A DNA stretch of 64,000 nucleotides, from contig NZ_CP071051.1 in NCBI RefSeq assembly GCF_017161405.1, positions 2,294,001 to 2,358,000 of the forward strand, written 5' to 3'. Made by a program: the position numbers and the translations under genes. Under the pieces are notes generated by a model, which worked only from the letters and a program-made list of their open reading frames with translations, ran no database searches and was not told the DNA's origin. This document shows positions 1-64,000 of the stretch, piece after piece (positions within the stretch are counted from its first letter, which is position 1; every line of letters starts with the position of its first letter). This DNA is from Leucobacter sp. CX169. GTDB lineage: Bacteria; Actinomycetota; Actinomycetes; Actinomycetales; Microbacteriaceae.

Positions 1-87
1 GGCCTCAAGCCTCCGCTCGAGGGGAAGATCGACGGGAACCGGAGTGGGCGCTGAGTCTGCTGCTGGGTTGTGAGGCACCCACCCACC

Positions 88-695
88 CTAGGCGCTGCGG
101 CTTGTTCCCACCTGCCAAGGGACGTAGCGAGACTGGCCCTCCCAGGAACCGTGCTCGGAAAGCGGCCGAAAGCGCAGCGTCGTGAACTCGCGGTGAAAGT
201 CCTTGCGGTCACGTTCGGCCATCGCCGCGGCGCGGCGAGCGCGAGCGTCGCCTCGGGGTGGTCCCGCACCTGGCGTTCCACCGGGCGGCCCCAGCGGATG
301 AACCGCGGCAGCTGGAAGAGGCGCATGCGGGCGAGCGTCACCGCAACGACGGGCTCGTCTCGCTCGGAGCGTCCCGCCACCTCGGGCAGGTGGGCAAACT
401 CACGCACGCTGCCCCAGCGGCGCAGGAATATGAGCCGGACGTGCCAGCCCTCGCCGAGCTTTTGTCCGAATGGGTGCTGCTTGAGGAAGTCATCGAGCGC
501 CGCCTCGTCATCCCACTCCGCGAACACCGACATGCGCTGCATCTGCATGCGGCGGACGGAAAACACGGGCGAACCGAGCTCCATCCCTCCCAGCACTTCG
601 ATGCGGCGCAGCCCCGGTGCGCTCGGTGCCTTCAGCAGCGCACCAGCGGCGCGGTGGAGCGGCAGGTGCGCGAGGTGGAAGGAGTGAACGCCCAT
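88..695 (-). pseudogene. CrtA-like (spheroidene monooxygenase-family) gene with internal deletion and frameshift
   Basis: An ATG at 695 opens a minus-strand frame with hallmarks of the actinobacterial spheroidene monooxygenase-like family, a haem-associated fold related to carotenoid-modifying CrtA: FAEWDDEAALDDFL, GWHVRLIFLRRWG, VAVTLARMRL and PRFIRWGRPVE. The match runs to HPEATLALAA near base 235. From memory of the family, roughly 40 residues should follow (starting MRPPRT). Instead the family tail, MAERDRKDFHREFTTLRFRP then WEGQS, follows at once from base 222 in another frame and ends at TAG 88-90. This looks like a deletion that also shifts the frame, at a GC-rich junction (CGCCGCGGCGCGGCG). 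It starts 18 bases after the AarF kinase stop, so it was probably the last gene of that operon. The original frame stays open to the window edge, so a real but divergent C-terminus is the alternative. Confidence 0.6.
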
Positions 696-712
696 GCGGC
701 CCAGTCTGTCAG

Positions 713-2425
713 TCACGGACGCCGATCGCCCGCGAGCAGGGCGTGCAGCAGCGGCAGCACGGACAGGGCAATCACGACGGTCCCCAGCACCGCGTCGTCG
801 GCACGCAGCACGGCACCACCGATCAACAGCGACCCGAACAGGATCCCGGAAAGGCCCCGCCTAGCGGTGCGCTCGAGCCGGGCCACCCGCTGTTCTAGTC
901 GCGGGCTCGACACCGCGAGCTGCCCGTCCTCCACCCGCGTGAGCACCGAGTCGATTCGCTTCGGCAGCCGCCACGCGACGCCAACCATCGTGGCGGCTTG
1001 CTGGGCGAAGTCCTGGACGACGTTGCCGCCCTCGTCACGCAACAGCTGCGCCGCGTACGGTTCGACCGAGTCCCACAGGTTGAACTCGGAGTTGAGCGCG
1101 CTGCAGACCCCAGAGGTGAGTGACATCGCTCGGATGATCAGCATGAAGTTCTCGGGCAGCTGGAAGGGGAGCGATCGCACGACATCGCCGAACTGCACGG
1201 CGAAATCGCGGAACTCCCTGGGGTCTACGTCTTTGAGCTCGGCAAACCCCATACCCCCGAAGCGCGCGAAGAGCTGTGTCATGGCGCGCTCAAGCTCGGT
1301 CGTCTCCGCGGTGGGCAGGAGCACTCCCACCTTGCGGATCGCCTCGACGAGGCCGCGACCATCACGCGATGCAACCGCGACCAGTAATGTGCGCAGGCCC
1401 GCGCGCGTGTCGGCCGGCACCTCGCCCATCATGCCGAAGTCGATGAACGTCAGCTTCCAATCGGGACCGCCCTCGCCAGCCTCCCCCGGGGTGACGAAAA
1501 TGTTCCCGGGATGCGGGTCAGCGTGGAAGAACCCGTGCGTGAACAGCTGGTCGAACATCACTTCAGCGAACACCGGTGCGACTGTCGCCGGATCGATGCC
1601 TGCCGCGCGCAGCGCCAACGAATCGGTGATCTTGATCGCCGTCACGTCCTCGAGCGTCAGTACTCGGCGGCTCGTGCGTTCCCAAACAATCCGGGGCACC
1701 GCCACCCGCGTATTGCCTGCAAAGTTGTCCGCGAATCGCTCGGCGCTTGCCGCCTCGTGGAGATAGTCGATCTCCTCCATGCTGGTCGCTGCAAACTCCT
1801 CGACCAGAGCGGGCATATCGACGCGGTCGGCGACGATGCGCACCCGGCTGAGCCAGCCGCCCACCTTGCGCAGCGCCGCGAGGTCGATGTCGACGATCTC
1901 GTCGATCCCTGGCCGCTGCACCTTGATCACGACGTTCCGCAGCCCCGTGTCCGCCGCGTCAGTTGCCGCGAGCCTGGCACGATGCGCCTGCCCGAGCGAC
2001 GCTGCGGCCAGCGGAATCTCGTCAACGCTCTCGAACGCGCGATCCAGCGAGACGCCCAGCTCCGCCTCGGCGAGCGCCCGGATCTCGCTGAACGGGACTG
2101 CCGGCACCTCGTCTTGCAGGCCCTCCAGCTCAGACGTAATCTCCGGGGGGAGGACGTCCAGGCGCGACGACATGAACTGGCCGACCTTGATCATCAGCCC
2201 GCCGAGATCGACCGCGAGCAGGTGAAAGCGCCTGGCGAAGGTGTGCATGCGTTTCGCCCGCGTGCGTTCGGCAAGCCCTGCCAGCCCCAGCCGGGGCAGG
2301 ATCAGCTCGAACCACCAGGTGACCGCCAGATGCCAGCCGGCGAAGCGGAGGATCCTGCGATATCGCGCGCGAGAGACTCTCGTGCTGGGCAACGCGCCTT
2401 CTCGAGTAGGAAGTACCGGGGGCAC
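713..2425 (-). CDS. AarF/ABC1/UbiB family atypical kinase
   Basis: A 570-residue member of the ABC1/UbiB atypical protein-kinase-like family. Family hallmarks visible are the KxGQ motif (GLMIKVGQFMSSR, about residues 77-89), the Ala-rich nucleotide loop (AAASLGQAH), the catalytic loop HADPHPGN, and the metal-binding IDFGMMGE. Two hydrophobic segments close the protein (about residues 525-560), as in membrane-tethered family members. Relatives support lipid or quinone metabolism. Actinobacteria of this group use menaquinone, so the exact substrate is unknown. The GTG start at 2425 lies 6 bases after the padR stop, so the two are co-transcribed. A broken CrtA-like gene follows. The half palindrome GGATCCTGC occurs at 2350 inside the gene. 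Confidence 0.9.
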   Translation of the reverse strand: MPPVLPTREGALPSTRVSRARYRRILRFAGWHLAVTWWFELILPRLGLAGLAERTRAKRMHTFARRFHLLAVDLGGLMIKVGQFMSSRLDVLPPEITSELEGLQDEVPAVPFSEIRALAEAELGVSLDRAFESVDEIPLAAASLGQAHRARLAATDAADTGLRNVVIKVQRPGIDEIVDIDLAALRKVGGWLSRVRIVADRVDMPALVEEFAATSMEEIDYLHEAASAERFADNFAGNTRVAVPRIVWERTSRRVLTLEDVTAIKITDSLALRAAGIDPATVAPVFAEVMFDQLFTHGFFHADPHPGNIFVTPGEAGEGGPDWKLTFIDFGMMGEVPADTRAGLRTLLVAVASRDGRGLVEAIRKVGVLLPTAETTELERAMTQLFARFGGMGFAELKDVDPREFRDFAVQFGDVVRSLPFQLPENFMLIIRAMSLTSGVCSALNSEFNLWDSVEPYAAQLLRDEGGNVVQDFAQQAATMVGVAWRLPKRIDSVLTRVEDGQLAVSSPRLEQRVARLERTARRGLSGILFGSLLIGGAVLRADDAVLGTVVIALSVLPLLHALLAGDRRP

Positions 2426-2430
2426 TCGCG

Positions 2431-2976
2431 CTAGTCCTGGGCGAGAATGGCGTACAGGCGGCGGCGAGACTCGTCGAGCACCGTGACGGCCTGCTTCACC
2501 TGTTCCGGCGAGCCGGTGCGCCCGACCTGCGATGCGGCTTGTGCAAGATCGAAGCCCGCTTTGGACAGTTCAGCGAACGCTGAGCCCTTCCCTGAATCTG
2601 AGGCCTCCCACTGGGCCGGCGCCTCGAGGTCTGCGGCTTCCTCGCGCCCGGCGTCCGTCAAAGTGTAGGTCTTGCGGCCGTTCGACTCTTCTGCGCGAAT
2701 GAGGCCCTCATCTGCAAGCAGCTGCAGGGTGGGGTAGACGGAGCCCGCACTGGGCTTCCAACTCCCGCCGCTGCGCTCTTCGATCTCGCGAATGATCTGG
2801 TAGCCGTGCATCGGCTCTTCGCGCAGCAGCGACAGGACCGCGGTGCGCACCTCGCCCCGGCCCACGCGCCCGCCGACGCGCTTCTCGAACTTGGCGCGCA
2901 GCTGCTCCATCGCCTGCCACATCGTGTCGGTGTGGTGCCCTGACCCGAAGCTTCCGGTGGGGAATGAACTACTCAT
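2431..2976 (-). CDS. PadR family transcriptional regulator
   Basis: A 181-residue PadR-type regulator. The winged helix spans about residues 40-115: VRTAVLSLLREEPMHGYQII, then a GSVYPTLQLLADEGLI recognition stretch and the wing NGRKTYTLTDAGREE. The C-terminal part is a predicted dimerisation helix. The first 35 residues are extra compared with minimal PadR proteins. The ATG at 2976 is chosen because a strong GAGGAGGG ribosome site (2981-2988) precedes it. The gene leads an operon with the AarF kinase and the decayed CrtA-like gene, so it probably represses its own unit. Ligand unknown. Confidence 0.9.
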   Translation of the reverse strand: MSSSFPTGSFGSGHHTDTMWQAMEQLRAKFEKRVGGRVGRGEVRTAVLSLLREEPMHGYQIIREIEERSGGSWKPSAGSVYPTLQLLADEGLIRAEESNGRKTYTLTDAGREEAADLEAPAQWEASDSGKGSAFAELSKAGFDLAQAASQVGRTGSPEQVKQAVTVLDESRRRLYAILAQD

Positions 2977-3000
2977 GATGCCCTCCTCAGTGATCGTGAA

Positions 3001-3021
3001 CGATACCTCGAGGATATATCG
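3001..3021. promoter_or_regulatory. Candidate PadR autoregulatory operator/promoter
   Basis: Just upstream of padR is an AT-rich, partly symmetrical stretch with the core CCTCGAGG flanked by CGATA on the left and ATATATCG on the right. It is the only AT-rich dyad in the gap before the neighbouring hydrolase gene. PadR proteins commonly bind AT-rich dyads at their own promoter. The two arms are offset by three bases, so this is a weak call. Confidence 0.35.
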
Positions 3022-3022
3022 C

Positions 3023-3961
3023 TCACTCCCTCAGCGATAGTCTCTCGCGGCGAACACTCAGCTCGGGCTGCAGGCTCTCCACGATGACGCGCACGCCACG
3101 CTCCCCCGTCCCCGTGGGCAAAAGCGCATACACGTGCACCTGCCCCTGAGCCTCGTGCCAATCCACCGCGACCCCCGCCTCACGCGCCTGGTCGCGCAAG
3201 AGGTGCGCGTCAGGGTTCAGCACGTCGCGCGTGCCCGTCAGGATCGTCAGCGGGCCGAGGCCGGTGAGGTCTCCGAAGAGTGGGCTCACCACCGGATCCT
3301 TGATGTCGTCCTCGCCACGCCACGCGTCCGCGAGCACACGCCCTCCGGGGCGAGCGAGCCACGGATCGCTCGGCTGTACGGCATCGATCCTGGGGTTCTT
3401 CCAGGTGAGATCGAGCGCGGGCGAGAGCAGCGTGGTCGACGGCAGGATCCTGCCCGCATCGCGCAGCGCGAGCGCCACGGAAAGGGCGATCTGGCCGCCA
3501 GCGGAATCCCCGGCCAACCTCACCTCGCCCTCGCCATCGAGCTCTTCTTGCACCAGCGCGACGACGCCGTCGCGCACCTCGCGCGCGGTGCCGAACGGCA
3601 CGAGCGGGTAGATCGGCACGACGACTCGCTGCCCGGTCTCGCGCGCGATCCGGGCGATCAACTGCCAGTGCTGACCCGCGATCTCATTCACCCAGCCGCC
3701 CCCGTGCACGTAGACGACGACCGACGATAGCTTGGGCTCGGCGCCCGTGGGCTCGACGTCGTAGACGGGCCAGCCGAGCGGGTTCGGCACTCGGCGTCCG
3801 ACACGCACGCCTGACAGGCGCTCCGGCGGCCCGTACGACGTGGGCCGCAGCGTGCGCTCGCGGATGCGGTCGTGAGCGCCCGCTGCCGTAACGAACGGCC
3901 GATTGGCCCGGATCGCCTTAAGAAAGACAGGCACGAAGGGCTCAGGCAGGCGAATCGGCAT
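3023..3961 (-). CDS. Alpha/beta hydrolase, hormone-sensitive-lipase (GDXG) family
   Basis: A 312-residue esterase/lipase of the HSL (family IV) type. The oxyanion motif HGGG is in VVYVHGGGWVNE (about residue 105), the nucleophile elbow is GDSAGGQIAL (about 173), the acid residue is in LTGTRDVLNPD, and the catalytic His is in GQVHVYALLP near the end. No signal peptide is seen, so it is cytoplasmic. The ATG at 3961 is preferred over an upstream start at 4075 because GGGAGA sits at the right distance and the longer form would overlap the divergent gene's start. Substrate cannot be told. The intact palindrome GGCAGGATCCTGCC at 3441-3454 lies in the coding region and is read as GRILP. Confidence 0.88.
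   Translation of the reverse strand: MPIRLPEPFVPVFLKAIRANRPFVTAAGAHDRIRERTLRPTSYGPPERLSGVRVGRRVPNPLGWPVYDVEPTGAEPKLSSVVVYVHGGGWVNEIAGQHWQLIARIARETGQRVVVPIYPLVPFGTAREVRDGVVALVQEELDGEGEVRLAGDSAGGQIALSVALALRDAGRILPSTTLLSPALDLTWKNPRIDAVQPSDPWLARPGGRVLADAWRGEDDIKDPVVSPLFGDLTGLGPLTILTGTRDVLNPDAHLLRDQAREAGVAVDWHEAQGQVHVYALLPTGTGERGVRVIVESLQPELSVRRERLSLRE
3442..3453. repeat. GCAGGATCCTGC palindrome, copy inside hydrolase gene
   Basis: Intact 12-bp palindrome, extended to 14 bp as GGCAGGATCCTGCC. In this gene it is read in the Gly-Arg-Ile-Leu-Pro frame, unlike most coding copies, which are read Gly-Gln-Asp-Pro-Ala. Confidence 0.9.
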
Positions 3962-4048
3962 AGGGGTCTCCCGGGGTTCGACGTCGGACTGCAGCCAGGA
4001 TAGTCCCCGTGCTCCGAGTGAGGCCGGGCCAACTGATGGAGAGTCGGT

Positions 4049-4054
4049 TACCGT
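4049..4054 (+). promoter_or_regulatory. -10 element TACCGT of a probable leaderless promoter
   Basis: TACCGT ends 7 bases before the ATG at 4062, and there is no ribosome-binding sequence. The spacing puts the transcription start at or within a base of the ATG. Many starts in the window share this arrangement. Confidence 0.5.
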
Positions 4055-4061
4055 CGTAGCT

Positions 4062-4715
4062 ATGCACATCGACATCCAGACCTCGCTCGGACCAGGACGG
4101 CTCGTCGTCGATGCGGCAGCGGATCCGCGCGCGGTGCTCTGGCTGGGTCACGGTGCCGGTGGTGGGATTGACGCGGTCGACCTGTCGGCGCTCGCGGCAG
4201 CGTTGCCCGGCGCTGGCATCACCGTCGCGCGCTACGAGCAGCCATGGCGGATGGCGGGACGAAAGGTCGCCCCGCGGCCTGCGGCCCTCGACGTGGGGTG
4301 GCTGGAAGCCGCGCCGCGCGTGGCCGAGCTGGCCGCGGGTCTCCCCCTCGTTGTCGGCGGGCGAAGCGCCGGCGCCCGCGTCGCGTGCCGCACCGCAGCG
4401 GCGGTTGGCGCCGCCGCAGTCGTGTGCCTCGCTTTTCCACTGCACCCGCCAGGGAAACCCGAGAAGTCGCGGATTGACGAGCTGCTCGAGCCGCGTGTGC
4501 CAGTGTTCGTTTTGCAGGGTGTTCGGGACACGTTTGGCGATGCGGAGGAGGTGCTGACGGCGCTCGCCCCACACTCGGGCCGCAGCATTCGCGTCATCGA
4601 GGTGCCCGGCGCCGACCACTCGATGAAGGTCCTGAAGTCGTCACCGCTGGACGCGGGCGGCGTTTCGCGGCTCATCGCGGAATCGGTGCGCGAGTTTGTT
4701 GCCGAGGTTTCCTGA
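4062..4715 (+). CDS. Alpha/beta hydrolase, KANL3/Tex30-like family
   Basis: A 217-residue small alpha/beta hydrolase. Visible elements are the oxyanion strand-loop WLGHGAGGG (about residue 27), the nucleophile elbow VGGRSAGARVA (about 100), the acid loop LQGVRDTFGDAEE (about 150) and the catalytic His in GADHSMKV (about 185). Length and motif order fit bacterial KANL3/Tex30-type hydrolases related to dienelactone hydrolases. There is no signal peptide. It is divergent from the HSL-type hydrolase. Natural substrate unknown. Confidence 0.82.
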   Translation: MHIDIQTSLGPGRLVVDAAADPRAVLWLGHGAGGGIDAVDLSALAAALPGAGITVARYEQPWRMAGRKVAPRPAALDVGWLEAAPRVAELAAGLPLVVGGRSAGARVACRTAAAVGAAAVVCLAFPLHPPGKPEKSRIDELLEPRVPVFVLQGVRDTFGDAEEVLTALAPHSGRSIRVIEVPGADHSMKVLKSSPLDAGGVSRLIAESVREFVAEVS

Positions 4716-4781
4716 GCCTGACGCCCGCGCGGCATTGCAACGCCGGCCGCCCACATCCAGCGCTGCCATAACGCCGATTGC

Positions 4782-5289
4782 GTGTCCACGCCACGAGACT
4801 CCGTCGGCCTCACTAACCTCCCGAGGTTCCTGACGTATTTGGGGCGCCCTGAGCGTGACCCTGTTGCCTCGGCGTTCGCTACGCGCCTGCTCGACGAGGG
4901 CGGTGAGGTCTTCGATATCTGGGACCCGGAGCAGATGGATGTCTGGCGCATCCCGATCCGACGGGGCCGGTACCTGCTGATCTCCGGCGGGCACGCGCGC
5001 ATGAGGCCGACCTCGTGCTCGACGACCCGATCCATTTCCCCGCGGATATTCTCGCGCACGGCACCCTCGCTGGGGAATGACTGGACGCGGGAAACGAGGA
5101 CGTCCTCTTGAGGATCGACGCAGCGTATGACGCGGGCCTCTCTGCGTTCGGTCCCATACTCCGCCCTGAGGAGGCGGTAGAGCGGGCAGCCACTCAAATC
5201 CGATTGTTGGAAGATGCCGCAATTCAAGGGATCGCCTCACCCAACCTCAGGTTTGTGCATGCACTGGGGCATCCATCAAGGGCGCGTAC
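4782..5289 (+). pseudogene. Possible decayed gene, no intact frame
   Basis: This 580-base stretch between two intact genes holds no convincing complete gene. On the plus strand, pieces look protein-like in two frames: a GTG at 4782 opens a piece containing LLDEGGEVFDIWDPEQMDVW. Near 5000 the better piece moves to another frame (ADLVLDDPIHFPADILAHG), is interrupted by TGA at 5078-5080, and continues as EDVLLRIDAAYDAGLSAFGP up to about 5275. The third-position GC is lower than in neighbouring genes. I read it as a relic with one frameshift and one in-frame stop. I do not recognise the family, and chance open frames in GC-rich DNA cannot be ruled out. Confidence 0.3.
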
Positions 5290-5292
5290 CGT
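5287..5292 (+). promoter_or_regulatory. -10 element TACCGT of a probable leaderless promoter
   Basis: TACCGT followed by exactly 6 bases and then the ATG at 5299, without a convincing ribosome site. The transcript probably begins at the start codon. Confidence 0.5.
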
Positions 5293-5298
5293 AGGGAC

Positions 5299-5883
5299 AT
5301 GGCTGAAATTCATGGACTCGACGCCCTGCTTGCGGCTCTGAACTCCGGGGAGACGATCCCCGGAGGCTCCCCGCACCACGCCGCAATGCACGCCGCGAGC
5401 CAGGAGTCGCTGCGCATCACCGCCGAGCTCAATGGGAAATATCACTCACCTGATGAGGTCAGAGCCCTACTGAGTGAGCTGACCGGGCAACAGGTCCCCG
5501 ACACTCTCCAGCTCTTCCCGCCGTTCAGCGCCGACTTTGGGAAGAACATCCGCTTCGGCGAGAACGTGTTCATCAACAGCGGTTGCCGCTTCCAAGACCA
5601 GGGCGGTATCGAAATCGGCGACGGGTCTCTCATCGGCCACAACGCCGTCATCACCACTCTGAACCACGACATGGCACCGAGCCGACGGGCTGACATGCAC
5701 CCGGCGCGCGTAGTCATCGGCCGCGGCGTGTGGTTCGGGGCCAACGTGACGGTACTGCCTGGCGTGGCAATCGGCGATGGCGCCGTGGTAGGCGCGGGCG
5801 CGGTTGTCACCAAGGATGTGGCGCCTGGGGCGATCGTCGTGGGAGTGCCCGCAAAACAGGTGGGCACGGTGCAGGACGGTTAG
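5299..5883 (+). CDS. Sugar O-acetyltransferase (LacA/Maa type, hexapeptide repeats)
   Basis: A 194-residue left-handed beta-helix acyltransferase. The N-terminal helical part (residues 1-60) matches the maltose/galactoside acetyltransferase layout. Hexapeptide repeats follow from about residue 75: [68 protein letters not shown]. The catalytic His is in TLNHDMA (about residue 117), and the tail GVPAKQVG is typical. It would transfer acetyl from acetyl-CoA to a sugar hydroxyl. It stands alone, with no sugar operon beside it, so the acceptor is unknown. Confidence 0.88.
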
Positions 5884-5921
5884 ATCCTGCGCCAGACGAA
5901 CCGCCTCTCGACCCAGCTTGC

Positions 5922-7226
5922 CTAGGGGAAGTCGATGATCGCCAAGTTGAGGGGCAACTCGTTCGTGCGCGCCTCGGGGCGGGAGAGCTTTCCCTGCAGG
6001 AACGTGCCGCTCAGGTAGTCGTCCGCGTCGGCGATTTGCTGCGGAGCGACCTGTCCATCGAAGTCGAAACGCTCAAACGCGTAGGGAAGAGAGTCCGCTT
6101 CGAGGAGGCTCGGCCCGTCCATCAGCTGGAAGTGGAGGTGCGAGGCGTTCGCGTTTCCGGTGTTGCCGAGATGGCCGATGACCTGCCCCCTCTTCACCTT
6201 GTCGCCCGGTTTCACTTTCAGGGACCCGGAGATCATGTGCGCGTACATCGCGTACACGCCATCGCCCAGGTCGAGCACCACGTGGTTTCCGTCGACGTTC
6301 TCGACGGTCAGTTTCGCGGCGAGTTCGGGGTTGCTCGCGGGCAGCACGCCCGGAGCATTCGCTTCCATCCCGTCCAGGATCGAGACCACCGTGGCATCGG
6401 CGACGGCGAGGATGTCGTCGCCGTAGTCGACGTAGCTCTCGTTGCTGGTCTTGTCACCCGAGTAGAACTCGCCCTGGTCGTTCGTGCGCTTCCAATCAAT
6501 TGCGAAGCGCTGGCTGTTGTTGAGCTTGCCATTGACCGACATCACTGAACTGCGATGCGGGAAGCCAGGCTCGCAGCAACCGTTGAGCGCGATCCAGTGC
6601 TCACCACTCAGTGGCGGCGAGATCACCGGCACGGTCTCCGTGGAGATAGCGATGGGGGTCGCCAGGTAGTCCACCGCTTTCGGTTCGCCAAAGGCGGGCG
6701 AATTCGCGCCGGTGACGTACAGGCGGTGCAGCAGTGCACTCGGTACGTCGTCGCGCGAGTCGAGTGCGAAATCGATGAACAAGACTCGGCTCTCCTGCGC
6801 CGGAATCGTCGCGCTGTCGATATAGCCCGCGGGCAGGCCTCGCAGCCGGTTGCAGTCGCCGAACGTGCAATTCGCGTCCACCAATTGCGTCCCCGAGAAG
6901 CTGGCAATGACCGCTTTCGGATCTTTGCCGTCGACTACATCGATGGCGTCCAGGCTCGCCGGCTGCTGTGTGGCATTGGTGAGTTGCAGGTCATAGACGA
7001 CGTGGTACTTGCCGTCCGTGCCCAGGAACGGGAGCGGAGGGTTTCCGATCGGGGAGACGGTGATCGCGGTGAACGCGTCGGGCACCTCTGCGCCGGCGAC
7101 CGAGCCCGCCGGCGGCGGCGCGGTGGTCGCGGCCTTCGGCGCCGAGGAACACCCCGCAAGAAGTGCGACGGTGGCCACGAGCGCTGCGAGAACACTTGCG
7201 CGGCGGGACTGCAGGTTCTTCGACAT
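5922..7226 (-). CDS. Secreted M23 family metallopeptidase lipoprotein
   Basis: A 434-residue lipoprotein. The signal peptide ends in the lipobox LLAGC (Cys about 26), followed by an Ala/Pro-rich linker. The C-terminal half is an M23 (lysostaphin-like) zinc endopeptidase: the first metal ligands lie around FAIDWKR (about residue 243), then GVYAMYAHM, KRGQVIGHLGNTGN and the HLHFQ motif (about residue 363). Such enzymes cut peptidoglycan cross-links. Residues 50-220 form a beta-rich domain of unknown role. The start at 7226 is supported by TAGCCT (7233-7238, minus strand) exactly 6 bases upstream, with no ribosome site, so it is probably leaderless. It borders the low-GC island. Confidence 0.88.
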   Translation of the reverse strand: MSKNLQSRRASVLAALVATVALLAGCSSAPKAATTAPPPAGSVAGAEVPDAFTAITVSPIGNPPLPFLGTDGKYHVVYDLQLTNATQQPASLDAIDVVDGKDPKAVIASFSGTQLVDANCTFGDCNRLRGLPAGYIDSATIPAQESRVLFIDFALDSRDDVPSALLHRLYVTGANSPAFGEPKAVDYLATPIAISTETVPVISPPLSGEHWIALNGCCEPGFPHRSSVMSVNGKLNNSQRFAIDWKRTNDQGEFYSGDKTSNESYVDYGDDILAVADATVVSILDGMEANAPGVLPASNPELAAKLTVENVDGNHVVLDLGDGVYAMYAHMISGSLKVKPGDKVKRGQVIGHLGNTGNANASHLHFQLMDGPSLLEADSLPYAFERFDFDGQVAPQQIADADDYLSGTFLQGKLSRPEARTNELPLNLAIIDFP

Positions 7227-7519
7227 TTCCGGAGGCTATCAGCCACCTTTTTGCACCGTCCAGCGATACAGCTGAACTCAGGACCTAGGTCCCCACCGGA
7301 TGTGCGTCCAGGGCCGCGGCCGCGGAGGCGGGACGCAAGTGTGCGTTCAGCCGGAGCGTCACGACGTTCCCAAACAAAAGAACAACTTCAGGAGCTTCTC
7401 TACCCTGGCTACCGTAATCTGAAGCCTAGCTCAAGCTGGGGCTGCCGAGTTTTGGGACGCCATCGACGGTCAGATTGCTCACTACAGCAATCGCAAGTGC
7501 TGCGCTGCCTGATCATCAC
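7227..7519. other. Left flank of low-GC island, no gene seen
   Basis: About 290 bases between the M23 gene and the end of the island gene. GC falls from about base 7360 onward compared with the sequence to the left. I see no gene, no tRNA and no clear attachment-site repeat. Confidence 0.5.
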
Positions 7520-9292
7520 TCAGTTGGTTAGAGTGTTGTCGAGGTGTGAACCGAGATACCCAACCGTCACGTACCCAACTGCCGAGTAAGTGTCGTCAAA
7601 GTACATTCGAGGCGCTACCCCAGTGAGGTTCGAAAGTTTCACGTGCGCAACCATCTGCCGCCTACCAGAAGGATCAACTTGCTCATCGACCGGAAAGAAC
7701 CTCTGAGCGCCGAGTTTGCCAGTCTTCGTGGTCTCTCCTTCTGACCACGCGACCTTACCTATTCGGACAAGGCCTCCATGAGCACTCGAACGTATGTAGT
7801 TGCTGAGTGATCCGCCAAAACCATCGGTCTTGCGCATTCTTGAATACGCGTCAAACGTGAGCAAGGTGTCCCAGACCTTAGTAACGGCCGCTTCACCGAG
7901 TATCGAATGCTCGTCCAGACCGCACACGTCTTCTCGATCGCCAGAAAACCGAACGCCTTCAAGCTGCCCAGCGTTCTGCAGGTCACCGATTCGATCAATA
8001 AGCTCAACAAAACTAGTTGGGTAGTCGTCTTCTGATTCATCTCCAGATTCTGCCCAGGCAGCGGCCCCCGCACCTACGGCCACAAGTTCGCTTTGCAGAT
8101 ACTCCACGCGCTTCGAGAGCTTCTCAATCTCTCGACTGCTGCGCGAGAACCTGATGTAGGAGTCCTCGGCCTCCATTCGTTCGAGCTCTGCTTCCTCCTG
8201 CGCCCTATCGCGCTCGGCGCTGAAGAAGGCAATGTCACGCAGTGCCTCGTGGGCCATTTCCTCAGCATCCGAAAGCCGCGTTCGCAGATCGGTGACCTCT
8301 GCCTCGATTTCAACGAGTCTCGCCTCGGCGGTGAGGTCTCGCGGCTCAACCTCCGTATTCTCCTGGTGCAACACGTCGAACGGCTGCATCCGGCGCTTGC
8401 GGAGAAACTCATAGTCGGCGTCGCGAAGCGCCTCCGGTAGCTTGATCTCTCTGAGGCGTTTGACCTGCGCATTCCGAAGAATCCGACGAATCCTACGGTC
8501 ATCTGAGCTTTGAAACGTGGCAGGGAGCATCAAGCGGTGGTTGATCGAATCATGCGCATCGGAGAGATCAGCACCGGGAATGAAGGTACGCATACCCCCA
8601 GCAGGCACCGAGTGGCCAAACTGCGCACGGCGGTTGAACTCCTCCCGAGCCTCGGTCGAGAGAACGAAGCCAACCGCGAGACCCTGCATCGCATAGCTAC
8701 GGTCATCGGATTTCGTGATCCACTCCTCGACGGCGAGGCCTTCCGGCGGGGCCGTCACGAAGACAGCTCCGAGCCTGGTGTCGTCCTCAAGAATGCAGAT
8801 GAGCTGCTCAACATAGGATGCCTCAGGAACGGCTTGAAAACCGGTCATCGGCTCCGCGAGACCATCCCGCATCTCGACTTCCTCGAGCAGCGTCGCAACG
8901 AATCCCGGCGTACCTGAGTACTGAACATCTTCCCGGAACTCACCGCCCGCATCGCGGACAGTGAGCGTAGGCGGCTCAATATCCACCCAGAACCAGAGTC
9001 GCCCTTCAGCTACGACAAGCGTTATATGCATCACCGCTGTTTTCGTCGTCGAAACGACGTTGGACCGCATCGGCGGATCCCACTCTTCGACAAGCTCCCA
9101 GCGCAGGCCTGTGGAAGTCTCTGCCGAGAAGCTACTCGCAGTAAGCGTCGCCCCTCGACGATTCTCAACTGTTCCCTCGGTTGGCATCGATGGGAATTTC
9201 TTCCCCAATACCCATCTTCGAAGCACACCGACAATTCGGTCCAGGTTGTCTGTGGTTCCCTCGGCAGTGAGGACAGTTCTGTATCCAAGCAA
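7520..9292 (-). CDS. Large coiled-coil protein of unknown function in a low-GC island
   Basis: A 590-residue protein I do not recognise. The start is TTG at 9292, supported by GAGGAG (9301-9306 on the minus strand) 8 bases upstream. Three parts can be seen: residues 1-310, a mixed alpha/beta region (AGGMRTFIPGADLSDAHDS near 230); a charged coiled coil at about 325-405 with many Glu/Arg heptads; and residues 455-590, ending in a compact beta-rich module with AHVKLSNLTGVAPRMYF and the end VGYLGSHLDNTLTN. That last part recalls C-terminal modules on other actinobacterial mobile-region proteins (from memory, unverified). No Walker, nuclease or membrane motif is obvious. Base composition and codon use are far less GC-biased than all neighbours, which suggests recent transfer. 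A role in defence or toxicity is possible but not shown. Confidence 0.75.
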   Translation of the reverse strand: MLGYRTVLTAEGTTDNLDRIVGVLRRWVLGKKFPSMPTEGTVENRRGATLTASSFSAETSTGLRWELVEEWDPPMRSNVVSTTKTAVMHITLVVAEGRLWFWVDIEPPTLTVRDAGGEFREDVQYSGTPGFVATLLEEVEMRDGLAEPMTGFQAVPEASYVEQLICILEDDTRLGAVFVTAPPEGLAVEEWITKSDDRSYAMQGLAVGFVLSTEAREEFNRRAQFGHSVPAGGMRTFIPGADLSDAHDSINHRLMLPATFQSSDDRRIRRILRNAQVKRLREIKLPEALRDADYEFLRKRRMQPFDVLHQENTEVEPRDLTAEARLVEIEAEVTDLRTRLSDAEEMAHEALRDIAFFSAERDRAQEEAELERMEAEDSYIRFSRSSREIEKLSKRVEYLQSELVAVGAGAAAWAESGDESEDDYPTSFVELIDRIGDLQNAGQLEGVRFSGDREDVCGLDEHSILGEAAVTKVWDTLLTFDAYSRMRKTDGFGGSLSNYIRSSAHGGLVRIGKVAWSEGETTKTGKLGAQRFFPVDEQVDPSGRRQMVAHVKLSNLTGVAPRMYFDDTYSAVGYVTVGYLGSHLDNTLTN

Positions 9293-10086
9293 TGCTGTTA
9301 CTCCTCAGCTTCGATGCCTTAGACGACGACGTCCAAGTTATGCCAGGTTACCGATCGCTACCGACATTTGTTCCATTCGAGAGCTACTACTCATAGACAC
9401 ATTGTCAAAGACCACTCCTTGCAACACGCACCCTGCAGTATCTGATCCAAGCGAGCCCTATGGCAGACAACAGCACACACCGAGCTTCGCCAACCCAAGG
9501 GTCACCGAGGCCACCGAGATTGCGGAGCCGATTCGAACTGCGAGAACTCGCCCAAATCTCTTCAAAGCTGCGAGACAGAGCCTGCGGCGTAGCATGACGA
9601 TGCAGGCGGCAAGCGCCCCTTCTCAACACATAACAATTACGTGGCCGTGAACAAATGAGTCGTGGCGGTCGAAGTACTCACCGATTTCACAAAGTACCTC
9701 GATCTTCCAGCGAGCAGGTCTTAGCAGCAACGCGAACACGCACCGAAGCTCCGGAACCAAACTAGTAAGTTCGGGGCACGCAGTTGCTCATGAGAAAGCT
9801 CCTGAGCGCGGGACTGAAACGGCAAAGCTACAAGATGAATCAAGCTCGCCGAACTCGCACCCACCTCGTTTCCGCCCTTTGCGGCTTCCAAGGCGCTGCA
9901 ATTGCCAAGACGCCCCGGAATGAAAAGATACGCTCAGATCAGCGGCTACGCGCTTCTCAAGATCTGAACTGAATCTAATTGTGCCGACCGATGAAAATCA
10001 GTCAGCACCGGACCCGACCAAAAACATGCCTCAAAAAAACATGTTGAGCCGCAATTAGCAATCAACATGCGCGAGATTATGTATAC
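9293..10086. other. Long non-coding stretch of the low-GC island
   Basis: Nearly 800 bases without a convincing gene on either strand, at the same low GC as the adjacent coiled-coil gene. Short frames here (for example 9784-9972 plus and 9405-9629 minus) have no ribosome site, no recognisable domain and Arg/Ser-rich out-of-frame composition. A-rich runs and two ACATG-containing repeats occur at 10020-10045. It may hold the island gene's promoter and an undetected RNA or attachment site. Confidence 0.5.
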
Positions 10087-11160
10087 CTACACGTTGAAGC
10101 GGAACTCCACGACGTCGCCGTCCTGCATGACGTATTCCTTGCCCTCCATGCGGGCCTTGCCCTGAGCGCGAGCCTCGGCGATCGAGCCGGTCTCGACCAG
10201 GTCATCGAAGGAGATGACCTCGGCCTTAATGAAGCCCTTTTCGAAGTCGGTGTGGATAACGCCGGCGGCCTGCGGCGCCTTTGCGCCGACGGGGATCGTC
10301 CAAGCACGCGACTCCTTCGGACCAGCCGTGAGGTAAGTCTGGAGGCCGAGGGTCTGGAAGCCGATGCGGGCGAGCTGGTCGAGCCCGCTCTCCTCCTGGC
10401 CGATCGAGGCGAGCATCTCTGCAGCGTCCTCTTCGTCGAGCTCAATGAGCTCGCTCTCGAGCTTTGCGTCCAGGAAGATCGCCTTCGCGGGGGCGACGAG
10501 CTTCGCGAGCTCCTCGAGCTTCGCCGCGTCGCCCAAGATGCCCTCGTCGACGTTGAACACGTAGAGGAACGGCTTCGCGGTCAGCAGGCCCAGCTCGCGG
10601 ATCGGCTCCATGTCGACCTTCGAGAGCGACAGCGGCGTGCCAGCGTTGAGCACATCGCGGGCCTCGATGGCGGCCGCGAGGACGGCGGGATCCTGCTTCT
10701 TCCCCTTGATTTCCTTCTCGAGGCGCGGGATAGCCTTCTCGACCGTCTGCAGATCGGCGAGGATCAGCTCGGTGTTAATGGTCTCCATGTCGCTGGCGGG
10801 GTTCACGCCACCGTCGACGTGGATCACGTCGGGATCGCTGAAGCCGCGGACGACCTGAACGATGGCGTCGGCTTCGCGAATAGTCGCGAGGAACTTGTTG
10901 CCCAGACCCTCGCCCTCGCTCGCGCCACGCACGATGCCGGCGATGTCGACGAACGACACGGGAGCCGGCAAGATCCGCTCGGATCCGAAGATCTCGGCCA
11001 GCTTGTTCAGCCGCTTGTCGGGAAGGTTCACGACCCCGACGTTCGGTTCGATCGTCGCGAACGGGTAGTTCGCGGCGAGCACCTGGTTGCGCGTCAGCGC
11101 GTTGAACAGGGTCGACTTGCCGACATTCGGGAGACCGACGATTCCAAGAGTAAGAGCCAC
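10087..11160 (-). CDS. ychF: Redox-regulated ATPase YchF
   Basis: A 357-residue universally conserved Obg-related P-loop protein that prefers ATP and associates with ribosomes. Walker A is [15 protein letters not shown] at residues 8-22, switch/G3 is [17 protein letters not shown], the coiled-coil insertion is at about 130-200, and the C-terminal TGS domain ends [12 protein letters not shown]. Length matches the family exactly from the GTG at 11160. An upstream in-frame start would add 28 residues with no homology. TAGACT lies 8 bases upstream and no ribosome site is visible. The half palindrome at 10688 is read as KQDPA inside the coiled-coil insertion. Confidence 0.97.
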
Positions 11161-11171
11161 GAGAAGCCAGT

Positions 11172-11597
11172 CTAGGCGAGCGCGGGCGGCCACACACCCA
11201 GGATGAGGCTCATCACGAGAATCGTGACGAGTTCGTGGGCGCAATTCAGCACCGTCAGGCCGACTGGTCGGCCCTCAAATGCGTCATGCGTAATGAAGCG
11301 GGCGGCCGTGAGACCGGCCCACAGGATCAAACCAGTCAGGAGCGCGTTCACCAGGAAGCTGCCCCCATAGAAGTTGAACGAGAGGTAGATCGCACCGGCC
11401 AGCACCCAGGCGGAAATGAAGCTCACCACCAGGGTGACCAGGATCGGGCCGACCGCGCTCTTGCCCTCCCCCGGGGTGACCTTCGCGACGCGCATCCAGT
11501 AGGTGCCAAACACCTTCGGGGTGTACCAGATCGACCCAACGAGCATCGTGGAAAGCGTCGCGGCGATGACGGCGAAGAAGTTGATTGCGGGAATCAT
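11172..11597 (-). CDS. DUF1761 family membrane protein
   Basis: A 141-residue integral membrane protein with four predicted transmembrane helices (about residues 4-24, 53-75, 82-100, 115-138). The N-terminal pattern MIPAINFFAVIAATLSTMLVG and the SIWYTPKVFGTYWMR stretch after helix 1 are typical of DUF1761. Function unknown. The ATG at 11597 follows AAGGAGCCACC, a clear ribosome site, so the 29-residue upstream extension is rejected. It lies 12 bases from ychF on the same strand. Confidence 0.85.
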   Translation of the reverse strand: MIPAINFFAVIAATLSTMLVGSIWYTPKVFGTYWMRVAKVTPGEGKSAVGPILVTLVVSFISAWVLAGAIYLSFNFYGGSFLVNALLTGLILWAGLTAARFITHDAFEGRPVGLTVLNCAHELVTILVMSLILGVWPPALA

Positions 11598-11719
11598 GGT
11601 GGCTCCTTGTGTTCGCTGAACGGGATCGCTGTGAAGGCACACATTACTCCCGGCCGACGACATCGCGATACGGCGTGAGCTCACCGGCCGGTGTCAGCGG
11701 TCTGTGCCAGGATCAATGA

Positions 11720-12304
11720 GTGCCAGTTGACTTCACCGCGATCGATTTTGAGACCGCGAACAGCCATAGCGCCTCCGCCTGCGCGGTAGGCCTGGTTCGC
11801 GTGCGCGACGGCGTCGTGGTCGAGCGGGCCGACTGGCTGATCCGCCCGCCCGCAGCGCACGGCGAGTTCCTGTATTGGAACGTCAAGATCCACGGCATCA
11901 CCCCCGATCAGGTCGCCCACGCGCAGTCCTGGGAACAGCAGTTGCCTGCCCTTCGCGACTTTGTGGGCTCGGACATCGTGGTCGCGCACAACGCCGGGTT
12001 CGACATGGGCGTGATCCGGGGCGCGTGCGCCGCGACCGTGCAGCCGACGCCGCGCATGCGGTACTTCTGCAGCGTACAGGTCGCGCGGAAGACGTACGAG
12101 CTCGAGTCATACAAGCTCCCGCTTGCCGCGGCGGCCGCGGGCTTTCGAGACTTCCCGCACCACGATGCCCTCGCGGATGCCGAGGCGTGCGCCGCGATCA
12201 TCGTCGATTCGGCAAGGCGCTTCGATGCTGACGGGATCGCCGCGCTGGCGAAGGCCACCGGCGTCAAGATCAACCAGTTGAAGGCGCAACCACTCAAGCT
12301 GTAG
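11720..12304 (+). CDS. DnaQ-like DEDDh 3'-5' exonuclease
   Basis: A 194-residue stand-alone exonuclease domain of the RNase T/DNA polymerase III epsilon superfamily. Exo I is DFTAIDFETANS (residues 4-15), Exo II is VAHNAGFDMGVI (about 88-99), and Exo III is HHDALADAEACA (about 146-157) with the catalytic His. It is shorter than epsilon subunits and has no polymerase-binding tail, so a repair or RNA-trimming role is likely. The GTG start at 11720 is set by the first domain strand, and no ribosome site is evident. Confidence 0.88.
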   Translation: MPVDFTAIDFETANSHSASACAVGLVRVRDGVVVERADWLIRPPAAHGEFLYWNVKIHGITPDQVAHAQSWEQQLPALRDFVGSDIVVAHNAGFDMGVIRGACAATVQPTPRMRYFCSVQVARKTYELESYKLPLAAAAAGFRDFPHHDALADAEACAAIIVDSARRFDADGIAALAKATGVKINQLKAQPLKL

Positions 12305-12390
12305 GCCGGCCGTGATGGGGCCGGTGGGGCCGGTGGGCCCGGCGATGTCGGAGGTTTCCAGTAGCGTCGTTTTCAGGAGCTCTACTGGAA

Positions 12391-13770
12391 ATGGGTGCAT
12401 GCATGGACGCGATGATCATCGTCTTACTCGTGGCGAATTTGCTGCTGTTGATTGCCGTGTTGGTCGCGGTGATCCTGCGCACCGGGCGGTCGGGCGCGGG
12501 GGCGACGGGGCAGGATCCCTCAGCGCAGCTGCGAGGTGACCTGCGGCTGGTGGGCGACACCGTCCGGCAGGATCTCGCGCTGCAGCGCACCGAACTCGGT
12601 CAGGCGCTCGCGCGCGAGCATCATGGGCAGACGACGGCCCAGGCGCAACTGCGCGACCTGCTCGACCGTTCGCTCACCGGCGTCAACGAGAAGCTGCACC
12701 AGTCCTCCCAGACATCGCTGCTCGCGCAGAACGAGCTGAAGACGACCGTCGAGACTCGTTTTGAAGAGTTGCGCCTCGGGAACGAGACCAAGCTCGAACA
12801 GTTGCGCCTCACCGTCGACGAGAAGCTCGAGAGCATGCGCGTGGGAAACGAGGCGAAGCTCGAGAAGATGCGCGAAACCGTCGACGAGAAGTTGCAGGGG
12901 ACGCTTGAGAAGCGCTTGGGTGAGTCGTTCAAGCTCGTCAGCGACCGGCTCGAACAAGTCCAGAAGGGTCTCGGCGAGATGCAGACGCTCGCGTCCGACG
13001 TCGGCGGGCTGAAGCGCGTGCTCACGAACGTAAAGAGCCGCGGCAGCTGGGGCGAGGTGCAGCTCGCCCGCCAACTCGAGGACGTGCTCACACCCGATCA
13101 GTACGAGCAGAACGTGTTCATCACGCCGGGCTCGCGCGACAGCGTCGAGTTCGCGGTGAAGCTGCCCGGGCGAAGCGAGGGCGAGCGGCCCGTGTACCTG
13201 CCGATTGACTCGAAGTTCCCGCAGGAGGACTACGAGCGGCTGCTCGAGGCGCAGGAATCCGGTGACAAGGACGCGGCCGAAGCGGCGAGCAGGGTGGTCG
13301 AGCGCGTCATCCTCACCCAGGCGAAAGTCATCGCCGAGAAATACATCGACCCGCCGCACAGCACCGACTTCGCGATCATGTACCTGCCGACCGAAGGCCT
13401 CTTCGCCGAAGTAATTCGCCGGCCGGGCCTCACGAGCAAACTGCAGAACGAGATCCGTGTGATCGTCACGGGGCCGACGACGCTCATGTCGCTGCTGAAC
13501 AGTCTGCAGATGGGGTTCCGTACCCTCGCGATCGAGCAGCGCAGCTCGGAGGTCTGGCAGGTACTGAGCGCCGCGAAGCAGGAGTTCCAGAAGTACGGCC
13601 AGGTCTGGGACAAGCTGGAAAAGCAGCTGCAGACCGTGCAGAACACGGTGCAGCAGGGCAAGACGCGCACTCGCGCGGTCGAGCGCCGGCTGCGCTCGGT
13701 CGAGACCCTTGAGCTCGGCGGCGAACAGCTCGAGCTCGAAGATATCTTTGACGAGCTCGAAGCGGAGTAG
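12391..13770 (+). CDS. rmuC: DNA recombination protein RmuC
   Basis: A 459-residue RmuC-family protein. An N-terminal transmembrane helix (about residues 7-29) is followed by a long coiled coil (about 45-205) and the RmuC nuclease-like domain (about 210-420) containing NVKSRGSWGEVQLARQLED and YLPIDSKFPQEDYERLL. RmuC limits inversions and acts at DNA breaks, attached to the membrane. An AGGAG lies 11 bases before the ATG at 12391, and an internal ATG at 12403 is possible. The linker after the membrane helix contains TGQDPSAQL, encoded by a half copy of the palindrome at 12510. Confidence 0.93.
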   Translation: MGACMDAMIIVLLVANLLLLIAVLVAVILRTGRSGAGATGQDPSAQLRGDLRLVGDTVRQDLALQRTELGQALAREHHGQTTAQAQLRDLLDRSLTGVNEKLHQSSQTSLLAQNELKTTVETRFEELRLGNETKLEQLRLTVDEKLESMRVGNEAKLEKMRETVDEKLQGTLEKRLGESFKLVSDRLEQVQKGLGEMQTLASDVGGLKRVLTNVKSRGSWGEVQLARQLEDVLTPDQYEQNVFITPGSRDSVEFAVKLPGRSEGERPVYLPIDSKFPQEDYERLLEAQESGDKDAAEAASRVVERVILTQAKVIAEKYIDPPHSTDFAIMYLPTEGLFAEVIRRPGLTSKLQNEIRVIVTGPTTLMSLLNSLQMGFRTLAIEQRSSEVWQVLSAAKQEFQKYGQVWDKLEKQLQTVQNTVQQGKTRTRAVERRLRSVETLELGGEQLELEDIFDELEAE

Positions 13771-13799
13771 TTCGGGCGGAAAGTCATACCCGCCAAAAC

Positions 13800-13845
13800 G
13801 CAAACAGGGCCGCGCCAGGGTTTCCCCCGGCGCGGCCCTGTTTGC
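13800..13845. terminator. Bidirectional terminator between rmuC and glpX
   Basis: A perfect 17-bp stem (13800-13816 with 13829-13845) around a 12-base loop. The stem is GC-rich at the top with AAAC/GTTT at the base, so it can end both converging genes. Confidence 0.85.
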
Positions 13846-13854
13846 GGTGAGCGG

Positions 13855-14838
13855 TTACGCCCAGCGGTCCGCCAGCGAGTCGCTGATGACGTGGCGGATG
13901 GTGCCCGAGTGCGAGCGCATGACGATGCTCTCGGTGCGGACGAACGGGCCGCGGCGGCGCACGCCGTCGACGAAGTCCGCCGAGGTGATGCCCGAGGCCA
14001 CGAAGTAGGTGTTGTCGCTCGCGACGAGGTCGTTCGCCTCGAGCACACGGCTGAGGTCGTGACCGGCGTCGATCGCCTTCTGGCGCTCGTCGTCGTCGCG
14101 CGGCATGAGGCGGCCCTGGATGACGCCGCCGAGCGCCTTCACTGCGCACGCAGTGATGATGCCCTCGGGGGTGCCCCCGATGCCAACGCAGAGGTCAATG
14201 CTCGAGTCGAAGCGGGCAGCGTTGACGCCACCAGCGACGTCGCCGTCGAGCAGCAGGCGCGTGCCGGCGCCGGCCTCGCGGATCTCGGCGATCAGCAGCT
14301 CGTGGCGGGGGCGATCGAGCACGGCGACGCGGATCTCGGACGTGTCGACGCCCTTGGCCTTCGCGAGCGCGCGGATGTTCTCGCCGATGGGCTTGCGAAT
14401 GTCGACGATGCCGATGCCGTCGGGCCCGCAGACCAGCTTGTCCATGTAGAAGACGGCCGAGGGGTCGTACATGCTGCCGCGATCGGCGACCGCGATGACC
14501 GAAATCGCGCCGGGGCGGCCAGCAGCAGTCAGCGACGTGCCGTCAATCGGATCAACCGCGACGTCGCACTCGGCGCCCTCGCCGTTGCCGACCTTCTCGC
14601 CGTTGTACAGCCAGGGGGCGTCGTCCTTCTCGCCCTCGCCAATGACGACGGTGCCGTTCATGCTGACGGTCGAGAGGAAACGACGCATCGCGTCGACGGC
14701 CGCGCCGTCGGCAGCGTTCTTGTCGCCGTGACCCACGAACGGAGTCGCACGAATCGCTGCGGCCTCGGTCGCGCGGACGAGCTCCATCGCGAGGTTCCGA
14801 TCAGGCTGCCAGGTACGAAGCGAGTGGCCGTCGTTCAT
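13855..14838 (-). CDS. glpX: Class II fructose-1,6-bisphosphatase
   Basis: A 327-residue GlpX-type phosphatase that hydrolyses fructose-1,6-bisphosphate in gluconeogenesis. Diagnostic motifs are VVIGEGEKDDAPWLYNGE (about residues 68-85), the metal site DVAVDPIDGTSLTA (about 93-106), DRPRHELLIAEIR, and the GGTPEGIITACAVKALGG segment (about 225). The ATG at 14838 is selected by AAAGGAG upstream and by family length; a longer frame exists but adds an unrelated 54 residues. It is divergent from class II aldolase, which makes the same substrate. Confidence 0.96.
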   Translation of the reverse strand: MNDGHSLRTWQPDRNLAMELVRATEAAAIRATPFVGHGDKNAADGAAVDAMRRFLSTVSMNGTVVIGEGEKDDAPWLYNGEKVGNGEGAECDVAVDPIDGTSLTAAGRPGAISVIAVADRGSMYDPSAVFYMDKLVCGPDGIGIVDIRKPIGENIRALAKAKGVDTSEIRVAVLDRPRHELLIAEIREAGAGTRLLLDGDVAGGVNAARFDSSIDLCVGIGGTPEGIITACAVKALGGVIQGRLMPRDDDERQKAIDAGHDLSRVLEANDLVASDNTYFVASGITSADFVDGVRRRGPFVRTESIVMRSHSGTIRHVISDSLADRWA

Positions 14839-14969
14839 ATGGGGGTGTCTCCTTTGCTCCGCGCCGCATTTCGCGCGGAATGTAACCGGTGCGCAGGCTG
14901 GTCCCGCGAGTCCGGATCTGGGCCAATTCCTCGCCCAGCGTTTCCCACCCCAGCCTATCGCGAACTCAG

Positions 14970-14975
14970 TAGACT
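14970..14975 (+). promoter_or_regulatory. -10 element TAGACT of the fba promoter
   Basis: TAGACT sits 37 bases upstream of the fba start, which itself has a good ribosome site (GAAGGAG at 15001-15007). This promoter would therefore give a leadered message, in contrast to the many leaderless starts here. Confidence 0.4.
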
Positions 14976-15012
14976 GGTGGGCCGACCCGTCTCTGAACAC
15001 GAAGGAGCTGCG

Positions 15013-16041
<1,029 letters not shown>

Positions 16042-16042
16042 C

Positions 16043-16888
16043 ATGACGTCCCCGCAGGATCCTGCCGACCCGCAGCCCACCAACGCGACGCCGGCTGCTG
16101 AAGCCGAAGTCAACACCCCCACACCCACGGAACGCCCGCGCCCCGCGTTCGGCGAGTACGCCCCCGAGGGGTGGACCTGGGAGCCGCCGAGCGAGGCAAA
16201 GACGGTGACTCCTGGGCAGGATCCTGCGAACGCCGGCGCTGCGGCCGCGCCCGCAGAGGTTCCCGCGCCGCAGTACGGGGCGATCGTCCCCGGCGCCGCC
16301 CCGCAAGCGAACGGGGCCGCGAAGCCCGCGACGTCGCCGTCGCTCACCGGAGTGCCGCATAACCTGGGCGTCGGGCAACAGCGGTCGGGCTCGCCGCAGC
16401 ACTTCGAGGCGCCCGCCGCAGGCGTCCCCGCAATGCAGGCACCCGTCCCGGCACCGGGAGGCCCTGCGGCCGCCCCGGCGAAGAGCCGCGTCGGCGATCG
16501 CGTCGTCACGATCCTCTTGCTCGCGGCAGGCGCGTTTGGCGCGCTCAACCTTGCCAGCTCCTTCATGATGCTGCCGCAGCAGCTCGCGACCATTGCGGAA
16601 CTGATCGAGCTGCCCGACTGGGTCGCTCCGGCATCGATTACGACCATCGGCACGGTCGGCACCCTGGTGACGCTCGGGCTGTACGCGATCACCCTCATCC
16701 TTTCGGTGCAGCGGATGCGCCGGCGCAAGCTCGCGTTCTTTATTCCCCTCATCGGCGGCGTCGTGGCGTTCATCGCGATGTTCATCATCCTCACCGTCGC
16801 GATGAGTCAGATCCCAGAGTTTTCCACCGAGATGACGCCCGAGCGCATGCAGCTCCTGCTCGATTCGCTTCAGGGACGCGGCATGTAG
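16043..16888 (+). CDS. Proline-rich membrane protein (DUF6264-like)
   Basis: A 281-residue protein whose first 150 residues are disordered and rich in Ala, Pro and Gly, with PRPAFGEYAPEGWTWEPP near 33. Three to four hydrophobic segments follow (about 155-178, 195-225, 235-260). The pattern recalls DUF6264 membrane proteins of Microbacteriaceae (from memory, moderate certainty). The ATG lies 1 base after the fba stop, so the genes are co-transcribed. Two intact palindromes (16054 and 16216) lie in the disordered part and are read as PQDPADP and PGQDPANA. Function unknown. Confidence 0.78.
   Translation: MTSPQDPADPQPTNATPAAEAEVNTPTPTERPRPAFGEYAPEGWTWEPPSEAKTVTPGQDPANAGAAAAPAEVPAPQYGAIVPGAAPQANGAAKPATSPSLTGVPHNLGVGQQRSGSPQHFEAPAAGVPAMQAPVPAPGGPAAAPAKSRVGDRVVTILLLAAGAFGALNLASSFMMLPQQLATIAELIELPDWVAPASITTIGTVGTLVTLGLYAITLILSVQRMRRRKLAFFIPLIGGVVAFIAMFIILTVAMSQIPEFSTEMTPERMQLLLDSLQGRGM
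16054..16065. repeat. GCAGGATCCTGC palindrome, coding copy
   Basis: Intact copy 11 bases after the start codon of the proline-rich membrane protein, read Gln-Asp-Pro-Ala. Confidence 0.9.
16216..16227. repeat. GCAGGATCCTGC palindrome, second coding copy in the same gene
   Basis: Second intact copy 150 bases further into the same disordered coding region, read Gly-Gln-Asp-Pro-Ala. Confidence 0.9.
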
Positions 16889-16911
16889 CCTCCACGCTTC
16901 ACACGAGTCGC

Positions 16912-16945
16912 CAGAACGCCCTTCCCGACCGGGGAGGGCGTTCTG
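16912..16945 (+). terminator. Terminator after fba operon
   Basis: Hairpin with an 11-bp perfect outer stem (CAGAACGCCCT with AGGGCGTTCTG) and an extra CCC/GGG inside. It lies between the proline-rich membrane protein and the next promoter. Confidence 0.75.
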
Positions 16946-16963
16946 CGTGTCGGCGCAGGGCGA

Positions 16964-16969
16964 TAGCAT
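16964..16969 (+). promoter_or_regulatory. -10 element TAGCAT of a probable leaderless promoter
   Basis: TAGCAT, 6 bases, then the ATG at 16976 with no ribosome site. This would place the transcription start at the start codon of the MFS gene. Confidence 0.5.
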
Positions 16970-16975
16970 GCAGCC

Positions 16976-18379
16976 ATGGTCTCAGCGTCGACACCTCCCT
17001 CCCCCGCCACCCCGCCTCGCACGACGGGCGGCCCCGCGCCGCTCGCGCGCGGAACGATCGCCCGCTACGCCGCGGGCTCGCTCGGCACGGGCGGCTTTGC
17101 GACGCTCCCCGGCCTCGTCCTCGTCTACTACTTGACCGACACGCTCGGGGTGACCGCGGCCCTCGCCGGCCTCATCGTGACGCTCGCCAAGGTGTGGGAC
17201 GTCCTCATCGACCCCGTCATCGGCGGCCTGAGCGACCGCGCCCTCGCGCGCACCGGTACCCGGCGCCGCTCCATGCTCATCGGGGCGGTGACCCTGCCCG
17301 TCGCGTTCGCGCTCACCTTCGCGGTCGTCCCCGGTTTGACCCCCGGGCTGTCGGCCCTCTGGGTGTTCGTCGCGTTCCTGGCCGCAGCGACCGCCTTCAG
17401 TCTGTTCCAGGTGCCCTACATCGCGCTCCCGGCTGAGATCGCCCACGGCTACGACGACCGCACCCGACTGCTGACCTGGCGCGTGGTCGTGCTCACGCTC
17501 GCGATCCTGCTCTTCGGCGCGGGCGGCCCCGAGCTGCGCGGGCTCTTCCCCGACAATCCGAACCTGGGCTACCTCGTCATGGCGGTGATCGCCGGGCTCG
17601 TGCTTGCCGTTGGCTTGCTCATCGGCAGCAGCACCGCACCGCGCGGACTGCACGCGGCGACGCTCCCCACACGCACCACGCTCGCCGCGTTCTACCGCGA
17701 CGGCGTCACCACGCTGCGTGCAAGCCAGCCCTTCCGTGCGCTGCTCTTGACCTTCATGCTGCAGGGTCTCGCCACCGGCATCATGTTGGCCGGCGCGCAG
17801 TACGTCGCCACCTGGGTGCTGCGCGACGAGGGAGGCGTCACGCCGCTGTTCCTCGCCTTGATCGCGCCGGCCCTGCTCGTCGCCCCGCTCTGGGCGAAGC
17901 TGTCGGGCGCGATCGGTAAGGAGCGCGCGTTCGTGATCGCCAGCGCAATGTTCGCCGTCGCGGCCCTCGCCCTGACGGCGATGCTGTGGCTGCCAGGCTG
18001 GTGGATCCTGGCCCCGGTCGCCCTTGCCGGCGCCGCGTACGCCGGCATGCAGTCGCTGCCGATGGCGATGCTGCCCGACGTGATTCGGCACGACGCGAGT
18101 CGACGCGGCGACGGTCGAGCTGGCGCGTTCGGCGGCGTGTGGACGGCGGGCGAGACTACCGGCATGGCGTTTGGTGCGACCGTACTCACCATCGTGCTCA
18201 CGCTGACGGGGTACCTCGAGAGCACCGCCGGCGTCTCGATCGAACAGCCCGCCTCGGCCGTCGCGGGCATCGGCATCGCGTTCAGCATCGTGCCCGCCAT
18301 TCTGATGGGCATCAGCATCCTCGTCTTCGGCCGTTACCGCTTGCGCAAGGCCGACCTTGAGCCGGAGGCGGCAGCATGA
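16976..18379 (+). CDS. MFS transporter, GPH-like (sugar:cation symporter) family
   Basis: A 467-residue carrier with about twelve hydrophobic helices. Features pointing to the glycoside-pentoside-hexuronide:cation group are VWDVLIDPVIGGLSDRALAR after helix 2, RRRSMLIGAV, FQVPYIALPAEI near residue 140 and MQSLPMAMLPDVIRHD near 360. The first 25 residues are a Pro/Thr-rich cytoplasmic tail. The stop overlaps the start of the PLP-dependent decarboxylase gene by 4 bases (ATGA), so the carrier and enzyme are made together. The cargo may therefore be an amine or phosphorylated compound linked to that enzyme rather than a sugar. Cargo not determined. Confidence 0.8.
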   Translation: MVSASTPPSPATPPRTTGGPAPLARGTIARYAAGSLGTGGFATLPGLVLVYYLTDTLGVTAALAGLIVTLAKVWDVLIDPVIGGLSDRALARTGTRRRSMLIGAVTLPVAFALTFAVVPGLTPGLSALWVFVAFLAAATAFSLFQVPYIALPAEIAHGYDDRTRLLTWRVVVLTLAILLFGAGGPELRGLFPDNPNLGYLVMAVIAGLVLAVGLLIGSSTAPRGLHAATLPTRTTLAAFYRDGVTTLRASQPFRALLLTFMLQGLATGIMLAGAQYVATWVLRDEGGVTPLFLALIAPALLVAPLWAKLSGAIGKERAFVIASAMFAVAALALTAMLWLPGWWILAPVALAGAAYAGMQSLPMAMLPDVIRHDASRRGDGRAGAFGGVWTAGETTGMAFGATVLTIVLTLTGYLESTAGVSIEQPASAVAGIGIAFSIVPAILMGISILVFGRYRLRKADLEPEAAA

Positions 18380-19890
18380 GTCACGATCACACCCCTCACG
18401 AAGCCCTCGGCAGCGGGCCAAGTGCCCCGGAGGTACTTCGGCGGCTCGCCAGGCTTCGCGAACACGATGCCCCGACGCACGGCGGCACCCTGCTCTCGTA
18501 TGTGTACGACTCCGGGCTCGCTGAGCTCGACGAGCTGGCGGGCGATGCTGCCGGCCTCGTCCGCACCGTCAACGGCCTCGACCCGACCGCGTTCCCGTCA
18601 GTGCCCGCGATGGAACGCGACCTCATCGCCTTCGCCAAGCGCATGCTGCACGGCGGCCGCGGGGTGGTCGGGTCCATCACCTCGGGCGGCACCGAGAGCT
18701 GCCTGCTCGCGGTGAAGACCGCGCGCGACCTGTGGCGGGCCGAGGACCCGGAGGCCCGCGCGAACCTGCGGCCTCGCCTCGTCGCCCCGCTCACCGCGCA
18801 CGCCGCGTTCCAGAAGGCCGCGCACTACTTCGAGCTCGACCTCGACCTGGTCCCGGTCGCGCGCGACGGGTCGGTGTCGGCCGCCGACATCATCCACCGG
18901 CTCGACGAGGACGTCGCGCTCGTCGTGGTCTCGGCGCCGTCCTACCCGACGGCGGCCCTCGACCCGATCGCGGAGGTCGCGCGCGAAGCCGGTGCGCGCG
19001 GCATCTCCTGCCACGTCGACGCCTGCATCGGGGGCTTCGCCCTGCCGTGGTGGCCGGGCCTCCCGAAGTGGGACCTCCGCAATCCCGGCGTCACGAGTAT
19101 CTCGGCCGACCTGCACAAGTTTGGCTACGCCCCCAAGGGCGCCTCCGTGCTGTTGCAGCGTGGCCGCGCCCGCCAGCGCAAGCAGTTCTTCGCGACCGCC
19201 CGCTGGCCCGGCTACCCGGTGGTCAACGCGACGATGCTCGGCTCGCGCTCGGCGACCGGCCTCGCCGCCGCCTGGGCGATCGTGACCCGGCTCGGCTCGA
19301 GCGGCTACGCCGAGCTCACCGGGCGCTGCGTGCGCGCGACGGCGGCGATCCGGCGCGAGGTCGACGCGATCCCGGGCCTCACCGTGCTGGGTGACCCGAC
19401 GGGGCCGCTGCTCGCGGTCGTGGCGGACGAGTCCGTGCCCGCAGCCCAGCAGGTCGATCCGCACCGCTTCGCCGACCGCATCAGCGCGCTCGGGTTTCGG
19501 GTGCAGCTGCAGCCCGGAATCGATCAGCCGAGCGGCACGCGCGTGCCGCACAGCACCCACCTGACCATTACGCCGGTGACCGAATCGGTGCTCCCTGCCT
19601 TCCTTCCAGCCATGCGGCAGGCAGCGGACGACGTGCGCGGGGTGCCGCGAGCCAACCCGCGCGTCGCGCTCGCGGGGCTTCGCGCCTTCGGACTCATGCG
19701 TGAGGGCGCACGGCTCTCGCCCGGCGCCGCCTGGGCGATGCTGCGCGTCGTCGGCGTCGGCGGGGGCGGCGACGCCCTTCCCCAAGAAATGTCGACGCTC
19801 ATGGCGCTCATCGAGGCGCTGCCAGCACCCGTGGCAGAGACGCTGTTGATCGAGGTGATCGCCCGGCTGTCCGAGCCAAGCAGCACCTAG
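18376..19890 (+). CDS. PLP-dependent decarboxylase/lyase, sphingosine-1-phosphate-lyase-like
   Basis: A 504-residue fold-type I PLP enzyme of the group II decarboxylase superfamily. The cofactor-binding region GSITSGGTESCLLAVKTARD (about residue 97), the Asp that holds the pyridine nitrogen in CHVDACIGGFALPW (about 215), and the Schiff-base Lys in SADLHKFGYAPKG (about 250) are all present. The order and the CHVDACIGG spacing are closer to sphingosine-1-phosphate lyase than to glutamate decarboxylase. It is translationally coupled to the MFS carrier upstream. The last 80 residues are extra and unassigned. Substrate unknown: either an amino acid or a phosphorylated long-chain base is possible. 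Confidence 0.8.
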   Translation: MSHDHTPHEALGSGPSAPEVLRRLARLREHDAPTHGGTLLSYVYDSGLAELDELAGDAAGLVRTVNGLDPTAFPSVPAMERDLIAFAKRMLHGGRGVVGSITSGGTESCLLAVKTARDLWRAEDPEARANLRPRLVAPLTAHAAFQKAAHYFELDLDLVPVARDGSVSAADIIHRLDEDVALVVVSAPSYPTAALDPIAEVAREAGARGISCHVDACIGGFALPWWPGLPKWDLRNPGVTSISADLHKFGYAPKGASVLLQRGRARQRKQFFATARWPGYPVVNATMLGSRSATGLAAAWAIVTRLGSSGYAELTGRCVRATAAIRREVDAIPGLTVLGDPTGPLLAVVADESVPAAQQVDPHRFADRISALGFRVQLQPGIDQPSGTRVPHSTHLTITPVTESVLPAFLPAMRQAADDVRGVPRANPRVALAGLRAFGLMREGARLSPGAAWAMLRVVGVGGGGDALPQEMSTLMALIEALPAPVAETLLIEVIARLSEPSST

Positions 19891-19947
19891 AAAGCTCTCT
19901 GCATTCGCCAGGGTATGCGCCGTACATTGGGGGGATTCACCGATTGG

Positions 19948-21084
19948 ATGAACTCCATGAGTCGACGCCGGGTCCCCCTCCTCGTGGCCACCGCGCTGGG
20001 CACGGGCATACTGCTCGCAGCCTGCACCCAGCCCGCCGAGGCGCCCGCCCCGACGGCGTCCGCCGAACCTGCGCCCGCCCCGGCACCCACAACCACGCCG
20101 CCAGCGGAAAGCACGGCGCCGGTCGCGCCGGTCGGAACCCCGCAGGCCGTCACCTCGGGCCTAGACGCGCCCTGGTCGGTGGTGTTCCTCAACGAGACCG
20201 CGCTCATCAGCGAGCGCGATAGCGGGCGCATCCTCGAGCTTTTGGCCGACGGCAGCGCCCGCGAACTTGGCATCGTGCCGGGCGTGCAGCACGGCGGGGA
20301 GGGCGGCCTGCTCGGCCTCGCGATCGACGAGCAGGGCCGCCTATATGTGTACTCGACCGGGGCCGACGGGAACCGCATTCAACGCTTCGCCGTCACCGGG
20401 GCACCCGGGGCGTACGCCCTCGGCGAGGCCACGACCCTCATCAGCCAGCTGCCCTCGGCGCGCACCCACAACGGCGGCCGCCTGGCCTTCGGACCGGACG
20501 GCATGCTCTACGCCACGGTCGGCGACGCGAGCCAGTCGAACCTCGCGCAGGACCTCGAGTCGCTCGCGGGCAAGATCCTGCGGATGACACCCGACGGCGC
20601 GGCGCCGGCAGACAACCCGTTCCCGGGCAGCCTCGTCTACAGCTTCGGGCACCGCAACCCGCAGGGCCTCGCCTGGACCGCCGACGGCACGATGTTCGCG
20701 ACCGAGTTTGGGCAGAACACGTGGGACGAGCTGAACGTCATCGCCCCGGGCAGCAACTATGGCTGGCCGACGGTCGAGGGCGCCGCTGGGCAGAGCGGCT
20801 TCACCGACCCCGTGCAGCAGTGGGCGCCGAGCGCGGCGAGCCCCAGCGGCATGACGCGCATCGGCGGAACGCTCTTCATCGCGAACCTCCGCGGCGCAGT
20901 GCTCCGCTCGGTTCCCGTCGCAGACCCCGGCACGTCGACCGACTATTACGCGGGCGAGTACGGCAGGATCCGGGCCGTGACCGAAGCGCCCGACGGAGCA
21001 CTCTGGTTCGTCACGAACAACACCGACGGGCAGCGCACTCCCGGCCCCGAGGACGACCTGATCATGAGCGTCGGGCTCGAATAG
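19948..21084 (+). CDS. PQQ-dependent sugar dehydrogenase-like lipoprotein (soluble aldose dehydrogenase family)
   Basis: A 378-residue extracytoplasmic lipoprotein. The signal peptide MNSMSRRRVPLLVATALG leads to the lipobox LLAAC (Cys about 26), followed by a Pro/Ala/Thr-rich spacer to about residue 70. The rest is a six-bladed beta-propeller of the glucose/sorbosone dehydrogenase family: GVQHGGEGGLLGLAID, RTHNGGRLAFGPDGMLYATVGD with the catalytic-type His, YSFGHRNPQGLAW, EFGQNTWDELNVI and GSNYGWP. The family oxidises aldoses using PQQ or related cofactors. I see no PQQ synthesis genes here. The ATG at 19948 gives a normal signal peptide; an in-frame ATG at 19915 would add an unlikely acidic lead. 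Confidence 0.85.
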   Translation: MNSMSRRRVPLLVATALGTGILLAACTQPAEAPAPTASAEPAPAPAPTTTPPAESTAPVAPVGTPQAVTSGLDAPWSVVFLNETALISERDSGRILELLADGSARELGIVPGVQHGGEGGLLGLAIDEQGRLYVYSTGADGNRIQRFAVTGAPGAYALGEATTLISQLPSARTHNGGRLAFGPDGMLYATVGDASQSNLAQDLESLAGKILRMTPDGAAPADNPFPGSLVYSFGHRNPQGLAWTADGTMFATEFGQNTWDELNVIAPGSNYGWPTVEGAAGQSGFTDPVQQWAPSAASPSGMTRIGGTLFIANLRGAVLRSVPVADPGTSTDYYAGEYGRIRAVTEAPDGALWFVTNNTDGQRTPGPEDDLIMSVGLE

Positions 21085-21086
21085 CT

Positions 21087-21108
21087 TGCCAGCAGGATCC
21101 TGCTGGCA
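21087..21108. repeat. Extended GCAGGATCCTGC palindrome, 22-bp perfect dyad
   Basis: The intact core at 21092-21103 is extended on both sides by matching TGCCA/TGGCA arms to a perfect 22-bp palindrome. It fills the 33-base gap between two converging genes, starting 3 bases after one stop codon. It could act as a terminator hairpin for both, although no T-run follows. Confidence 0.85.
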
Positions 21109-21117
21109 CACGAAACG

Positions 21118-22206
21118 CTAGCGGCGACGCCCGCCAAGCGCGCGCTCGTCGCGCACACCCTGGCTGTCCTGGCGCAGCTCCTTCGGCAGCGAGAACACGA
21201 GGTCCTCCTCCGCCGTGACGACGGCGCGCACCATGCCATAGCCGGCGTCGGCGAGGTCGTCGAGCAGATCCTGCACGAGCACCTCGGGCACCGAGGCGCC
21301 GCTCGAGACGCCGACGGTGCGAACGCCCGCGAGCCACTCCTGCTTGACCTCGTGCGCGTAGTCGACCAGGTGGGCGGCCTTCGCGCCGTACTCGAGCGCG
21401 ACCTCCGCGAGGCGCACCGAGTTGGACGAGTTCTGCGAGCCGACGACGAGCACGAGATCGGCCTGCGGGGCGATCTTCTTGATCGCGACCTGACGGTTCT
21501 GGGTGGCGTAGCAAATGTCGTCGCTGGGCGGATCCTGCAGCTTCGGGAACTTCTCGCGCAGACGGCGCACCGTCTCCATGGTTTCGTCGACGCTCAGGGT
21601 CGTCTGCGAGAGCCAGACCAGCTTCTCCGGGTCCTTGACCTCAAGGCCAGCGACATCGTCGGGCGAGTTCACGATCGTGATGTGGTCCGGGGCCTCGCCC
21701 GCGGTGCCCTCGACCTCTTCGTGGCCTGTGTGACCGATCAGCAAGATCTCCATGTCCTGCTTCGCGAAGCGCACGGCCTCGCGGTGCACCTTCGTGACGA
21801 GCGGGCAGGTCGCATCGATCGCCTGCAGGCCGCGATCCTCGGCCTCCTGCACGACTGCGGGCGACACTCCGTGGGCCGAGAACACGACGTGGGCGCCAGT
21901 GGGCACCTCGTCAACCTCTTCTACGAAAATCGCGCCCATCGTTTCGAGGGTGCGCACGACGTGCACGTTGTGCACAATCTGCTTGCGCACATACACCGGG
22001 GCGCCATAGCGCTCAAGCGCCTTCTCGACCGCGACGACGGCGCGGTCCACGCCAGCGCAATACCCGCGTGGAGCGGCGAGGAGCACGAGCTTTTCGCCCT
22101 CGACCGGTTCGTCGCGCAGCCGCCCGGCCTGACGGCGCATGCGGGGCATTGAGAGACTCACGACGGGGGCGCCAATCGTGCGCTGATCCACAGAAGAATT
22201 GGCCAT
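21118..22206 (-). CDS. ispH: 4-hydroxy-3-methylbut-2-enyl diphosphate reductase (LytB)
   Basis: A 362-residue IspH, the last enzyme of the MEP isoprenoid pathway, reducing HMBPP to IPP and DMAPP. The three cluster-binding cysteines are in [12 protein letters not shown] (about residue 50), [13 protein letters not shown] (about 132) and [11 protein letters not shown] (about 231). The conserved HAHG-type motif appears as [11 protein letters not shown]. The first 38 residues and a charged tail are extra. The start at 22206 follows TAGACT by exactly 6 bases on the minus strand, so it is probably leaderless. A half palindrome at 21530 is read as LQDPP. Confidence 0.96.
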
Positions 22207-22212
22207 GCGCCC

Positions 22213-22218
22213 AGTCTA
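22213..22218 (-). promoter_or_regulatory. -10 element TAGACT of ispH (leaderless)
   Basis: On the minus strand TAGACT is followed by 6 bases and the ATG at 22206. Confidence 0.5.
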
Positions 22219-22248
22219 CGGGCCACTCCTGACTGTCCCCTGGCTCGA

Positions 22249-22254
22249 TAGGAT
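22249..22254 (+). promoter_or_regulatory. -10 element TAGGAT of xseA (leaderless)
   Basis: TAGGAT, 6 bases, then the ATG at 22261, with no ribosome site. It is paired back-to-back with the ispH promoter in a 54-base gap. Confidence 0.5.
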
Positions 22255-22260
22255 CGCTGC

Positions 22261-23508
22261 ATGAGTCCCGTCTCCGTCACCGCACCCTCCACCCGCGAGG
22301 AGCCGTGGCCGGTCGCGCTCATGAGCCAGAAGCTGCGCGACTGGATCGACCGGCTCGGCATGGTCTGGATCGAGGGCGAACTCACCCAGTGGCAGGTCCG
22401 CGGCGGCAACGTCTACGGCAAGCTCAAAGACCTGAACGAGGACGCGACGGTCAGCCTCTCGGTCTGGAACTCCGTGCTGTCGAAGCTCTCGGGCGACTTC
22501 GCACAGGGCGACCGCGTCGTCGCGCTCGTGAAGGCGAACTTTTGGGTGAAGGGCGGCAGCCTCACAGTGCAAGTGCACGACCTGCGCCACGTCGGCGTGG
22601 GTGACCTGCTTGAGCGGCTCGAGCGGCTGCGCCAGCAACTGCGCAGTGAGGGCTTGTTCGACGCCGCCCGCAAGCGCCCCCTCCCCTTCCTGCCGCACCG
22701 GATCGGCCTGATAACCGGCAAGAACTCGGATGCCGAACAGGACGTGCTGCGCAACGCGAAGCTCCGCTGGCCGGGCGTGGAATTCCGGCTGCACTACGCC
22801 GCGGTGCAGGGCGACAAGGCGCCCGCCGAGGTCGTCGCCGGCATCGAGGCGCTTGACCGGGACCCCGAGGTCGACGTCATCATCATCGCCCGCGGAGGCG
22901 GCGACTTCCAGCACCTCCTGGCCTTCAGCGACGAACGCGTCGTGCGCGCCGCCGCCGCCGCGCAGACCCCCATCATCAGCGCGATCGGGCACGAAGCCGA
23001 TCGGCCGCTCCTCGACGAGGTCGCCGACCTGCGCGCCTCGACCCCGACGGACGCCGCGAAGCGCGTGGTACCCGATGTCGGCGAGGAACTTGCCCGCATC
23101 GATCAGGCGCGCAGCCGCATGAGCACGCGGCTCGGCCAGCTCGTCTCGCACGAGATCGACCGGATCTCGCAGCTGCGCGGGCGCCCGGTGCTCGCGCGGC
23201 CCGAGCGGTTCATCGACGAGCGTGCCGAGGAACTGACGCGCTGGATCGCTCGCGGCACCGAGCTCGCGGAGCGCACGGTCCGCGACTCAGGCACCGTCCT
23301 CGCCGAGCTGCGCGCCCGGCTGGGCGCGCTGTCGCCGCAGGCGACGCTGGAGCGCGGATACTCGATCGCCCAGCTGCCGAGCGGCGCCGTGCTGCGGGAT
23401 CCTGCCGATGCACCGGCCGGGACCGAGCTGCGCCTCGCTGTGGCGGGCGGGCGCCTGGGTGCGACGTCCGACGGACGCATAGATCTCCCTGTCGGGACCG
23501 ACGGCTAG
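22261..23508 (+). CDS. xseA: Exodeoxyribonuclease VII large subunit
   Basis: A 415-residue XseA. The N-terminal OB fold (about residues 22-115: MVWIEGELTQWQVRGGNVYGKL) binds single-stranded DNA. The catalytic domain shows PHRIGLITGKNSDAEQDVL (about 142), ARGGGDFQHLLAFSDERV (about 208) and the conserved SAIGHEADRPLLDEVADLRASTP region (about 240). Exo VII degrades single-stranded DNA from both ends. The small subunit follows 9 bases downstream. A half palindrome at 23397 is read as RDPADAP in the C-terminal part. Confidence 0.96.
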   Translation: MSPVSVTAPSTREEPWPVALMSQKLRDWIDRLGMVWIEGELTQWQVRGGNVYGKLKDLNEDATVSLSVWNSVLSKLSGDFAQGDRVVALVKANFWVKGGSLTVQVHDLRHVGVGDLLERLERLRQQLRSEGLFDAARKRPLPFLPHRIGLITGKNSDAEQDVLRNAKLRWPGVEFRLHYAAVQGDKAPAEVVAGIEALDRDPEVDVIIIARGGGDFQHLLAFSDERVVRAAAAAQTPIISAIGHEADRPLLDEVADLRASTPTDAAKRVVPDVGEELARIDQARSRMSTRLGQLVSHEIDRISQLRGRPVLARPERFIDERAEELTRWIARGTELAERTVRDSGTVLAELRARLGALSPQATLERGYSIAQLPSGAVLRDPADAPAGTELRLAVAGGRLGATSDGRIDLPVGTDG

Positions 23509-23517
23509 ACTTGCCCT

Positions 23518-23751
23518 ATGGCCTCCCCCGCAGATCCCGTGACGCTGAGTTATGAAGACGCGCGCGACGAACTCGTGCAGGTCGTCGCCCGCCTCGAGCA
23601 GGGCGGCGCGACCCTCGAAGAGTCGCTCGCGCTCTGGGAACGCGGCGAGGTGCTGGCCGCGCGCTGCGAAGAGTGGCTGCTCGGCGCACGCCGCCGCCTC
23701 GAAGAGGCCCGCAAGAGCGTGGCCAACACCCCGGAGAGGGACGCAGAGTAG
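23518..23751 (+). CDS. xseB: Exodeoxyribonuclease VII small subunit
   Basis: A 77-residue XseB, which binds the large subunit as a helical hairpin. Signature: [19 protein letters not shown] followed by [22 protein letters not shown]. It is directly downstream of xseA. Interestingly, TAGACT (23506-23511), which includes the xseA stop codon, lies exactly 6 bases before this ATG, so xseB may also have its own leaderless promoter. Confidence 0.95.
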
Positions 23752-23753
23752 GC

Positions 23754-24404
23754 ATGAGCCGCAAGACGAAGGCCGTTGTTGCCGAGCTTGGACGCCCCGA
23801 AACCGCAGCCGAGACGCACGCACGCAAGACGCGCGATAGCCGCTTGTACCGTGAGCGAAAGACGGTCAACAACCTCGTCCTTTCCCTTCTCGTCTCCCTC
23901 GGCCTCGTCGCCGTGATCTTCCTCGCGGTCCCCCGCGGTGTCGGGAACACCGAGCACCGTGACATCGACGTGGCGTCCCTCGCAGCCGCGGCCTCGGCAA
24001 GCGCCGGGCACGAGCTCATTGCCCCGAAGGTGCCGGACGGCTGGCGCGCGAAGCAGGCCGAGCTGCGCTACTCCGAAACCGACAAGATCACCTACTGGTA
24101 CCTGAGCTACACGACCGATAACGAGCAGTTCGCGGCGGTCACGCAGGCGTTCGGGGCGAACGACACCTGGATCGCCGAACAGCTTGAGAAGCAGACGGCC
24201 ACGGGCGCTGCAACGATTGGCGGTTTCAACTGGACGGTCTATGACCACCACGAGGGCGCCACCGAGCTCGACAAGACGAACGCGAGCTTTGCCCTGCAGA
24301 CCGAGGCGGGCGACGCTACGATCCTGGTCTACGGAACCGACACCCCCGACGCGATCAGCCTCCTCGCGGAGCGCGCCGTGGCGGGCCTCACCCCCAGCAA
24401 ATAG
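23754..24404 (+). CDS. DUF4245 family membrane-anchored protein
   Basis: A 216-residue protein with one transmembrane helix (about residues 40-62, NNLVLSLLVSLGLVAVIFL) and an extracytoplasmic beta-rich domain (WRAKQAELRYSETDKITYWY and following). It is the DUF4245 family, which is regularly found next to xseAB in actinobacteria (established context). The ATG lies 2 bases after the xseB stop, so it is in the same operon. Function unknown. Confidence 0.85.
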   Translation: MSRKTKAVVAELGRPETAAETHARKTRDSRLYRERKTVNNLVLSLLVSLGLVAVIFLAVPRGVGNTEHRDIDVASLAAAASASAGHELIAPKVPDGWRAKQAELRYSETDKITYWYLSYTTDNEQFAAVTQAFGANDTWIAEQLEKQTATGAATIGGFNWTVYDHHEGATELDKTNASFALQTEAGDATILVYGTDTPDAISLLAERAVAGLTPSK

Positions 24405-24414
24405 AGGAGCACGT

Positions 24415-25089
24415 ATGTCGAAGCAGCGCGTCACGCCACAGGTCGCTTGGGACACGCTTCGTGCCGGGAACGACCGGTTCATCGCCGGCACCTCGAACCA
24501 CCCGAACCAGGACGTTGATCGTCGCTCCGAGCTCGTCAACGTGCAGACGCCCGACATCGCCCTCTTCGGCTGCTCAGATTCGCGCCTCGCGGCCGAGATC
24601 ATCTTCGACTGTGGCCTGGGCGACCTCTTCATCGCGCGCAACATGGGGCACGTGGTGGCCGAGTCCATCACTGCATCGATGGAGTACGCGGTGACTGAGC
24701 TGGGCTCGTCACTCATCGTCGTCCTTGCGCACGACTCATGCGGCGCGGTGGCCGCGGCGATCGACCAGTCAAGCCGCACGCCGGGCACGGTCACCGATTC
24801 GGTGCGCAACACCCTGGCGCCCATCCAGCCGGCCGTGCAGCAGTACTGGCACCGCGATCACCACGAGAGCCCCTACGCCGAGGCCTCCCAGATCGACGCG
24901 AACGCGGTGGGGCGCATGCACCTTGCTGCCACGGTGAACGAGTTGCTGCGAAACTCCCGGGTCATTAGCGACGCTGTGGACCGCGGCGAGCTCGCGATCG
25001 TCGGCTGCCAGTATCGCCTCGTTGAGGGCCGCGCGGTGCCGTACACCGCCGTCGGCACGCTCGATATCGACATCCACGACGCGGCCTAG
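24415..25089 (+). CDS. Beta-class carbonic anhydrase
   Basis: A 224-residue beta-carbonic anhydrase, which interconverts CO2 and bicarbonate. The zinc ligands are the Cys of FGCSDSR (about residue 53) and the His/Cys pair of VLAHDSCGAV (about 106-109). The Asp-Arg dyad of CSDSR is intact. FIARNMGHV and GCQYRLVEGR are typical. The start ATG at 24415 has GAGGAG upstream, and it sits 10 bases after the DUF4245 gene, so it belongs to the same transcription unit. Confidence 0.95.
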   Translation: MSKQRVTPQVAWDTLRAGNDRFIAGTSNHPNQDVDRRSELVNVQTPDIALFGCSDSRLAAEIIFDCGLGDLFIARNMGHVVAESITASMEYAVTELGSSLIVVLAHDSCGAVAAAIDQSSRTPGTVTDSVRNTLAPIQPAVQQYWHRDHHESPYAEASQIDANAVGRMHLAATVNELLRNSRVISDAVDRGELAIVGCQYRLVEGRAVPYTAVGTLDIDIHDAA

Positions 25090-25146
25090 GCAGCTCGTCC
25101 CCCAAATTTTTCCTCCCCCGACACTCCGCCGAAACTAAGGATCAAC

Positions 25147-26553
25147 GTGACTGAAGAGATCGAGTACCGCATCGAGCACGACACCATGGGTGAAGTTCGT
25201 GTGCCCAAGAACGCACTCTATGCCGCACAGACGCAGCGCGCAGTCGAGAACTTCCCGATCTCGGGCAGCGGCCTCGAGCCGGCTCAGATCGTCGCGCTCG
25301 CGCGCATCAAGCGCGCCGCCGCCATCGCGAACAGCGAGCTCGGCGTGCTCGACGCAGACATCGCGAAGGCCATTGTGGCCGCCGCCGACGAGATCATCGG
25401 CGGCGCACACCACGGCGAGTTCCCGGTCGACACCTACCAGACCGGTTCGGGCACCTCGTCGAACATGAACATGAACGAGGTCCTCGCGACCCTCGCGACG
25501 AAGCACCTCGGCGCCCCCGTGCACCCGAACGACCACGTCAACGCTTCGCAGTCGTCGAACGACGTCTTCCCGACCTCGGTGCACATCGCCGTCACGGGCG
25601 CGCTCATCGAGCAGCTGAAGCCCGCGCTCGCGCACCTCGCCGAGGCGTTCGAGGAGAAGGCCGAGCTGTGGGCGACCGCGGTGAAGCCGGGCCGCACGCA
25701 CCTCATGGACGCGACCCCCGTCACCTTCGGCCAGGTCTTTGGCGGCTATGCCGCGCAGATCCGCTACGGCATCGAGCGCGTCGAGGCGGCTGTCCCCCGC
25801 GTCGCCGAGGTGCCCCAGGGCGGCACCGCCGTCGGCACCGGCATCAACACCCCCCTCGGCTTCCCCGAGAAGGTCATCGCCGAGATCGCCGCGTCGAGCG
25901 GCCTGCCCATCACCGAGGCGCGCAACCACTTCGAGGCGCAGGCGAACCGCGACGGACTTGTTGAAGCGTCGGGTGCGCTGCGCACGATCGCGGTCTCGCT
26001 GACCAAGATCAACAACGACCTCCGCTGGATGAGCTCGGGCCCGAACACCGGCCTGGGCGAGCTGCACATCCCCGATCTGCAGCCCGGCTCGTCGATCATG
26101 CCCGGCAAGGTCAACCCCGTCGTCCCCGAGGCCGTCCTCATGGTCTGCGCGCGGGTCATCGGCAACGACGCGACCATCGCATGGTCCGGCGCATCGGGAG
26201 CCTTCGAGCTCAACGTGCAGATCCCCGTCATGGGCACGGCGCTGCTCGAGTCGATCCGCCTGCTTTCGAACGCGTCGATCGTGCTCGCCGACAAGACTGT
26301 CAAGGGCCTGGTCGCGAACCTCGAGCGCGCCGAGGCACTGGCCGGCATGAGCCCGTCGACCGTCACCCCGCTGAACCGCCTCATCGGCTACGAGGCGGCC
26401 GCGAAGATCGCGAAGCACTCGGTCGCCAAGGGCATCACGGTGCGCGACGCAGTAGTCGACCTCGGCTACGTCGAGCGCGGCGAGGTCACCGAGGCCGACC
26501 TCGACAAGGCGCTCGACCTGCTCTCGATGACCCACCCGGGCGTCGCAAAGTAG
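25147..26553 (+). CDS. fumC: Class II fumarate hydratase
   Basis: A 468-residue fumarase C of the TCA cycle, converting fumarate to L-malate. Motifs: [18 protein letters not shown] (about 97), [17 protein letters not shown] (about 128), [15 protein letters not shown] (about 180) and the superfamily signature [15 protein letters not shown] (about 316). The GTG at 25147 is the natural start; no strong ribosome site precedes it, though AAGGATCAAC is close. It probably shares transcription with the carbonic anhydrase 57 bases upstream. Confidence 0.97.
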
Positions 26554-26584
26554 TTCTGCACGGCGACGGAGAACCGTCGCGGCT

Positions 26585-26614
26585 GGGGCCGGGATCCTGC
26601 GGGATCTCGGCCCC
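26585..26614 (+). terminator. fumC terminator built on the GGATCCTGC motif
   Basis: A 13-bp stem with one wobble pair (26585-26597 with 26602-26614) and a 4-base loop, followed by TGTTGTTT. The left arm and loop contain GGATCCTGC, so this hairpin shares its core with the dispersed palindrome family. Confidence 0.75.
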
Positions 26615-26717
26615 TGTTGTTTCCCGCGCGGCCGGGTCGTCCGGCTGGCCCTCGTGCCGGCAACGGGCCGGGTTGCCGCGCCAACCGCCAACGGTGGCTT
26701 CGAGGGGCCGAAAAACG

Positions 26718-26758
26718 GCAGTGGTGCCCGGAGTCTTGCCGACCCCGGGCACCACTGC
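26718..26758 (-). terminator. Terminator of the large secreted protein gene
   Basis: A perfect 14-bp stem (26718-26731 with 26745-26758). On the minus strand it is followed by CGTTTTT, a classical T-run, and it lies 22 bases past the end of the minus-strand gene. Confidence 0.8.
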
Positions 26759-26780
26759 GGTGACTCAGACGATTGCGCGG

Positions 26781-29700
26781 TTAGGCGCGCTTGCGCCTTC
26801 CGCCGAACACGATGGCGGCTGCCCCCAGGAACGCCGCGCCGAGCGCCCCGGCAAGCCACGGCTGCAGTTCATCGCTGCCGGATTCGGCCAGCGAGGATCC
26901 TGCCCCGCTCGTGCCGCCGCCGGCACCCGAACCACCGCTTCCGGGCTGCTCGCCGTCGCCGGGAACTGTCGGATCGACCGGCGGAACGTTCGGGTCGACC
27001 GGCGCCGCGGCCACCGCGACTGTGTGCTCGACGGTATTGCCGTTCACGGAGAGCGTGAGCGTGCCCGTGCCCTCGCCTGTCGCGGTCAGCTGGCCGGTGT
27101 TCGGGTTGAAGCGCAGCACCCCGGCGGCCGTTGCCTCGGCGCGGCTCACCGACGACTTCCCCGCCGCGGCTTCCTCGGCCGAGCCGTCGTCGATCACCAC
27201 GGCGTCGCCCGCCCACAGCGCACTCATCGGCCACTGCACCGGCACCACCCGGCCACCGTCCTGCGTGAGCGTCGCGTCGATGGTGATCGTGTCGCCCAAG
27301 GTCATGGCCGCCGGGATCGCTGCGGTGGCTCCGAGGGTCAGCTCATCTACGCGCGGCTTGACCTCCGCCTGCAGCCAGTTGGTCCGACTCGTGACGGGGG
27401 CAGGATCGCTCCCGACGACGCCCGCCCCGGGGTTGATGCCGAGCATCGCCCAGCCGGTGAACCCGCCCTGCGACGGGGACCCCGAAGGGCTCTTGCCGCT
27501 GTTTCCTGTGAGGAGGTTCGAGACGCCGTCGAAGCTCGTCGCGTGGAAGACCCCGGCGTGCCCATTCATTGCCGCGATCGACTTTCCAGTGTCCGCGCGG
27601 AACTCCGCGAGCCGGGCCTGGAACTTCCGCGCTTCCAGGCGGTCAGAGATCTGGCTGTCCTTGCTCGCCTTGGGGTCGTCCGCCGGGTGGTGCGCGAACA
27701 CCAGCACGCCGGTGATGCTCGAGTCGTCCGCCACGTCCTCGAGCGCCCGCTCGAGGAAGTTCATCTGCGTGGAGTCGGACCGGTTGAACGATCCATCCGC
27801 GGTGTTCAGCGTGATGATCAGGGTACTTCCCAGCTGCTGCTTCGTCTTAGTCGGCCCAAACTCGTCAATGAAGTTCTGGATCGGCCCGCCCATGACCTCG
27901 TGGTTGCCGGGGAGATATACCCACGGCAGCTGATCGCCGATCTCCTCGTCCAGAATCCGCCGGGCGAGGTCGAAGTCCTCGGGCGCCGCCTCGTCGACGA
28001 AGTCTCCCATGATGACGAACATCTCAGGCTTCGCCGCGAGAATCTCACGCAGGGTCTGACGCGCGCCCTGCACGTTTTGTCCCTCGGGATTTCGCGCGAC
28101 GAACTGCGCATCGCTCATCACCGCGATGCGCTGCGCTCGCCCGTCCACGGTGCCGTTGGTCACCACGAGAGGGTCGTGCACCGTCGCGGTCGTGGGCTGT
28201 GCCACGTCGGGGGCCACCACGGCCGTGATTCCCGCGAAGATGGTTTCGCCGCGGTACTGCTTCGCCGCTGAGGTCTCCATCATGCGAACGCGCTCGAGCG
28301 TCAACGGGAACGCGGTGCCGGTCGGTACCGGGAAGGTGACCTGTTGCCAACCGGTCCAGCTGGTGTGCGGCCCGTCGAGGTTGATCGTCGTGCCGGCACC
28401 GGTCTTGAGCTGCAACCGCGGCCAGGTGGCCTTGCCGTCACCGTGCAGCCACATCGTGATCGCCTGCGGCTGGCCGGGAATGCTGATCGGTGCGGCAGCC
28501 ACCGCGTAGGCGCCGCGCGTCCCCGTCGAGCTGCCGAAGTCGTACGTCAGCTTGAGCGCGGCCTCGCCGTTCGGCCCGGTTGCCGGGCTCAGCTGACCGG
28601 TTGCACGGTCCGAACGGAAGGTCCAGTCCGCCCCGTCGCCCAGGTCGGCGACCGACTTCTCCTCGAGGCCGACCGTCACCGCGACGTCGACGCGGTGACC
28701 GCCGGCCGAGAACGATACGGTGACCGCACCCGACGCGGTTTGCGGGGTGATGGTGAAGGTGTCGGTCCCCGTGGCCTCGACCAGCACGTCGGTACCCGCG
28801 GCAACGGTGAGGTCGCTGGTCTCGATGGGTGCCGAGAACCCGTCGCGATCGATGCCCGTGACCTGCACCGTCGCGGTGGTGTTGCCGTCGGGCAGGGCGA
28901 TCACGCTCTTGCTGGCGCGCAGCTGCTCGAGCGCGCCCAGCACGCGCAGCTCGCTCGAGGCGGTCTTGCCCTCGGCCGTGAACGACACGGAGGCGCGCCC
29001 CGGGGTCTGCCCGGTCACCCGCGCAGTGTCGCCGTCGACAGCGGCGATCGTCGCGTTGGCGCCGCCGATCGAGAACTCACCGGACGTGGGGGTCGCCGCG
29101 CGGTTCGCGTCGAGCCCCGTGCCGGCTACCGTGCGACTCAGCCCCGGGAAGACCGCGTCGGCGTGTGCCGAGCTGATCTCCGGGGTGACCGTCACGTCGG
29201 CGACGCCGGTGAACTCCGCCGTTGACGAGAACACGAGGCTATTCGGCACGTTGCGCAGGTTGCCGTCGGAGGGGGCGTTGCCGATGCTCATCTCGTTCGT
29301 CCCGGGCTCGCGCATCAGGAGGGTGCTCGAGCCGCCGCCATCGAGGTTGACCGCGTTGTGCGCACCGAGTTCCACCATGAACTGGCCGAGCTCGTCGAGC
29401 GCCATGCCCCGCGAGTGGCTCTGGCGGCCATCGATCGACACGATGTAGATCGTGCTGCCGTCGGCGCTCACCCCCGCCGCGGTGCGCGGCTCGCCGGTGC
29501 CGGCCGCGCCCGTGACGACTCCATCGCGGAGAAGCCGCTGGCTGCCGCTGATCGAGACGTCGACATCGGAGCTCGCCGAGACCGTCACGGGCACCGCGTC
29601 ACCCGGCTGCGCGCTCGCAAAGAGATCCACCGCCGCGCCGCGGGCCAGCAGGACCGAAGTGCCCGATCCGATTAACGCCGGCGCGGTGAGCTCGGCGAGA

Positions 29701-30422
29701 TCCGCGCTCGTGCGCACGATCTTCCCATCCGCGATCTCGACCCGGAGAAACTTCGGGTCGATGTTCGCCGGTCCGCCGATCGCGCGAGAAAGGGGGTACT
29801 CGCCCCACATCTGGGTGAAGTACCCGAGGCCGTCCACGGGAATGCTGATGCTGTTGACCGAGGGCACCGCGTGGCTCGTGCCGCCAATGTCAACGGTAGC
29901 CGCCGAGCTCATCGCCTGCACCGCCGCGAGCCCGTTCGCTACGGTCAGACTCTCGGTCGGGGTGCCGCTCGCGGTTTTGACTCCCTCGGAGGAGGAGACG
30001 TTCGTGCCGAACGCGACACCCGAGTTGTTGATGTCGAAGAACGAACCGTTAATCGCCGCGACCGCCTGCCCGCCGATCGTGTGCTCGGTGACGGGCGCCG
30101 GGCGCGACAGCGCGCCGGAGTCACGCACGTCGAGGCTGAGGCTCGGGGTGCTGAGGTCGGCGATGAGCACGTCACCGGTCACCCAACCCTGCGCCTGCAA
30201 CCGGTCGAAGCTGGTGGCCTTGAGCCCCGGCGCAATGGTCCGGGTATCGGCACGCAGCAGGCTGGAGCCTGCGCCGCCCAGTTCGAGCCCGCCGGTATCG
30301 GGCGCGGCATAGACCGGGTGCTGCAACGCGGGCTGCGTCAGCGACGCCCCGCTCGCGAGAATGCCGAGGCAGAGCCCGGCCGTCAGAATAGTTCGAACAG
30401 TTGATCGGGAGAACCAAGTCAC
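26781..30422 (-). CDS. Secreted, wall-anchored phosphodiester glycosidase plus metallophosphoesterase
   Basis: A 1213-residue exported protein. After a signal peptide (about residues 1-40) come: a phosphodiester glycosidase (NAGPA-like) domain at about 80-400, with AAINGSFFDINNSGVAF and the hallmark VNLDGGGSSTLLMREPG; a beta-sandwich stretch at about 400-760, probably Ig-like and carbohydrate-binding folds; a calcineurin-like metallophosphoesterase at about 765-960 with VMSDAQ, MGDFVDEA, LPGNHEVMGG, FAHHP and NGHAGVFH; a BIG2-like repeat near 1115; and a Gly/Ser/Pro stalk. It ends with LAESG, a hydrophobic helix and RRKRA, resembling a sortase signal (LAxTG-like with Ser). Such enzymes act on glycan phosphodiesters or teichoic-acid-type polymers; the target is unknown. 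The GTG at 30422 is chosen because upstream codons do not look like a secretion signal; its ribosome site is weak. Confidence 0.82.
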   Translation of the reverse strand: MTWFSRSTVRTILTAGLCLGILASGASLTQPALQHPVYAAPDTGGLELGGAGSSLLRADTRTIAPGLKATSFDRLQAQGWVTGDVLIADLSTPSLSLDVRDSGALSRPAPVTEHTIGGQAVAAINGSFFDINNSGVAFGTNVSSSEGVKTASGTPTESLTVANGLAAVQAMSSAATVDIGGTSHAVPSVNSISIPVDGLGYFTQMWGEYPLSRAIGGPANIDPKFLRVEIADGKIVRTSADLAELTAPALIGSGTSVLLARGAAVDLFASAQPGDAVPVTVSASSDVDVSISGSQRLLRDGVVTGAAGTGEPRTAAGVSADGSTIYIVSIDGRQSHSRGMALDELGQFMVELGAHNAVNLDGGGSSTLLMREPGTNEMSIGNAPSDGNLRNVPNSLVFSSTAEFTGVADVTVTPEISSAHADAVFPGLSRTVAGTGLDANRAATPTSGEFSIGGANATIAAVDGDTARVTGQTPGRASVSFTAEGKTASSELRVLGALEQLRASKSVIALPDGNTTATVQVTGIDRDGFSAPIETSDLTVAAGTDVLVEATGTDTFTITPQTASGAVTVSFSAGGHRVDVAVTVGLEEKSVADLGDGADWTFRSDRATGQLSPATGPNGEAALKLTYDFGSSTGTRGAYAVAAAPISIPGQPQAITMWLHGDGKATWPRLQLKTGAGTTINLDGPHTSWTGWQQVTFPVPTGTAFPLTLERVRMMETSAAKQYRGETIFAGITAVVAPDVAQPTTATVHDPLVVTNGTVDGRAQRIAVMSDAQFVARNPEGQNVQGARQTLREILAAKPEMFVIMGDFVDEAAPEDFDLARRILDEEIGDQLPWVYLPGNHEVMGGPIQNFIDEFGPTKTKQQLGSTLIITLNTADGSFNRSDSTQMNFLERALEDVADDSSITGVLVFAHHPADDPKASKDSQISDRLEARKFQARLAEFRADTGKSIAAMNGHAGVFHATSFDGVSNLLTGNSGKSPSGSPSQGGFTGWAMLGINPGAGVVGSDPAPVTSRTNWLQAEVKPRVDELTLGATAAIPAAMTLGDTITIDATLTQDGGRVVPVQWPMSALWAGDAVVIDDGSAEEAAAGKSSVSRAEATAAGVLRFNPNTGQLTATGEGTGTLTLSVNGNTVEHTVAVAAAPVDPNVPPVDPTVPGDGEQPGSGGSGAGGGTSGAGSSLAESGSDELQPWLAGALGAAFLGAAAIVFGGRRKRA

Positions 30423-30706
30423 AAGAAGACCGCAGACCTTTCGAGATGTCGCGGCGCCCCTGAACCTTCGCGGCAGGGCACGGTGCGTGCTCGACCTGGG
30501 CGCCGCATCCACCGTAGGGATGCAAGCTGTCGCGCAGGCAAACGGGAAGAGTCTTCCGCTGAACGTCGTCGTTTGCCCTGGTCTGGTATGCGCGAGGCTC
30601 GAGGGGCGGCGGCGCCGAAGTGACGCAGCAGGTGAACGTATTGGAGCGGACCGCGATGCGATCCTGCGGGACCTCAGCCCTGCGCCGTCCCCGCGCCGCC
30701 ACTTGA

Positions 30707-30712
30707 TAGCGT
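30707..30712 (+). promoter_or_regulatory. -10 element TAGCGT of a probable leaderless promoter
   Basis: TAGCGT, 7 bases, then the ATG at 30720, with no ribosome site. The remaining 285 bases of this gap (30423-30706) hold no gene that I can support. Confidence 0.45.
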
Positions 30713-30719
30713 CAAACGC

Positions 30720-31214
30720 ATGAACCATCAGGATGCATGGCAGCGACGAGTCGACGAGCTCTGGGACAGCGGGCAGGATCCTGCCGAGACGCTCGCCGCG
30801 ATGCTGGCGCTCGCGGCGGAGCTGCCGTCCACTGACCCGCGTGGGCCGTTCGAACTCGGCGGCGCCTACGACTCGGCCGGGTTCGAGGCGGAAGCGGCGG
30901 CCGAATACGAACGGGCGATCGAGCTCGGGCTGGCCGGCCCCGAGCGCGCGCAACTCGACGTCCAGTACGCATCGACGCTCCGAAACCTCGGCCGCTTTGA
31001 CGAGGCCGTTGCGGTGTTGTCCGCGTCGGAGCCCGATGCGTCGGTGGGCGCCGCCCGTGAGGCATTCCTCGCGCTCTGCCTACATTCGGCGGGCCGAGTC
31101 GAAGACGCGTTGGCCGTGGCGCTCGAGGCGCTGGAGCCGACGCTGCCGCGCTACCGCCGCTCGCTCACGGCCTATGCGGCCGAGCTGCGGGCGGGCGGTA
31201 GCGCACCCCGCTGA
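30720..31214 (+). CDS. Tetratricopeptide repeat protein
   Basis: A 164-residue all-helical protein with about four TPR-like units. The clearest are GPFELGGAYDSAGFEAEAAAEYERAIELG (residues 41-69) and the pair starting LDVQYASTLRNLGRFDEA. It is probably a small protein-interaction module and no enzymatic motif is present. The sequence is typical of a widely distributed TPR family in actinobacteria. It contains the intact palindrome at 30773, read as SGQDPAET between helix 1 and the next segment. Confidence 0.85.
   Translation: MNHQDAWQRRVDELWDSGQDPAETLAAMLALAAELPSTDPRGPFELGGAYDSAGFEAEAAAEYERAIELGLAGPERAQLDVQYASTLRNLGRFDEAVAVLSASEPDASVGAAREAFLALCLHSAGRVEDALAVALEALEPTLPRYRRSLTAYAAELRAGGSAPR
30773..30784. 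repeat. GCAGGATCCTGC palindrome, coding copy in the TPR gene
   Basis: Intact copy, 14 bp as GGCAGGATCCTGCC, read Gly-Gln-Asp-Pro-Ala. Confidence 0.9.
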
Positions 31215-31312
31215 TCGAAGCGGTCAATCCCGATCGAGGGATCACTATCTGCCGGTGCGCATGCCTCAGCACCCACAGCTTGTGAACTCTCGATTGCGGC
31301 GGAGCGGAAGCG

Positions 31313-31345
31313 GCGCGGCAGCCGAGCGGAGCCGAGCTGCCGCGC
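31313..31345. terminator. Terminator between converging TPR and acyl-CoA dehydrogenase genes
   Basis: A perfect 10-bp GC stem (GCGCGGCAGC with GCTGCCGCGC) around a 13-base loop. It abuts the minus-strand stop codon. Confidence 0.6.
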
Positions 31346-32511
31346 TATCCCGCCAGCCCGCGCCGCACCGTCGACGCGAGTGACGCAGCAGACGACGGGT
31401 GGAACATCCCGGCGAGCACGTCGCGGTACAGCCGGGCGAGCTCGGAGTCGGCCTGGAACCCGCGGGAGCCGACGAAGCGCATCGCGACGTCCACCGCGCG
31501 CCTCGCCTCGTCCGTCACCCGGTTCTTCGCTGCGGCGAGCGCGAGGAACCAGTCGTCGCGGTCGGCCCGCGCATCGACGTCGCGCGCGAGCACCTCGAGC
31601 GCGTCGAGGCTTGCGCGGTGCTCGAGCACCGCGTCGGTCAGGCGGGCAGCGGTGTCCGGGTCGTCGAGGCGGATCCCGTCGCCGGCCGGCCGGCGCGCCG
31701 CCTCGGTCGCGAGCTCGAGCGCGCGGTCCGCGATCCCCGCGTACACGGCGGCGGTGAGCACGGAGAACGAGGCGAAGATGCCGAGCACGATCGGGTCGGT
31801 GGGCTCGAACGGGGCGATGGACCCGGCGACGTCCTCCGCCGCGACCGGCACCTGATCGAGCGTGGTCGCCCAGCTCTGTGTTGCACGCATGCCGAGCGGA
31901 TTCCACTGCCCCGGGTGGGAAATGCCCGGCCCACCACGATCGGCGGCACGCACCCCGGCGCCCCCGCGCCGCGCGAAGCCGAAGATCACGCGGGGCGCGT
32001 CGGGGTCGCTGTCGTCACGGGCATGCAGCCCGAGCCGCGTCCACACGGGCGACAGCGTCGTGAAGACCTTGGTGCCGCTCACGAGATAGCCGCCCGCGCC
32101 ATCGGGCACAGCGCTCGAGCGGGAGTCCATCAGCACGGCGTCGTTGCCCGCCTCCGAAATACCGAAGGCGAAGATCTCGCCCGCGACCGCGTCGCGCAGC
32201 ACCCAATCGAGGCGATCGTCGCCCCGGTCGTGGAGGAACCGCGCCACCTGTACCCAGACGAGGTGCATGTTGACGCCGAGCGCGGTCGCCGGGGCGTGCG
32301 CCGCGAGCCGTCGCTGCGACCGCACGAGCTCGGCGAGAGACAGGCCGGCCCCGCCGAGTTCTTCCGGCACCGGGGCCGCGAGGTAGCCCGCCATGCCGAG
32401 GTGCACCAGGTCCTCGGCAAAGAACCGGTTGTCGGCGTCATAGCCCGCCGCTCGCTCGCGAAAGGTCTCGAGCAGCTTGTTCGTGAACGGGTCCCGGGAT
32501 GTCGCAGCCAT
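31345..32511 (-). CDS. Acyl-CoA dehydrogenase-like flavoprotein (DszC/monooxygenase-like branch)
   Basis: A 388-residue protein with the acyl-CoA dehydrogenase fold. N-terminal helices carry PVPEELGGAGLSLAEL. The middle flavin-binding strand region has AFGISEAGNDAVLMDSRSSA and GTKVFTTLSP, and the C-terminal helical domain ends SELARLYRDVLAGMFHPSSAAS. The LYRDVLAGMFHPS ending and the lack of an obvious catalytic Glu suggest the branch that includes flavin-dependent monooxygenases such as DszC rather than fatty-acid oxidation; this is an inference. TAGGCT lies exactly 6 bases upstream of the ATG at 32511 on the minus strand. Confidence 0.82.
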   Translation of the reverse strand: MAATSRDPFTNKLLETFRERAAGYDADNRFFAEDLVHLGMAGYLAAPVPEELGGAGLSLAELVRSQRRLAAHAPATALGVNMHLVWVQVARFLHDRGDDRLDWVLRDAVAGEIFAFGISEAGNDAVLMDSRSSAVPDGAGGYLVSGTKVFTTLSPVWTRLGLHARDDSDPDAPRVIFGFARRGGAGVRAADRGGPGISHPGQWNPLGMRATQSWATTLDQVPVAAEDVAGSIAPFEPTDPIVLGIFASFSVLTAAVYAGIADRALELATEAARRPAGDGIRLDDPDTAARLTDAVLEHRASLDALEVLARDVDARADRDDWFLALAAAKNRVTDEARRAVDVAMRFVGSRGFQADSELARLYRDVLAGMFHPSSAASLASTVRRGLAG

Positions 32512-32544
32512 GCCCCGAGCCTACGCCCGGGCGAAGGCTCGCCG

Positions 32545-32597
32545 GGCAGGATCCTGTCTGGCGGGATGCTGCCCGGCAGGAGCCGGTCGGCAGGATC
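32545..32597. repeat. Cluster of degenerate GCAGGATCC elements
   Basis: In the 132-base gap between two minus-strand genes, GGCAGGA occurs three times in 53 bases: one copy is one base short of the intact palindrome (GCAGGATCCTGT at 32546), one is GGCAGGAGCC, and one is GGCAGGATCTG. It looks like tandem decay or nested growth of the element. Confidence 0.6.
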
Positions 32598-32643
32598 TGA
32601 CGAGTTCAGAGCCGCCGGACCGGACCCGCCGCGCGCCGGGCGC

Positions 32644-34011
32644 CTAGTCCTCGAGCAGCTCCGTCACGAGCGCCGCGATCTCGCTGCGCTCGGAGCGGGT
32701 GAGCGTGATGTGCCCGAAGAGGGGGTGGCCCTTCAGCCGCTCAATGACGGCGGCGACCCCGTCGTAGCGCCCCACCCGCAGGTTGTCGCGCTGCGCGACG
32801 TCGTGGGTGAGCACGACGCGCGAGTTCCGGCCCAGGCGGCTCAGCACCGTCAGCAGCACGTTCCGCTCGAGCGACTGCGCCTCGTCGACGATCACGAACG
32901 CATCGTTCAGCGAGCGCCCGCGAATGTGGGTGAGCGGCAGCACCTCGACGAGGTCGCGCGCGATCACCTCGTTCAGCACGTTCTCCGAAACGATCGAGCC
33001 GAGCGTGTCGAACACCGCCTGGCCCCAGGGGTTCATCTTGTCCTCCTGGTCGCCGGGGAGGTAGCCGAGTTCCTGGCCACCGACCGCGTAGAGGGGACGG
33101 AACACCATCACCTTGCGGTGCTGCTGCCGCTCGAGCACCGCCTCGAGCCCCGCGGCGAGCGCGAGCGCGGACTTTCCGGTGCCCGCCCGCCCGCCGAGCG
33201 ACACAATCCCGACTGACGGGTCGAGCAGTAGGTCGATCGCGAGGCGCTGCTCCGCGCTGCGGCCGTGCACCCCGAAGACCTCTTGGTCACCGCGGACGAG
33301 CTTGAGGGCGCCCGCCCCGGTGATTCGGCCAAGCGCCGAGCCGCGGTCCGAGACCAGGACGACGCCCGACCCGAGCGGCTCGCCGGCGATCGCCTCGACG
33401 TTCTCGAGCTTCTCCTCGTCCCACAGCGTCGACATCTCGGCCTCGTCGATCCGAATCTCGACGATGCCCGAGTAGCTGGCGTTCGAGGCCTGCTCATGCC
33501 GGTATTCCTCCGCGCCGAGGCCGATCGCGGCCGCCTTGACCCGCATCGGCAGGTCCTTGGACACCACCGTGACGTCGAATCCCTCGGAGGCGAGATTCTG
33601 GGCGACGGCCAGGATGCGGGTGTCGTTGTCGCCGAGGCGGAGACCGCTCGGCAGCAGGCTCTGGTCGGAGTGGTTGAGCTCGACGCGCAGGGTGCCGCCC
33701 TGGTCGCCGACGGGCACCGGGAAGTCGAGGCGCAGATGCTTCTCGCGCAGCTCGTCGAGCAGGCGCAGCGCGCGGCGTGCGAAGAAGCCGAGCTCGGGGT
33801 CGTGCCGCTTCTTCTCGAGCTCGCTCACCACAACGATCGGCAACACCACCGAGTGCTCCGCGAAGCGGAACAGCGCCCCCGGGTCGGCCAGCAATACCGA
33901 GGTGTCGACCACATAGGTGCGCTCCGCCTGCATTGAGCGTTCGCTCGCGGCTGGGCGGTCGTCCCCCTGAGGGCGTTGTATGGACCGATCCTGTTCGCTC
34001 ATCGTCGCCAC
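32644..34011 (-). CDS. PIN-domain PhoH family ATPase (PhoH2/YlaK type)
   Basis: A 455-residue fusion of an N-terminal PIN ribonuclease domain ([17 protein letters not shown] near residue 35, with acidic residues through [20 protein letters not shown] and [12 protein letters not shown]) and a C-terminal PhoH ATPase/helicase domain: Walker [19 protein letters not shown] (about 275), Walker [13 protein letters not shown] (about 370), and [11 protein letters not shown]. PhoH2 proteins are RNA helicase-RNases; in mycobacteria they come with a small antitoxin-like partner, which I do not see here. GGAGG at 34016-34020 favours the GTG at 34011; an ATG at 34002 is the alternative. Confidence 0.93.
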
Positions 34012-34201
34012 GGTTCCTCCCAATCCGGGCCGCAGCCCGGGTCAGTGAGACGACCGATCCCGGTGGGTCGAGGGTTCATAGAGTCGCCTCGTCGGGCGCC
34101 CTGCCCGATGCCACACACGCTACGCCCGGCAGGTGACAATTCGAGCCGGACACGCGCGGGGATTGGGTGAACGTTCGGGGATTTTGCACCAGCCAGGTGT
34201 A

Positions 34202-34214
34202 GTTGTCAGACAAC
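34202..34214. promoter_or_regulatory. Candidate GntR operator GTTGT-CAG-ACAAC
   Basis: A perfect 5-3-5 palindrome in the divergent region upstream of mtnA and the nucleoside importer operon. The same architecture and arms (GTTGT-N3-ACAAC) recur at 43966, between the GntR regulator and the SDR gene. This is direct sequence evidence that both operons answer to the same regulator; binding itself is inferred. Confidence 0.65.
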
Positions 34215-34382
34215 ACCGGATTGGGCGCTCGCCCGCTCGACGCGCGGAATCTGCGCGGGTGGAGTAGCCTATTCCTCGGGCGCGTCTGCGCCAGAATGAC
34301 CGCCGTTGTCAAACGTCGGTGCGGGGGCCGCCACTATGCGCCCGCGCGCCACCGAGGCAACGCTTGCAGAGACGGAGAGTGC

Positions 34383-35423
34383 GTGCGCACTATCGACTGG
34401 GCCGACGGAGCGATCGAGCTGATCGATCAGACCCTGCTTCCCCACACCATCGAGATGCGCCGGGTCACGACCCTGGACGATCTGATCGACGACATTCAGC
34501 GGCTCGCCGTCCGCGGCGCCCCGGCACTCGGTGTCGCAGGCGCCCTCGGCGTCGCGCTCATCGCGGCGAACGAGTCGGACGAAACCGGCACGCTGAACAT
34601 CGACGAGGCGCGCCGCCAGGCAGCGCTGCTGCGCGAAGCACGCCCCACCGCGGTGAACCTCTCGTGGGGCGTCGACCGCGCGCTCACTGTGCTCGAGCAG
34701 GGCGCGGGAGCCGTGCTCACCGAGGCGCTGAACATCCGCGACGAGGACATCGCCGCGTGCATCTCGATGGGCCAGTACGGTGCTGAGCTCACCCGCGAGC
34801 TCGTCGACCGCGAGAAGCTGCGCATCATGACCATCTGCAACACGGGCGGCCTCGCGACCGTCGAGCGCGGCACCGCGCTCGGCGTGATCCAGACCCTGCT
34901 CGAACAGGACGCGCTGGAAGAGGCCTTCCCGCTCGAAACCCGCCCCCTGCTACAGGGCGCGCGCCTCACCGCGTTCGAGCTGCAGCGCATGGGTGCGCCC
35001 TTCCGCTTGCTCATCGACTCGGCCGGCCCGTTTCTGCTGTCCCGTGGAATCGCCGACGCCGTCTTCATCGGCGCGGACCGCATCGCGGCCAACGGTGACT
35101 CGGCGAACAAGATCGGTTCGTTCTCGCTCGCGCTCGCAGCGAAGCACGCCGGGGTCCCCTTCATCGTGGTCGCCCCCGAGACCACCGTCGACATGCTCAC
35201 CCTGAGCGGCACCGACATCGAGATCGAGGACCGCGGCTCCGCCGAGGTCGGCGGCTTTGGTGGCACCCGCACCGCGCCCGAGGGCACGCAGGCGGTCAAC
35301 CCGGCATTCGACGTCACCCCGCACGAGCTCATCACCGCGATCGTCACCGACCGCCGCGTGATCCGCCTGGATCGCGGCGAGACGCTCGACTCGGTTCCCC
35401 TCGGCGCCACGCGCACCCCCTAG
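34383..35423 (+). CDS. mtnA: S-methyl-5-thioribose-1-phosphate isomerase
   Basis: A 346-residue MtnA, which isomerises methylthioribose-1-phosphate (and, in some bacteria, 5-deoxyribose-1-phosphate) to the ribulose form. Motifs: RGAPALGVAGALGVAL (about 42), the catalytic Cys in MTICNTGGLATVERG (about 153) and GADRIAANGDSANKIGSFS (about 230) with the catalytic Asp. The GTG at 34383 is set by GGAGAG just upstream and by family length; an open lead back to 34203 is rejected. It heads the importer operon, linking uptake to a thioribose- or deoxyribose-phosphate route. No mtnK, mtnB, mtnC or mtnD is in the window. Confidence 0.92.
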   Translation: MRTIDWADGAIELIDQTLLPHTIEMRRVTTLDDLIDDIQRLAVRGAPALGVAGALGVALIAANESDETGTLNIDEARRQAALLREARPTAVNLSWGVDRALTVLEQGAGAVLTEALNIRDEDIAACISMGQYGAELTRELVDREKLRIMTICNTGGLATVERGTALGVIQTLLEQDALEEAFPLETRPLLQGARLTAFELQRMGAPFRLLIDSAGPFLLSRGIADAVFIGADRIAANGDSANKIGSFSLALAAKHAGVPFIVVAPETTVDMLTLSGTDIEIEDRGSAEVGGFGGTRTAPEGTQAVNPAFDVTPHELITAIVTDRRVIRLDRGETLDSVPLGATRTP

Positions 35424-35482
35424 CCTCAGCAGTTTTTCCGTAGGTTTTCCCTCACAATGACCCCCATGAAAGGATCGATCGC

Positions 35483-36541
35483 ATGATCATCTCCTCGCGC
35501 CGCGCCAAGGCGGCTCTCACTGCGACCGCGGCTCTGTCCGTCCTCGCCCTCACCGCGTGCGGCGGCGGCGGCTCGGCTGATTCGGGCGATGCAGCCCCCG
35601 CGGACGGCCCCAAGTTCGTCTACATCACGAGCGACCCCATCGGCCAGAACGCGTTCCTCCAGTCGGGCAAGGACGGCATCGAAGCTGTCGCCACCGAGTT
35701 CGAGGGCACAGCAAAGACCTTCGAGGGCAAGGACGAGGCAACTCGTCGCTCGCACCTCGAGGCCGCGATCGCCGAGGCACCCGAGGTCGTCGTCATGCTC
35801 GGCTTCCAGTTCGGCGACGTCGCGCTCGAGCTCGCTGAGCAGAACCCGCAGCAGAAGTTCCTCCTGATCGACACCTTCGTCGAGGGCGCTCCTGAGAACC
35901 TGTACCAGGCAACCTTCCGCGAGCAGGAGCCGTCGTACCTGCTCGGCGTCGAGGCCGGCCTGCTGACCGAGGCCAACAAGGTTGGTTCGGTCCTGTCGCT
36001 CGACATCCCGCTGCTCGCCAAGTACTCGGGCGGCTTCGCGGAGGGCGCGAAGAGCGTTAACCCCGCAGTCGAGACCGTCGCGCCCCAGATCATCGGCGGC
36101 GACAACCCGTTCGCTGATACGGCCCGCGCCAAGGAGCAGGCTCTCGCCTATGCCGCGTCCGGCGTCGATCAGGTCTTCGCCGTTGGCGCAGCCGCCAACC
36201 CCGGCATCATGGAGGCCGCAGCCGAGAAGGGCTTCTTCGCCTACGGCGTCGACACCAACCAGTGCCCGCTGGCCCCCGGATTCGTCGTTGACGGCTCGAT
36301 CAAGGCCGTGAACGCGGTCGTCGAGACCGTGGTCGGCGAGATCATGGACGGCACCAGCGCGGCAGACGCGACGACGTCCTTCGGCCTGGCCGAGGGCGGC
36401 ATGACGATCGTCAGCCTCACGGACGACGCAGCTGACTCGCAGTGCACCGTCATGGAGAACCCTGAGGTCCTCGAGCAGGTCCAGCAGGCGTTCGATGACA
36501 TCGTCGCCGGCAAGATCAAGGTCACGGATCCCTTGGCCTAA
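35483..36541 (+). CDS. BMP family nucleoside-binding lipoprotein
   Basis: A 352-residue substrate-binding lipoprotein of the basic membrane protein (BmpA/PnrA) family, which delivers purine nucleosides to ABC importers. The signal peptide ends in LTAC (Cys about 26) and is followed by a Gly/Ser/Ala spacer. Family features: GKDEATRRSHLEAAI, VVVMLGFQFGDVALELA, KFLLIDTF, FREQEPSYLLGVEAGLLT, the GGFAEGAK loop and GVDTNQC near 255. AAAGGA precedes the ATG at 35483. It is followed by a hairpin and then by the ATPase and permease genes. Confidence 0.92.
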   Translation: MIISSRRAKAALTATAALSVLALTACGGGGSADSGDAAPADGPKFVYITSDPIGQNAFLQSGKDGIEAVATEFEGTAKTFEGKDEATRRSHLEAAIAEAPEVVVMLGFQFGDVALELAEQNPQQKFLLIDTFVEGAPENLYQATFREQEPSYLLGVEAGLLTEANKVGSVLSLDIPLLAKYSGGFAEGAKSVNPAVETVAPQIIGGDNPFADTARAKEQALAYAASGVDQVFAVGAAANPGIMEAAAEKGFFAYGVDTNQCPLAPGFVVDGSIKAVNAVVETVVGEIMDGTSAADATTSFGLAEGGMTIVSLTDDAADSQCTVMENPEVLEQVQQAFDDIVAGKIKVTDPLA

Positions 36542-36553
36542 ATCGCTCCGCAT

Positions 36554-36599
36554 CGAAGGCGCTGCCCAGGTTGTCACAGACACCCGGGCAGCGCCTTCG
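36554..36599 (+). terminator. Intra-operon hairpin after the BMP lipoprotein gene
   Basis: A 14-bp perfect stem (36554-36567 with 36586-36599) followed by GTAATGTTTTA. It separates the binding-protein gene from the ATPase gene, so it is probably a partial terminator that lets the binding protein be made in excess. Confidence 0.7.
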
Positions 36600-36643
36600 G
36601 TAATGTTTTACCCTGTTCTGTCTTCCCATCCAAAGGAGCGCAT

Positions 36644-38226
<1,583 letters not shown>

Positions 38227-38230
<4 letters not shown>

Positions 38231-39363
38231 CCGTCCTGCGAAAGATTGGGCGCTGGGCGGCAGGCCCGATCCCCGTCTCCGTCATCCTCGCGTTCCTCAT
38301 CGGCGCCTGCCTCATGCTCATTGCCGGGGTCGACCCGCTGAGCGGGTACGCGGCCATGTTCACCGGATCGTTCGGCAGCGGCGCTGGCTTCGCGAACACC
38401 CTCGCCCGCGCGATCCCGATCATCGGTATCGGCATCGCGATCGCCGTGGCGTTCCGCGCCGGCATCATCAACCTCGGCACCGAGGGCCAGGCTGGCCTCG
38501 GCGCGCTCGCGGGCGGCATCGTGGCGATCTACGTGCCCGGGCCCGCGGCCCTGATCGTCCCGCTCGCATTCGTCGTGGCGATCGCGACCGGCGCGCTCTG
38601 GGGCCTCATCGCAGCCGCCCTGCAGAACCTGCTCGGCGTCCCGATCCTGCTCTCGACCCTGCTGCTCAACTATCCCGCGCGCTACTTCTCTTCGTGGATG
38701 ATCCGCTTCAAACTCGACGAACCCACCTCTGACCTCGTCGCGAGCGAGCAGGTCCGCCCCGAGGTGCAGCTCTCGATGCTCGTGCCGCGTGATTCGGCAT
38801 TCGCCGAGGTGCTGCGGAACACGTTCGGACCGACGAGCCCCGTGACTGCGGTCCTCACGAGCGTCAACTGGTCGCTGGTGATCGTGATCATCGTCGTGCT
38901 GGGAGCGATCTTCGTCAACCGCCGCACGCGCTACGGCTTCGAGTCGGGCCTCAGCGGCCAGAACGCCGAGTTCGTCCGCTACGCCGGGGTCAAGCCCGGC
39001 CCGCTGGTGCTGCGCACGATGGCGATCTCGGGCGGCCTCGCCGGCATGTTCGGCATGCTGCTCGTCATCGGGGCGCCGAACACCCGCCTCATCGAGGGCC
39101 AGTTCCTGCAGACCAACTACGCCTGGACCGCGCTGCTCGTGACCTTGCTCGCGCTGTACCGGCCCACCGGCATCGTCATCGCCGGCGTCTTCTTCGCCGC
39201 CATCATGGTCGGCAGCGACGCGATGGGCCGCGAGCTCGGGCTCTCCCCGCAGATCGCTTCAGTCATCCAGGCGCTCGTCATCATCCTGCTCGCGTTCAAG
39301 GTCGCGCTCCCCCGCTTCCGCAAGAAACAACCCGAAACCACGGCCACGGAGGCGGGACGATGA
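38227..39363 (+). CDS. Nucleoside ABC transporter permease, first subunit
   Basis: A 378-residue inner-membrane permease of the branched-chain amino acid/sugar superfamily. About nine hydrophobic helices are visible. The family pattern GIINLGTEGQAGLGALAGG (about residue 79) marks nucleoside-type permeases, and the coupling-loop region is GLSGQNAEFVRYAGVKPG (about 241). It overlaps the ATPase gene by 4 bases and the next permease by 4 bases, so all are translationally coupled. Confidence 0.92.
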
Positions 39364-40274
39364 ATATCCTCGATGTGTTTGATCAGGACCTCATCTCGTC
39401 GGTCCTCCGCTCGCTGATCCCGATCCTGTTGGCGGCGCTCGGAGGCATGATCGCCGACCGCGCCGGCGTCTTCAACATCGGCCTCGAGGGCATGCTCCTC
39501 GTCGGCGCGTTCGCCGGCGTCGCCGCCTCGTTCTTCACGCACAACTGGCTGATCGGCGTCATCGTCGCGATGATGGCCGGTGCACTGTTCTCGCTGATCC
39601 TCGGCTACGGGGCGGTCTATCGCAAGGGCGACCCGATCGTGCTCGCGATCGCGATGAACATCCTCGCGGTCGGCATGACGAGCTTCTTGCTCGTCGCGAT
39701 GTTCAAGGTGCAGGGCTCGTTCCAGGATCCGGGCATCGACAGCATCCCGGTCTGGCGCATCCCCGTGCTCGCCGACATCCCCTGGATCGGCGCGCTCTTC
39801 GCGCTGACCCCGCTCGGATACCTCGCGCTGCTGCTCGTCCCCGCCCTCTGGATCATGCTCTTCCGCATGCCCGTCGGCCTGCGCCTGCGCGGCGTCGGCG
39901 AGCGCCCCCTGGCGGCCTCCACCATGGGCGTCAACCCGCAGCGGTACCAGCTCTGGGCGGTCGTCGCTTCGGGCGCCCTCGCGGGCCTCGGCGGCGCGCA
40001 GCTCGCACTCGGAAACGTCGTCGGCTTTACCGAGAACATGTCGGCAGGCCGCGGCTGGATCGCGGTCGTCGTGGTCATGCTCGCCCGCGCGCACCCGGTC
40101 GGCGTGCTGGGCGCGGCGCTCCTGTTCGGCTTCGCCGACGCGATCGGGTTCCGCCTGCAGGCGTTTGGCCTGCCGCAGCAGCTCACCGATGCCGGCCCGT
40201 ACGTCATTACGCTCATCGCGCTGATCCTGATGAGCACCCGCTTCCGTAAGTCCCGTCAGGCGCAGCTCGCGTGA
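39360..40274 (+). CDS. Nucleoside ABC transporter permease, second subunit
   Basis: A 304-residue second permease with about eight to nine helices. It has the matching pattern ADRAGVFNIGLEGMLLVGAF (about residues 30-49) and GVGERPLAASTMGVNPQRYQ as the ATPase-coupling loop (about 178). With the first permease it forms the heterodimeric pore. Start and stop overlap the neighbours by 4 bases each. Confidence 0.92.
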   Translation: MNILDVFDQDLISSVLRSLIPILLAALGGMIADRAGVFNIGLEGMLLVGAFAGVAASFFTHNWLIGVIVAMMAGALFSLILGYGAVYRKGDPIVLAIAMNILAVGMTSFLLVAMFKVQGSFQDPGIDSIPVWRIPVLADIPWIGALFALTPLGYLALLLVPALWIMLFRMPVGLRLRGVGERPLAASTMGVNPQRYQLWAVVASGALAGLGGAQLALGNVVGFTENMSAGRGWIAVVVVMLARAHPVGVLGAALLFGFADAIGFRLQAFGLPQQLTDAGPYVITLIALILMSTRFRKSRQAQLA

Positions 40275-40795
40275 GTGGCGCGGTGAACTCTGGGCAGGAT
40301 CCTGCCGTCGTGACGGTCGACAACGTCGCGGCCGAGGCCGTGCAGCTACCCGCGGAGGCCGTGGCCTGGGCGGAGCGCCTGCAGCTCGAACCGCTCGAGC
40401 ACGAGGGCGGGCTCTACCGCCGCACCTACCTCGACGAGCATTCGAGCGCGATCCTGTATCTGCTCGCCGACCCGGACTTCTCGGCGCTGCACAGCCTCGA
40501 CGGCGTCGAGGTGTACCACTGGCACGCCGGGTCCGCCCTGCGCCTGCTGCTGCTGCACCCCGACGGGCGCGTCGAAGAACCCGTGCTCGGCCCCGACGCG
40601 GAAGCCGGTCAGCTGCCGCAGATCGTCGTTCCCGCTGGGGTGATGCAGGGATCCTCCCCTCAAGGTGAATGGTGCCTCATCGGTACGACAATGGCGCCCG
40701 CGTTCAACTGGGAGGGCTTCGTGCTCGGGGAGCGCGCGGCGCTCACGGCCGCCTACCCCGCCGCGGCCGGCCGCATCGCGGAACTCACCCGCTAG
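40271..40795 (+). CDS. Cupin, DUF985 family
   Basis: A 174-residue single-domain cupin of the DUF985 (cupin_5) group: LEPLEHEGGLYRRTY (about 36), AILYLLADPDFSALHSLDGVEVYHWHAGSALRL (two short stretches of the cupin motif, with His and Glu ligands, about 57-90), QIVVPAGVMQGSSP and GTTMAPAFNWEGFVLG at the end. It overlaps the permease gene by 4 bases (GTGA), so it is firmly part of the importer operon. Cupins act in methylthioribulose-phosphate routes elsewhere, but DUF985 has no proven role there, so a catabolic role here is only a suggestion. Residues 8-12 are GQDPA, encoded by the intact palindrome at 40294. Confidence 0.85.
   Translation: MSGAVNSGQDPAVVTVDNVAAEAVQLPAEAVAWAERLQLEPLEHEGGLYRRTYLDEHSSAILYLLADPDFSALHSLDGVEVYHWHAGSALRLLLLHPDGRVEEPVLGPDAEAGQLPQIVVPAGVMQGSSPQGEWCLIGTTMAPAFNWEGFVLGERAALTAAYPAAAGRIAELTR
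40294..40305. repeat. GCAGGATCCTGC palindrome, coding copy in the cupin N-terminus
   Basis: Intact copy 23 bases into the gene, read Gly-Gln-Asp-Pro-Ala, ahead of the conserved domain. Confidence 0.9.
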
Positions 40796-40830
40796 CTGTC
40801 CCACTCCGCCGCCTCGCCGGCGAGAGAATG

Positions 40831-40893
40831 CGAAAATGCACCCCTCCGGCAGGGTGTTGCAGCGATTGACCCTGTCGGAGGGGTGCATTTTCG
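40831..40893. terminator. Strong bidirectional terminator between converging operons
   Basis: A 25-bp stem with a single wobble pair (40831-40855 with 40869-40893), 13-base loop, and GAAAATG/CATTTTC at the base. The A/T ends give a T-run in both directions. It separates the importer operon from the facing enzyme operon. Confidence 0.88.
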
Positions 40894-40949
40894 GCGGCGG
40901 CGCGGCGCCGGGGCCCCGAGGGCCCGAGACAGCGCGCCGCGGTGACGAA

Positions 40950-41705
40950 CTAGGCGATCAGCGCGTCGAGCGCCGTCTCGAGCGCCCCGTCGACCGCGCG
41001 GGTCACGATCTCGCGGTACGGATCGTAGTCGCCCATCGACTCGTCTGCGGCGTTCAGCGGGTTGCCGTCGATCGCGAGCACGACGCCCGCCTCGATGCCG
41101 TGCAGCGACGCGATCACGAGGAGCGCCGAGGCCTCCATCTCGACCGCGACGATGCCTGCGCGCTGCCACATCTTGTGGTCGACGCCCGTGATGACGTCGC
41201 TCGGGTAGAACATGTCGCCCGTCAGCACGATGCCGCGGTGCACGCTCAGGCCGGTCTCGGCGGCGCGGGCAGCAAGCGCGATGGTGAGCTCGGGGGTCGC
41301 AATCGCCGGGAACTCGGCGGGGACGAGCTGGTGGCTGACGCCGTCGGCCCGGACCGCGCCGGTGGCGACCACGATCGCGCCGTCAACCACGTCGGGCTGC
41401 ATGCCGCCGGCGGTCCCCGAGCGGATGATGCGGGTCACGCCGCCGCGCGCGAGCTCCTCGAAGCACACCGCGGCGCCGGCAGCGCCGACACCGTGCGAGG
41501 CCACCGTCACGGGGACACCGCGGTGAGTGCCCGTGTACACGTGGTACTCACGGTTGTTCGAGAGCTGCTTGACGTCGTCCAGACGGCTGGCGACGAGCGC
41601 CGCGCGCGCCGGGTCGCCCACGACGAGGGCGCGGGGGGCGAGGTCAGAGACACGGGCGCGCAGAAGCGGCAGTTCGGCATCGGCGGGAAGTCGGACGGGA
41701 GCCAT
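40950..41705 (-). CDS. Nucleoside phosphorylase, uridine-phosphorylase-like (NP-I family)
   Basis: A 251-residue hexameric-type nucleoside phosphorylase, releasing the base and ribose-1-phosphate. Motifs: ALVVGDPARAALVASRLDD (about 22), VTVASHGVGAAGAAVCFEELARGG (about 65), IIRSGTAGGMQP (about 92), DMFYPSDVI (about 155) and VEMEASALLVIASL (about 178). The AIDGNPLNAADESMGDYDP stretch near 205 is not typical of Udp. In this operon, with an adenosine/MTA-deaminase-like enzyme, the substrate may be inosine or methylthioinosine rather than uridine (inference). AAAGGA precedes the ATG at 41705. It is the last gene of the SDR-deaminase operon. Confidence 0.88.
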   Translation of the reverse strand: MAPVRLPADAELPLLRARVSDLAPRALVVGDPARAALVASRLDDVKQLSNNREYHVYTGTHRGVPVTVASHGVGAAGAAVCFEELARGGVTRIIRSGTAGGMQPDVVDGAIVVATGAVRADGVSHQLVPAEFPAIATPELTIALAARAAETGLSVHRGIVLTGDMFYPSDVITGVDHKMWQRAGIVAVEMEASALLVIASLHGIEAGVVLAIDGNPLNAADESMGDYDPYREIVTRAVDGALETALDALIA

Positions 41706-41758
41706 GGAAGGTCCTTTCACAGGTGGTTCGGTGGGAGATGAAACGTTGAGGTGTCCGG

Positions 41759-41808
41759 GCAGGATCCCGGCCGCGGCGCCTAGCGGGCAGCGGCCGCCCG
41801 GATCCTGC
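41759..41808. repeat. Inverted pair of half palindromes (GCAGGATCC ... GGATCCTGC)
   Basis: GCAGGATCC at 41759-41767 and GGATCCTGC at 41800-41808 are inverted relative to each other, with GGCCGC/GCGGCC arms inside, giving a long hairpin. The right half lies in the last codons of the amidohydrolase gene (read RRIRAAAA), the left half in the gap before the phosphorylase gene. Confidence 0.7.
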
Positions 41809-43105
41809 GGGAGGCAGCGAGCGCGGCCACCCGGACCGCGGAGGCGTCGAGCGTGAGGTGCGCGCCGTCCGCGTAGACGTGGCGGCCGCCGATGAAGACG
41901 TGGCGCACGTCGGCGCCTCGCGCGGCGAAGCCGATGTGGGAGGTGAGCGAGGGCAGCGGGGTCGCGGCGTTGCCGGTGAGATCGAGCGCGATGACGTCGG
42001 CGAGTCGGCCGGCCTCGAGAGCGCCCGTCTCGGGGAAACCGACTGCCACGGCGCCGCGGCGGGTGGCGAGCTCGATGAGATCGAGCGAGCGCACGATGGC
42101 GGCGTCCTGGTGCACCCCGCGGTGCACGATCGAGCCCGTCTTGATTTCCTCGAACAGGTCGAGCGTGTTGTTGCTGGCGACTGAGTCGGTGCCGAGCGCG
42201 ATGTCCACACCCGATGCGAGCCACTCGGGCAGCGCCGCAATGCCGTTGCCGAGCTTCAGGTTCGACACGGGGTTGTGGCTGATGGCGGCGCCCGCGGCAG
42301 CAACCATCTCGAGCTCAGAGGGGGTGAGGTGCACGCCGTGGGCGATGAGTACGCGGGCGTTGAACAGGCCGAGGCTTGCGACAAAGTCCGCGGGGGTCGC
42401 CCCGAAGCGTTCGAGGATCTGCTCGACCTCGGCGGCGGACTCCGAGATGTGAATGTGCACGGGCAGGCCGCTTCGCACCGCGCGCTCCCCCACCTCGCGC
42501 AGGAACTCCGGCGGGCAAGTGTAGGGCGCGTGCGGGCCATAGGCGAGCCTGATCTGCGGGTCGCCGGCGAACTGCTCGGCGAGGGCCTCGGTCTGATCCA
42601 GGGCCTCGGCACCTGTCCAGGGGCTGACGCCGGGGAAGGCGACCGCATCTGCCGCGAACGCCGCGGGGGCAGCGAGCACGCGCATGCCGGTGGCCCGCAC
42701 GAGGCCCAGCAGCTCAGCATCCCAGTGGTACATGTCGGCGAAGGTGGTCGTGCCGCTCTCGATCATCTCGAGCATCGCAAGCTGCAGGCCCGTCGCTACG
42801 TCATCGTGGGTCAGGTGCTGCTCGAGCGCCTGCACCTCGTCGAGCCACGGCATGAAGCCCTCGTCGTCGGACGAGCCACGCAACAGCGTCATCGCGGAGT
42901 GCGTGTGCCCGTTCACGAGGCCCGGCATCAACGCGTGGCCGGCGAGCACGTGGTCGGCGATGCTCCCCTCGCGTCGCGGGCCGGCGTAGGTGATGAGGCC
43001 GGCGGCGTCAAACGCCAGCTCGGCGTCGGCGACGGCGCCGCTCGGCGTCAGCATCCAGTCGGCGTGGATGACCTGCGCGGTGCGCTCGGCGTGGGGCTCG
43101 CTCAT
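41780..43105 (-). CDS. Amidohydrolase, MTA/SAH deaminase-like (TrzA/ATZ family)
   Basis: A 441-residue zinc amidohydrolase of the 5'-methylthioadenosine/S-adenosylhomocysteine deaminase group. Metal ligands: LVNGHTHSAMTLLRG (about 62), HIHISESAAE (about 210), HGVHLTPSELE (about 247) and GTDSVASNNTLDLFEEIK (about 300). LAYGPHAPYTCPPEFL is also typical. It would turn MTA, 5'-deoxyadenosine, adenosine or SAH into the inosine form plus ammonia. It sits between the SDR and the nucleoside phosphorylase genes, which supports a deaminate-then-phosphorolyse route. The ATG at 43105 is 50 bases after the SDR stop. Exact substrate uncertain. Confidence 0.88.
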   Translation of the reverse strand: MSEPHAERTAQVIHADWMLTPSGAVADAELAFDAAGLITYAGPRREGSIADHVLAGHALMPGLVNGHTHSAMTLLRGSSDDEGFMPWLDEVQALEQHLTHDDVATGLQLAMLEMIESGTTTFADMYHWDAELLGLVRATGMRVLAAPAAFAADAVAFPGVSPWTGAEALDQTEALAEQFAGDPQIRLAYGPHAPYTCPPEFLREVGERAVRSGLPVHIHISESAAEVEQILERFGATPADFVASLGLFNARVLIAHGVHLTPSELEMVAAAGAAISHNPVSNLKLGNGIAALPEWLASGVDIALGTDSVASNNTLDLFEEIKTGSIVHRGVHQDAAIVRSLDLIELATRRGAVAVGFPETGALEAGRLADVIALDLTGNAATPLPSLTSHIGFAARGADVRHVFIGGRHVYADGAHLTLDASAVRVAALAASRRIRAAAAR

Positions 43106-43155
43106 GGTGTGTGCTCTCGGGGTCAGGGAAACGCGTAATGGCAGGATCGGCTCGG

Positions 43156-43947
43156 CTACCAGCCGGGCGTAACGAGCATTCCGCCGTCGACGACCAGCTC
43201 GTGCCCGGTGATGAAGCTCGCGCCCGGCGAGGCGAGGAAGACGCAGGCGTTCGCGATGTCGTCGGGGCGGCCAAGGCGGCGAAGCGGGGCGGCGGCGTTC
43301 CAGCTCGCCACGCCCTCGGGCCAGTCCTGTTCGAGAGTGCCCCGGTCGATCAGGCCAGGCGAAACCGTGTTCACGCGGAGGCCGCGGGGGCCGTACTCGA
43401 GGGCGGCGGCGCGGGCGTGCATCACGACGCCGGCCTTCGCGGTCGCATAGTGGGCGTGGCCGACGGCCGGCCGGGTCGCTTCGATCGAGGCGATGTGGGT
43501 GATCCAGCCACCGGGGGCCATCGCCGCGGCGGCGGCGGCGCTCACGGCGAAGACTGCGCCGAGGTTCGTGGCGAACATGCCGTCCCAGTCGGCGCGGCTC
43601 ATCTCGTCGAGCGTCTGCACGGGTTGCACGCCCGCGTTATTCACGACGCCGTCGATGCCGCCGAGCGCTGCGACCGTGCGCGCGACGAGCGTCTCGGCGG
43701 CGTCAGCGTCGTCGAGGTTGCACGCGATGGCGACCGCGGAGCCGTCGCCGTGGGCGGCGCACAGTTCGTCCGCGAGCCTTTCCGCCGCGACGGCCGACGA
43801 GCGGTACTGGATAGCGACCCGGGCGCCCGCCGCCGCAAAGCGACGTGAAATGCCCGAGCCGATGCCGCCGGCGCCGCCGGTGACGAGCACGCGCTGGCCC
43901 GAGATCGAGAAGGGATCAGCCTGAGCAGTGGAGCCGACTGTCGACAT
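43156..43947 (-). CDS. Short-chain dehydrogenase/reductase (SDR)
   Basis: A 263-residue classical SDR. The NAD(P) site is VLVTGGAGGIGSGISRRFAAAG (two parts, about 20-41), with NNAGVQPV (about 95), the catalytic Ser in HIASIEATR (about 145) and YATAKAG (Tyr/Lys, about 162), then the closing RRLGRPDDIANACVFLASPGASFITGHELVVDGG pattern. Cofactor and substrate cannot be read from sequence; acting on a sugar released by the salvage enzymes would fit the context. The ATG at 43947 has GGAAGG upstream. It is the first gene of the enzyme operon, 19 bases from the GntR operator candidate. Confidence 0.9.
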   Translation of the reverse strand: MSTVGSTAQADPFSISGQRVLVTGGAGGIGSGISRRFAAAGARVAIQYRSSAVAAERLADELCAAHGDGSAVAIACNLDDADAAETLVARTVAALGGIDGVVNNAGVQPVQTLDEMSRADWDGMFATNLGAVFAVSAAAAAAMAPGGWITHIASIEATRPAVGHAHYATAKAGVVMHARAAALEYGPRGLRVNTVSPGLIDRGTLEQDWPEGVASWNAAAPLRRLGRPDDIANACVFLASPGASFITGHELVVDGGMLVTPGW

Positions 43948-43965
43948 GTCCCCGCCTTCCGGTAT

Positions 43966-43978
43966 GTTGTAAAACAAC
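43966..43978. promoter_or_regulatory. Candidate GntR operator GTTGT-AAA-ACAAC
   Basis: A perfect 5-3-5 palindrome between the divergent SDR and GntR genes. It has the same arms and spacing as the site at 34202 upstream of mtnA and the importer. This position would let the regulator control itself and the enzyme operon. Confidence 0.7.
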
Positions 43979-44047
43979 CCTAGTCCGGGGATGCGACGAC
44001 GCCAAGACGTGTGGCCTCCTCGCGTCTTCGCCGATCGGAGCCCAGCG

Positions 44048-44764
44048 TTGGTCAGAGCCCTCACCCGTGTTGCCCATGTCGCCGGCGAGCTGCGCAGTGC
44101 CCTCGGGAACGGGACCTACGCGCCAGGCGAACGGTTGCCCACCGAGCACGAGCTCGCCGAGCGCTACGGCGTCTCGCGGCCCACCCTGCGCGCCGCGCTC
44201 CGAGAGCTCGAGGCGACCGGGCTCGTGCGCACCCAGCACGGCGTTGGCACGTTCGTGAGCGACCGGCCGCGCATCCGCGCCGGGCTCGAGCGGCTGACCT
44301 CAGTATCCGACTCCATTCGCGCGATGGGGCAGCAGCCCGGAATGACGTACCGCAGCCGAGTCATCCGCCCCGTCATGCCCGACGAGGCCGAGAAGATGGG
44401 CCTCACCGCAGAGGCGACGGCGCTCGAAGCGCGCCGCGCGATCCTCGCCGATGGCGAGCTCGTGGCGTACTCCTACGACCTGATCCCCGTCGGCGTCTTC
44501 CCCGAGGGCCGCCCGGCCGAGCACCTCGACGGCTCAATCTTCGGGTACCTGCGCGAGCAGCTGGGCCGCGTGCCCGACCACAGCGTGGCCGAAATTCACG
44601 CGGTGTCCTCCGCGCACGTCGCCTGGGGCCCCGACGCCGAAGACGAAGCGCTCTACCTGCTGCTCGACCAGCTCCACTACGACGCCGAGGGCGCGCTCCT
44701 GCTCTACTCCCGCACCTATTTCATCGAGGGACGCATCGCGTTTTCGATGCTGCGCACGGTCTGA
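44048..44764 (+). CDS. GntR family regulator, HutC/UTRA type
   Basis: A 238-residue regulator. The winged helix-turn-helix (about residues 10-72) reads GTYAPGERLPTEHELAERYG, SRPTLRAALRELEATGLV and GVGTFVSD. The UTRA ligand-binding domain (about 95-238) ends RTYFIEGRIAFSMLRTV, as in HutC-type members. The TTG at 44048 is preferred because GGAG (44037-44040) lies 7 bases upstream and the domain starts at once; an ATG at 43991 would add 19 residues without a ribosome site. It most likely binds the two GTTGT-N3-ACAAC sites and senses a nucleoside or sugar phosphate of the pathway (inference). Confidence 0.88.
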   Translation: MVRALTRVAHVAGELRSALGNGTYAPGERLPTEHELAERYGVSRPTLRAALRELEATGLVRTQHGVGTFVSDRPRIRAGLERLTSVSDSIRAMGQQPGMTYRSRVIRPVMPDEAEKMGLTAEATALEARRAILADGELVAYSYDLIPVGVFPEGRPAEHLDGSIFGYLREQLGRVPDHSVAEIHAVSSAHVAWGPDAEDEALYLLLDQLHYDAEGALLLYSRTYFIEGRIAFSMLRTV

Positions 44765-44791
44765 GCCGGGCGACCCGGTCACCTCCGCCGT

Positions 44792-44862
44792 CAATCATGT
44801 CGGAAACGACAATCATTACGGATCGAACCGCCCCAAACACTCCGAAATGATTGTCATTTCCG
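44792..44862. repeat. Three copies of CAATCAT-N2-CGGA forming a hairpin
   Basis: The 13-base motif CAATCATNNCGGA occurs at 44792-44804 and 44810-44822 in direct orientation and at 44841-44853 inverted. The second and third copies are part of a 17-bp stem with one mismatch (44801-44817 with 44846-44862). It lies between converging gntR and trhA genes, so it can end transcription, but the direct repeat is not explained by that. Confidence 0.6.
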
Positions 44863-44878
44863 GAATAATTCACGCGGG

Positions 44879-44890
44879 GCAGGATCCTGC
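44879..44890. repeat. GCAGGATCCTGC palindrome, intergenic copy
   Basis: Intact copy 5 bases beyond the trhA stop codon, in the gap between converging genes. Confidence 0.9.
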
Positions 44891-44895
44891 GCGAC

Positions 44896-45666
44896 CTAAC
44901 GCAGGTAGAACGGGTCGAGCGCTGCCAGCAGAGACGCGACCCAGTGGCAGAGAAACGCCAGCACGGTGAGCGTGTGGAAGATCTCGTGGAATCCGAAGAC
45001 CCCCGGGATCGGGTTCGGCCGCTTCATCCCGTAGACGACTGAGCCAATCGTGTAGAGCAGTCCGCCGACGACGACGAGCACCATAGCCGCCAGGTTCGCG
45101 TGCGCGATGTCAACGATAAACGCCATCGCCGCCCAGCCGAGTCCGACGTAGAGGGCGACGTAGAGCCAACGCGGGGCGTCGATCCAGAAGACTCGGAAGG
45201 CGACGCCCAAGATGGCGCCCGCCCAGACCGCGACCAGCAGGATCAGCCCCTTGTCAAGCGGCAGCGTCAGGAGCGCGAGCGGGGTGTAGGTGCCCGCGAT
45301 GAGCAGGAAGATGTTGGCGTGGTCGATGCGGCGGAAGATCTGCTTGGTCGACGGCTTCCAGTTGATGCGGTGATACAGCGCCGAGTTGCCAAAGAGCAGC
45401 ATGCTCGTGAGCATGAACACCGCGGACGCCCACTTCGCGACGGGGCCGTCGGCGAGGGATATGAGCACGATGCCCGCGGCGATCGTGACGGGAAAGGTGC
45501 CCGCGTGGATCCAGCCGCGCCAGGTCGGCTTCGCCTCATCGGTCGGCACCCCCGGCAGAGCAGGATCCGCCTCGTGGTCGATCGAGTCCTCGAGCAGCGG
45601 GATCGACAGGCTATCGGGCTCGGGAAACGGACGCGCTGAGCGTTCTGCGGCGGGGTCTGGCGTCAT
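44896..45666 (-). CDS. trhA: PAQR-family membrane homeostasis protein TrhA (hemolysin III)
   Basis: A 256-residue integral membrane protein with seven predicted helices. PAQR/hemolysin III hallmarks: SALYHRINWKPSTKQIFRRIDHANIF (in two parts, about residues 95-120), IAGTYTPLAL, GVAFRVFWIDAPRW and the C-terminal GFHEIFHTLTVLAFLCHW, with His residues that hold the metal. The first 50 residues are a disordered cytoplasmic tail containing HEADPALPG from a half palindrome at 45560. The start at 45666 is preceded on the minus strand by TAGACT and exactly 6 bases, so it is probably leaderless. Confidence 0.92.
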   Translation of the reverse strand: MTPDPAAERSARPFPEPDSLSIPLLEDSIDHEADPALPGVPTDEAKPTWRGWIHAGTFPVTIAAGIVLISLADGPVAKWASAVFMLTSMLLFGNSALYHRINWKPSTKQIFRRIDHANIFLLIAGTYTPLALLTLPLDKGLILLVAVWAGAILGVAFRVFWIDAPRWLYVALYVGLGWAAMAFIVDIAHANLAAMVLVVVGGLLYTIGSVVYGMKRPNPIPGVFGFHEIFHTLTVLAFLCHWVASLLAALDPFYLR

Positions 45667-45744
45667 GTGCCGAGTCTACGGATCGCCGCTGAACTCCGAG
45701 ACATACATCGGGCGGCGTCCACTGTTCTCGGGTATGCGAACCGG

Positions 45745-45750
45745 TACAGT
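45745..45750 (+). promoter_or_regulatory. -10 element TACAGT of the cis-prenyltransferase gene
   Basis: TACAGT followed by 6 bases and GTG at 45757, matching the spacing of other leaderless starts here. A nearby ATG at 45754 is then too close to the -10, and the ATG at 45760 is 3 bases later. Confidence 0.45.
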
Positions 45751-45756
45751 TGCATG

Positions 45757-46557
45757 GTGATGCGAGATCCGCGCCCCAGCTCGGCGGAGCAGCCCGACGA
45801 TGGTCCCCTCTACCGCCTATACCAGCGACGCCTGCGCCGGCAGATCGACCCGGCCCGGGTGCCGCACCATGTCGCGGTCATCGTCGATGGCAACCGCCGC
45901 TGGGCGAAGCTGCGGCTGCAGGAGCGCGCCGCCTTCGGGCACCGCGCCGGAGCGCGCAAGGTCCCCGAGTTTCTCGGCTGGTGCCAGGACGCCGGCGTGC
46001 AGGTCGTCACGCTCTATCTGCTCTCCTCCGACAACCTCACGGGCCGCGACTCGGCCGAGCTCGACGAGCTGTTCAGCATCATCGCCGACCTCGCCGAGGT
46101 GCTGGGCGAGCAGCCCGACTGGCGCATCCAGCATGTAGGCTCCGGCGACGGCCTGCCCGAGTCGCTCTGCAGCGCGATTCGGGGCGCCGAGGAGCGCACC
46201 CGCGACCACACGGGGCTGCACGTCAACCTCGCGGTCGGCTACGGCGGGCGCAGCGAAATCACGGCGGCGGTGCGCAGCATCATCGAGAAGCATCAGCGCG
46301 ACGGCGGCAACCTCGACTCGCTCGCTGAGCGACTCACCCCCGATCAGATCGGCGAGCACCTCTGGACGGGCGGGCAGCCCGACCCTGACCTCGTCATCCG
46401 CACCTCGGGCGAGCAGCGCCTGAGCGACTTCATGATCTGGCAGTCCGCACACTCCGAGTTCTACTTCGTTGACGCGCTCTACCCGGACCTCCGCGAGGTC
46501 GATCTGCTGCGCGCGCTGCGCGATTACTCACGCCGCAACCGCCGCTACGGCAGCTAA
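45757..46557 (+). CDS. uppS: Cis-prenyltransferase (UppS family polyprenyl diphosphate synthase)
   Basis: A 266-residue cis-prenyltransferase that adds isopentenyl units to an allylic diphosphate to make the lipid carrier for wall synthesis. Motifs: HHVAVIVDGNRRWAK with the catalytic Asp (about 32), FGHRAGARKVPEFL (about 51), LYLLSSDNLTGRD (about 85), and the family ending LVIRTSGEQRLSDFMIW with HSEFYFVDALYPDLREVD (about 210-245). Actinobacteria often have two paralogues, one making a short Z,E-farnesyl product and one the long chain; I cannot tell which this is. Start chosen from promoter spacing; ATG 45754 or 45760 are alternatives. Confidence 0.9.
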   Translation: MMRDPRPSSAEQPDDGPLYRLYQRRLRRQIDPARVPHHVAVIVDGNRRWAKLRLQERAAFGHRAGARKVPEFLGWCQDAGVQVVTLYLLSSDNLTGRDSAELDELFSIIADLAEVLGEQPDWRIQHVGSGDGLPESLCSAIRGAEERTRDHTGLHVNLAVGYGGRSEITAAVRSIIEKHQRDGGNLDSLAERLTPDQIGEHLWTGGQPDPDLVIRTSGEQRLSDFMIWQSAHSEFYFVDALYPDLREVDLLRALRDYSRRNRRYGS

Positions 46558-46566
46558 CGCCGCGGG

Positions 46567-47556
46567 TTACTTCACTGACCCGGCGGTGAGCCCGCCGACG
46601 ATGTACTTCTGCAGAAACAGGAAGAGCGCCACCACGGGCAGCGCGGCGATGACCGCGCCGGCCGAGAAGGCGCTCCAGTCCGCGTACCGCGGGTTCGACA
46701 CAAGCTTGGTGAGCCCCACGGCGAGCGTCTGCTTCTCGGTGTCGATCAGCAGCACCGAGGCCACGACGAACTCGTTCACCGAGGCGATGAACGACAGCAG
46801 GGCAACGACCGCGAGGATGGGGGCGACGAGCCGCAAGATGATCGTGAAGAAGATGCGCGCATGGCTGGCACCATCAATCTTTGCCGCCTCGTCGATCGAC
46901 ACCGGCACCGTATTGAAGAAGCCATACATTAGGTAGGTGTTCACGCCGAGTGCGCCACCGAGATAGACCATGATCAGGCCGATATGCGTGTTGAGGCCGA
47001 TTGCGGGGAACCAGTCGCCGATCGCACTCATCAGCAGGAAGATCGCGACGACGGCCAGTAGTTGCGGGAACATCTGGACGACCACAATTGAGATCAGGCC
47101 GAAGCGGCGCCCCGCGAAGCGCATGCGCGAGAAAGAGTACGCGGCGAGCGCCCCAAGGAACACGGTCAGCACCGCCGTGATGCCCGAGATGAGAAGAGTG
47201 TTCCCAAACCACGGGAGGAACGGCACCTGCGGGTTGGTGAGAATGCGCGCGTAGCTGTCGAGGCCAATCTTTGAGAACAGCGCGTTCGAGCCCGTGAGCG
47301 TCCCGTGCGGATTGAGTGACGACGACACCACGAAAATGATCGGGAACAGCGAGAAGAGGACGACGGCGATGCCCACCAGGTGCCGCCACCCCGTCGCGGC
47401 AAACCAGCGGCGAAGGTGGAGCGGCTTGCGGGGCGGCTTCATCCCGGCACCCGCGTCCCGCATGAGGGTCGCGCGCGTTGAGAGATCAACAGGCATCTCT
47501 TGCTCACTAAATTCAAGATCCGTCGGGGTGCGGCGGTGGGAACGTGGGTTGGCCAT
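46567..47556 (-). CDS. Maltose/maltodextrin-type ABC transporter permease (MalG-like)
   Basis: A 329-residue permease with six predicted helices and an extended cytoplasmic N-terminus (about 60 residues). The ATPase-contact EAA loop reads EAAKIDGASHARIFFTIILR (about residues 222-241). MFPQLLAVVAIFLLM and the end QKYIVGGLTAGSVK are typical of MalG. The stop lies 9 bases from the converging uppS stop. Its start overlaps the MalF-like stop by 1 base (TGATG), so the two subunits are coupled. No ATPase gene is present, so a shared MsiK-type ATPase elsewhere is likely (established habit of actinobacterial sugar importers). Confidence 0.92.
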   Translation of the reverse strand: MANPRSHRRTPTDLEFSEQEMPVDLSTRATLMRDAGAGMKPPRKPLHLRRWFAATGWRHLVGIAVVLFSLFPIIFVVSSSLNPHGTLTGSNALFSKIGLDSYARILTNPQVPFLPWFGNTLLISGITAVLTVFLGALAAYSFSRMRFAGRRFGLISIVVVQMFPQLLAVVAIFLLMSAIGDWFPAIGLNTHIGLIMVYLGGALGVNTYLMYGFFNTVPVSIDEAAKIDGASHARIFFTIILRLVAPILAVVALLSFIASVNEFVVASVLLIDTEKQTLAVGLTKLVSNPRYADWSAFSAGAVIAALPVVALFLFLQKYIVGGLTAGSVK

Positions 47557-49169
47557 CAGTTCAGCTCCTCGAGGGACTTGGTGCGACGGAAGGCAAGCAC
47601 GGCGATCACTGCCACGATGATAAAGATGATGATCGAGTACGCGCTCGCGAGGCCATAGTCACGGGTCTGTCCCGTAAAGGCGATCTTGTAGACCATCGAG
47701 ATCAGGATGTCGGTGTGGCCGACGGGGATCGGCGCGTTCGAGTCGCGCGGGCCGCCGTCGGTCAGCATGTAGATCACATTGAAGTTATTGAAGTTGAAGG
47801 CAAACGACGCGATCAACAACGGCGCCACCGAGACGAGCAACAGCGGCAGCTTGATGAGTCGGAAGACCGCCCAGGGCTTCGCGCCGTCCACGGTCGCGGC
47901 CTCCTCCAGCTCTTCGGGGATCGACTGCAGTGCCCCGGTGCACACCAGGAACATGTACGGGAATCCCAACCAGAGGTTGACGAGCAATACCGAGAACTTG
48001 GCGAGCACCGGATCGGTGAGCCAGGGGATGTCCGCTCCCCCAAACAGCACCTGGTTGATGAACCCGAAGCTCTCGTTCATCATGCCGGCCCAGATCAGCG
48101 CGGAGAGGAAGGACGGGATCGCGTACGGCAGGATCATCAAGACCCGGTAGTACTTCCGTCCTTTCATGCGCTTGTCGTTGAAGACGATGGCCAGCAGCAA
48201 CCCGAGGAAGAACGTCGAGGCGACGGAGATGAGCGCGAACGCAAAGGTCCAGAGGGTGACGTAGACGAGCGGACCGAGCAGCCGCGTATCGGTCACGGCC
48301 CGCACAAAGTTGTCAAAGCCGACCGGGATCTGCCAGCCAGGGAGGAGCTCTGCTCCGGTGTCAGAGGTGAACGCGCCCGTACCAATGTCGGAGTAGACGA
48401 CGTCGGTGTCGAGGTTCGTCATGGTGCCCGCGGCCTCGTCGTACGCGAGGTTCGAGACATAGAGGTAGGCGCTCGAGCCGTCCGGGGTGCGCAGTGCACC
48501 GTCGTTCGGGTCTTGCGAGAACGGCACCGCGAGGTTTGTGATCTCGTCCGTGCGCGCAATGACTTCCGCGAAGGTCAAGGAGGTCCAGCCCTCGACCGCG
48601 ACGGCGCGATCGCCGTCCATCTCGGCGTCGACGGGGGCGAGCGGCTGCTCGTTCGTGCCGAGCAGCGTCTCGCCGACCGGGTCGACCACGAGCAGGCCCA
48701 GTGTGCCCCACTGGTCGACGACGGTCACCGGGAAGGTGGGCGAGTCTTCCACGCGCTGCAGCGAGGAGGACATGAGCGATGAGACGGCCTGATCCTTGGA
48801 ACCGTTGTGGCCCGTGCCGTAGTTCGTGAAGGCGACGTAGCCGGTGTAGACGAGCACGAAGACCTGAAACACGACCAGGAAGATCACGCCAGGAGTGAGG
48901 TACTTCGCGGGGAGTTTGCGGGGTGAGAAGTAGATCCAGTTCACGACCACCGTGACCACGAAGACCAGCCCCGCGACGAGCCACTGCCCGGCCGACGCTA
49001 GGACGATCAATCCGTAGATCGCAATCGCGTCCACGACGCCCAGCATGACCAGCTTGAGTAACAGCACCTTCATCCCACCAGAGGCGGCCTCTGCGATGCC
49101 TGCCGCCCGCCGCTGCTTTCGGGTCGCCCCCGCGTCCAAATCGGCCCCGTTGTCGATCGTGGTACTCAT
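47556..49169 (-). CDS. Maltose/maltodextrin-type ABC transporter permease (MalF-like)
   Basis: A 537-residue permease. Hydrophobic helices near the N-terminus (about 30-75 and 95-115) precede a large extracytoplasmic domain (about 120-290), as in MalF, followed by the core permease helices. The EAA loop is EELEEAATVDGAKPWAVF (about residue 425). NVIYMLTDGGPRDSNAP and the closing region are typical of MalF. Together with the MalG-like subunit it forms the pore for the MalE-like binding protein encoded upstream. AAAGAG precedes the ATG at 49169. Confidence 0.92.
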   Translation of the reverse strand: MSTTIDNGADLDAGATRKQRRAAGIAEAASGGMKVLLLKLVMLGVVDAIAIYGLIVLASAGQWLVAGLVFVVTVVVNWIYFSPRKLPAKYLTPGVIFLVVFQVFVLVYTGYVAFTNYGTGHNGSKDQAVSSLMSSSLQRVEDSPTFPVTVVDQWGTLGLLVVDPVGETLLGTNEQPLAPVDAEMDGDRAVAVEGWTSLTFAEVIARTDEITNLAVPFSQDPNDGALRTPDGSSAYLYVSNLAYDEAAGTMTNLDTDVVYSDIGTGAFTSDTGAELLPGWQIPVGFDNFVRAVTDTRLLGPLVYVTLWTFAFALISVASTFFLGLLLAIVFNDKRMKGRKYYRVLMILPYAIPSFLSALIWAGMMNESFGFINQVLFGGADIPWLTDPVLAKFSVLLVNLWLGFPYMFLVCTGALQSIPEELEEAATVDGAKPWAVFRLIKLPLLLVSVAPLLIASFAFNFNNFNVIYMLTDGGPRDSNAPIPVGHTDILISMVYKIAFTGQTRDYGLASAYSIIIFIIVAVIAVLAFRRTKSLEELN

Positions 49170-49239
49170 ACTGCTCGCTCTTTCGTCTCACTCATCGATA
49201 GTGAACGGAATTCGGCTGTCCGGTAGCGCTGCTTGCGCA

Positions 49240-49278
49240 GGACCAGATCGGGCCCCTGCCCGGGTCCCGATCTGGTCC
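49240..49278 (-). terminator. Intra-operon hairpin between malE-like and malF-like genes
   Basis: A perfect 13-bp stem (49240-49252 with 49266-49278) with a further GCGCA/TGCGC match outside. There is no T-run. Position after the binding-protein gene suggests an attenuator or mRNA-stabilising hairpin that raises binding-protein output. Confidence 0.6.
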
Positions 49279-49305
49279 GTTGCGCGAACTGCATCAACGG
49301 ATGGG

Positions 49306-50541
49306 TTAGTTCCCGTCGATTGCGGCCTGTACGTCGGTGGCCAGTTTCTGCCAGGTGGCGACCGGATCGGCACCGTTGATGATGTCGGCCTCGGCAATGC
49401 CCCAATACTGCCAGACGACACCCATTGCGGGGATGGCCGGCATCGGTACCGAGTCGGCGCCGACCGCAGCGAACCCGGCGACGATTGGATCGCTCGACGC
49501 GGTCTCCGCCGCGGCCGAAAGCGCGGGGAGCACATTGCCTGCCTTGAACAGCTCGAGCTGGACTTCCTCAGTACCGAGGTAGTTCACCAGGAAGTCGTTC
49601 GCGGCAACCTTGTTCTTCGACTCCGAGGAGACGAAGAAGCCCTTGACCCCGGCGAACGGCGCCGCGGTCTCCGCGGTTGGGCTCGGCACGCTGTCGACCG
49701 AGACGTTGATGCCGGCATCAATCGCAGCTCCCACGTTCCACGGGCCGGTCAGCCAGAATGCCGCGGTCCCGTCGATAAAGGCCTGCTTGGCGATGTCGCC
49801 GTCAACATCGGTATTGAAGACACCGGTGCCGCTTTTTCCCTGCCCGCCCAGCCAGGTGGCGAACTGCTCGCCACCGGCGTTGCCGATCTGCAAGTCAGTC
49901 GGGTCGTACCCGTCGGGGCCGCTCCCAAAGACGGGGGCGCCGAACGCGGTCTGGAACGGGTACAGGTGGTACGGGTTGCCCTCCGCGCCCTGCTCAACCA
50001 CGAACGGCTGAGCGAGCCCGGCCGCCTTACCCTTGGCAATCATGTCATCGAAGCTCGTGGCCGCTTCCGGGACGAGGTCCGCGTTGCGCAGCACCGCGAT
50101 GTTCTCGACCGCGTACGGCAGCATGTAGGTCGTGCCCTCGTACGTGGACGCGTCGATGGCCACCTGGAGGAACCCGTCGGCAGCGTCGCCGAGCTCGATG
50201 GGGGCGACGACGCCGTTGGTCGAGAACTCGCCGAGCCAGTCGTGCGCGCCCATGACTACGTCGGGGCCCTTGCCTGTGGGTGCCTGCTGGATGAAGTCGT
50301 CCTTGATGTCAGCGTTGTCCTTGCTGACCAGTTTGACCTCGATCCCCTTCTCCTCCGAGTACGCGTCGGCGGCGCCCTGCAGCGCGTCGATGCGCTCAGC
50401 GTCCACCCAGACCGTCAGCGAGCTGCTCGAGGCCGCTTCGTCCTTCGCTCCGCCGTCGCTTGCAGTGCAGCTCGTGAGACCGAGCGTCGCGATCGCGGCT
50501 ACGGCCCCGGCGGCGAGCAGGCTTTTTCTGTTCACCCTCAT
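49306..50541 (-). CDS. Maltose-type extracellular binding lipoprotein (MalE-like)
   Basis: A 411-residue sugar-binding lipoprotein. The signal peptide MRVNRKSLLAAGAVAA ends in the lipobox LTSC (Cys about 25) with an Ala/Ser spacer. MalE-family features: LTVWVDAERIDALQGAADAY (about 41), GPDVVMGAHDWLGEFSTNG (about 93), GDIAKQAFIDGTAAFWLTGPWNV (two parts, about 245-268) and a C-terminal YWGIAEADIINGADP. The ATG at 50541 with GAAGGG upstream gives a standard signal peptide; an earlier in-frame ATG at 50595 would add 18 residues. It is divergent from the alpha-glucosidase and probably repressed by the LacI regulator downstream of that gene. Confidence 0.93.
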   Translation of the reverse strand: MRVNRKSLLAAGAVAAIATLGLTSCTASDGGAKDEAASSSSLTVWVDAERIDALQGAADAYSEEKGIEVKLVSKDNADIKDDFIQQAPTGKGPDVVMGAHDWLGEFSTNGVVAPIELGDAADGFLQVAIDASTYEGTTYMLPYAVENIAVLRNADLVPEAATSFDDMIAKGKAAGLAQPFVVEQGAEGNPYHLYPFQTAFGAPVFGSGPDGYDPTDLQIGNAGGEQFATWLGGQGKSGTGVFNTDVDGDIAKQAFIDGTAAFWLTGPWNVGAAIDAGINVSVDSVPSPTAETAAPFAGVKGFFVSSESKNKVAANDFLVNYLGTEEVQLELFKAGNVLPALSAAAETASSDPIVAGFAAVGADSVPMPAIPAMGVVWQYWGIAEADIINGADPVATWQKLATDVQAAIDGN

Positions 50542-50586
50542 TGGTGTGCCCTTCTCCGTGTGTGTGAGATCGGCGCCTTCGCCTGC

Positions 50587-50623
50587 GTGATGCAATTCTC
50601 GTTCATCAGTGAACGTGCATCAC
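50587..50623 (-). promoter_or_regulatory. Hairpin in the malE-like leader
   Basis: GTGATGCA (50587-50594) pairs with TGCATCAC (50616-50623), with an inner CGTTCA/TGAACG pair. It is in the untranslated leader and could shape message stability or be a further operator. Confidence 0.4.
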
Positions 50624-50662
50624 ACTCGAAAAGCCGTTCTTTCGTACGATTCGCCAGCATTG

Positions 50663-50676
50663 TGCAAGCGATTACA
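50663..50676. promoter_or_regulatory. LacI-family operator, malE-like side
   Basis: TGCAAGCGATTACA fits the LacI-family dyad with central CG (TGNAANCGNTNNCA). It lies 122 bases upstream of the malE-like start. Confidence 0.7.
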
Positions 50677-50759
50677 GTTATACCCTGCCTCAGGTTCCCA
50701 ATCAAAACAATATTTATGCATCGATACCCATTTGTAACCGACTGGCGGGCGCCGCTACC

Positions 50760-50773
50760 TGCAAGCGCTTTCA
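50760..50773. promoter_or_regulatory. LacI-family operator, alpha-glucosidase side
   Basis: TGCAAGCGCTTTCA, a close match to the same dyad as at 50663. It overlaps the -35 element of the alpha-glucosidase promoter, so bound repressor would block RNA polymerase. Confidence 0.75.
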
Positions 50774-50797
50774 CATTTGCGTGAGTTCAGGTACAGT
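50769..50797 (+). promoter_or_regulatory. Alpha-glucosidase promoter, leaderless
   Basis: -35 TTTCAC (50769-50774), a 17-base spacer and -10 TACAGT (50792-50797), then 6 bases to the ATG at 50804. The transcript would start at the start codon. The -35 is inside the LacI operator. Confidence 0.65.
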
Positions 50798-50803
50798 CGC
50801 CGC

Positions 50804-52456
50804 ATGACTTCCGAATGGTGGCGCACTGCCGCGATCTACCAAATTTATCCGCGCTCGTTCGCTGACGCGAATGGCGACGGCATGGGCGACCTCGTCGGCA
50901 TCACGTCGCGGCTTGCAGCGTTGCAGGAACTCGGCATCGACGCCATCTGGCTCTCGCCCTTCTTCACCTCACCGCAGAAGGACGCCGGCTACGACGTTGC
51001 CGACTACTGCGACGTCGACCCGCTCTTCGGCACCCTCGGCGATTTCGACGGCCTCGTAGCCTCGGCGCACGCGCAGGACATCCGGGTCATCGTCGACCTG
51101 GTCCCGAACCACTCCTCCGACGCGCACAAGTGGTTCCAGTCGGCGCTCGCCGCCGCGCCTGGCAGCGCCGAACGCGGGCGCTACCTTTTCCGAGACGGCC
51201 TCGGCGAGCGCGGCGAGCGACCGCCGAACAACTGGCAGTCCGTCTTTGGCGGGCCAGCATGGACCCGCGTGACCGAGGCTGACGGCACCCCGGGCCAGTG
51301 GTACCTCCACCTCTTCGACAGCTCGCAGCCCGACTTCGACTGGACGAACGAGGAGGTCCGCGAGGAGTTCCGTCGCATCCTGCGGTTCTGGCTCGATCGC
51401 GGTGTCGACGGCTTCCGTGTCGACGTCGCACACGGCATGATCAAGGCCGAGGGCCTGCCCGACTTCACTCCCCCGCCCGCAAGTGGCAGCATGGGCGGAG
51501 GCGCGGACGATCCCGACGAGGGTGCCGCCAGCGCTCCCTACTGGGGCCAGGACGAGGTCCACGAGATCTACCGGGACTGGCGCACCCTGCTCGACGAGTA
51601 CCCCGGTGACCGCGTCCTCGCGGCCGAGGCATGGGTTAATCCCCTCTCTAGGGTTGCGCAGTGGGTGCGCCCCGACGAGATGCACCAGGCGTTCAACTTC
51701 GCGTACTTGGAGACTCCGTGGGACGCGAACGCCCTGCGCGGGGTCATCGACGACTCGCTCGCGGCGTTTTCGTCGGTGGGCGCTCCCTCCACCTGGGTGC
51801 TGTCGAATCACGACGTCGTCCGACACGCAACCCGCCTCTCGCTCACCGTCGAGAACCCCCAGGGCCACGGCCTCGGCTCCCGCTCGTTGGGACTTCCCGA
51901 GTACGCCCAGGGACTCCAACGTGCCCGCGCCGCCACCTTGCTGATGCTCGCGCTCCCCGGCTCGGTCTATCTCTATCAGGGCGAGGAGCTCGGGCTGCCC
52001 GAGGTCACCGACCTCGCCGATGGGGCCAGGCAGGATCCGACATGGTTCCGCACCCTCGGCGAGCGCTACGGCAGGGATGGCTGCCGCGTGCCCCTGCCGT
52101 GGGAGGCGTCCGCGCCCTCGTACGGCTTCGGCCCGACCGACGCCAGCTGGCTGCCGCAACCCGCTCAATGGGCCGAGCTTGCGCGGGACGTGCAGCAGGA
52201 CGACCCCGAATCGACGCTCTCGCTCTATCGTGATGCCCTGGCCCTGCGGCGCGCATACGGGTTGGGAGCGGGCACCCTCGAGTGGCTGCCGGGGTTCCCA
52301 GAGCCCGTCATCGCGTTCCGCAACGGACAGGTCGTGGTTGTCGCCAACACCGGCGACGTGCCCGTCGAGCTCCCAGCCGGCACGCTCCTGCGGGCGAGCG
52401 GGCCGCTCGACGGCGACCGCCTCCCCGCCGACACGACCGCGTGGCTCGAGTCCTAG
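50804..52456 (+). CDS. GH13 alpha-glucosidase
   Basis: A 550-residue family GH13 enzyme of the oligo-1,6-glucosidase/alpha-glucosidase type. The barrel motifs are in order: IYQIYPRSFADANGDGMGDL, IVDLVPNHSSDAHKWF (about 100), GFRVDVAHGMIK with the nucleophile Asp (about 202), AAEAWVNPLS with the acid/base Glu (about 270) and WVLSNHDVVRHATR (about 330). There is no signal peptide, so it works in the cytoplasm on imported maltodextrins. It is divergent from the ABC importer and followed by its LacI regulator. A half palindrome at 52030 is read as RQDPTW. An upstream in-frame TTG at 50777 is rejected because it lies within the promoter. Confidence 0.94.
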   Translation: MTSEWWRTAAIYQIYPRSFADANGDGMGDLVGITSRLAALQELGIDAIWLSPFFTSPQKDAGYDVADYCDVDPLFGTLGDFDGLVASAHAQDIRVIVDLVPNHSSDAHKWFQSALAAAPGSAERGRYLFRDGLGERGERPPNNWQSVFGGPAWTRVTEADGTPGQWYLHLFDSSQPDFDWTNEEVREEFRRILRFWLDRGVDGFRVDVAHGMIKAEGLPDFTPPPASGSMGGGADDPDEGAASAPYWGQDEVHEIYRDWRTLLDEYPGDRVLAAEAWVNPLSRVAQWVRPDEMHQAFNFAYLETPWDANALRGVIDDSLAAFSSVGAPSTWVLSNHDVVRHATRLSLTVENPQGHGLGSRSLGLPEYAQGLQRARAATLLMLALPGSVYLYQGEELGLPEVTDLADGARQDPTWFRTLGERYGRDGCRVPLPWEASAPSYGFGPTDASWLPQPAQWAELARDVQQDDPESTLSLYRDALALRRAYGLGAGTLEWLPGFPEPVIAFRNGQVVVVANTGDVPVELPAGTLLRASGPLDGDRLPADTTAWLES

Positions 52457-52569
52457 CGGATCCGGCCGCCGAAGCACCAGGAGACCAGTAGGATTTCTGT
52501 GATCCGGCACGGCCGGGAACCCTCCGGCACTGCCGGAGTCGACTCGGCACTCGCCGGGAATGAGGAGCC

Positions 52570-53589
52570 ATGGCCAGCATCGAAGAGGTTGCGCGACTCG
52601 CGGGAGTCTCGACCGCGACGGTGTCGCGCGCGCTCAGCGGTCGCGGGCACGTGTCACCGGCGTCCCGAGCCAAGGTCGAGGTGGCCGCCGCGTCGCTCGG
52701 GTACGTCGTCTCGTCGAACGCGTCGAGCCTCGCTTCCGGGCGCACCCGCAACATCGGCGTCGTGGTGCCGTTCCTCAACCGCTGGTTCTTCTCCTCGGTG
52801 CTCGAGGGCGCGCAGCAGGCCCTCATTCATCGCGGCTACGACCTCACGCTGTACAACCTCGCCGGGGATGGCCGTGAGCGCGCGAGTGTCTTCGAGCACT
52901 TCCTCATGCGCCAACGCGTGGACGCGGTGATCGCCGTGTCGCTCGAGCTCACCGAGCCCGAGGTCGCGCGGCTGCACGACCTGGGCAAGCCGCTCGTCGG
53001 CGTCGGCGGGCCGATCCCCGGCGTGCGCACGCTGATGATCGATGACGTTACGGTCGCTCGCCTCGCGACCGAACACCTCATCAGCCTCGGCCACTCGCGC
53101 ATCGCACACATCGGCGGCAACCTCGACCTCGACCTCGACTTCCACCTCCCGACGAGCCGGCGCGCCGGCTACGAGGCCGCGCTCACCGATGCCGGAATCA
53201 CCCCCGATCCGCGGTTGCTCGCTCGTGCAGATTTCACGGTTGCCGGCGGTTATCACGCGGCGAAGCAGCTGCTCGGCACCCCGCATGACCGTCCGACCGC
53301 GATCTTTGCCGCCTCGGATGAAATGGCGATTGGATCGATTCTCGCCGCACGAGACCTCGGTCTCGCCGTGCCGGGTGACGTATCGATCGTGGGCATCGAC
53401 GACCACGACCTCGCAGACTTCTTCAACCTCACGACGATCGCACAGTTTCCACGCGTGCAGGGCGAGATGGCCGTCGAGATCCTCATGGACGAACTCGAGC
53501 CCGGAAGTTCGACGTCCCCGACGCTGGCGCCCACCGCGCTGCCCTTCGAGCTGCGCGTGCGCTCGTCGACGGCCCGACCGTTGAGCTAA
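52570..53589 (+). CDS. LacI family transcriptional regulator
   Basis: A 339-residue LacI-type regulator. The helix-turn-helix and hinge are at residues 1-60 (IEEVARLAGVSTATVSRALS, SNASSLASGRT). The periplasmic-binding-like effector domain has NIGVVVPFLNRWFFSSVLEG, GHSRIAHIGG, AIFAASDEMAIGSILAARD and VSIVGIDDHDLADFFNLTTI. It lies downstream of the alpha-glucosidase gene and probably represses both divergent promoters through operators at 50663 and 50760, released by maltose or a related sugar. The ATG at 52570 follows GAGGAG. Confidence 0.92.
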   Translation: MASIEEVARLAGVSTATVSRALSGRGHVSPASRAKVEVAAASLGYVVSSNASSLASGRTRNIGVVVPFLNRWFFSSVLEGAQQALIHRGYDLTLYNLAGDGRERASVFEHFLMRQRVDAVIAVSLELTEPEVARLHDLGKPLVGVGGPIPGVRTLMIDDVTVARLATEHLISLGHSRIAHIGGNLDLDLDFHLPTSRRAGYEAALTDAGITPDPRLLARADFTVAGGYHAAKQLLGTPHDRPTAIFAASDEMAIGSILAARDLGLAVPGDVSIVGIDDHDLADFFNLTTIAQFPRVQGEMAVEILMDELEPGSSTSPTLAPTALPFELRVRSSTARPLS

Positions 53590-53598
53590 CTGGACTTT

Positions 53599-53622
53599 CC
53601 CGGCAGGATCCCGGCTGCGGGA
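53599..53622. terminator. Possible terminator based on a half palindrome
   Basis: TCCCGGCAG and CTGCGGGA can pair with one bulged base around a short loop that contains the half motif GCAGGATCC (53603). It sits in the 48-base gap between converging lacI-type and recQ genes. Weak hairpin, no T-run. Confidence 0.4.
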
Positions 53623-53637
53623 CACCCGCCGCCGAAC

Positions 53638-55653
<2,016 letters not shown>

Positions 55654-55674
55654 GAAGCTCCTTGTGTGGCCGGG

Positions 55675-56016
55675 CTAGCGCCCGGCGTTGTCCTGCGGGT
55701 TCTGGTCTGGGTCTGCCGCGTCGGATGCGCGAGTTTCCGCCGCGTCCGCAGGCTCGGCGCTCGCGGCTTCCTCGGGGGCAGGATCCGCGCCGTCGGCGGA
55801 CTGCGTGTCGCGATCGGCGACCTCCTGTGCGAGTTCCTCACGGACCTGTTCACGGAACTGAATGCGGCGGACACGGCGATTCATGTCGAGCAAGAGAAAG
55901 ATCACGGCGACCGCGACGAGCGCGATCGCAGCAAACCCGAGCACTCCCGGCGTGACCTTGTCCGGGTCGTACACCGGCACTTCCTCGGCAGCGAATACGG
56001 TGACGAAGTTCACCAC
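55675..56016 (-). CDS. Small membrane protein of unknown function next to mca
   Basis: A 113-residue protein with one transmembrane helix (about residues 24-46, PGVLGFAAIALVAVAVIFLL), a short basic juxtamembrane stretch (NRRVRRIQF) and an acidic, disordered cytoplasmic tail. The GTG at 56016 directly abuts the mca stop, with GGAGGAG inside the end of mca, so translation is coupled. Similar small proteins accompany mca in related bacteria (from memory). The tail contains DGADPAPEE from a half palindrome at 55778. Function unknown. Confidence 0.75.
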   Translation of the reverse strand: MVNFVTVFAAEEVPVYDPDKVTPGVLGFAAIALVAVAVIFLLLDMNRRVRRIQFREQVREELAQEVADRDTQSADGADPAPEEAASAEPADAAETRASDAADPDQNPQDNAGR

Positions 56017-56880
56017 TTACTCCTCCTTGATTCCCTCGAACAGATCGTGTTCAAACTCAGCGGTGGGCACCCGGCTGGCCGCCAGGCGGTAGTCCTCGAA
56101 TGGCCACGCCTCGCGCTGTAGGTCGTTCGGCCAGAAGAAGAATCTGCTGTCTGGCGGCACCTGGCTCGCGTGGGCGCGCAGCGCGTCGTCGCGCTTCTCA
56201 AAAAAATCGCCGACATCGACGCGGGCGGTCGCACTGTAGGGCCGGTTTCCCAGCCACTCCTCGAGCTCGGCAAACTGGCGGGCAATCTCGGAGTCGGGCT
56301 CGCGCTCGCGCACCAGCTCGCCGACGTGGCGCATGCGCTCGGAGTTGAAGATCTCTTCGTAGTACAGCTTCTCGATGTTCCAGGGCTCGCCGGCCTCGGG
56401 GAACACCTCGGGGTCGCCCGCGAAGTCGTAGGCAAACTTGCTGATCTCGTGGCAGCGAATGTGATCGGGGTGCGGGTAGCCACCGATCTCGTTGTACGTG
56501 ATCATGACGTGGGGCCGGAACTCGCGCACGACGCGCACGAGCACCTCGGCGGAGAGCTCGATCGGGATCGCCGCAAAGGATCCGGGCGGTACCGTCTCGC
56601 CCTCCTCGGGGAGCCCTGAGTCGCGATAGCCTAGCCAGCGGTGCTCGAAGCCCAGGATCTCGCGCGCCCGAGCCATCTCATCACGCCGGAGGCCCGCCAG
56701 GTCTCGACGCGACTTCGGGTCGCGAGCGACGAGCTCGTTCAGAATGTCGCCGAGTTCGCCGCCGGTACAGCTGATCACGAGCACCTCGACGCCGCGATCG
56801 ACGTAGTGCGCGTAGGTCGCCGCGCCCTTGCTTGATTCGTCATCAGGATGCGCGTGCACCGCGATCAGTCTGGGGGTCAT
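56017..56880 (-). CDS. mca: Mycothiol S-conjugate amidase
   Basis: A 287-residue zinc amidase of the MshB/Mca (LmbE-like) family that cleaves mycothiol conjugates of electrophiles to give mercapturic acids for export. Metal-binding motifs: AVHAHPDDESSKGAATYAHY (residues 6-25) and IGGYPHPDHIRCHEISK (about 137). The length and the long C-terminal part with FFFWPNDLQREAWPFEDYRLA favour Mca over MshB. This gene marks the host as a mycothiol-using actinomycete. The ATG at 56880 is preferred over 56886 because GAGGG lies at a workable distance only for the former. Confidence 0.92.
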   Translation of the reverse strand: MTPRLIAVHAHPDDESSKGAATYAHYVDRGVEVLVISCTGGELGDILNELVARDPKSRRDLAGLRRDEMARAREILGFEHRWLGYRDSGLPEEGETVPPGSFAAIPIELSAEVLVRVVREFRPHVMITYNEIGGYPHPDHIRCHEISKFAYDFAGDPEVFPEAGEPWNIEKLYYEEIFNSERMRHVGELVREREPDSEIARQFAELEEWLGNRPYSATARVDVGDFFEKRDDALRAHASQVPPDSRFFFWPNDLQREAWPFEDYRLAASRVPTAEFEHDLFEGIKEE

Positions 56881-56969
56881 CCGCATCCCTCTCTCATGGG
56901 GCGTTCGGGTGTCGCCAGGTAGCCTGGATACCGACCCCTCACTCTACTTGGTCCACATCGGAGGTTCGC

Positions 56970-57389
56970 GTGTCAGTTCCAGCGGAAGCCCAGGCCGCGT
57001 CCCTTGAGGACCGCTATGGCACCGGGCGTTCTCGTCGACTGGACAAACGGATCGGATACGTCGCCGGCGGGTTGCTCGTCGCGGGCGGCATCGCGTTTCT
57101 CGCCTTCAGCGGATGGAACGATTCCTCGAAGCTCGAGTTCCGCGATCTGGCGCATTCGATGCCGGACGACCGGACGGTCACGGTGACCTTCGAGGTCACC
57201 GCACCGCCCGAGACAACCGTGCTCTGCGCCGTCGAGGCGTTGAACACCTCGTACGCCACGGTCGGCTGGAAGTTCACCGAGCTACCCGCCTCCTCAGAGC
57301 GCACGCGCACCGTCACGGAGTCGCTCGTGACGACCAATCCGGCAACAACCGGAACCGTCAACCACTGTTGGATCCCTGAGCAGTCCTGA
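56970..57389 (+). CDS. DUF4307 family membrane protein
   Basis: A 139-residue protein with one transmembrane helix (about residues 30-50, IGYVAGGLLVAGGIAFLAF) and an extracytoplasmic beta-rich domain (VTVTFEVTAPPETTVLCAVEAL and following) with two Cys. It matches DUF4307, a family found beside mca and greA in actinobacteria. The GTG at 56970 has GGAGG 5 bases upstream. Role unknown. Confidence 0.88.
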   Translation: MSVPAEAQAASLEDRYGTGRSRRLDKRIGYVAGGLLVAGGIAFLAFSGWNDSSKLEFRDLAHSMPDDRTVTVTFEVTAPPETTVLCAVEALNTSYATVGWKFTELPASSERTRTVTESLVTTNPATTGTVNHCWIPEQS

Positions 57390-57488
57390 TAGTCTGCTGC
57401 TGCGCTCCGGGTTTTCCCGGGGCGCATTCCGTTCGTCCCTCACACTCGTGCGAGCGAACCCGACACTGTCAAGAAAGGGGATCCCAGC

Positions 57489-57977
57489 ATGGCCGCATTG
57501 CCCACAGCAACCTGGTTGACCCAGGAGGCGTTTGATCGTCTCCAGCTCGAGCTCGACGAGCTCACCGGACCGCGCCGTACCGAGATCGTGAAGCGCATCG
57601 AGGCTGCCCGCGAAGAGGGCGACCTCAAGGAGAACGGTGGCTATCACGCCGCCAAGGACGAGCAGGGCAAGCTTGAGGCGCGCATCCGCGACCTCGGGGA
57701 GCTGCTCAAGCACGCCGTCGTGCGCGCCGCGCCTGAGAGCCACGGCGTGGTCGAGGTCGGCACCGTCATCTCCGCAAACGTCCTCGGCGATCCCGAGAAG
57801 TTCCTGCTCGGCAGCCGCGAGCTCGCTGGCGATTCGGGCCTCGACGTCTACAGCGCGGAGAGCCCGTTGGGCACCGCGATCCTGGGCCTCAAGGTCGGCG
57901 ACGAGTCCAGCTATGTCGCCCCGAACGGCAAGACGATCGACGTCAAGATTCTGGCGGTCGACACCTACGCTGGCTAG
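57489..57977 (+). CDS. greA: Transcription elongation factor GreA
   Basis: A 162-residue GreA, which enters the secondary channel of stalled RNA polymerase and triggers transcript cleavage. The N-terminal coiled coil (residues 10-78) has the acidic tip in EEGDLKENGGYHAAKDEQ. The C-terminal FKBP-like domain ends with GTAILGLKVGDE and VDVKILAVDTY-like strands. The ATG at 57489 follows AAAGGGGATCCCAGC. Confidence 0.96.
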   Translation: MAALPTATWLTQEAFDRLQLELDELTGPRRTEIVKRIEAAREEGDLKENGGYHAAKDEQGKLEARIRDLGELLKHAVVRAAPESHGVVEVGTVISANVLGDPEKFLLGSRELAGDSGLDVYSAESPLGTAILGLKVGDESSYVAPNGKTIDVKILAVDTYAG

Positions 57978-57996
57978 TTTTCAGTCCGGCGAACGA

Positions 57997-58034
57997 GATG
58001 CGGCGCGACTCCCGAGTGGGAGCCGCGCCGTATC
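57997..58034. terminator. Terminator between converging greA and ilvA
   Basis: An 11-bp outer stem with one wobble (57997-58007 with 58024-58034) and an inner CTCCC/GGGAG stem with a 4-base loop. It is placed to stop both genes. Confidence 0.75.
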
Positions 58035-58049
58035 TGTCTCAGCGCAAGG

Positions 58050-59294
58050 CTAGTAGCGCTCGCCGATCCGGACCTCGTAGCCCTCGGCGCGCAGGATGCG
58101 CAGCAGCTCCTCACCGTGCTCGGTGCCGCGCGTCTCGACGTGCAGCTCGAGCTCGACATCGCTGATGGGCAGCCCCGTGCCGTGCCGGGTGTGCAGCACC
58201 TCGACCACGTTCGCGTTCGCGGCCGACACGATCTCGGCGGTGCGCGCGAGCTGGCCCGGGCGGTCGGGCAGCGAGATGCGCAGCTTCATGTAGCGATCGG
58301 AGGCGGCGAGGCCGTGGCCGATCACGCGCTGCAGGAGCAGCGGGTCGATGTTGCCGCCCGACAGAATCGTCGCGGTGACGCCCGTCGCCTTGATCTTCCC
58401 CGTGATCATTGCGGCGACCCCTGCCGCGCCGGCCGGCTCGACGACCATCTTCGCGCGCTCGAGCAGGACGAGGATCGCGCGAGCGATGTCCTCGTCGCTC
58501 ACGGTGACGATCTCGTCCACGAACTCGCGGATCAGTGCGAAGTTGCGCTCTCCGGGTCGCGCAACGGCAATACCATCGGCGATCGTCGAGCGGGTCTTGA
58601 TCGTGACCGGGTGCCCGGCCTCGATCGAGGGCGGGTACGGGGCGGCGTTTTCCGCCTGCACCCCGATGACGCGCATCGGGCGTCCTTCGGCGCGGGCGCG
58701 CAGCTTCGCGGCGACCGCGACGCCCGAGATCAGCCCGCCGCCGCCGATCGGGACGACGAGCGTCTCGATGTCCGGGGCGACGTCGAGCATCTCTAGTGCA
58801 ACCGTGCCCTGACCCTCGATGACCGCATCGTCGTCGAACGGCGCGATGAAGGTTCCGTTCGTCGCCTGCACAAATGCCTGCGCCGCGGCGCTGCACGCAT
58901 CAAAGTCGTCTCCCTCGAGCACGACCTCGGCGCCGTAGTTCCGGGTCGCCTGCAGCTTGGGCAGCGCGACACCGCGCGGCATGAAGATGGTGGCTTTGAT
59001 TCCGAGCTCACGCGCCGCGAAGGCAACGCCCTGGGCGTGGTTCCCGGCGGACGCGGCGACGACACCTGCGGCCCGCTCTGCCTCGCTCAGCTGGGTCAGG
59101 CGGTTGTACGCGCCGCGGAGCTTGTACGCCCCCGTGCGCTGCAGGTTCTCGCACTTGAGGTACACCTTGGGTACCCCGAGCACCTCGGCCAGGTAGCGCG
59201 ACGACTCGAGCGGAGTCGGCTGCGTGACCCGCTCCACAATCGCGCGCGCCCGCTCAAAGTCGGCCAGTGTCGGCGTGCGGAACGCTTCGGTCAT
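58050..59294 (-). CDS. ilvA: Threonine ammonia-lyase (threonine dehydratase) with ACT domain
   Basis: A 414-residue PLP enzyme that deaminates threonine to 2-oxobutyrate. The cofactor Lys is in RTGAYKLRGAYNRL (about 58). ASAGNHAQGVAFAAREL (about 85), the glycine loop VVPIGGGGLISG (about 185) and ILSGGNIDPLLLQ (about 310) follow. A single C-terminal ACT domain (about 335-414: ISLPDRPGQLARTAEIVSAA) suggests amino-acid control. One ACT domain and this length are usual for the actinobacterial enzyme, which can serve isoleucine synthesis. The ATG at 59294 has AAGGAGG upstream and overlaps the transporter stop by 4 bases. Confidence 0.93.
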   Translation of the reverse strand: MTEAFRTPTLADFERARAIVERVTQPTPLESSRYLAEVLGVPKVYLKCENLQRTGAYKLRGAYNRLTQLSEAERAAGVVAASAGNHAQGVAFAARELGIKATIFMPRGVALPKLQATRNYGAEVVLEGDDFDACSAAAQAFVQATNGTFIAPFDDDAVIEGQGTVALEMLDVAPDIETLVVPIGGGGLISGVAVAAKLRARAEGRPMRVIGVQAENAAPYPPSIEAGHPVTIKTRSTIADGIAVARPGERNFALIREFVDEIVTVSDEDIARAILVLLERAKMVVEPAGAAGVAAMITGKIKATGVTATILSGGNIDPLLLQRVIGHGLAASDRYMKLRISLPDRPGQLARTAEIVSAANANVVEVLHTRHGTGLPISDVELELHVETRGTEHGEELLRILRAEGYEVRIGERY

Positions 59295-60520
59295 TCTGTT
59301 TCCTCCTTGGAGATCAAGCGTTTGATGCGGCGGGCTCTCGCCCGCACATCGTGCTCGCGTTTGTAATCGGCGTGGAACGCGGCGACCGGATCCGGCTCGC
59401 CCTTCCACTTCCCCGACACCAGATAATTGACGATCGAGTTCGCCGAGGCGACAAGCGGCACGGCGAAGAGCGCGCCGGGGATGCCGCCGACCAGCGCGCC
59501 GGTGGACACCGCGAGCACGACGCCGAGCGGGTGCACGCGCACCGCGTTGCCCATGACGAGCGGCTGCAGGATGTGCCCTTCAACCTGGTTCACCAATACG
59601 ACGACGCCCAGCATGATGAGCGCGTTGACCGGGCCGTTGTAGACGAGCGCGACGAAGGCGGCCAGAGCCCCCGTCACGATCGCTCCCAGGAACGGGATGA
59701 ACGAGCCGAGGAAGACGAGCACGGCGAGCGGGATCGCGAGCGGGACCTGCAACACTGCAGCGCCGATGCCGATGCCGACCGCGTCGACGAACGCGACGAA
59801 GATCTGCACACGGACGTACTGCCCGACCGAGACCCAGCCGGAGCGGCCTGCGCCATCGATCGCGGCGTGTGCGCCCGCGGGGAGGAAGCCCAGCACCCAG
59901 TACCAGATGCGCTTGCCGTCGATGAGTAGGAAGATGAGGCTGAAGAGGGTGAGGAGCATCCCCGCGATCACCTGGGTGACCGTCGTGCCGACCGATAGCG
60001 CCCCGCTCCAGATCACACCGGAGTCGGCCTGAATCGAGGTGACGAGCTTGTCGATGTAGTCCTGCACCTGCTCGGCGCTCAGGCCCAGCACGCCGCTCTC
60101 CAGCCAGTGCGCGAGGTCGTTGATGGCGCCGGCGGATCGCTTCGCGAGGTCCGAGAAGCCGCTGCGGAACTGGGTGACGATGAGGAAGACGAGCATCGAG
60201 ACCGCGCTGAGCAACGCCACGAGGGCCGTCAGCACGCCCATCCATCGCGGCAGCCCCCACTTCACGAAGCGATGCACGATCGGCGCGAGCAGGGCGGTGA
60301 GCAGGATCGCGACCAGCACCGGAATGACGATGAACCGCACCTGGACGATGAGCCAGATGAACACGGCCGCGGCCGCGGCGATCAAGATCAGGCGCCAGGA
60401 CCAGGCGGCGGCGATGCGCACCCCGAGCGGCAGCGCGCTGGCAGCATTTGCCCCCGGATCCTGCTGGGCAGGCGTCTCGGCGCTGGGTTCCACTGACGGT
60501 GAATCATTCACGAGCTTCAT
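59291..60520 (-). CDS. AI-2E (YdiK/PerM) family transporter
   Basis: A 409-residue membrane protein with about eight helices in the AI-2E family pattern. A pair of helices near residues 35-85 and 90-115 is followed by a long amphipathic stretch (SAGAINDLAHWLESGVLGLS), then C-terminal helices with the motif region FIPFLGAIVTGALAAFVALV and VVLVNQVEGHILQPLVMGN. Named members export autoinducer-2 or exchange cations; the substrate here is unknown. The N-terminal tail holds AQQDPGANA from a half palindrome at 60456. It is coupled to ilvA by a 4-base overlap. Confidence 0.88.
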   Translation of the reverse strand: MKLVNDSPSVEPSAETPAQQDPGANAASALPLGVRIAAAWSWRLILIAAAAAVFIWLIVQVRFIVIPVLVAILLTALLAPIVHRFVKWGLPRWMGVLTALVALLSAVSMLVFLIVTQFRSGFSDLAKRSAGAINDLAHWLESGVLGLSAEQVQDYIDKLVTSIQADSGVIWSGALSVGTTVTQVIAGMLLTLFSLIFLLIDGKRIWYWVLGFLPAGAHAAIDGAGRSGWVSVGQYVRVQIFVAFVDAVGIGIGAAVLQVPLAIPLAVLVFLGSFIPFLGAIVTGALAAFVALVYNGPVNALIMLGVVVLVNQVEGHILQPLVMGNAVRVHPLGVVLAVSTGALVGGIPGALFAVPLVASANSIVNYLVSGKWKGEPDPVAAFHADYKREHDVRARARRIKRLISKEETE

Positions 60521-60537
60521 CCTAGCGAGGCGCGTGC

Positions 60538-60543
60538 TACCGT
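60538..60543 (+). promoter_or_regulatory. -10 element TACCGT of a probable leaderless promoter
   Basis: TACCGT, 6 bases, then the ATG at 60550, in the short divergent gap after the AI-2E gene start. No ribosome site. Confidence 0.5.
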
Positions 60544-60549
60544 ACCGTG

Positions 60550-61742
60550 ATGCGCGACTCCCTGACCCCGTCCGAGGCCCGCAGGATCGCGCTCGCCGCG
60601 CAGGGCTTTGCGGGCACGCCGAGGCTGCGCGCGAGGCGCCCGTTCGACCCGGCGCTCGAGCGACTGCACGTGCTGCAGATCGACTCGGTCAACGTCTTCG
60701 CCCGCAGCCACTACCTGCCGGTATTCTCGCGCCACGGCGAATATTCGGCCGAGGCGCTCGATACGCTCCTCTGGAAAAGCGGTGACTTCACCGAGTACTG
60801 GGCGCACGAGGCCGCGTTCATCGCGGTCAACGATCGCCCGCTCTTTGCCTGGCGCATGGACGACTATCGGGCCCGGCACCTGCGGGAGGGCTTTCTCGAG
60901 GCACACGGGGCGACGCTCGCCCGCGTGCGCTCCGCCCTGGCGGACGGCGGGCCCCAGTTCGTGCGCGAGCTCGAGGAGGGCCCGCGCGAGTCACGTGGCC
61001 CCTGGTGGGACTGGAGCGACACGAAGCTCGCGGTGGAGCGCCTGTTCGCCTGGGGCGAGGTGGTGTCCGCGGGCCGAGAGCGGTTCGAACGCCGCTACGC
61101 CCTCGCCGAGCGCGCGTTGCCGGAGTCGGCCCTCGCCCAGCCGCCAAGCCGGGCCGACGCGCAGCGCACACTCGTCGAGCGCGCCGCCCGCTCGCTGGGG
61201 GTCGCGACCCTCGCCGACCTGGCCGACTACCACCGTCTCAAGGTCGCCGAGGCTCGCGTCGCGGCACGCGCGCTCGAGGATGCGGGGACGCTCGTCCCCG
61301 TCGCGGTAGCGGGCTGGACGACTCCTGGGGGCACGCCGCTTCCGGCGTGGATGCACCGGGACGCGCGAGTGCCCGCCCGGCTCGCGCCCGACGCGCTGCT
61401 CACCCCGTTCGACCCGGTCTGCTGGTTCCGCCCGCGCACCGAGCGCCTCTTCGATTTTCACTACCGCATCGAGATCTACACCCCGAAAGAACAGCGCCGA
61501 TATGGCTACTACTGCCTCCCCTGATGGTCGGGGGTCGCTTGGTCGGCCGCATCGATCTCAAGGCCGACCGGGCGGGCCGCGCGCTACTGGTCCAGGCGGC
61601 GTGGCAGGAGGACGGTGCGCCGGCGCACACCGCCGAGGTCGCGCAGGGCCTGCTGGCGCGTGCCGCGTCCTGGCAGGGCCTCGACCGGGTGAGCGTCAGC
61701 GGCGTCGGCAACCTTCCGCTCCCCGCACACTTCGAGTCGTAA
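60550..61742 (+). pseudogene. Winged-helix (YcaQ-like, HTH_42) gene with a one-base frameshift
   Basis: The first frame (60550 to TGA at 61522-61524) encodes the N-terminal 324 residues of a YcaQ-like winged-helix protein, a family tied to DNA interstrand crosslink repair: LHVLQIDSVNVFARSHYLPVF, YWAHEAAFI, FDPVCWFRPRTERLFDFHYRIEIY (in parts) and RRYGYYCLP. The family normally continues with a GGRLVGRIDLKADR segment. That segment is present at once in another frame (MVGGRLVGRIDLKADRAGRA and on to TAA at 61740-61742). Adding one C to the CCCC run near 61516-61521 would restore a single frame of about 398 residues. It is either a true inactivation or a sequencing error in a homopolymer. Confidence 0.8.
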
Positions 61743-61760
61743 CCGGCAGGATCCTGCCGG
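61743..61760. repeat. Extended GCAGGATCCTGC palindrome, 18-bp dyad
   Basis: CCGGCAGGATCCTGCCGG, a perfect 18-bp palindrome that begins at the base after a stop codon and fills half of the 34-base gap between converging genes. It is a possible terminator. Confidence 0.88.
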
Positions 61761-61776
61761 GCGCCCGCCCGCCCGA

Positions 61777-63186
61777 TCAGCGCAGCTTGCCGAGCACGCG
61801 CCGCACAATCGTGTCCTTCGCCGAGGTGAAGGGCGGCATGATGGTCGGCGCGAGTGTGTCCGGGCGCAGGGGCTTAGACAGCACCGCCTTCTCGTGACTG
61901 AAGACGCGGAACGAACGCTCGCCGTGGTAGGCGCCCATACCGCTCTCGCCGACGCCGCCGAAGGGGAGCTCGGGCACGGTGAGGTGCAGCACGGGAGCGC
62001 CGAAGCAGAGCGCGCCCGAGCTCGTCTCGAGCTCCCAGCGCCTGCGCACCTCGGGCTCGTCGCTGAACACGTACGCCCCGAGCGGCTTGTCGCGGCCCAC
62101 GACGAAGTCGATCGCGTCGCTGAGGCCACTGACCTCGACCAGGGGCAAGATCGGGCCGAAAATCTCGTCCGTCATGACGGACGAGTCGCGAGCCACGCCG
62201 CCCAGCACGGTCGGCTCGATGAAGCGCGTCGCCGCATCGCTGCGGCCGCCCGCCAACACGGTGCCGTCCGACAGATACCCCGTGAGCCGCGTGAAGTGGC
62301 TGTCGGTCACGATACGGCCATAGTCGGGGTTTCTCTCAGCCGCGTTGCCATAGAGCTCGTGAATCGCTTCCACGAGCAACGGGCCGAGCGCGCGCAACAC
62401 TGCCGCGGTGCCGAGCACGTAGTCGGGCGCGACGCAGGTCTGGCCGGCGTTCATGTACTTCGCCCAGGCGATTCGCTTCGCCGCTTCGGCGAGCGGGACC
62501 GAAGCATCGACGTACACCGGCGACTTTCCGCCCAGCTCGAGCGTGATTGGGGTGAGGTGCTCGGCGGCCGCCCGCGCCACGATCCGACCCACCCGGCCGT
62601 TGCCGGTGTAGAAGATGTGGTCGAACCGCTCCGCGAGCAGTGCGGTCGCGGCCGCGGCATCGCCCGTGACGACCGATACCGCGCGCCGGTCAACGTACTC
62701 GGGCAGCCGTCGCGCGATGACCTCGGCGGTCGCGGGGGCCAGCTCGCTCGGCTTCAGGATCGCGGCGTTACCGGCCGCCAGCGCACCGATGAGGGGCGAG
62801 AGGCCGAGCATAAGCGGGTAGTTCCACGGCGCGATGATCAGCGCAAGGCCGAGCGGCTCGGGGCGCACGCGGGCGCTCGCGGGCTGGATCGCCAGCGGGA
62901 CGGCCACCCGGCGCGGGCGGGTCCAAGCCGCGAGATGCTGCAGCGTGTGCGAGATCTCGCTGAGCAGAAACCCGATCTCGGTGAGCTGCGCCTCTGTGCC
63001 TGACTTGCCCAGGTCTTCCCTCAGCGCGCGCTCAAACTCGTCGCCGCACTCGAGCAGCATGCGACGCATTCCGTCGAGCTGGGCGCGACGCCACGCGAGC
63101 GGCCGAGTCAGGCCGCTCGCGAAGCTCTCGCGCAGCGAGTGTACGAGTTCGGGAATTCCGGTGGTGGCATGGGCCTGGGGCGTCAT
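61777..63186 (-). CDS. Aldehyde dehydrogenase (class 3 / coniferyl aldehyde dehydrogenase-like)
   Basis: A 469-residue NAD(P)-dependent aldehyde dehydrogenase. Motifs: IIAPWNYPLMLGLSPLIGALAAGNAAILKPSE (in parts, about 110-140), FDHIFYTGNGRVGRIV (about 190), LELGGKSPVYVD with the general-base Glu (about 210), NAGQTCVAPDYVL with the catalytic Cys (about 245) and ELPFGGVGESGMGAYHGERSF. Short length and NAGQTCVAPDYVL point to class 3-type enzymes acting on fatty or aromatic aldehydes. The start at 63186 is favoured over 63195 because TAGCAT lies 7 bases upstream on the minus strand, with no ribosome site. Confidence 0.92.
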   Translation of the reverse strand: MTPQAHATTGIPELVHSLRESFASGLTRPLAWRRAQLDGMRRMLLECGDEFERALREDLGKSGTEAQLTEIGFLLSEISHTLQHLAAWTRPRRVAVPLAIQPASARVRPEPLGLALIIAPWNYPLMLGLSPLIGALAAGNAAILKPSELAPATAEVIARRLPEYVDRRAVSVVTGDAAAATALLAERFDHIFYTGNGRVGRIVARAAAEHLTPITLELGGKSPVYVDASVPLAEAAKRIAWAKYMNAGQTCVAPDYVLGTAAVLRALGPLLVEAIHELYGNAAERNPDYGRIVTDSHFTRLTGYLSDGTVLAGGRSDAATRFIEPTVLGGVARDSSVMTDEIFGPILPLVEVSGLSDAIDFVVGRDKPLGAYVFSDEPEVRRRWELETSSGALCFGAPVLHLTVPELPFGGVGESGMGAYHGERSFRVFSHEKAVLSKPLRPDTLAPTIMPPFTSAKDTIVRRVLGKLR

Positions 63187-63196
63187 GCCACCCATG

Positions 63197-63490
63197 CTAG
63201 CCGTGTAGGGCAGGAACGATCAGATAGATTCCACCGAGTACGCAGGCCGCCGAGAGTGCGAAGCACGTGTAGGCAGCGATCGTTGCCCAGCGGGGCCGGT
63301 CATGGTCGTCGACGTCGTCGTCCTCGTCGTCGCGCGACGGTCCGCTCGGGGCGAAGGTGCCATCCGGCTGGGGCGCTGGCGGGGTCGGAACCGCAAGGAA
63401 GCGAATCCCGAACGAGTACAACGAGACCACGACGAGCGCGGATACCAGCGCGGCGACAAACACTGCGACAAATGCCATCCAGTCGATCAT
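63197..63490 (-). CDS. Small two-helix membrane protein beside the phosphate transporter
   Basis: A 97-residue protein with two transmembrane helices (about residues 5-32 and 70-93) joined by an acidic loop (SRDDEDDDVDDHDRP). It overlaps the PiT transporter stop by 1 base (TGATG), so it is probably translated with the transporter and may be an accessory subunit. No known domain recognised. Confidence 0.75.
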   Translation of the reverse strand: MIDWMAFVAVFVAALVSALVVVSLYSFGIRFLAVPTPPAPQPDGTFAPSGPSRDDEDDDVDDHDRPRWATIAAYTCFALSAACVLGGIYLIVPALHG

Positions 63491-64000
63491 CAGCGCTTCT
63501 CCTGCTCTTGCTCAGCGGCGCGCGCTTCATCAGCGGCAACTCCCGCGGCTTCCTTGGCGGCCTTGTCCTCGCGCACCGCGGTCTGCGCCAGCGAGGTGAG
63601 GGGCGGAATCGTCCCGGTCTCAGTCGGCACGCGGCGAATCTTGCGCTTGCGAATGCGGACCGCGTAGCCCGACTCCGCCACGTCCGAGATGGCGTTGGTG
63701 TGGTCGACCTTGTTTCGCGCTGAACGCCAGAAGATGAACAGGATCGCGGCGAGGCCGAGGACCGAGTCGATGACAATGCCGACCGTGCCGAGGTGGGCGA
63801 TCAACGCGGCCACCGCGCCGACCGCAGCGGCGGAGGGCAGCGTGAAGAGCCAGCCGAGGCCGATCTTGCCGACGGTGCGCCAGCGCACGCTGGAGCCCTT
63901 GCGGCCGAGGCCCGAGCCGATGACCGAGCCCGAGGCCACCTGGGTGGTGGAGAGCGCGAAACCGAGGTGGCTGGAGGCCAGGATCGTGGCGGCCGTGGAG
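63490..64000 (-). CDS. Inorganic phosphate transporter, PiT family (C-terminal part, cut by window edge)
   Basis: The last 169 residues of a PiT-type phosphate permease; the rest lies beyond the right edge. The family signature ILASSHLGFALSTTQVASGS and VIGSGLG is present, followed by VGKIGLGWLFTLPSAAAVGAV, a further helix IDSVLGLAAILFIFW, and a charged cytoplasmic tail of about 75 residues. It imports phosphate, usually as a metal-phosphate complex driven by the proton gradient. A small two-helix membrane protein follows with 1-base overlap. Confidence 0.9.
   Translation of the reverse strand, partial: STAATILASSHLGFALSTTQVASGSVIGSGLGRKGSSVRWRTVGKIGLGWLFTLPSAAAVGAVAALIAHLGTVGIVIDSVLGLAAILFIFWRSARNKVDHTNAISDVAESGYAVRIRKRKIRRVPTETGTIPPLTSLAQTAVREDKAAKEAAGVAADEARAAEQEQEKR

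Follow-up and report, generated by a model that had tools for sequence, protein, structure and literature searches.

What a single large gene is doing in foreign-looking DNA between an M23 lipoprotein gene and ychF is the question raised by positions 7360..10086 of the window, which is the whole stretch of 64,000 nucleotides analysed here from the 2.94-Mb, single-contig genome of Leucobacter sp. CX169. The preliminary description of this DNA had pictured an island of about 2.7 kb with lower GC and different codon use, and both properties have been found. The GC content of the segment, an unstranded feature, is 0.557 (55.7%) versus a mean of 0.684 (sd 0.021) for all 2.7-kb intervals of the 64 kb that do not overlap it, giving a z value of -6.0. 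The lowest of these other intervals reaches 0.625, and the GC minimum of the window at this scale starts at 7372, within the segment. GC3 is 0.62 in the gene of the segment, compared with 0.81–0.88 in the M23 gene, ychF, the DUF1761 gene, dnaQ and rmuC. The adjoining M23 lipoprotein gene (5922–7226) has only domain-level matches to its peptidase part in 39 relatives, and therefore it may be lineage-specific too.

Besides one intact gene, the segment has 0.8 kb in which no credible gene can be recognised, extending from the start of the 590-codon gene to the 3' end of ychF (9293..10086, unstranded). This part had been described as non-coding, in agreement with the ORF list, where it has no ORF longer than 74 aa except for a reading frame that extends antisense from the 590-codon gene, and with an Rfam search, which matched no RNA family there. 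Its DNA shows no similarity to that of the fetched relatives. Neither a tRNA that could define an element nor convincing direct repeats flanking the segment were found, and no integrase marks its ends. There is no second defence gene in the segment, so that the 590-codon gene stands alone in it, and the ORF list and DNA comparison reveal no adjacent antitoxin or other partner gene at 7227–10086.

The gene lies at 7520..9292 on the minus strand and comprises 590 codons, as had been reported, with a TTG start that follows the ribosome-binding site GAGGAG (9301..9306, minus strand; read from the sequence) at a distance of 8 nt. The C-terminal end of its product is VGYLGSHLDNTLTN, which agrees with the preliminary description. 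The closest relative, encoded in genome G322, is 62% identical across residues 1–589, indicating that 7520–9292 is a real gene, and the family alignment shows that the protein keeps every invariant residue of its family. Several routes to an identity have been rejected: Pfam and NCBIfam offered no family for the whole protein apart from weak coiled-coil matches regarded as noise, PHROGs contained nothing strong, and sequence searches of solved structures returned coiled coils and chance matches only. No Pfam toxin matches the protein. A phage origin has also been rejected, as phage records gave no match.

An identity is provided by PADLOC. The HEC-07 model PDLC04161 matches the protein with E=2e-14 and 51 bits, aligning residues 128–383 to model positions 143–389 of 553, which is a partial coverage, and PADLOC HEC-07 models match 45 of 49 aligned family members. 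On sequence grounds, the protein is thus a new, divergent, stand-alone member of HEC-07, a known candidate anti-phage family. According to PMC12988326, which cites the preprint of Payne et al. 2024 as its ref. 15 for these candidates, HEC stands for Hma-embedded candidate and comes from a guilt-by-embedding survey; embedding in Hma is the naming criterion of the HEC group, not a property of the protein.

Apart from the G322 protein, the relatives share 19–29% identity with the window protein, about 25% in most cases, and they keep its whole architecture. A first genome scan with only the 590-aa protein as query gave no relatives. Because no stretch of an alignment of 22 diverse members could be searched with, eight closer relatives were aligned for this purpose. 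A homologue is present in 15 of 398 Microbacteriaceae genomes, the genome under study being one of the 15 and several of the genomes bearing names such as Leifsonia, Curtobacterium and Agromyces. At the level of the phylum, 18 of 296 genomes have a match to the HEC-07 HMM, compared with 0 of 14 control genomes. This distribution indicates that the gene is accessory, not core. Synteny and presence in all relatives, with ordinary composition, would have counted against the preliminary description; among the relatives compared, the gene shows neither synteny nor universal presence. Family members are also carried on actinobacterial plasmids, and some plasmid copies are short forms of 282–338 aa that lack the HEC-07 N-terminal half and keep the C-terminal module (L045:7626-8471, L048:9467-10447 and L049:6221-7234). 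The copy of Nocardia asiatica (L139:7851-9814) is split across two overlapping frames, probably due to a frameshift or a sequencing error.

The full-length AlphaFold model (mean pLDDT 85) divides the protein into four parts, all encoded on the minus strand. Residues 1–127 (8912..9292; pLDDT mostly >90) form a predicted domain of an N-terminal helix and a beta-sheet, which opens with the family motif (G)YR and whose model has no significant match in the PDB. Residues 128–283 (8444..8911) form a predicted thioredoxin-like domain inside the stretch that matches HEC-07, with R173, G204, R235 and H252 invariant in the family alignment. When the model of residues 136–283 was compared by VIA-align, the best match was the thioredoxin domain of calsequestrin (Z 10.5, rmsd 2.6, 104 residues aligned), followed by thioredoxins. 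Hence, the preliminary view of the N-terminal domain as unknown does not hold for all of it, residues 136–283 being thioredoxin-like. The charged coiled coil that had been proposed is seen in the model as a long charged helix at residues 323–405 (8078..8326; DSSP of the model), accompanied by a sub-threshold coiled-coil Pfam match. Residues 425–590 (7523..8020) form the effector-like C-terminal module, in which E518, R531, H550, R562, G578 and H583 are invariant. Modelled alone, this module reaches a pLDDT of 93 and a pTM of 0.89. It is compact, as had been claimed, and it is mixed alpha/beta, not beta-rich. The fold searches gave no match to a housekeeping protein; such a match would have spoken against the preliminary view.

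The C-terminal module of the family is related to NsnC, a protein of the Menshen system. The NsnC model PDLC03912 matches 48 of the 49 aligned family members, with a best E value of 5e-14, and in these proteins the NsnC match covers the C-terminus and the HEC-07 match the N-terminal half. The window protein itself has no NsnC match in the PADLOC search, and its C-terminus aligns throughout to the members that do match. The C-terminal module of the family is therefore, as judged from sequence, homologous to the C-terminus of Menshen NsnC. One full-length NsnC homologue has as its neighbour an ORF whose sequence suggests an AAA-type ATPase. Two full-length homologues (L260 and L261) keep the R, H-x-R/K and R positions and have K where HEC-07 has its last H.

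The predicted fold of the module points to bacterial RNA-cutting toxins. In the model, a strand-helix-helix unit is followed by strands, with small helical insertions, which fits the order of RelE and YoeB. VIA-align lists 24 chains, and 22 of these belong to toxins of the RelE superfamily or to related toxins of toxin-antitoxin systems (YoeB, YafQ, RelE and HigB); among the matches listed there are RNA-cutting RelE toxins and no DNA nuclease. The best of them, 4ltt, aligns 88 of 91 residues with an rmsd of 3.2 and a Z of 6.2, a score below 8 and thus under the clear level of the tool. The catalytic residues of YoeB are E46, R65 and H83, and this E/R/H motif is visible in alignment A5. In the model of the window protein, the invariant residue E518 follows strand 2, R562 starts the penultimate strand and H583 comes after the last strand, so that the three residues would match the topological places of E46, R65 and H83, respectively. 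The module therefore probably folds like toxins of the RelE type. Foldseek against the PDB gave nothing below E = 1 for the module and a viral fold library nothing below E = 0.8. The hhalign comparison of the module with YoeB was negative (P=0.44), as were comparisons of a shorter region with YoeB and ParE. Because these profile comparisons are negative, we call the module RelE-like and do not assign it to RelE.

The genomic neighbourhoods of the relatives connect the family to defence loci. The copy in G322 occupies a different locus, without ychF nearby; genes for a type III methylase and a type III-like restriction helicase are found 4–9 kb away from it, and a resolvase gene and a PDC-S42 gene lie in between. 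Representatives of neighbour clusters were named by PADLOC as HmaA and HmaB (both E = 0), HmaC (4e-244), a type I methylase and restriction enzyme, a Dcm-type methylase, Vsr and an LmuB-like ATPase. Outside Streptomycetaceae, a restriction, Hma or Lamassu-like gene is present within 8 kb in 23 of 51 relatives, and two or more Hma genes adjoin the family gene in 11 of the 51. The Hma system consists of the helicase HmaA, the methylase HmaB and the DUF499 ATPase HmaC and has been grouped with DUF499-centred BREX-related systems (PMC12839542). The same test for neighbour genes is negative at all 29 loci of Streptomycetaceae (0/29). The copies of Kitasatospora, Streptomyces and Streptacidiphilus (L108 and L111–L138) have normal GC and surroundings that are common within each of two groups. 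The gene therefore looks resident there and may have a resident role, and its synteny, away from the defence genes tested, suggests that defence may not be the only role of the family. As read from the sequence, several copies (for example L060, L061, L062 and L064) have only ordinary genes around them, which is also the situation of the window copy, next to which the ORF list and Pfam show no Hma genes.

The position behind ychF bears on how the gene arrived. The M23 gene lacks conservation among relatives and gave no lead to an empty site, and the comparison was made through ychF instead, in 28 relatives with 29 loci (L171–L199). The ychF gene (10087..11193, minus strand) encodes a core GTPase with the Pfam domain YchF-GTPase_C. 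Its listed ORF spans 10087–11244 (385 aa); matches to relatives begin only at about residue 3–12 of the shorter form (368 aa, start at 11193), and the longer ORF, with its TTG start, is probably over-long. On the 5' side of ychF, relatives of dnaQ or rmuC were detected in 12 of the 29 loci, and on the 3' side there is no conservation of the tested neighbour genes of the window. At 23 of the 29 loci, the first kilobase 3' of ychF has lower GC than the first kilobase 5'; the mean difference is 5 points. Ten genes on the 3' side were scanned, and 6 of them are of defence or toxin-antitoxin types (AbiD, D12-class methylase, HEC-06/GmrSD-like, PIN, TIR and ApeA-HEPN); as the ten were picked by eye, this is not an unbiased rate and sets a lower bound of at least 6 of 28 genomes. 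The 3' flank of ychF, being variable, lower in GC and supplied with defence genes, is therefore likely to be a variable cargo site, and it is possibly a defence hot spot. If it is one in Micrococcales, it would be a place to look for further systems.

The earlier suggestion that this foreign DNA plausibly carries a gene for defence or toxicity is thus supported in part, because the protein matches HEC-07, its presence is patchy, its relatives reside in Hma or restriction loci, and its module is shared with NsnC and has RelE-type toxins as nearest folds; the activity itself is a prediction. At about even confidence, we read the gene as a stand-alone member of the HEC-07 family that serves in defence against phages and was gained by horizontal transfer; its product would be a sensor-effector fusion with a RelE/YoeB-like ribonuclease module. 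The analysis itself shows that the segment has a foreign composition, that the protein is homologous to HEC-07, that the family is patchily distributed, that relatives lie in defence neighbourhoods, that the module of the family is homologous to NsnC, and how the domains are laid out in the model. From these we infer sensing, autoinhibition, RNase activity and an abortive infection outcome. The gene would have inserted at the variable site behind ychF after horizontal acquisition. The N-terminal beta domain and the thioredoxin-like domain (residues 1–283) would recognise an infection cue, and the coiled coil (323–405) would dimerise the protein, restrain the effector and couple the sensor to it. 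The released module (425–590) would then act as a RelE/YoeB-like ribonuclease, thereby halting translation in the infected cell. More tentatively, and with somewhat less than even confidence, HEC-07 and Menshen NsnC may share one effector, a divergent RelE-like ribonuclease re-used by defence systems. In HEC-07 this effector would be joined in one chain to a sensor of the thioredoxin-like kind, and in Menshen it would have an ATPase as its partner. On this view, HEC-07 would need no antitoxin and would act as a self-contained 'sensor-RelE' protein of abortive infection.

The main rival also assumes a defence gene and assigns DNA as the target: the C-terminal module, a nuclease or a DNA-binding head, would act on or bind DNA as an accessory to restriction-type systems and would have no RelE-like RNase activity. 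The closest homologous module by sequence is that of NsnC, many relatives lie inside DNA-targeting systems (Hma, type I or III restriction), and the RelE profile comparison is negative, all of which agree with a DNA target. We nevertheless judge it rather unlikely, since the fold matches listed are RNA-cutting toxins without a DNA nuclease among them and since the window copy and other solitary copies (L060, L061, L062 and L064) have no restriction partner. The ribonuclease reading also competes with two explanations that dispense with defence. It is quite improbable that the protein is an actinobacterial regulatory or stress protein, mobile by chance, with the defence neighbourhoods as passengers. 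Such a role would suit the syntenic copies of Kitasatospora, Streptomyces and Streptacidiphilus with their normal GC, away from tested defence genes; however, outside Streptomycetaceae the gene occurs rarely, often has a lower GC than the DNA around it and turns up repeatedly in unrelated defence loci, and it shares its C-terminal module with Menshen NsnC. Least probable, with only a slim chance, is a decaying foreign ORF that has no current function and is kept by chance in the cargo site 3' of ychF. The featureless low-GC DNA of 0.8 kb flanking the gene could be taken in its favour, but an open frame of 590 codons, a ribosome-binding site, a complete set of invariant residues and 62% end-to-end identity to the G322 protein argue against decay.

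Among known systems, HEC-07 of PADLOC-DB is the one to which the window protein is homologous, over residues 128–383. However, the window copy matches less than half of the model length, within the positions given above, and stands alone behind ychF. The Hma system is the common genomic host of the HEC-07-like family, but none of the genes HmaA, HmaB and HmaC lies beside the window gene. With Menshen, the likeness lies in the C-terminal module, which in relatives of the window protein is homologous to NsnC (E to 5e-14). NsnC is, however, a protein of about 316 aa in a multi-gene system, whereas the module is fused here to sensor-like domains in one gene, and NsnA, NsnB and NsnC do not occur together at the window locus, where a single gene lies between the M23 gene and ychF. 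The RelE, YoeB, YafQ and HigB toxins are the nearest solved folds to the module and would resemble it in topology and in the placing of the E, R and H residues; they differ in that there is no profile match and in that the window protein has extra inserted helices, forms a 590-aa fusion and has no antitoxin gene. HEC-07 is named in PADLOC and no account of it has been found in the literature searched, which did not include the source preprint. What is new here is a module common to NsnC and HEC-07 with a possible RelE-like fold, together with a likely cargo site at ychF. Through its ties with NsnC and with RelE-type toxins, this module supplies the named family with a concrete mechanism that can be tested.
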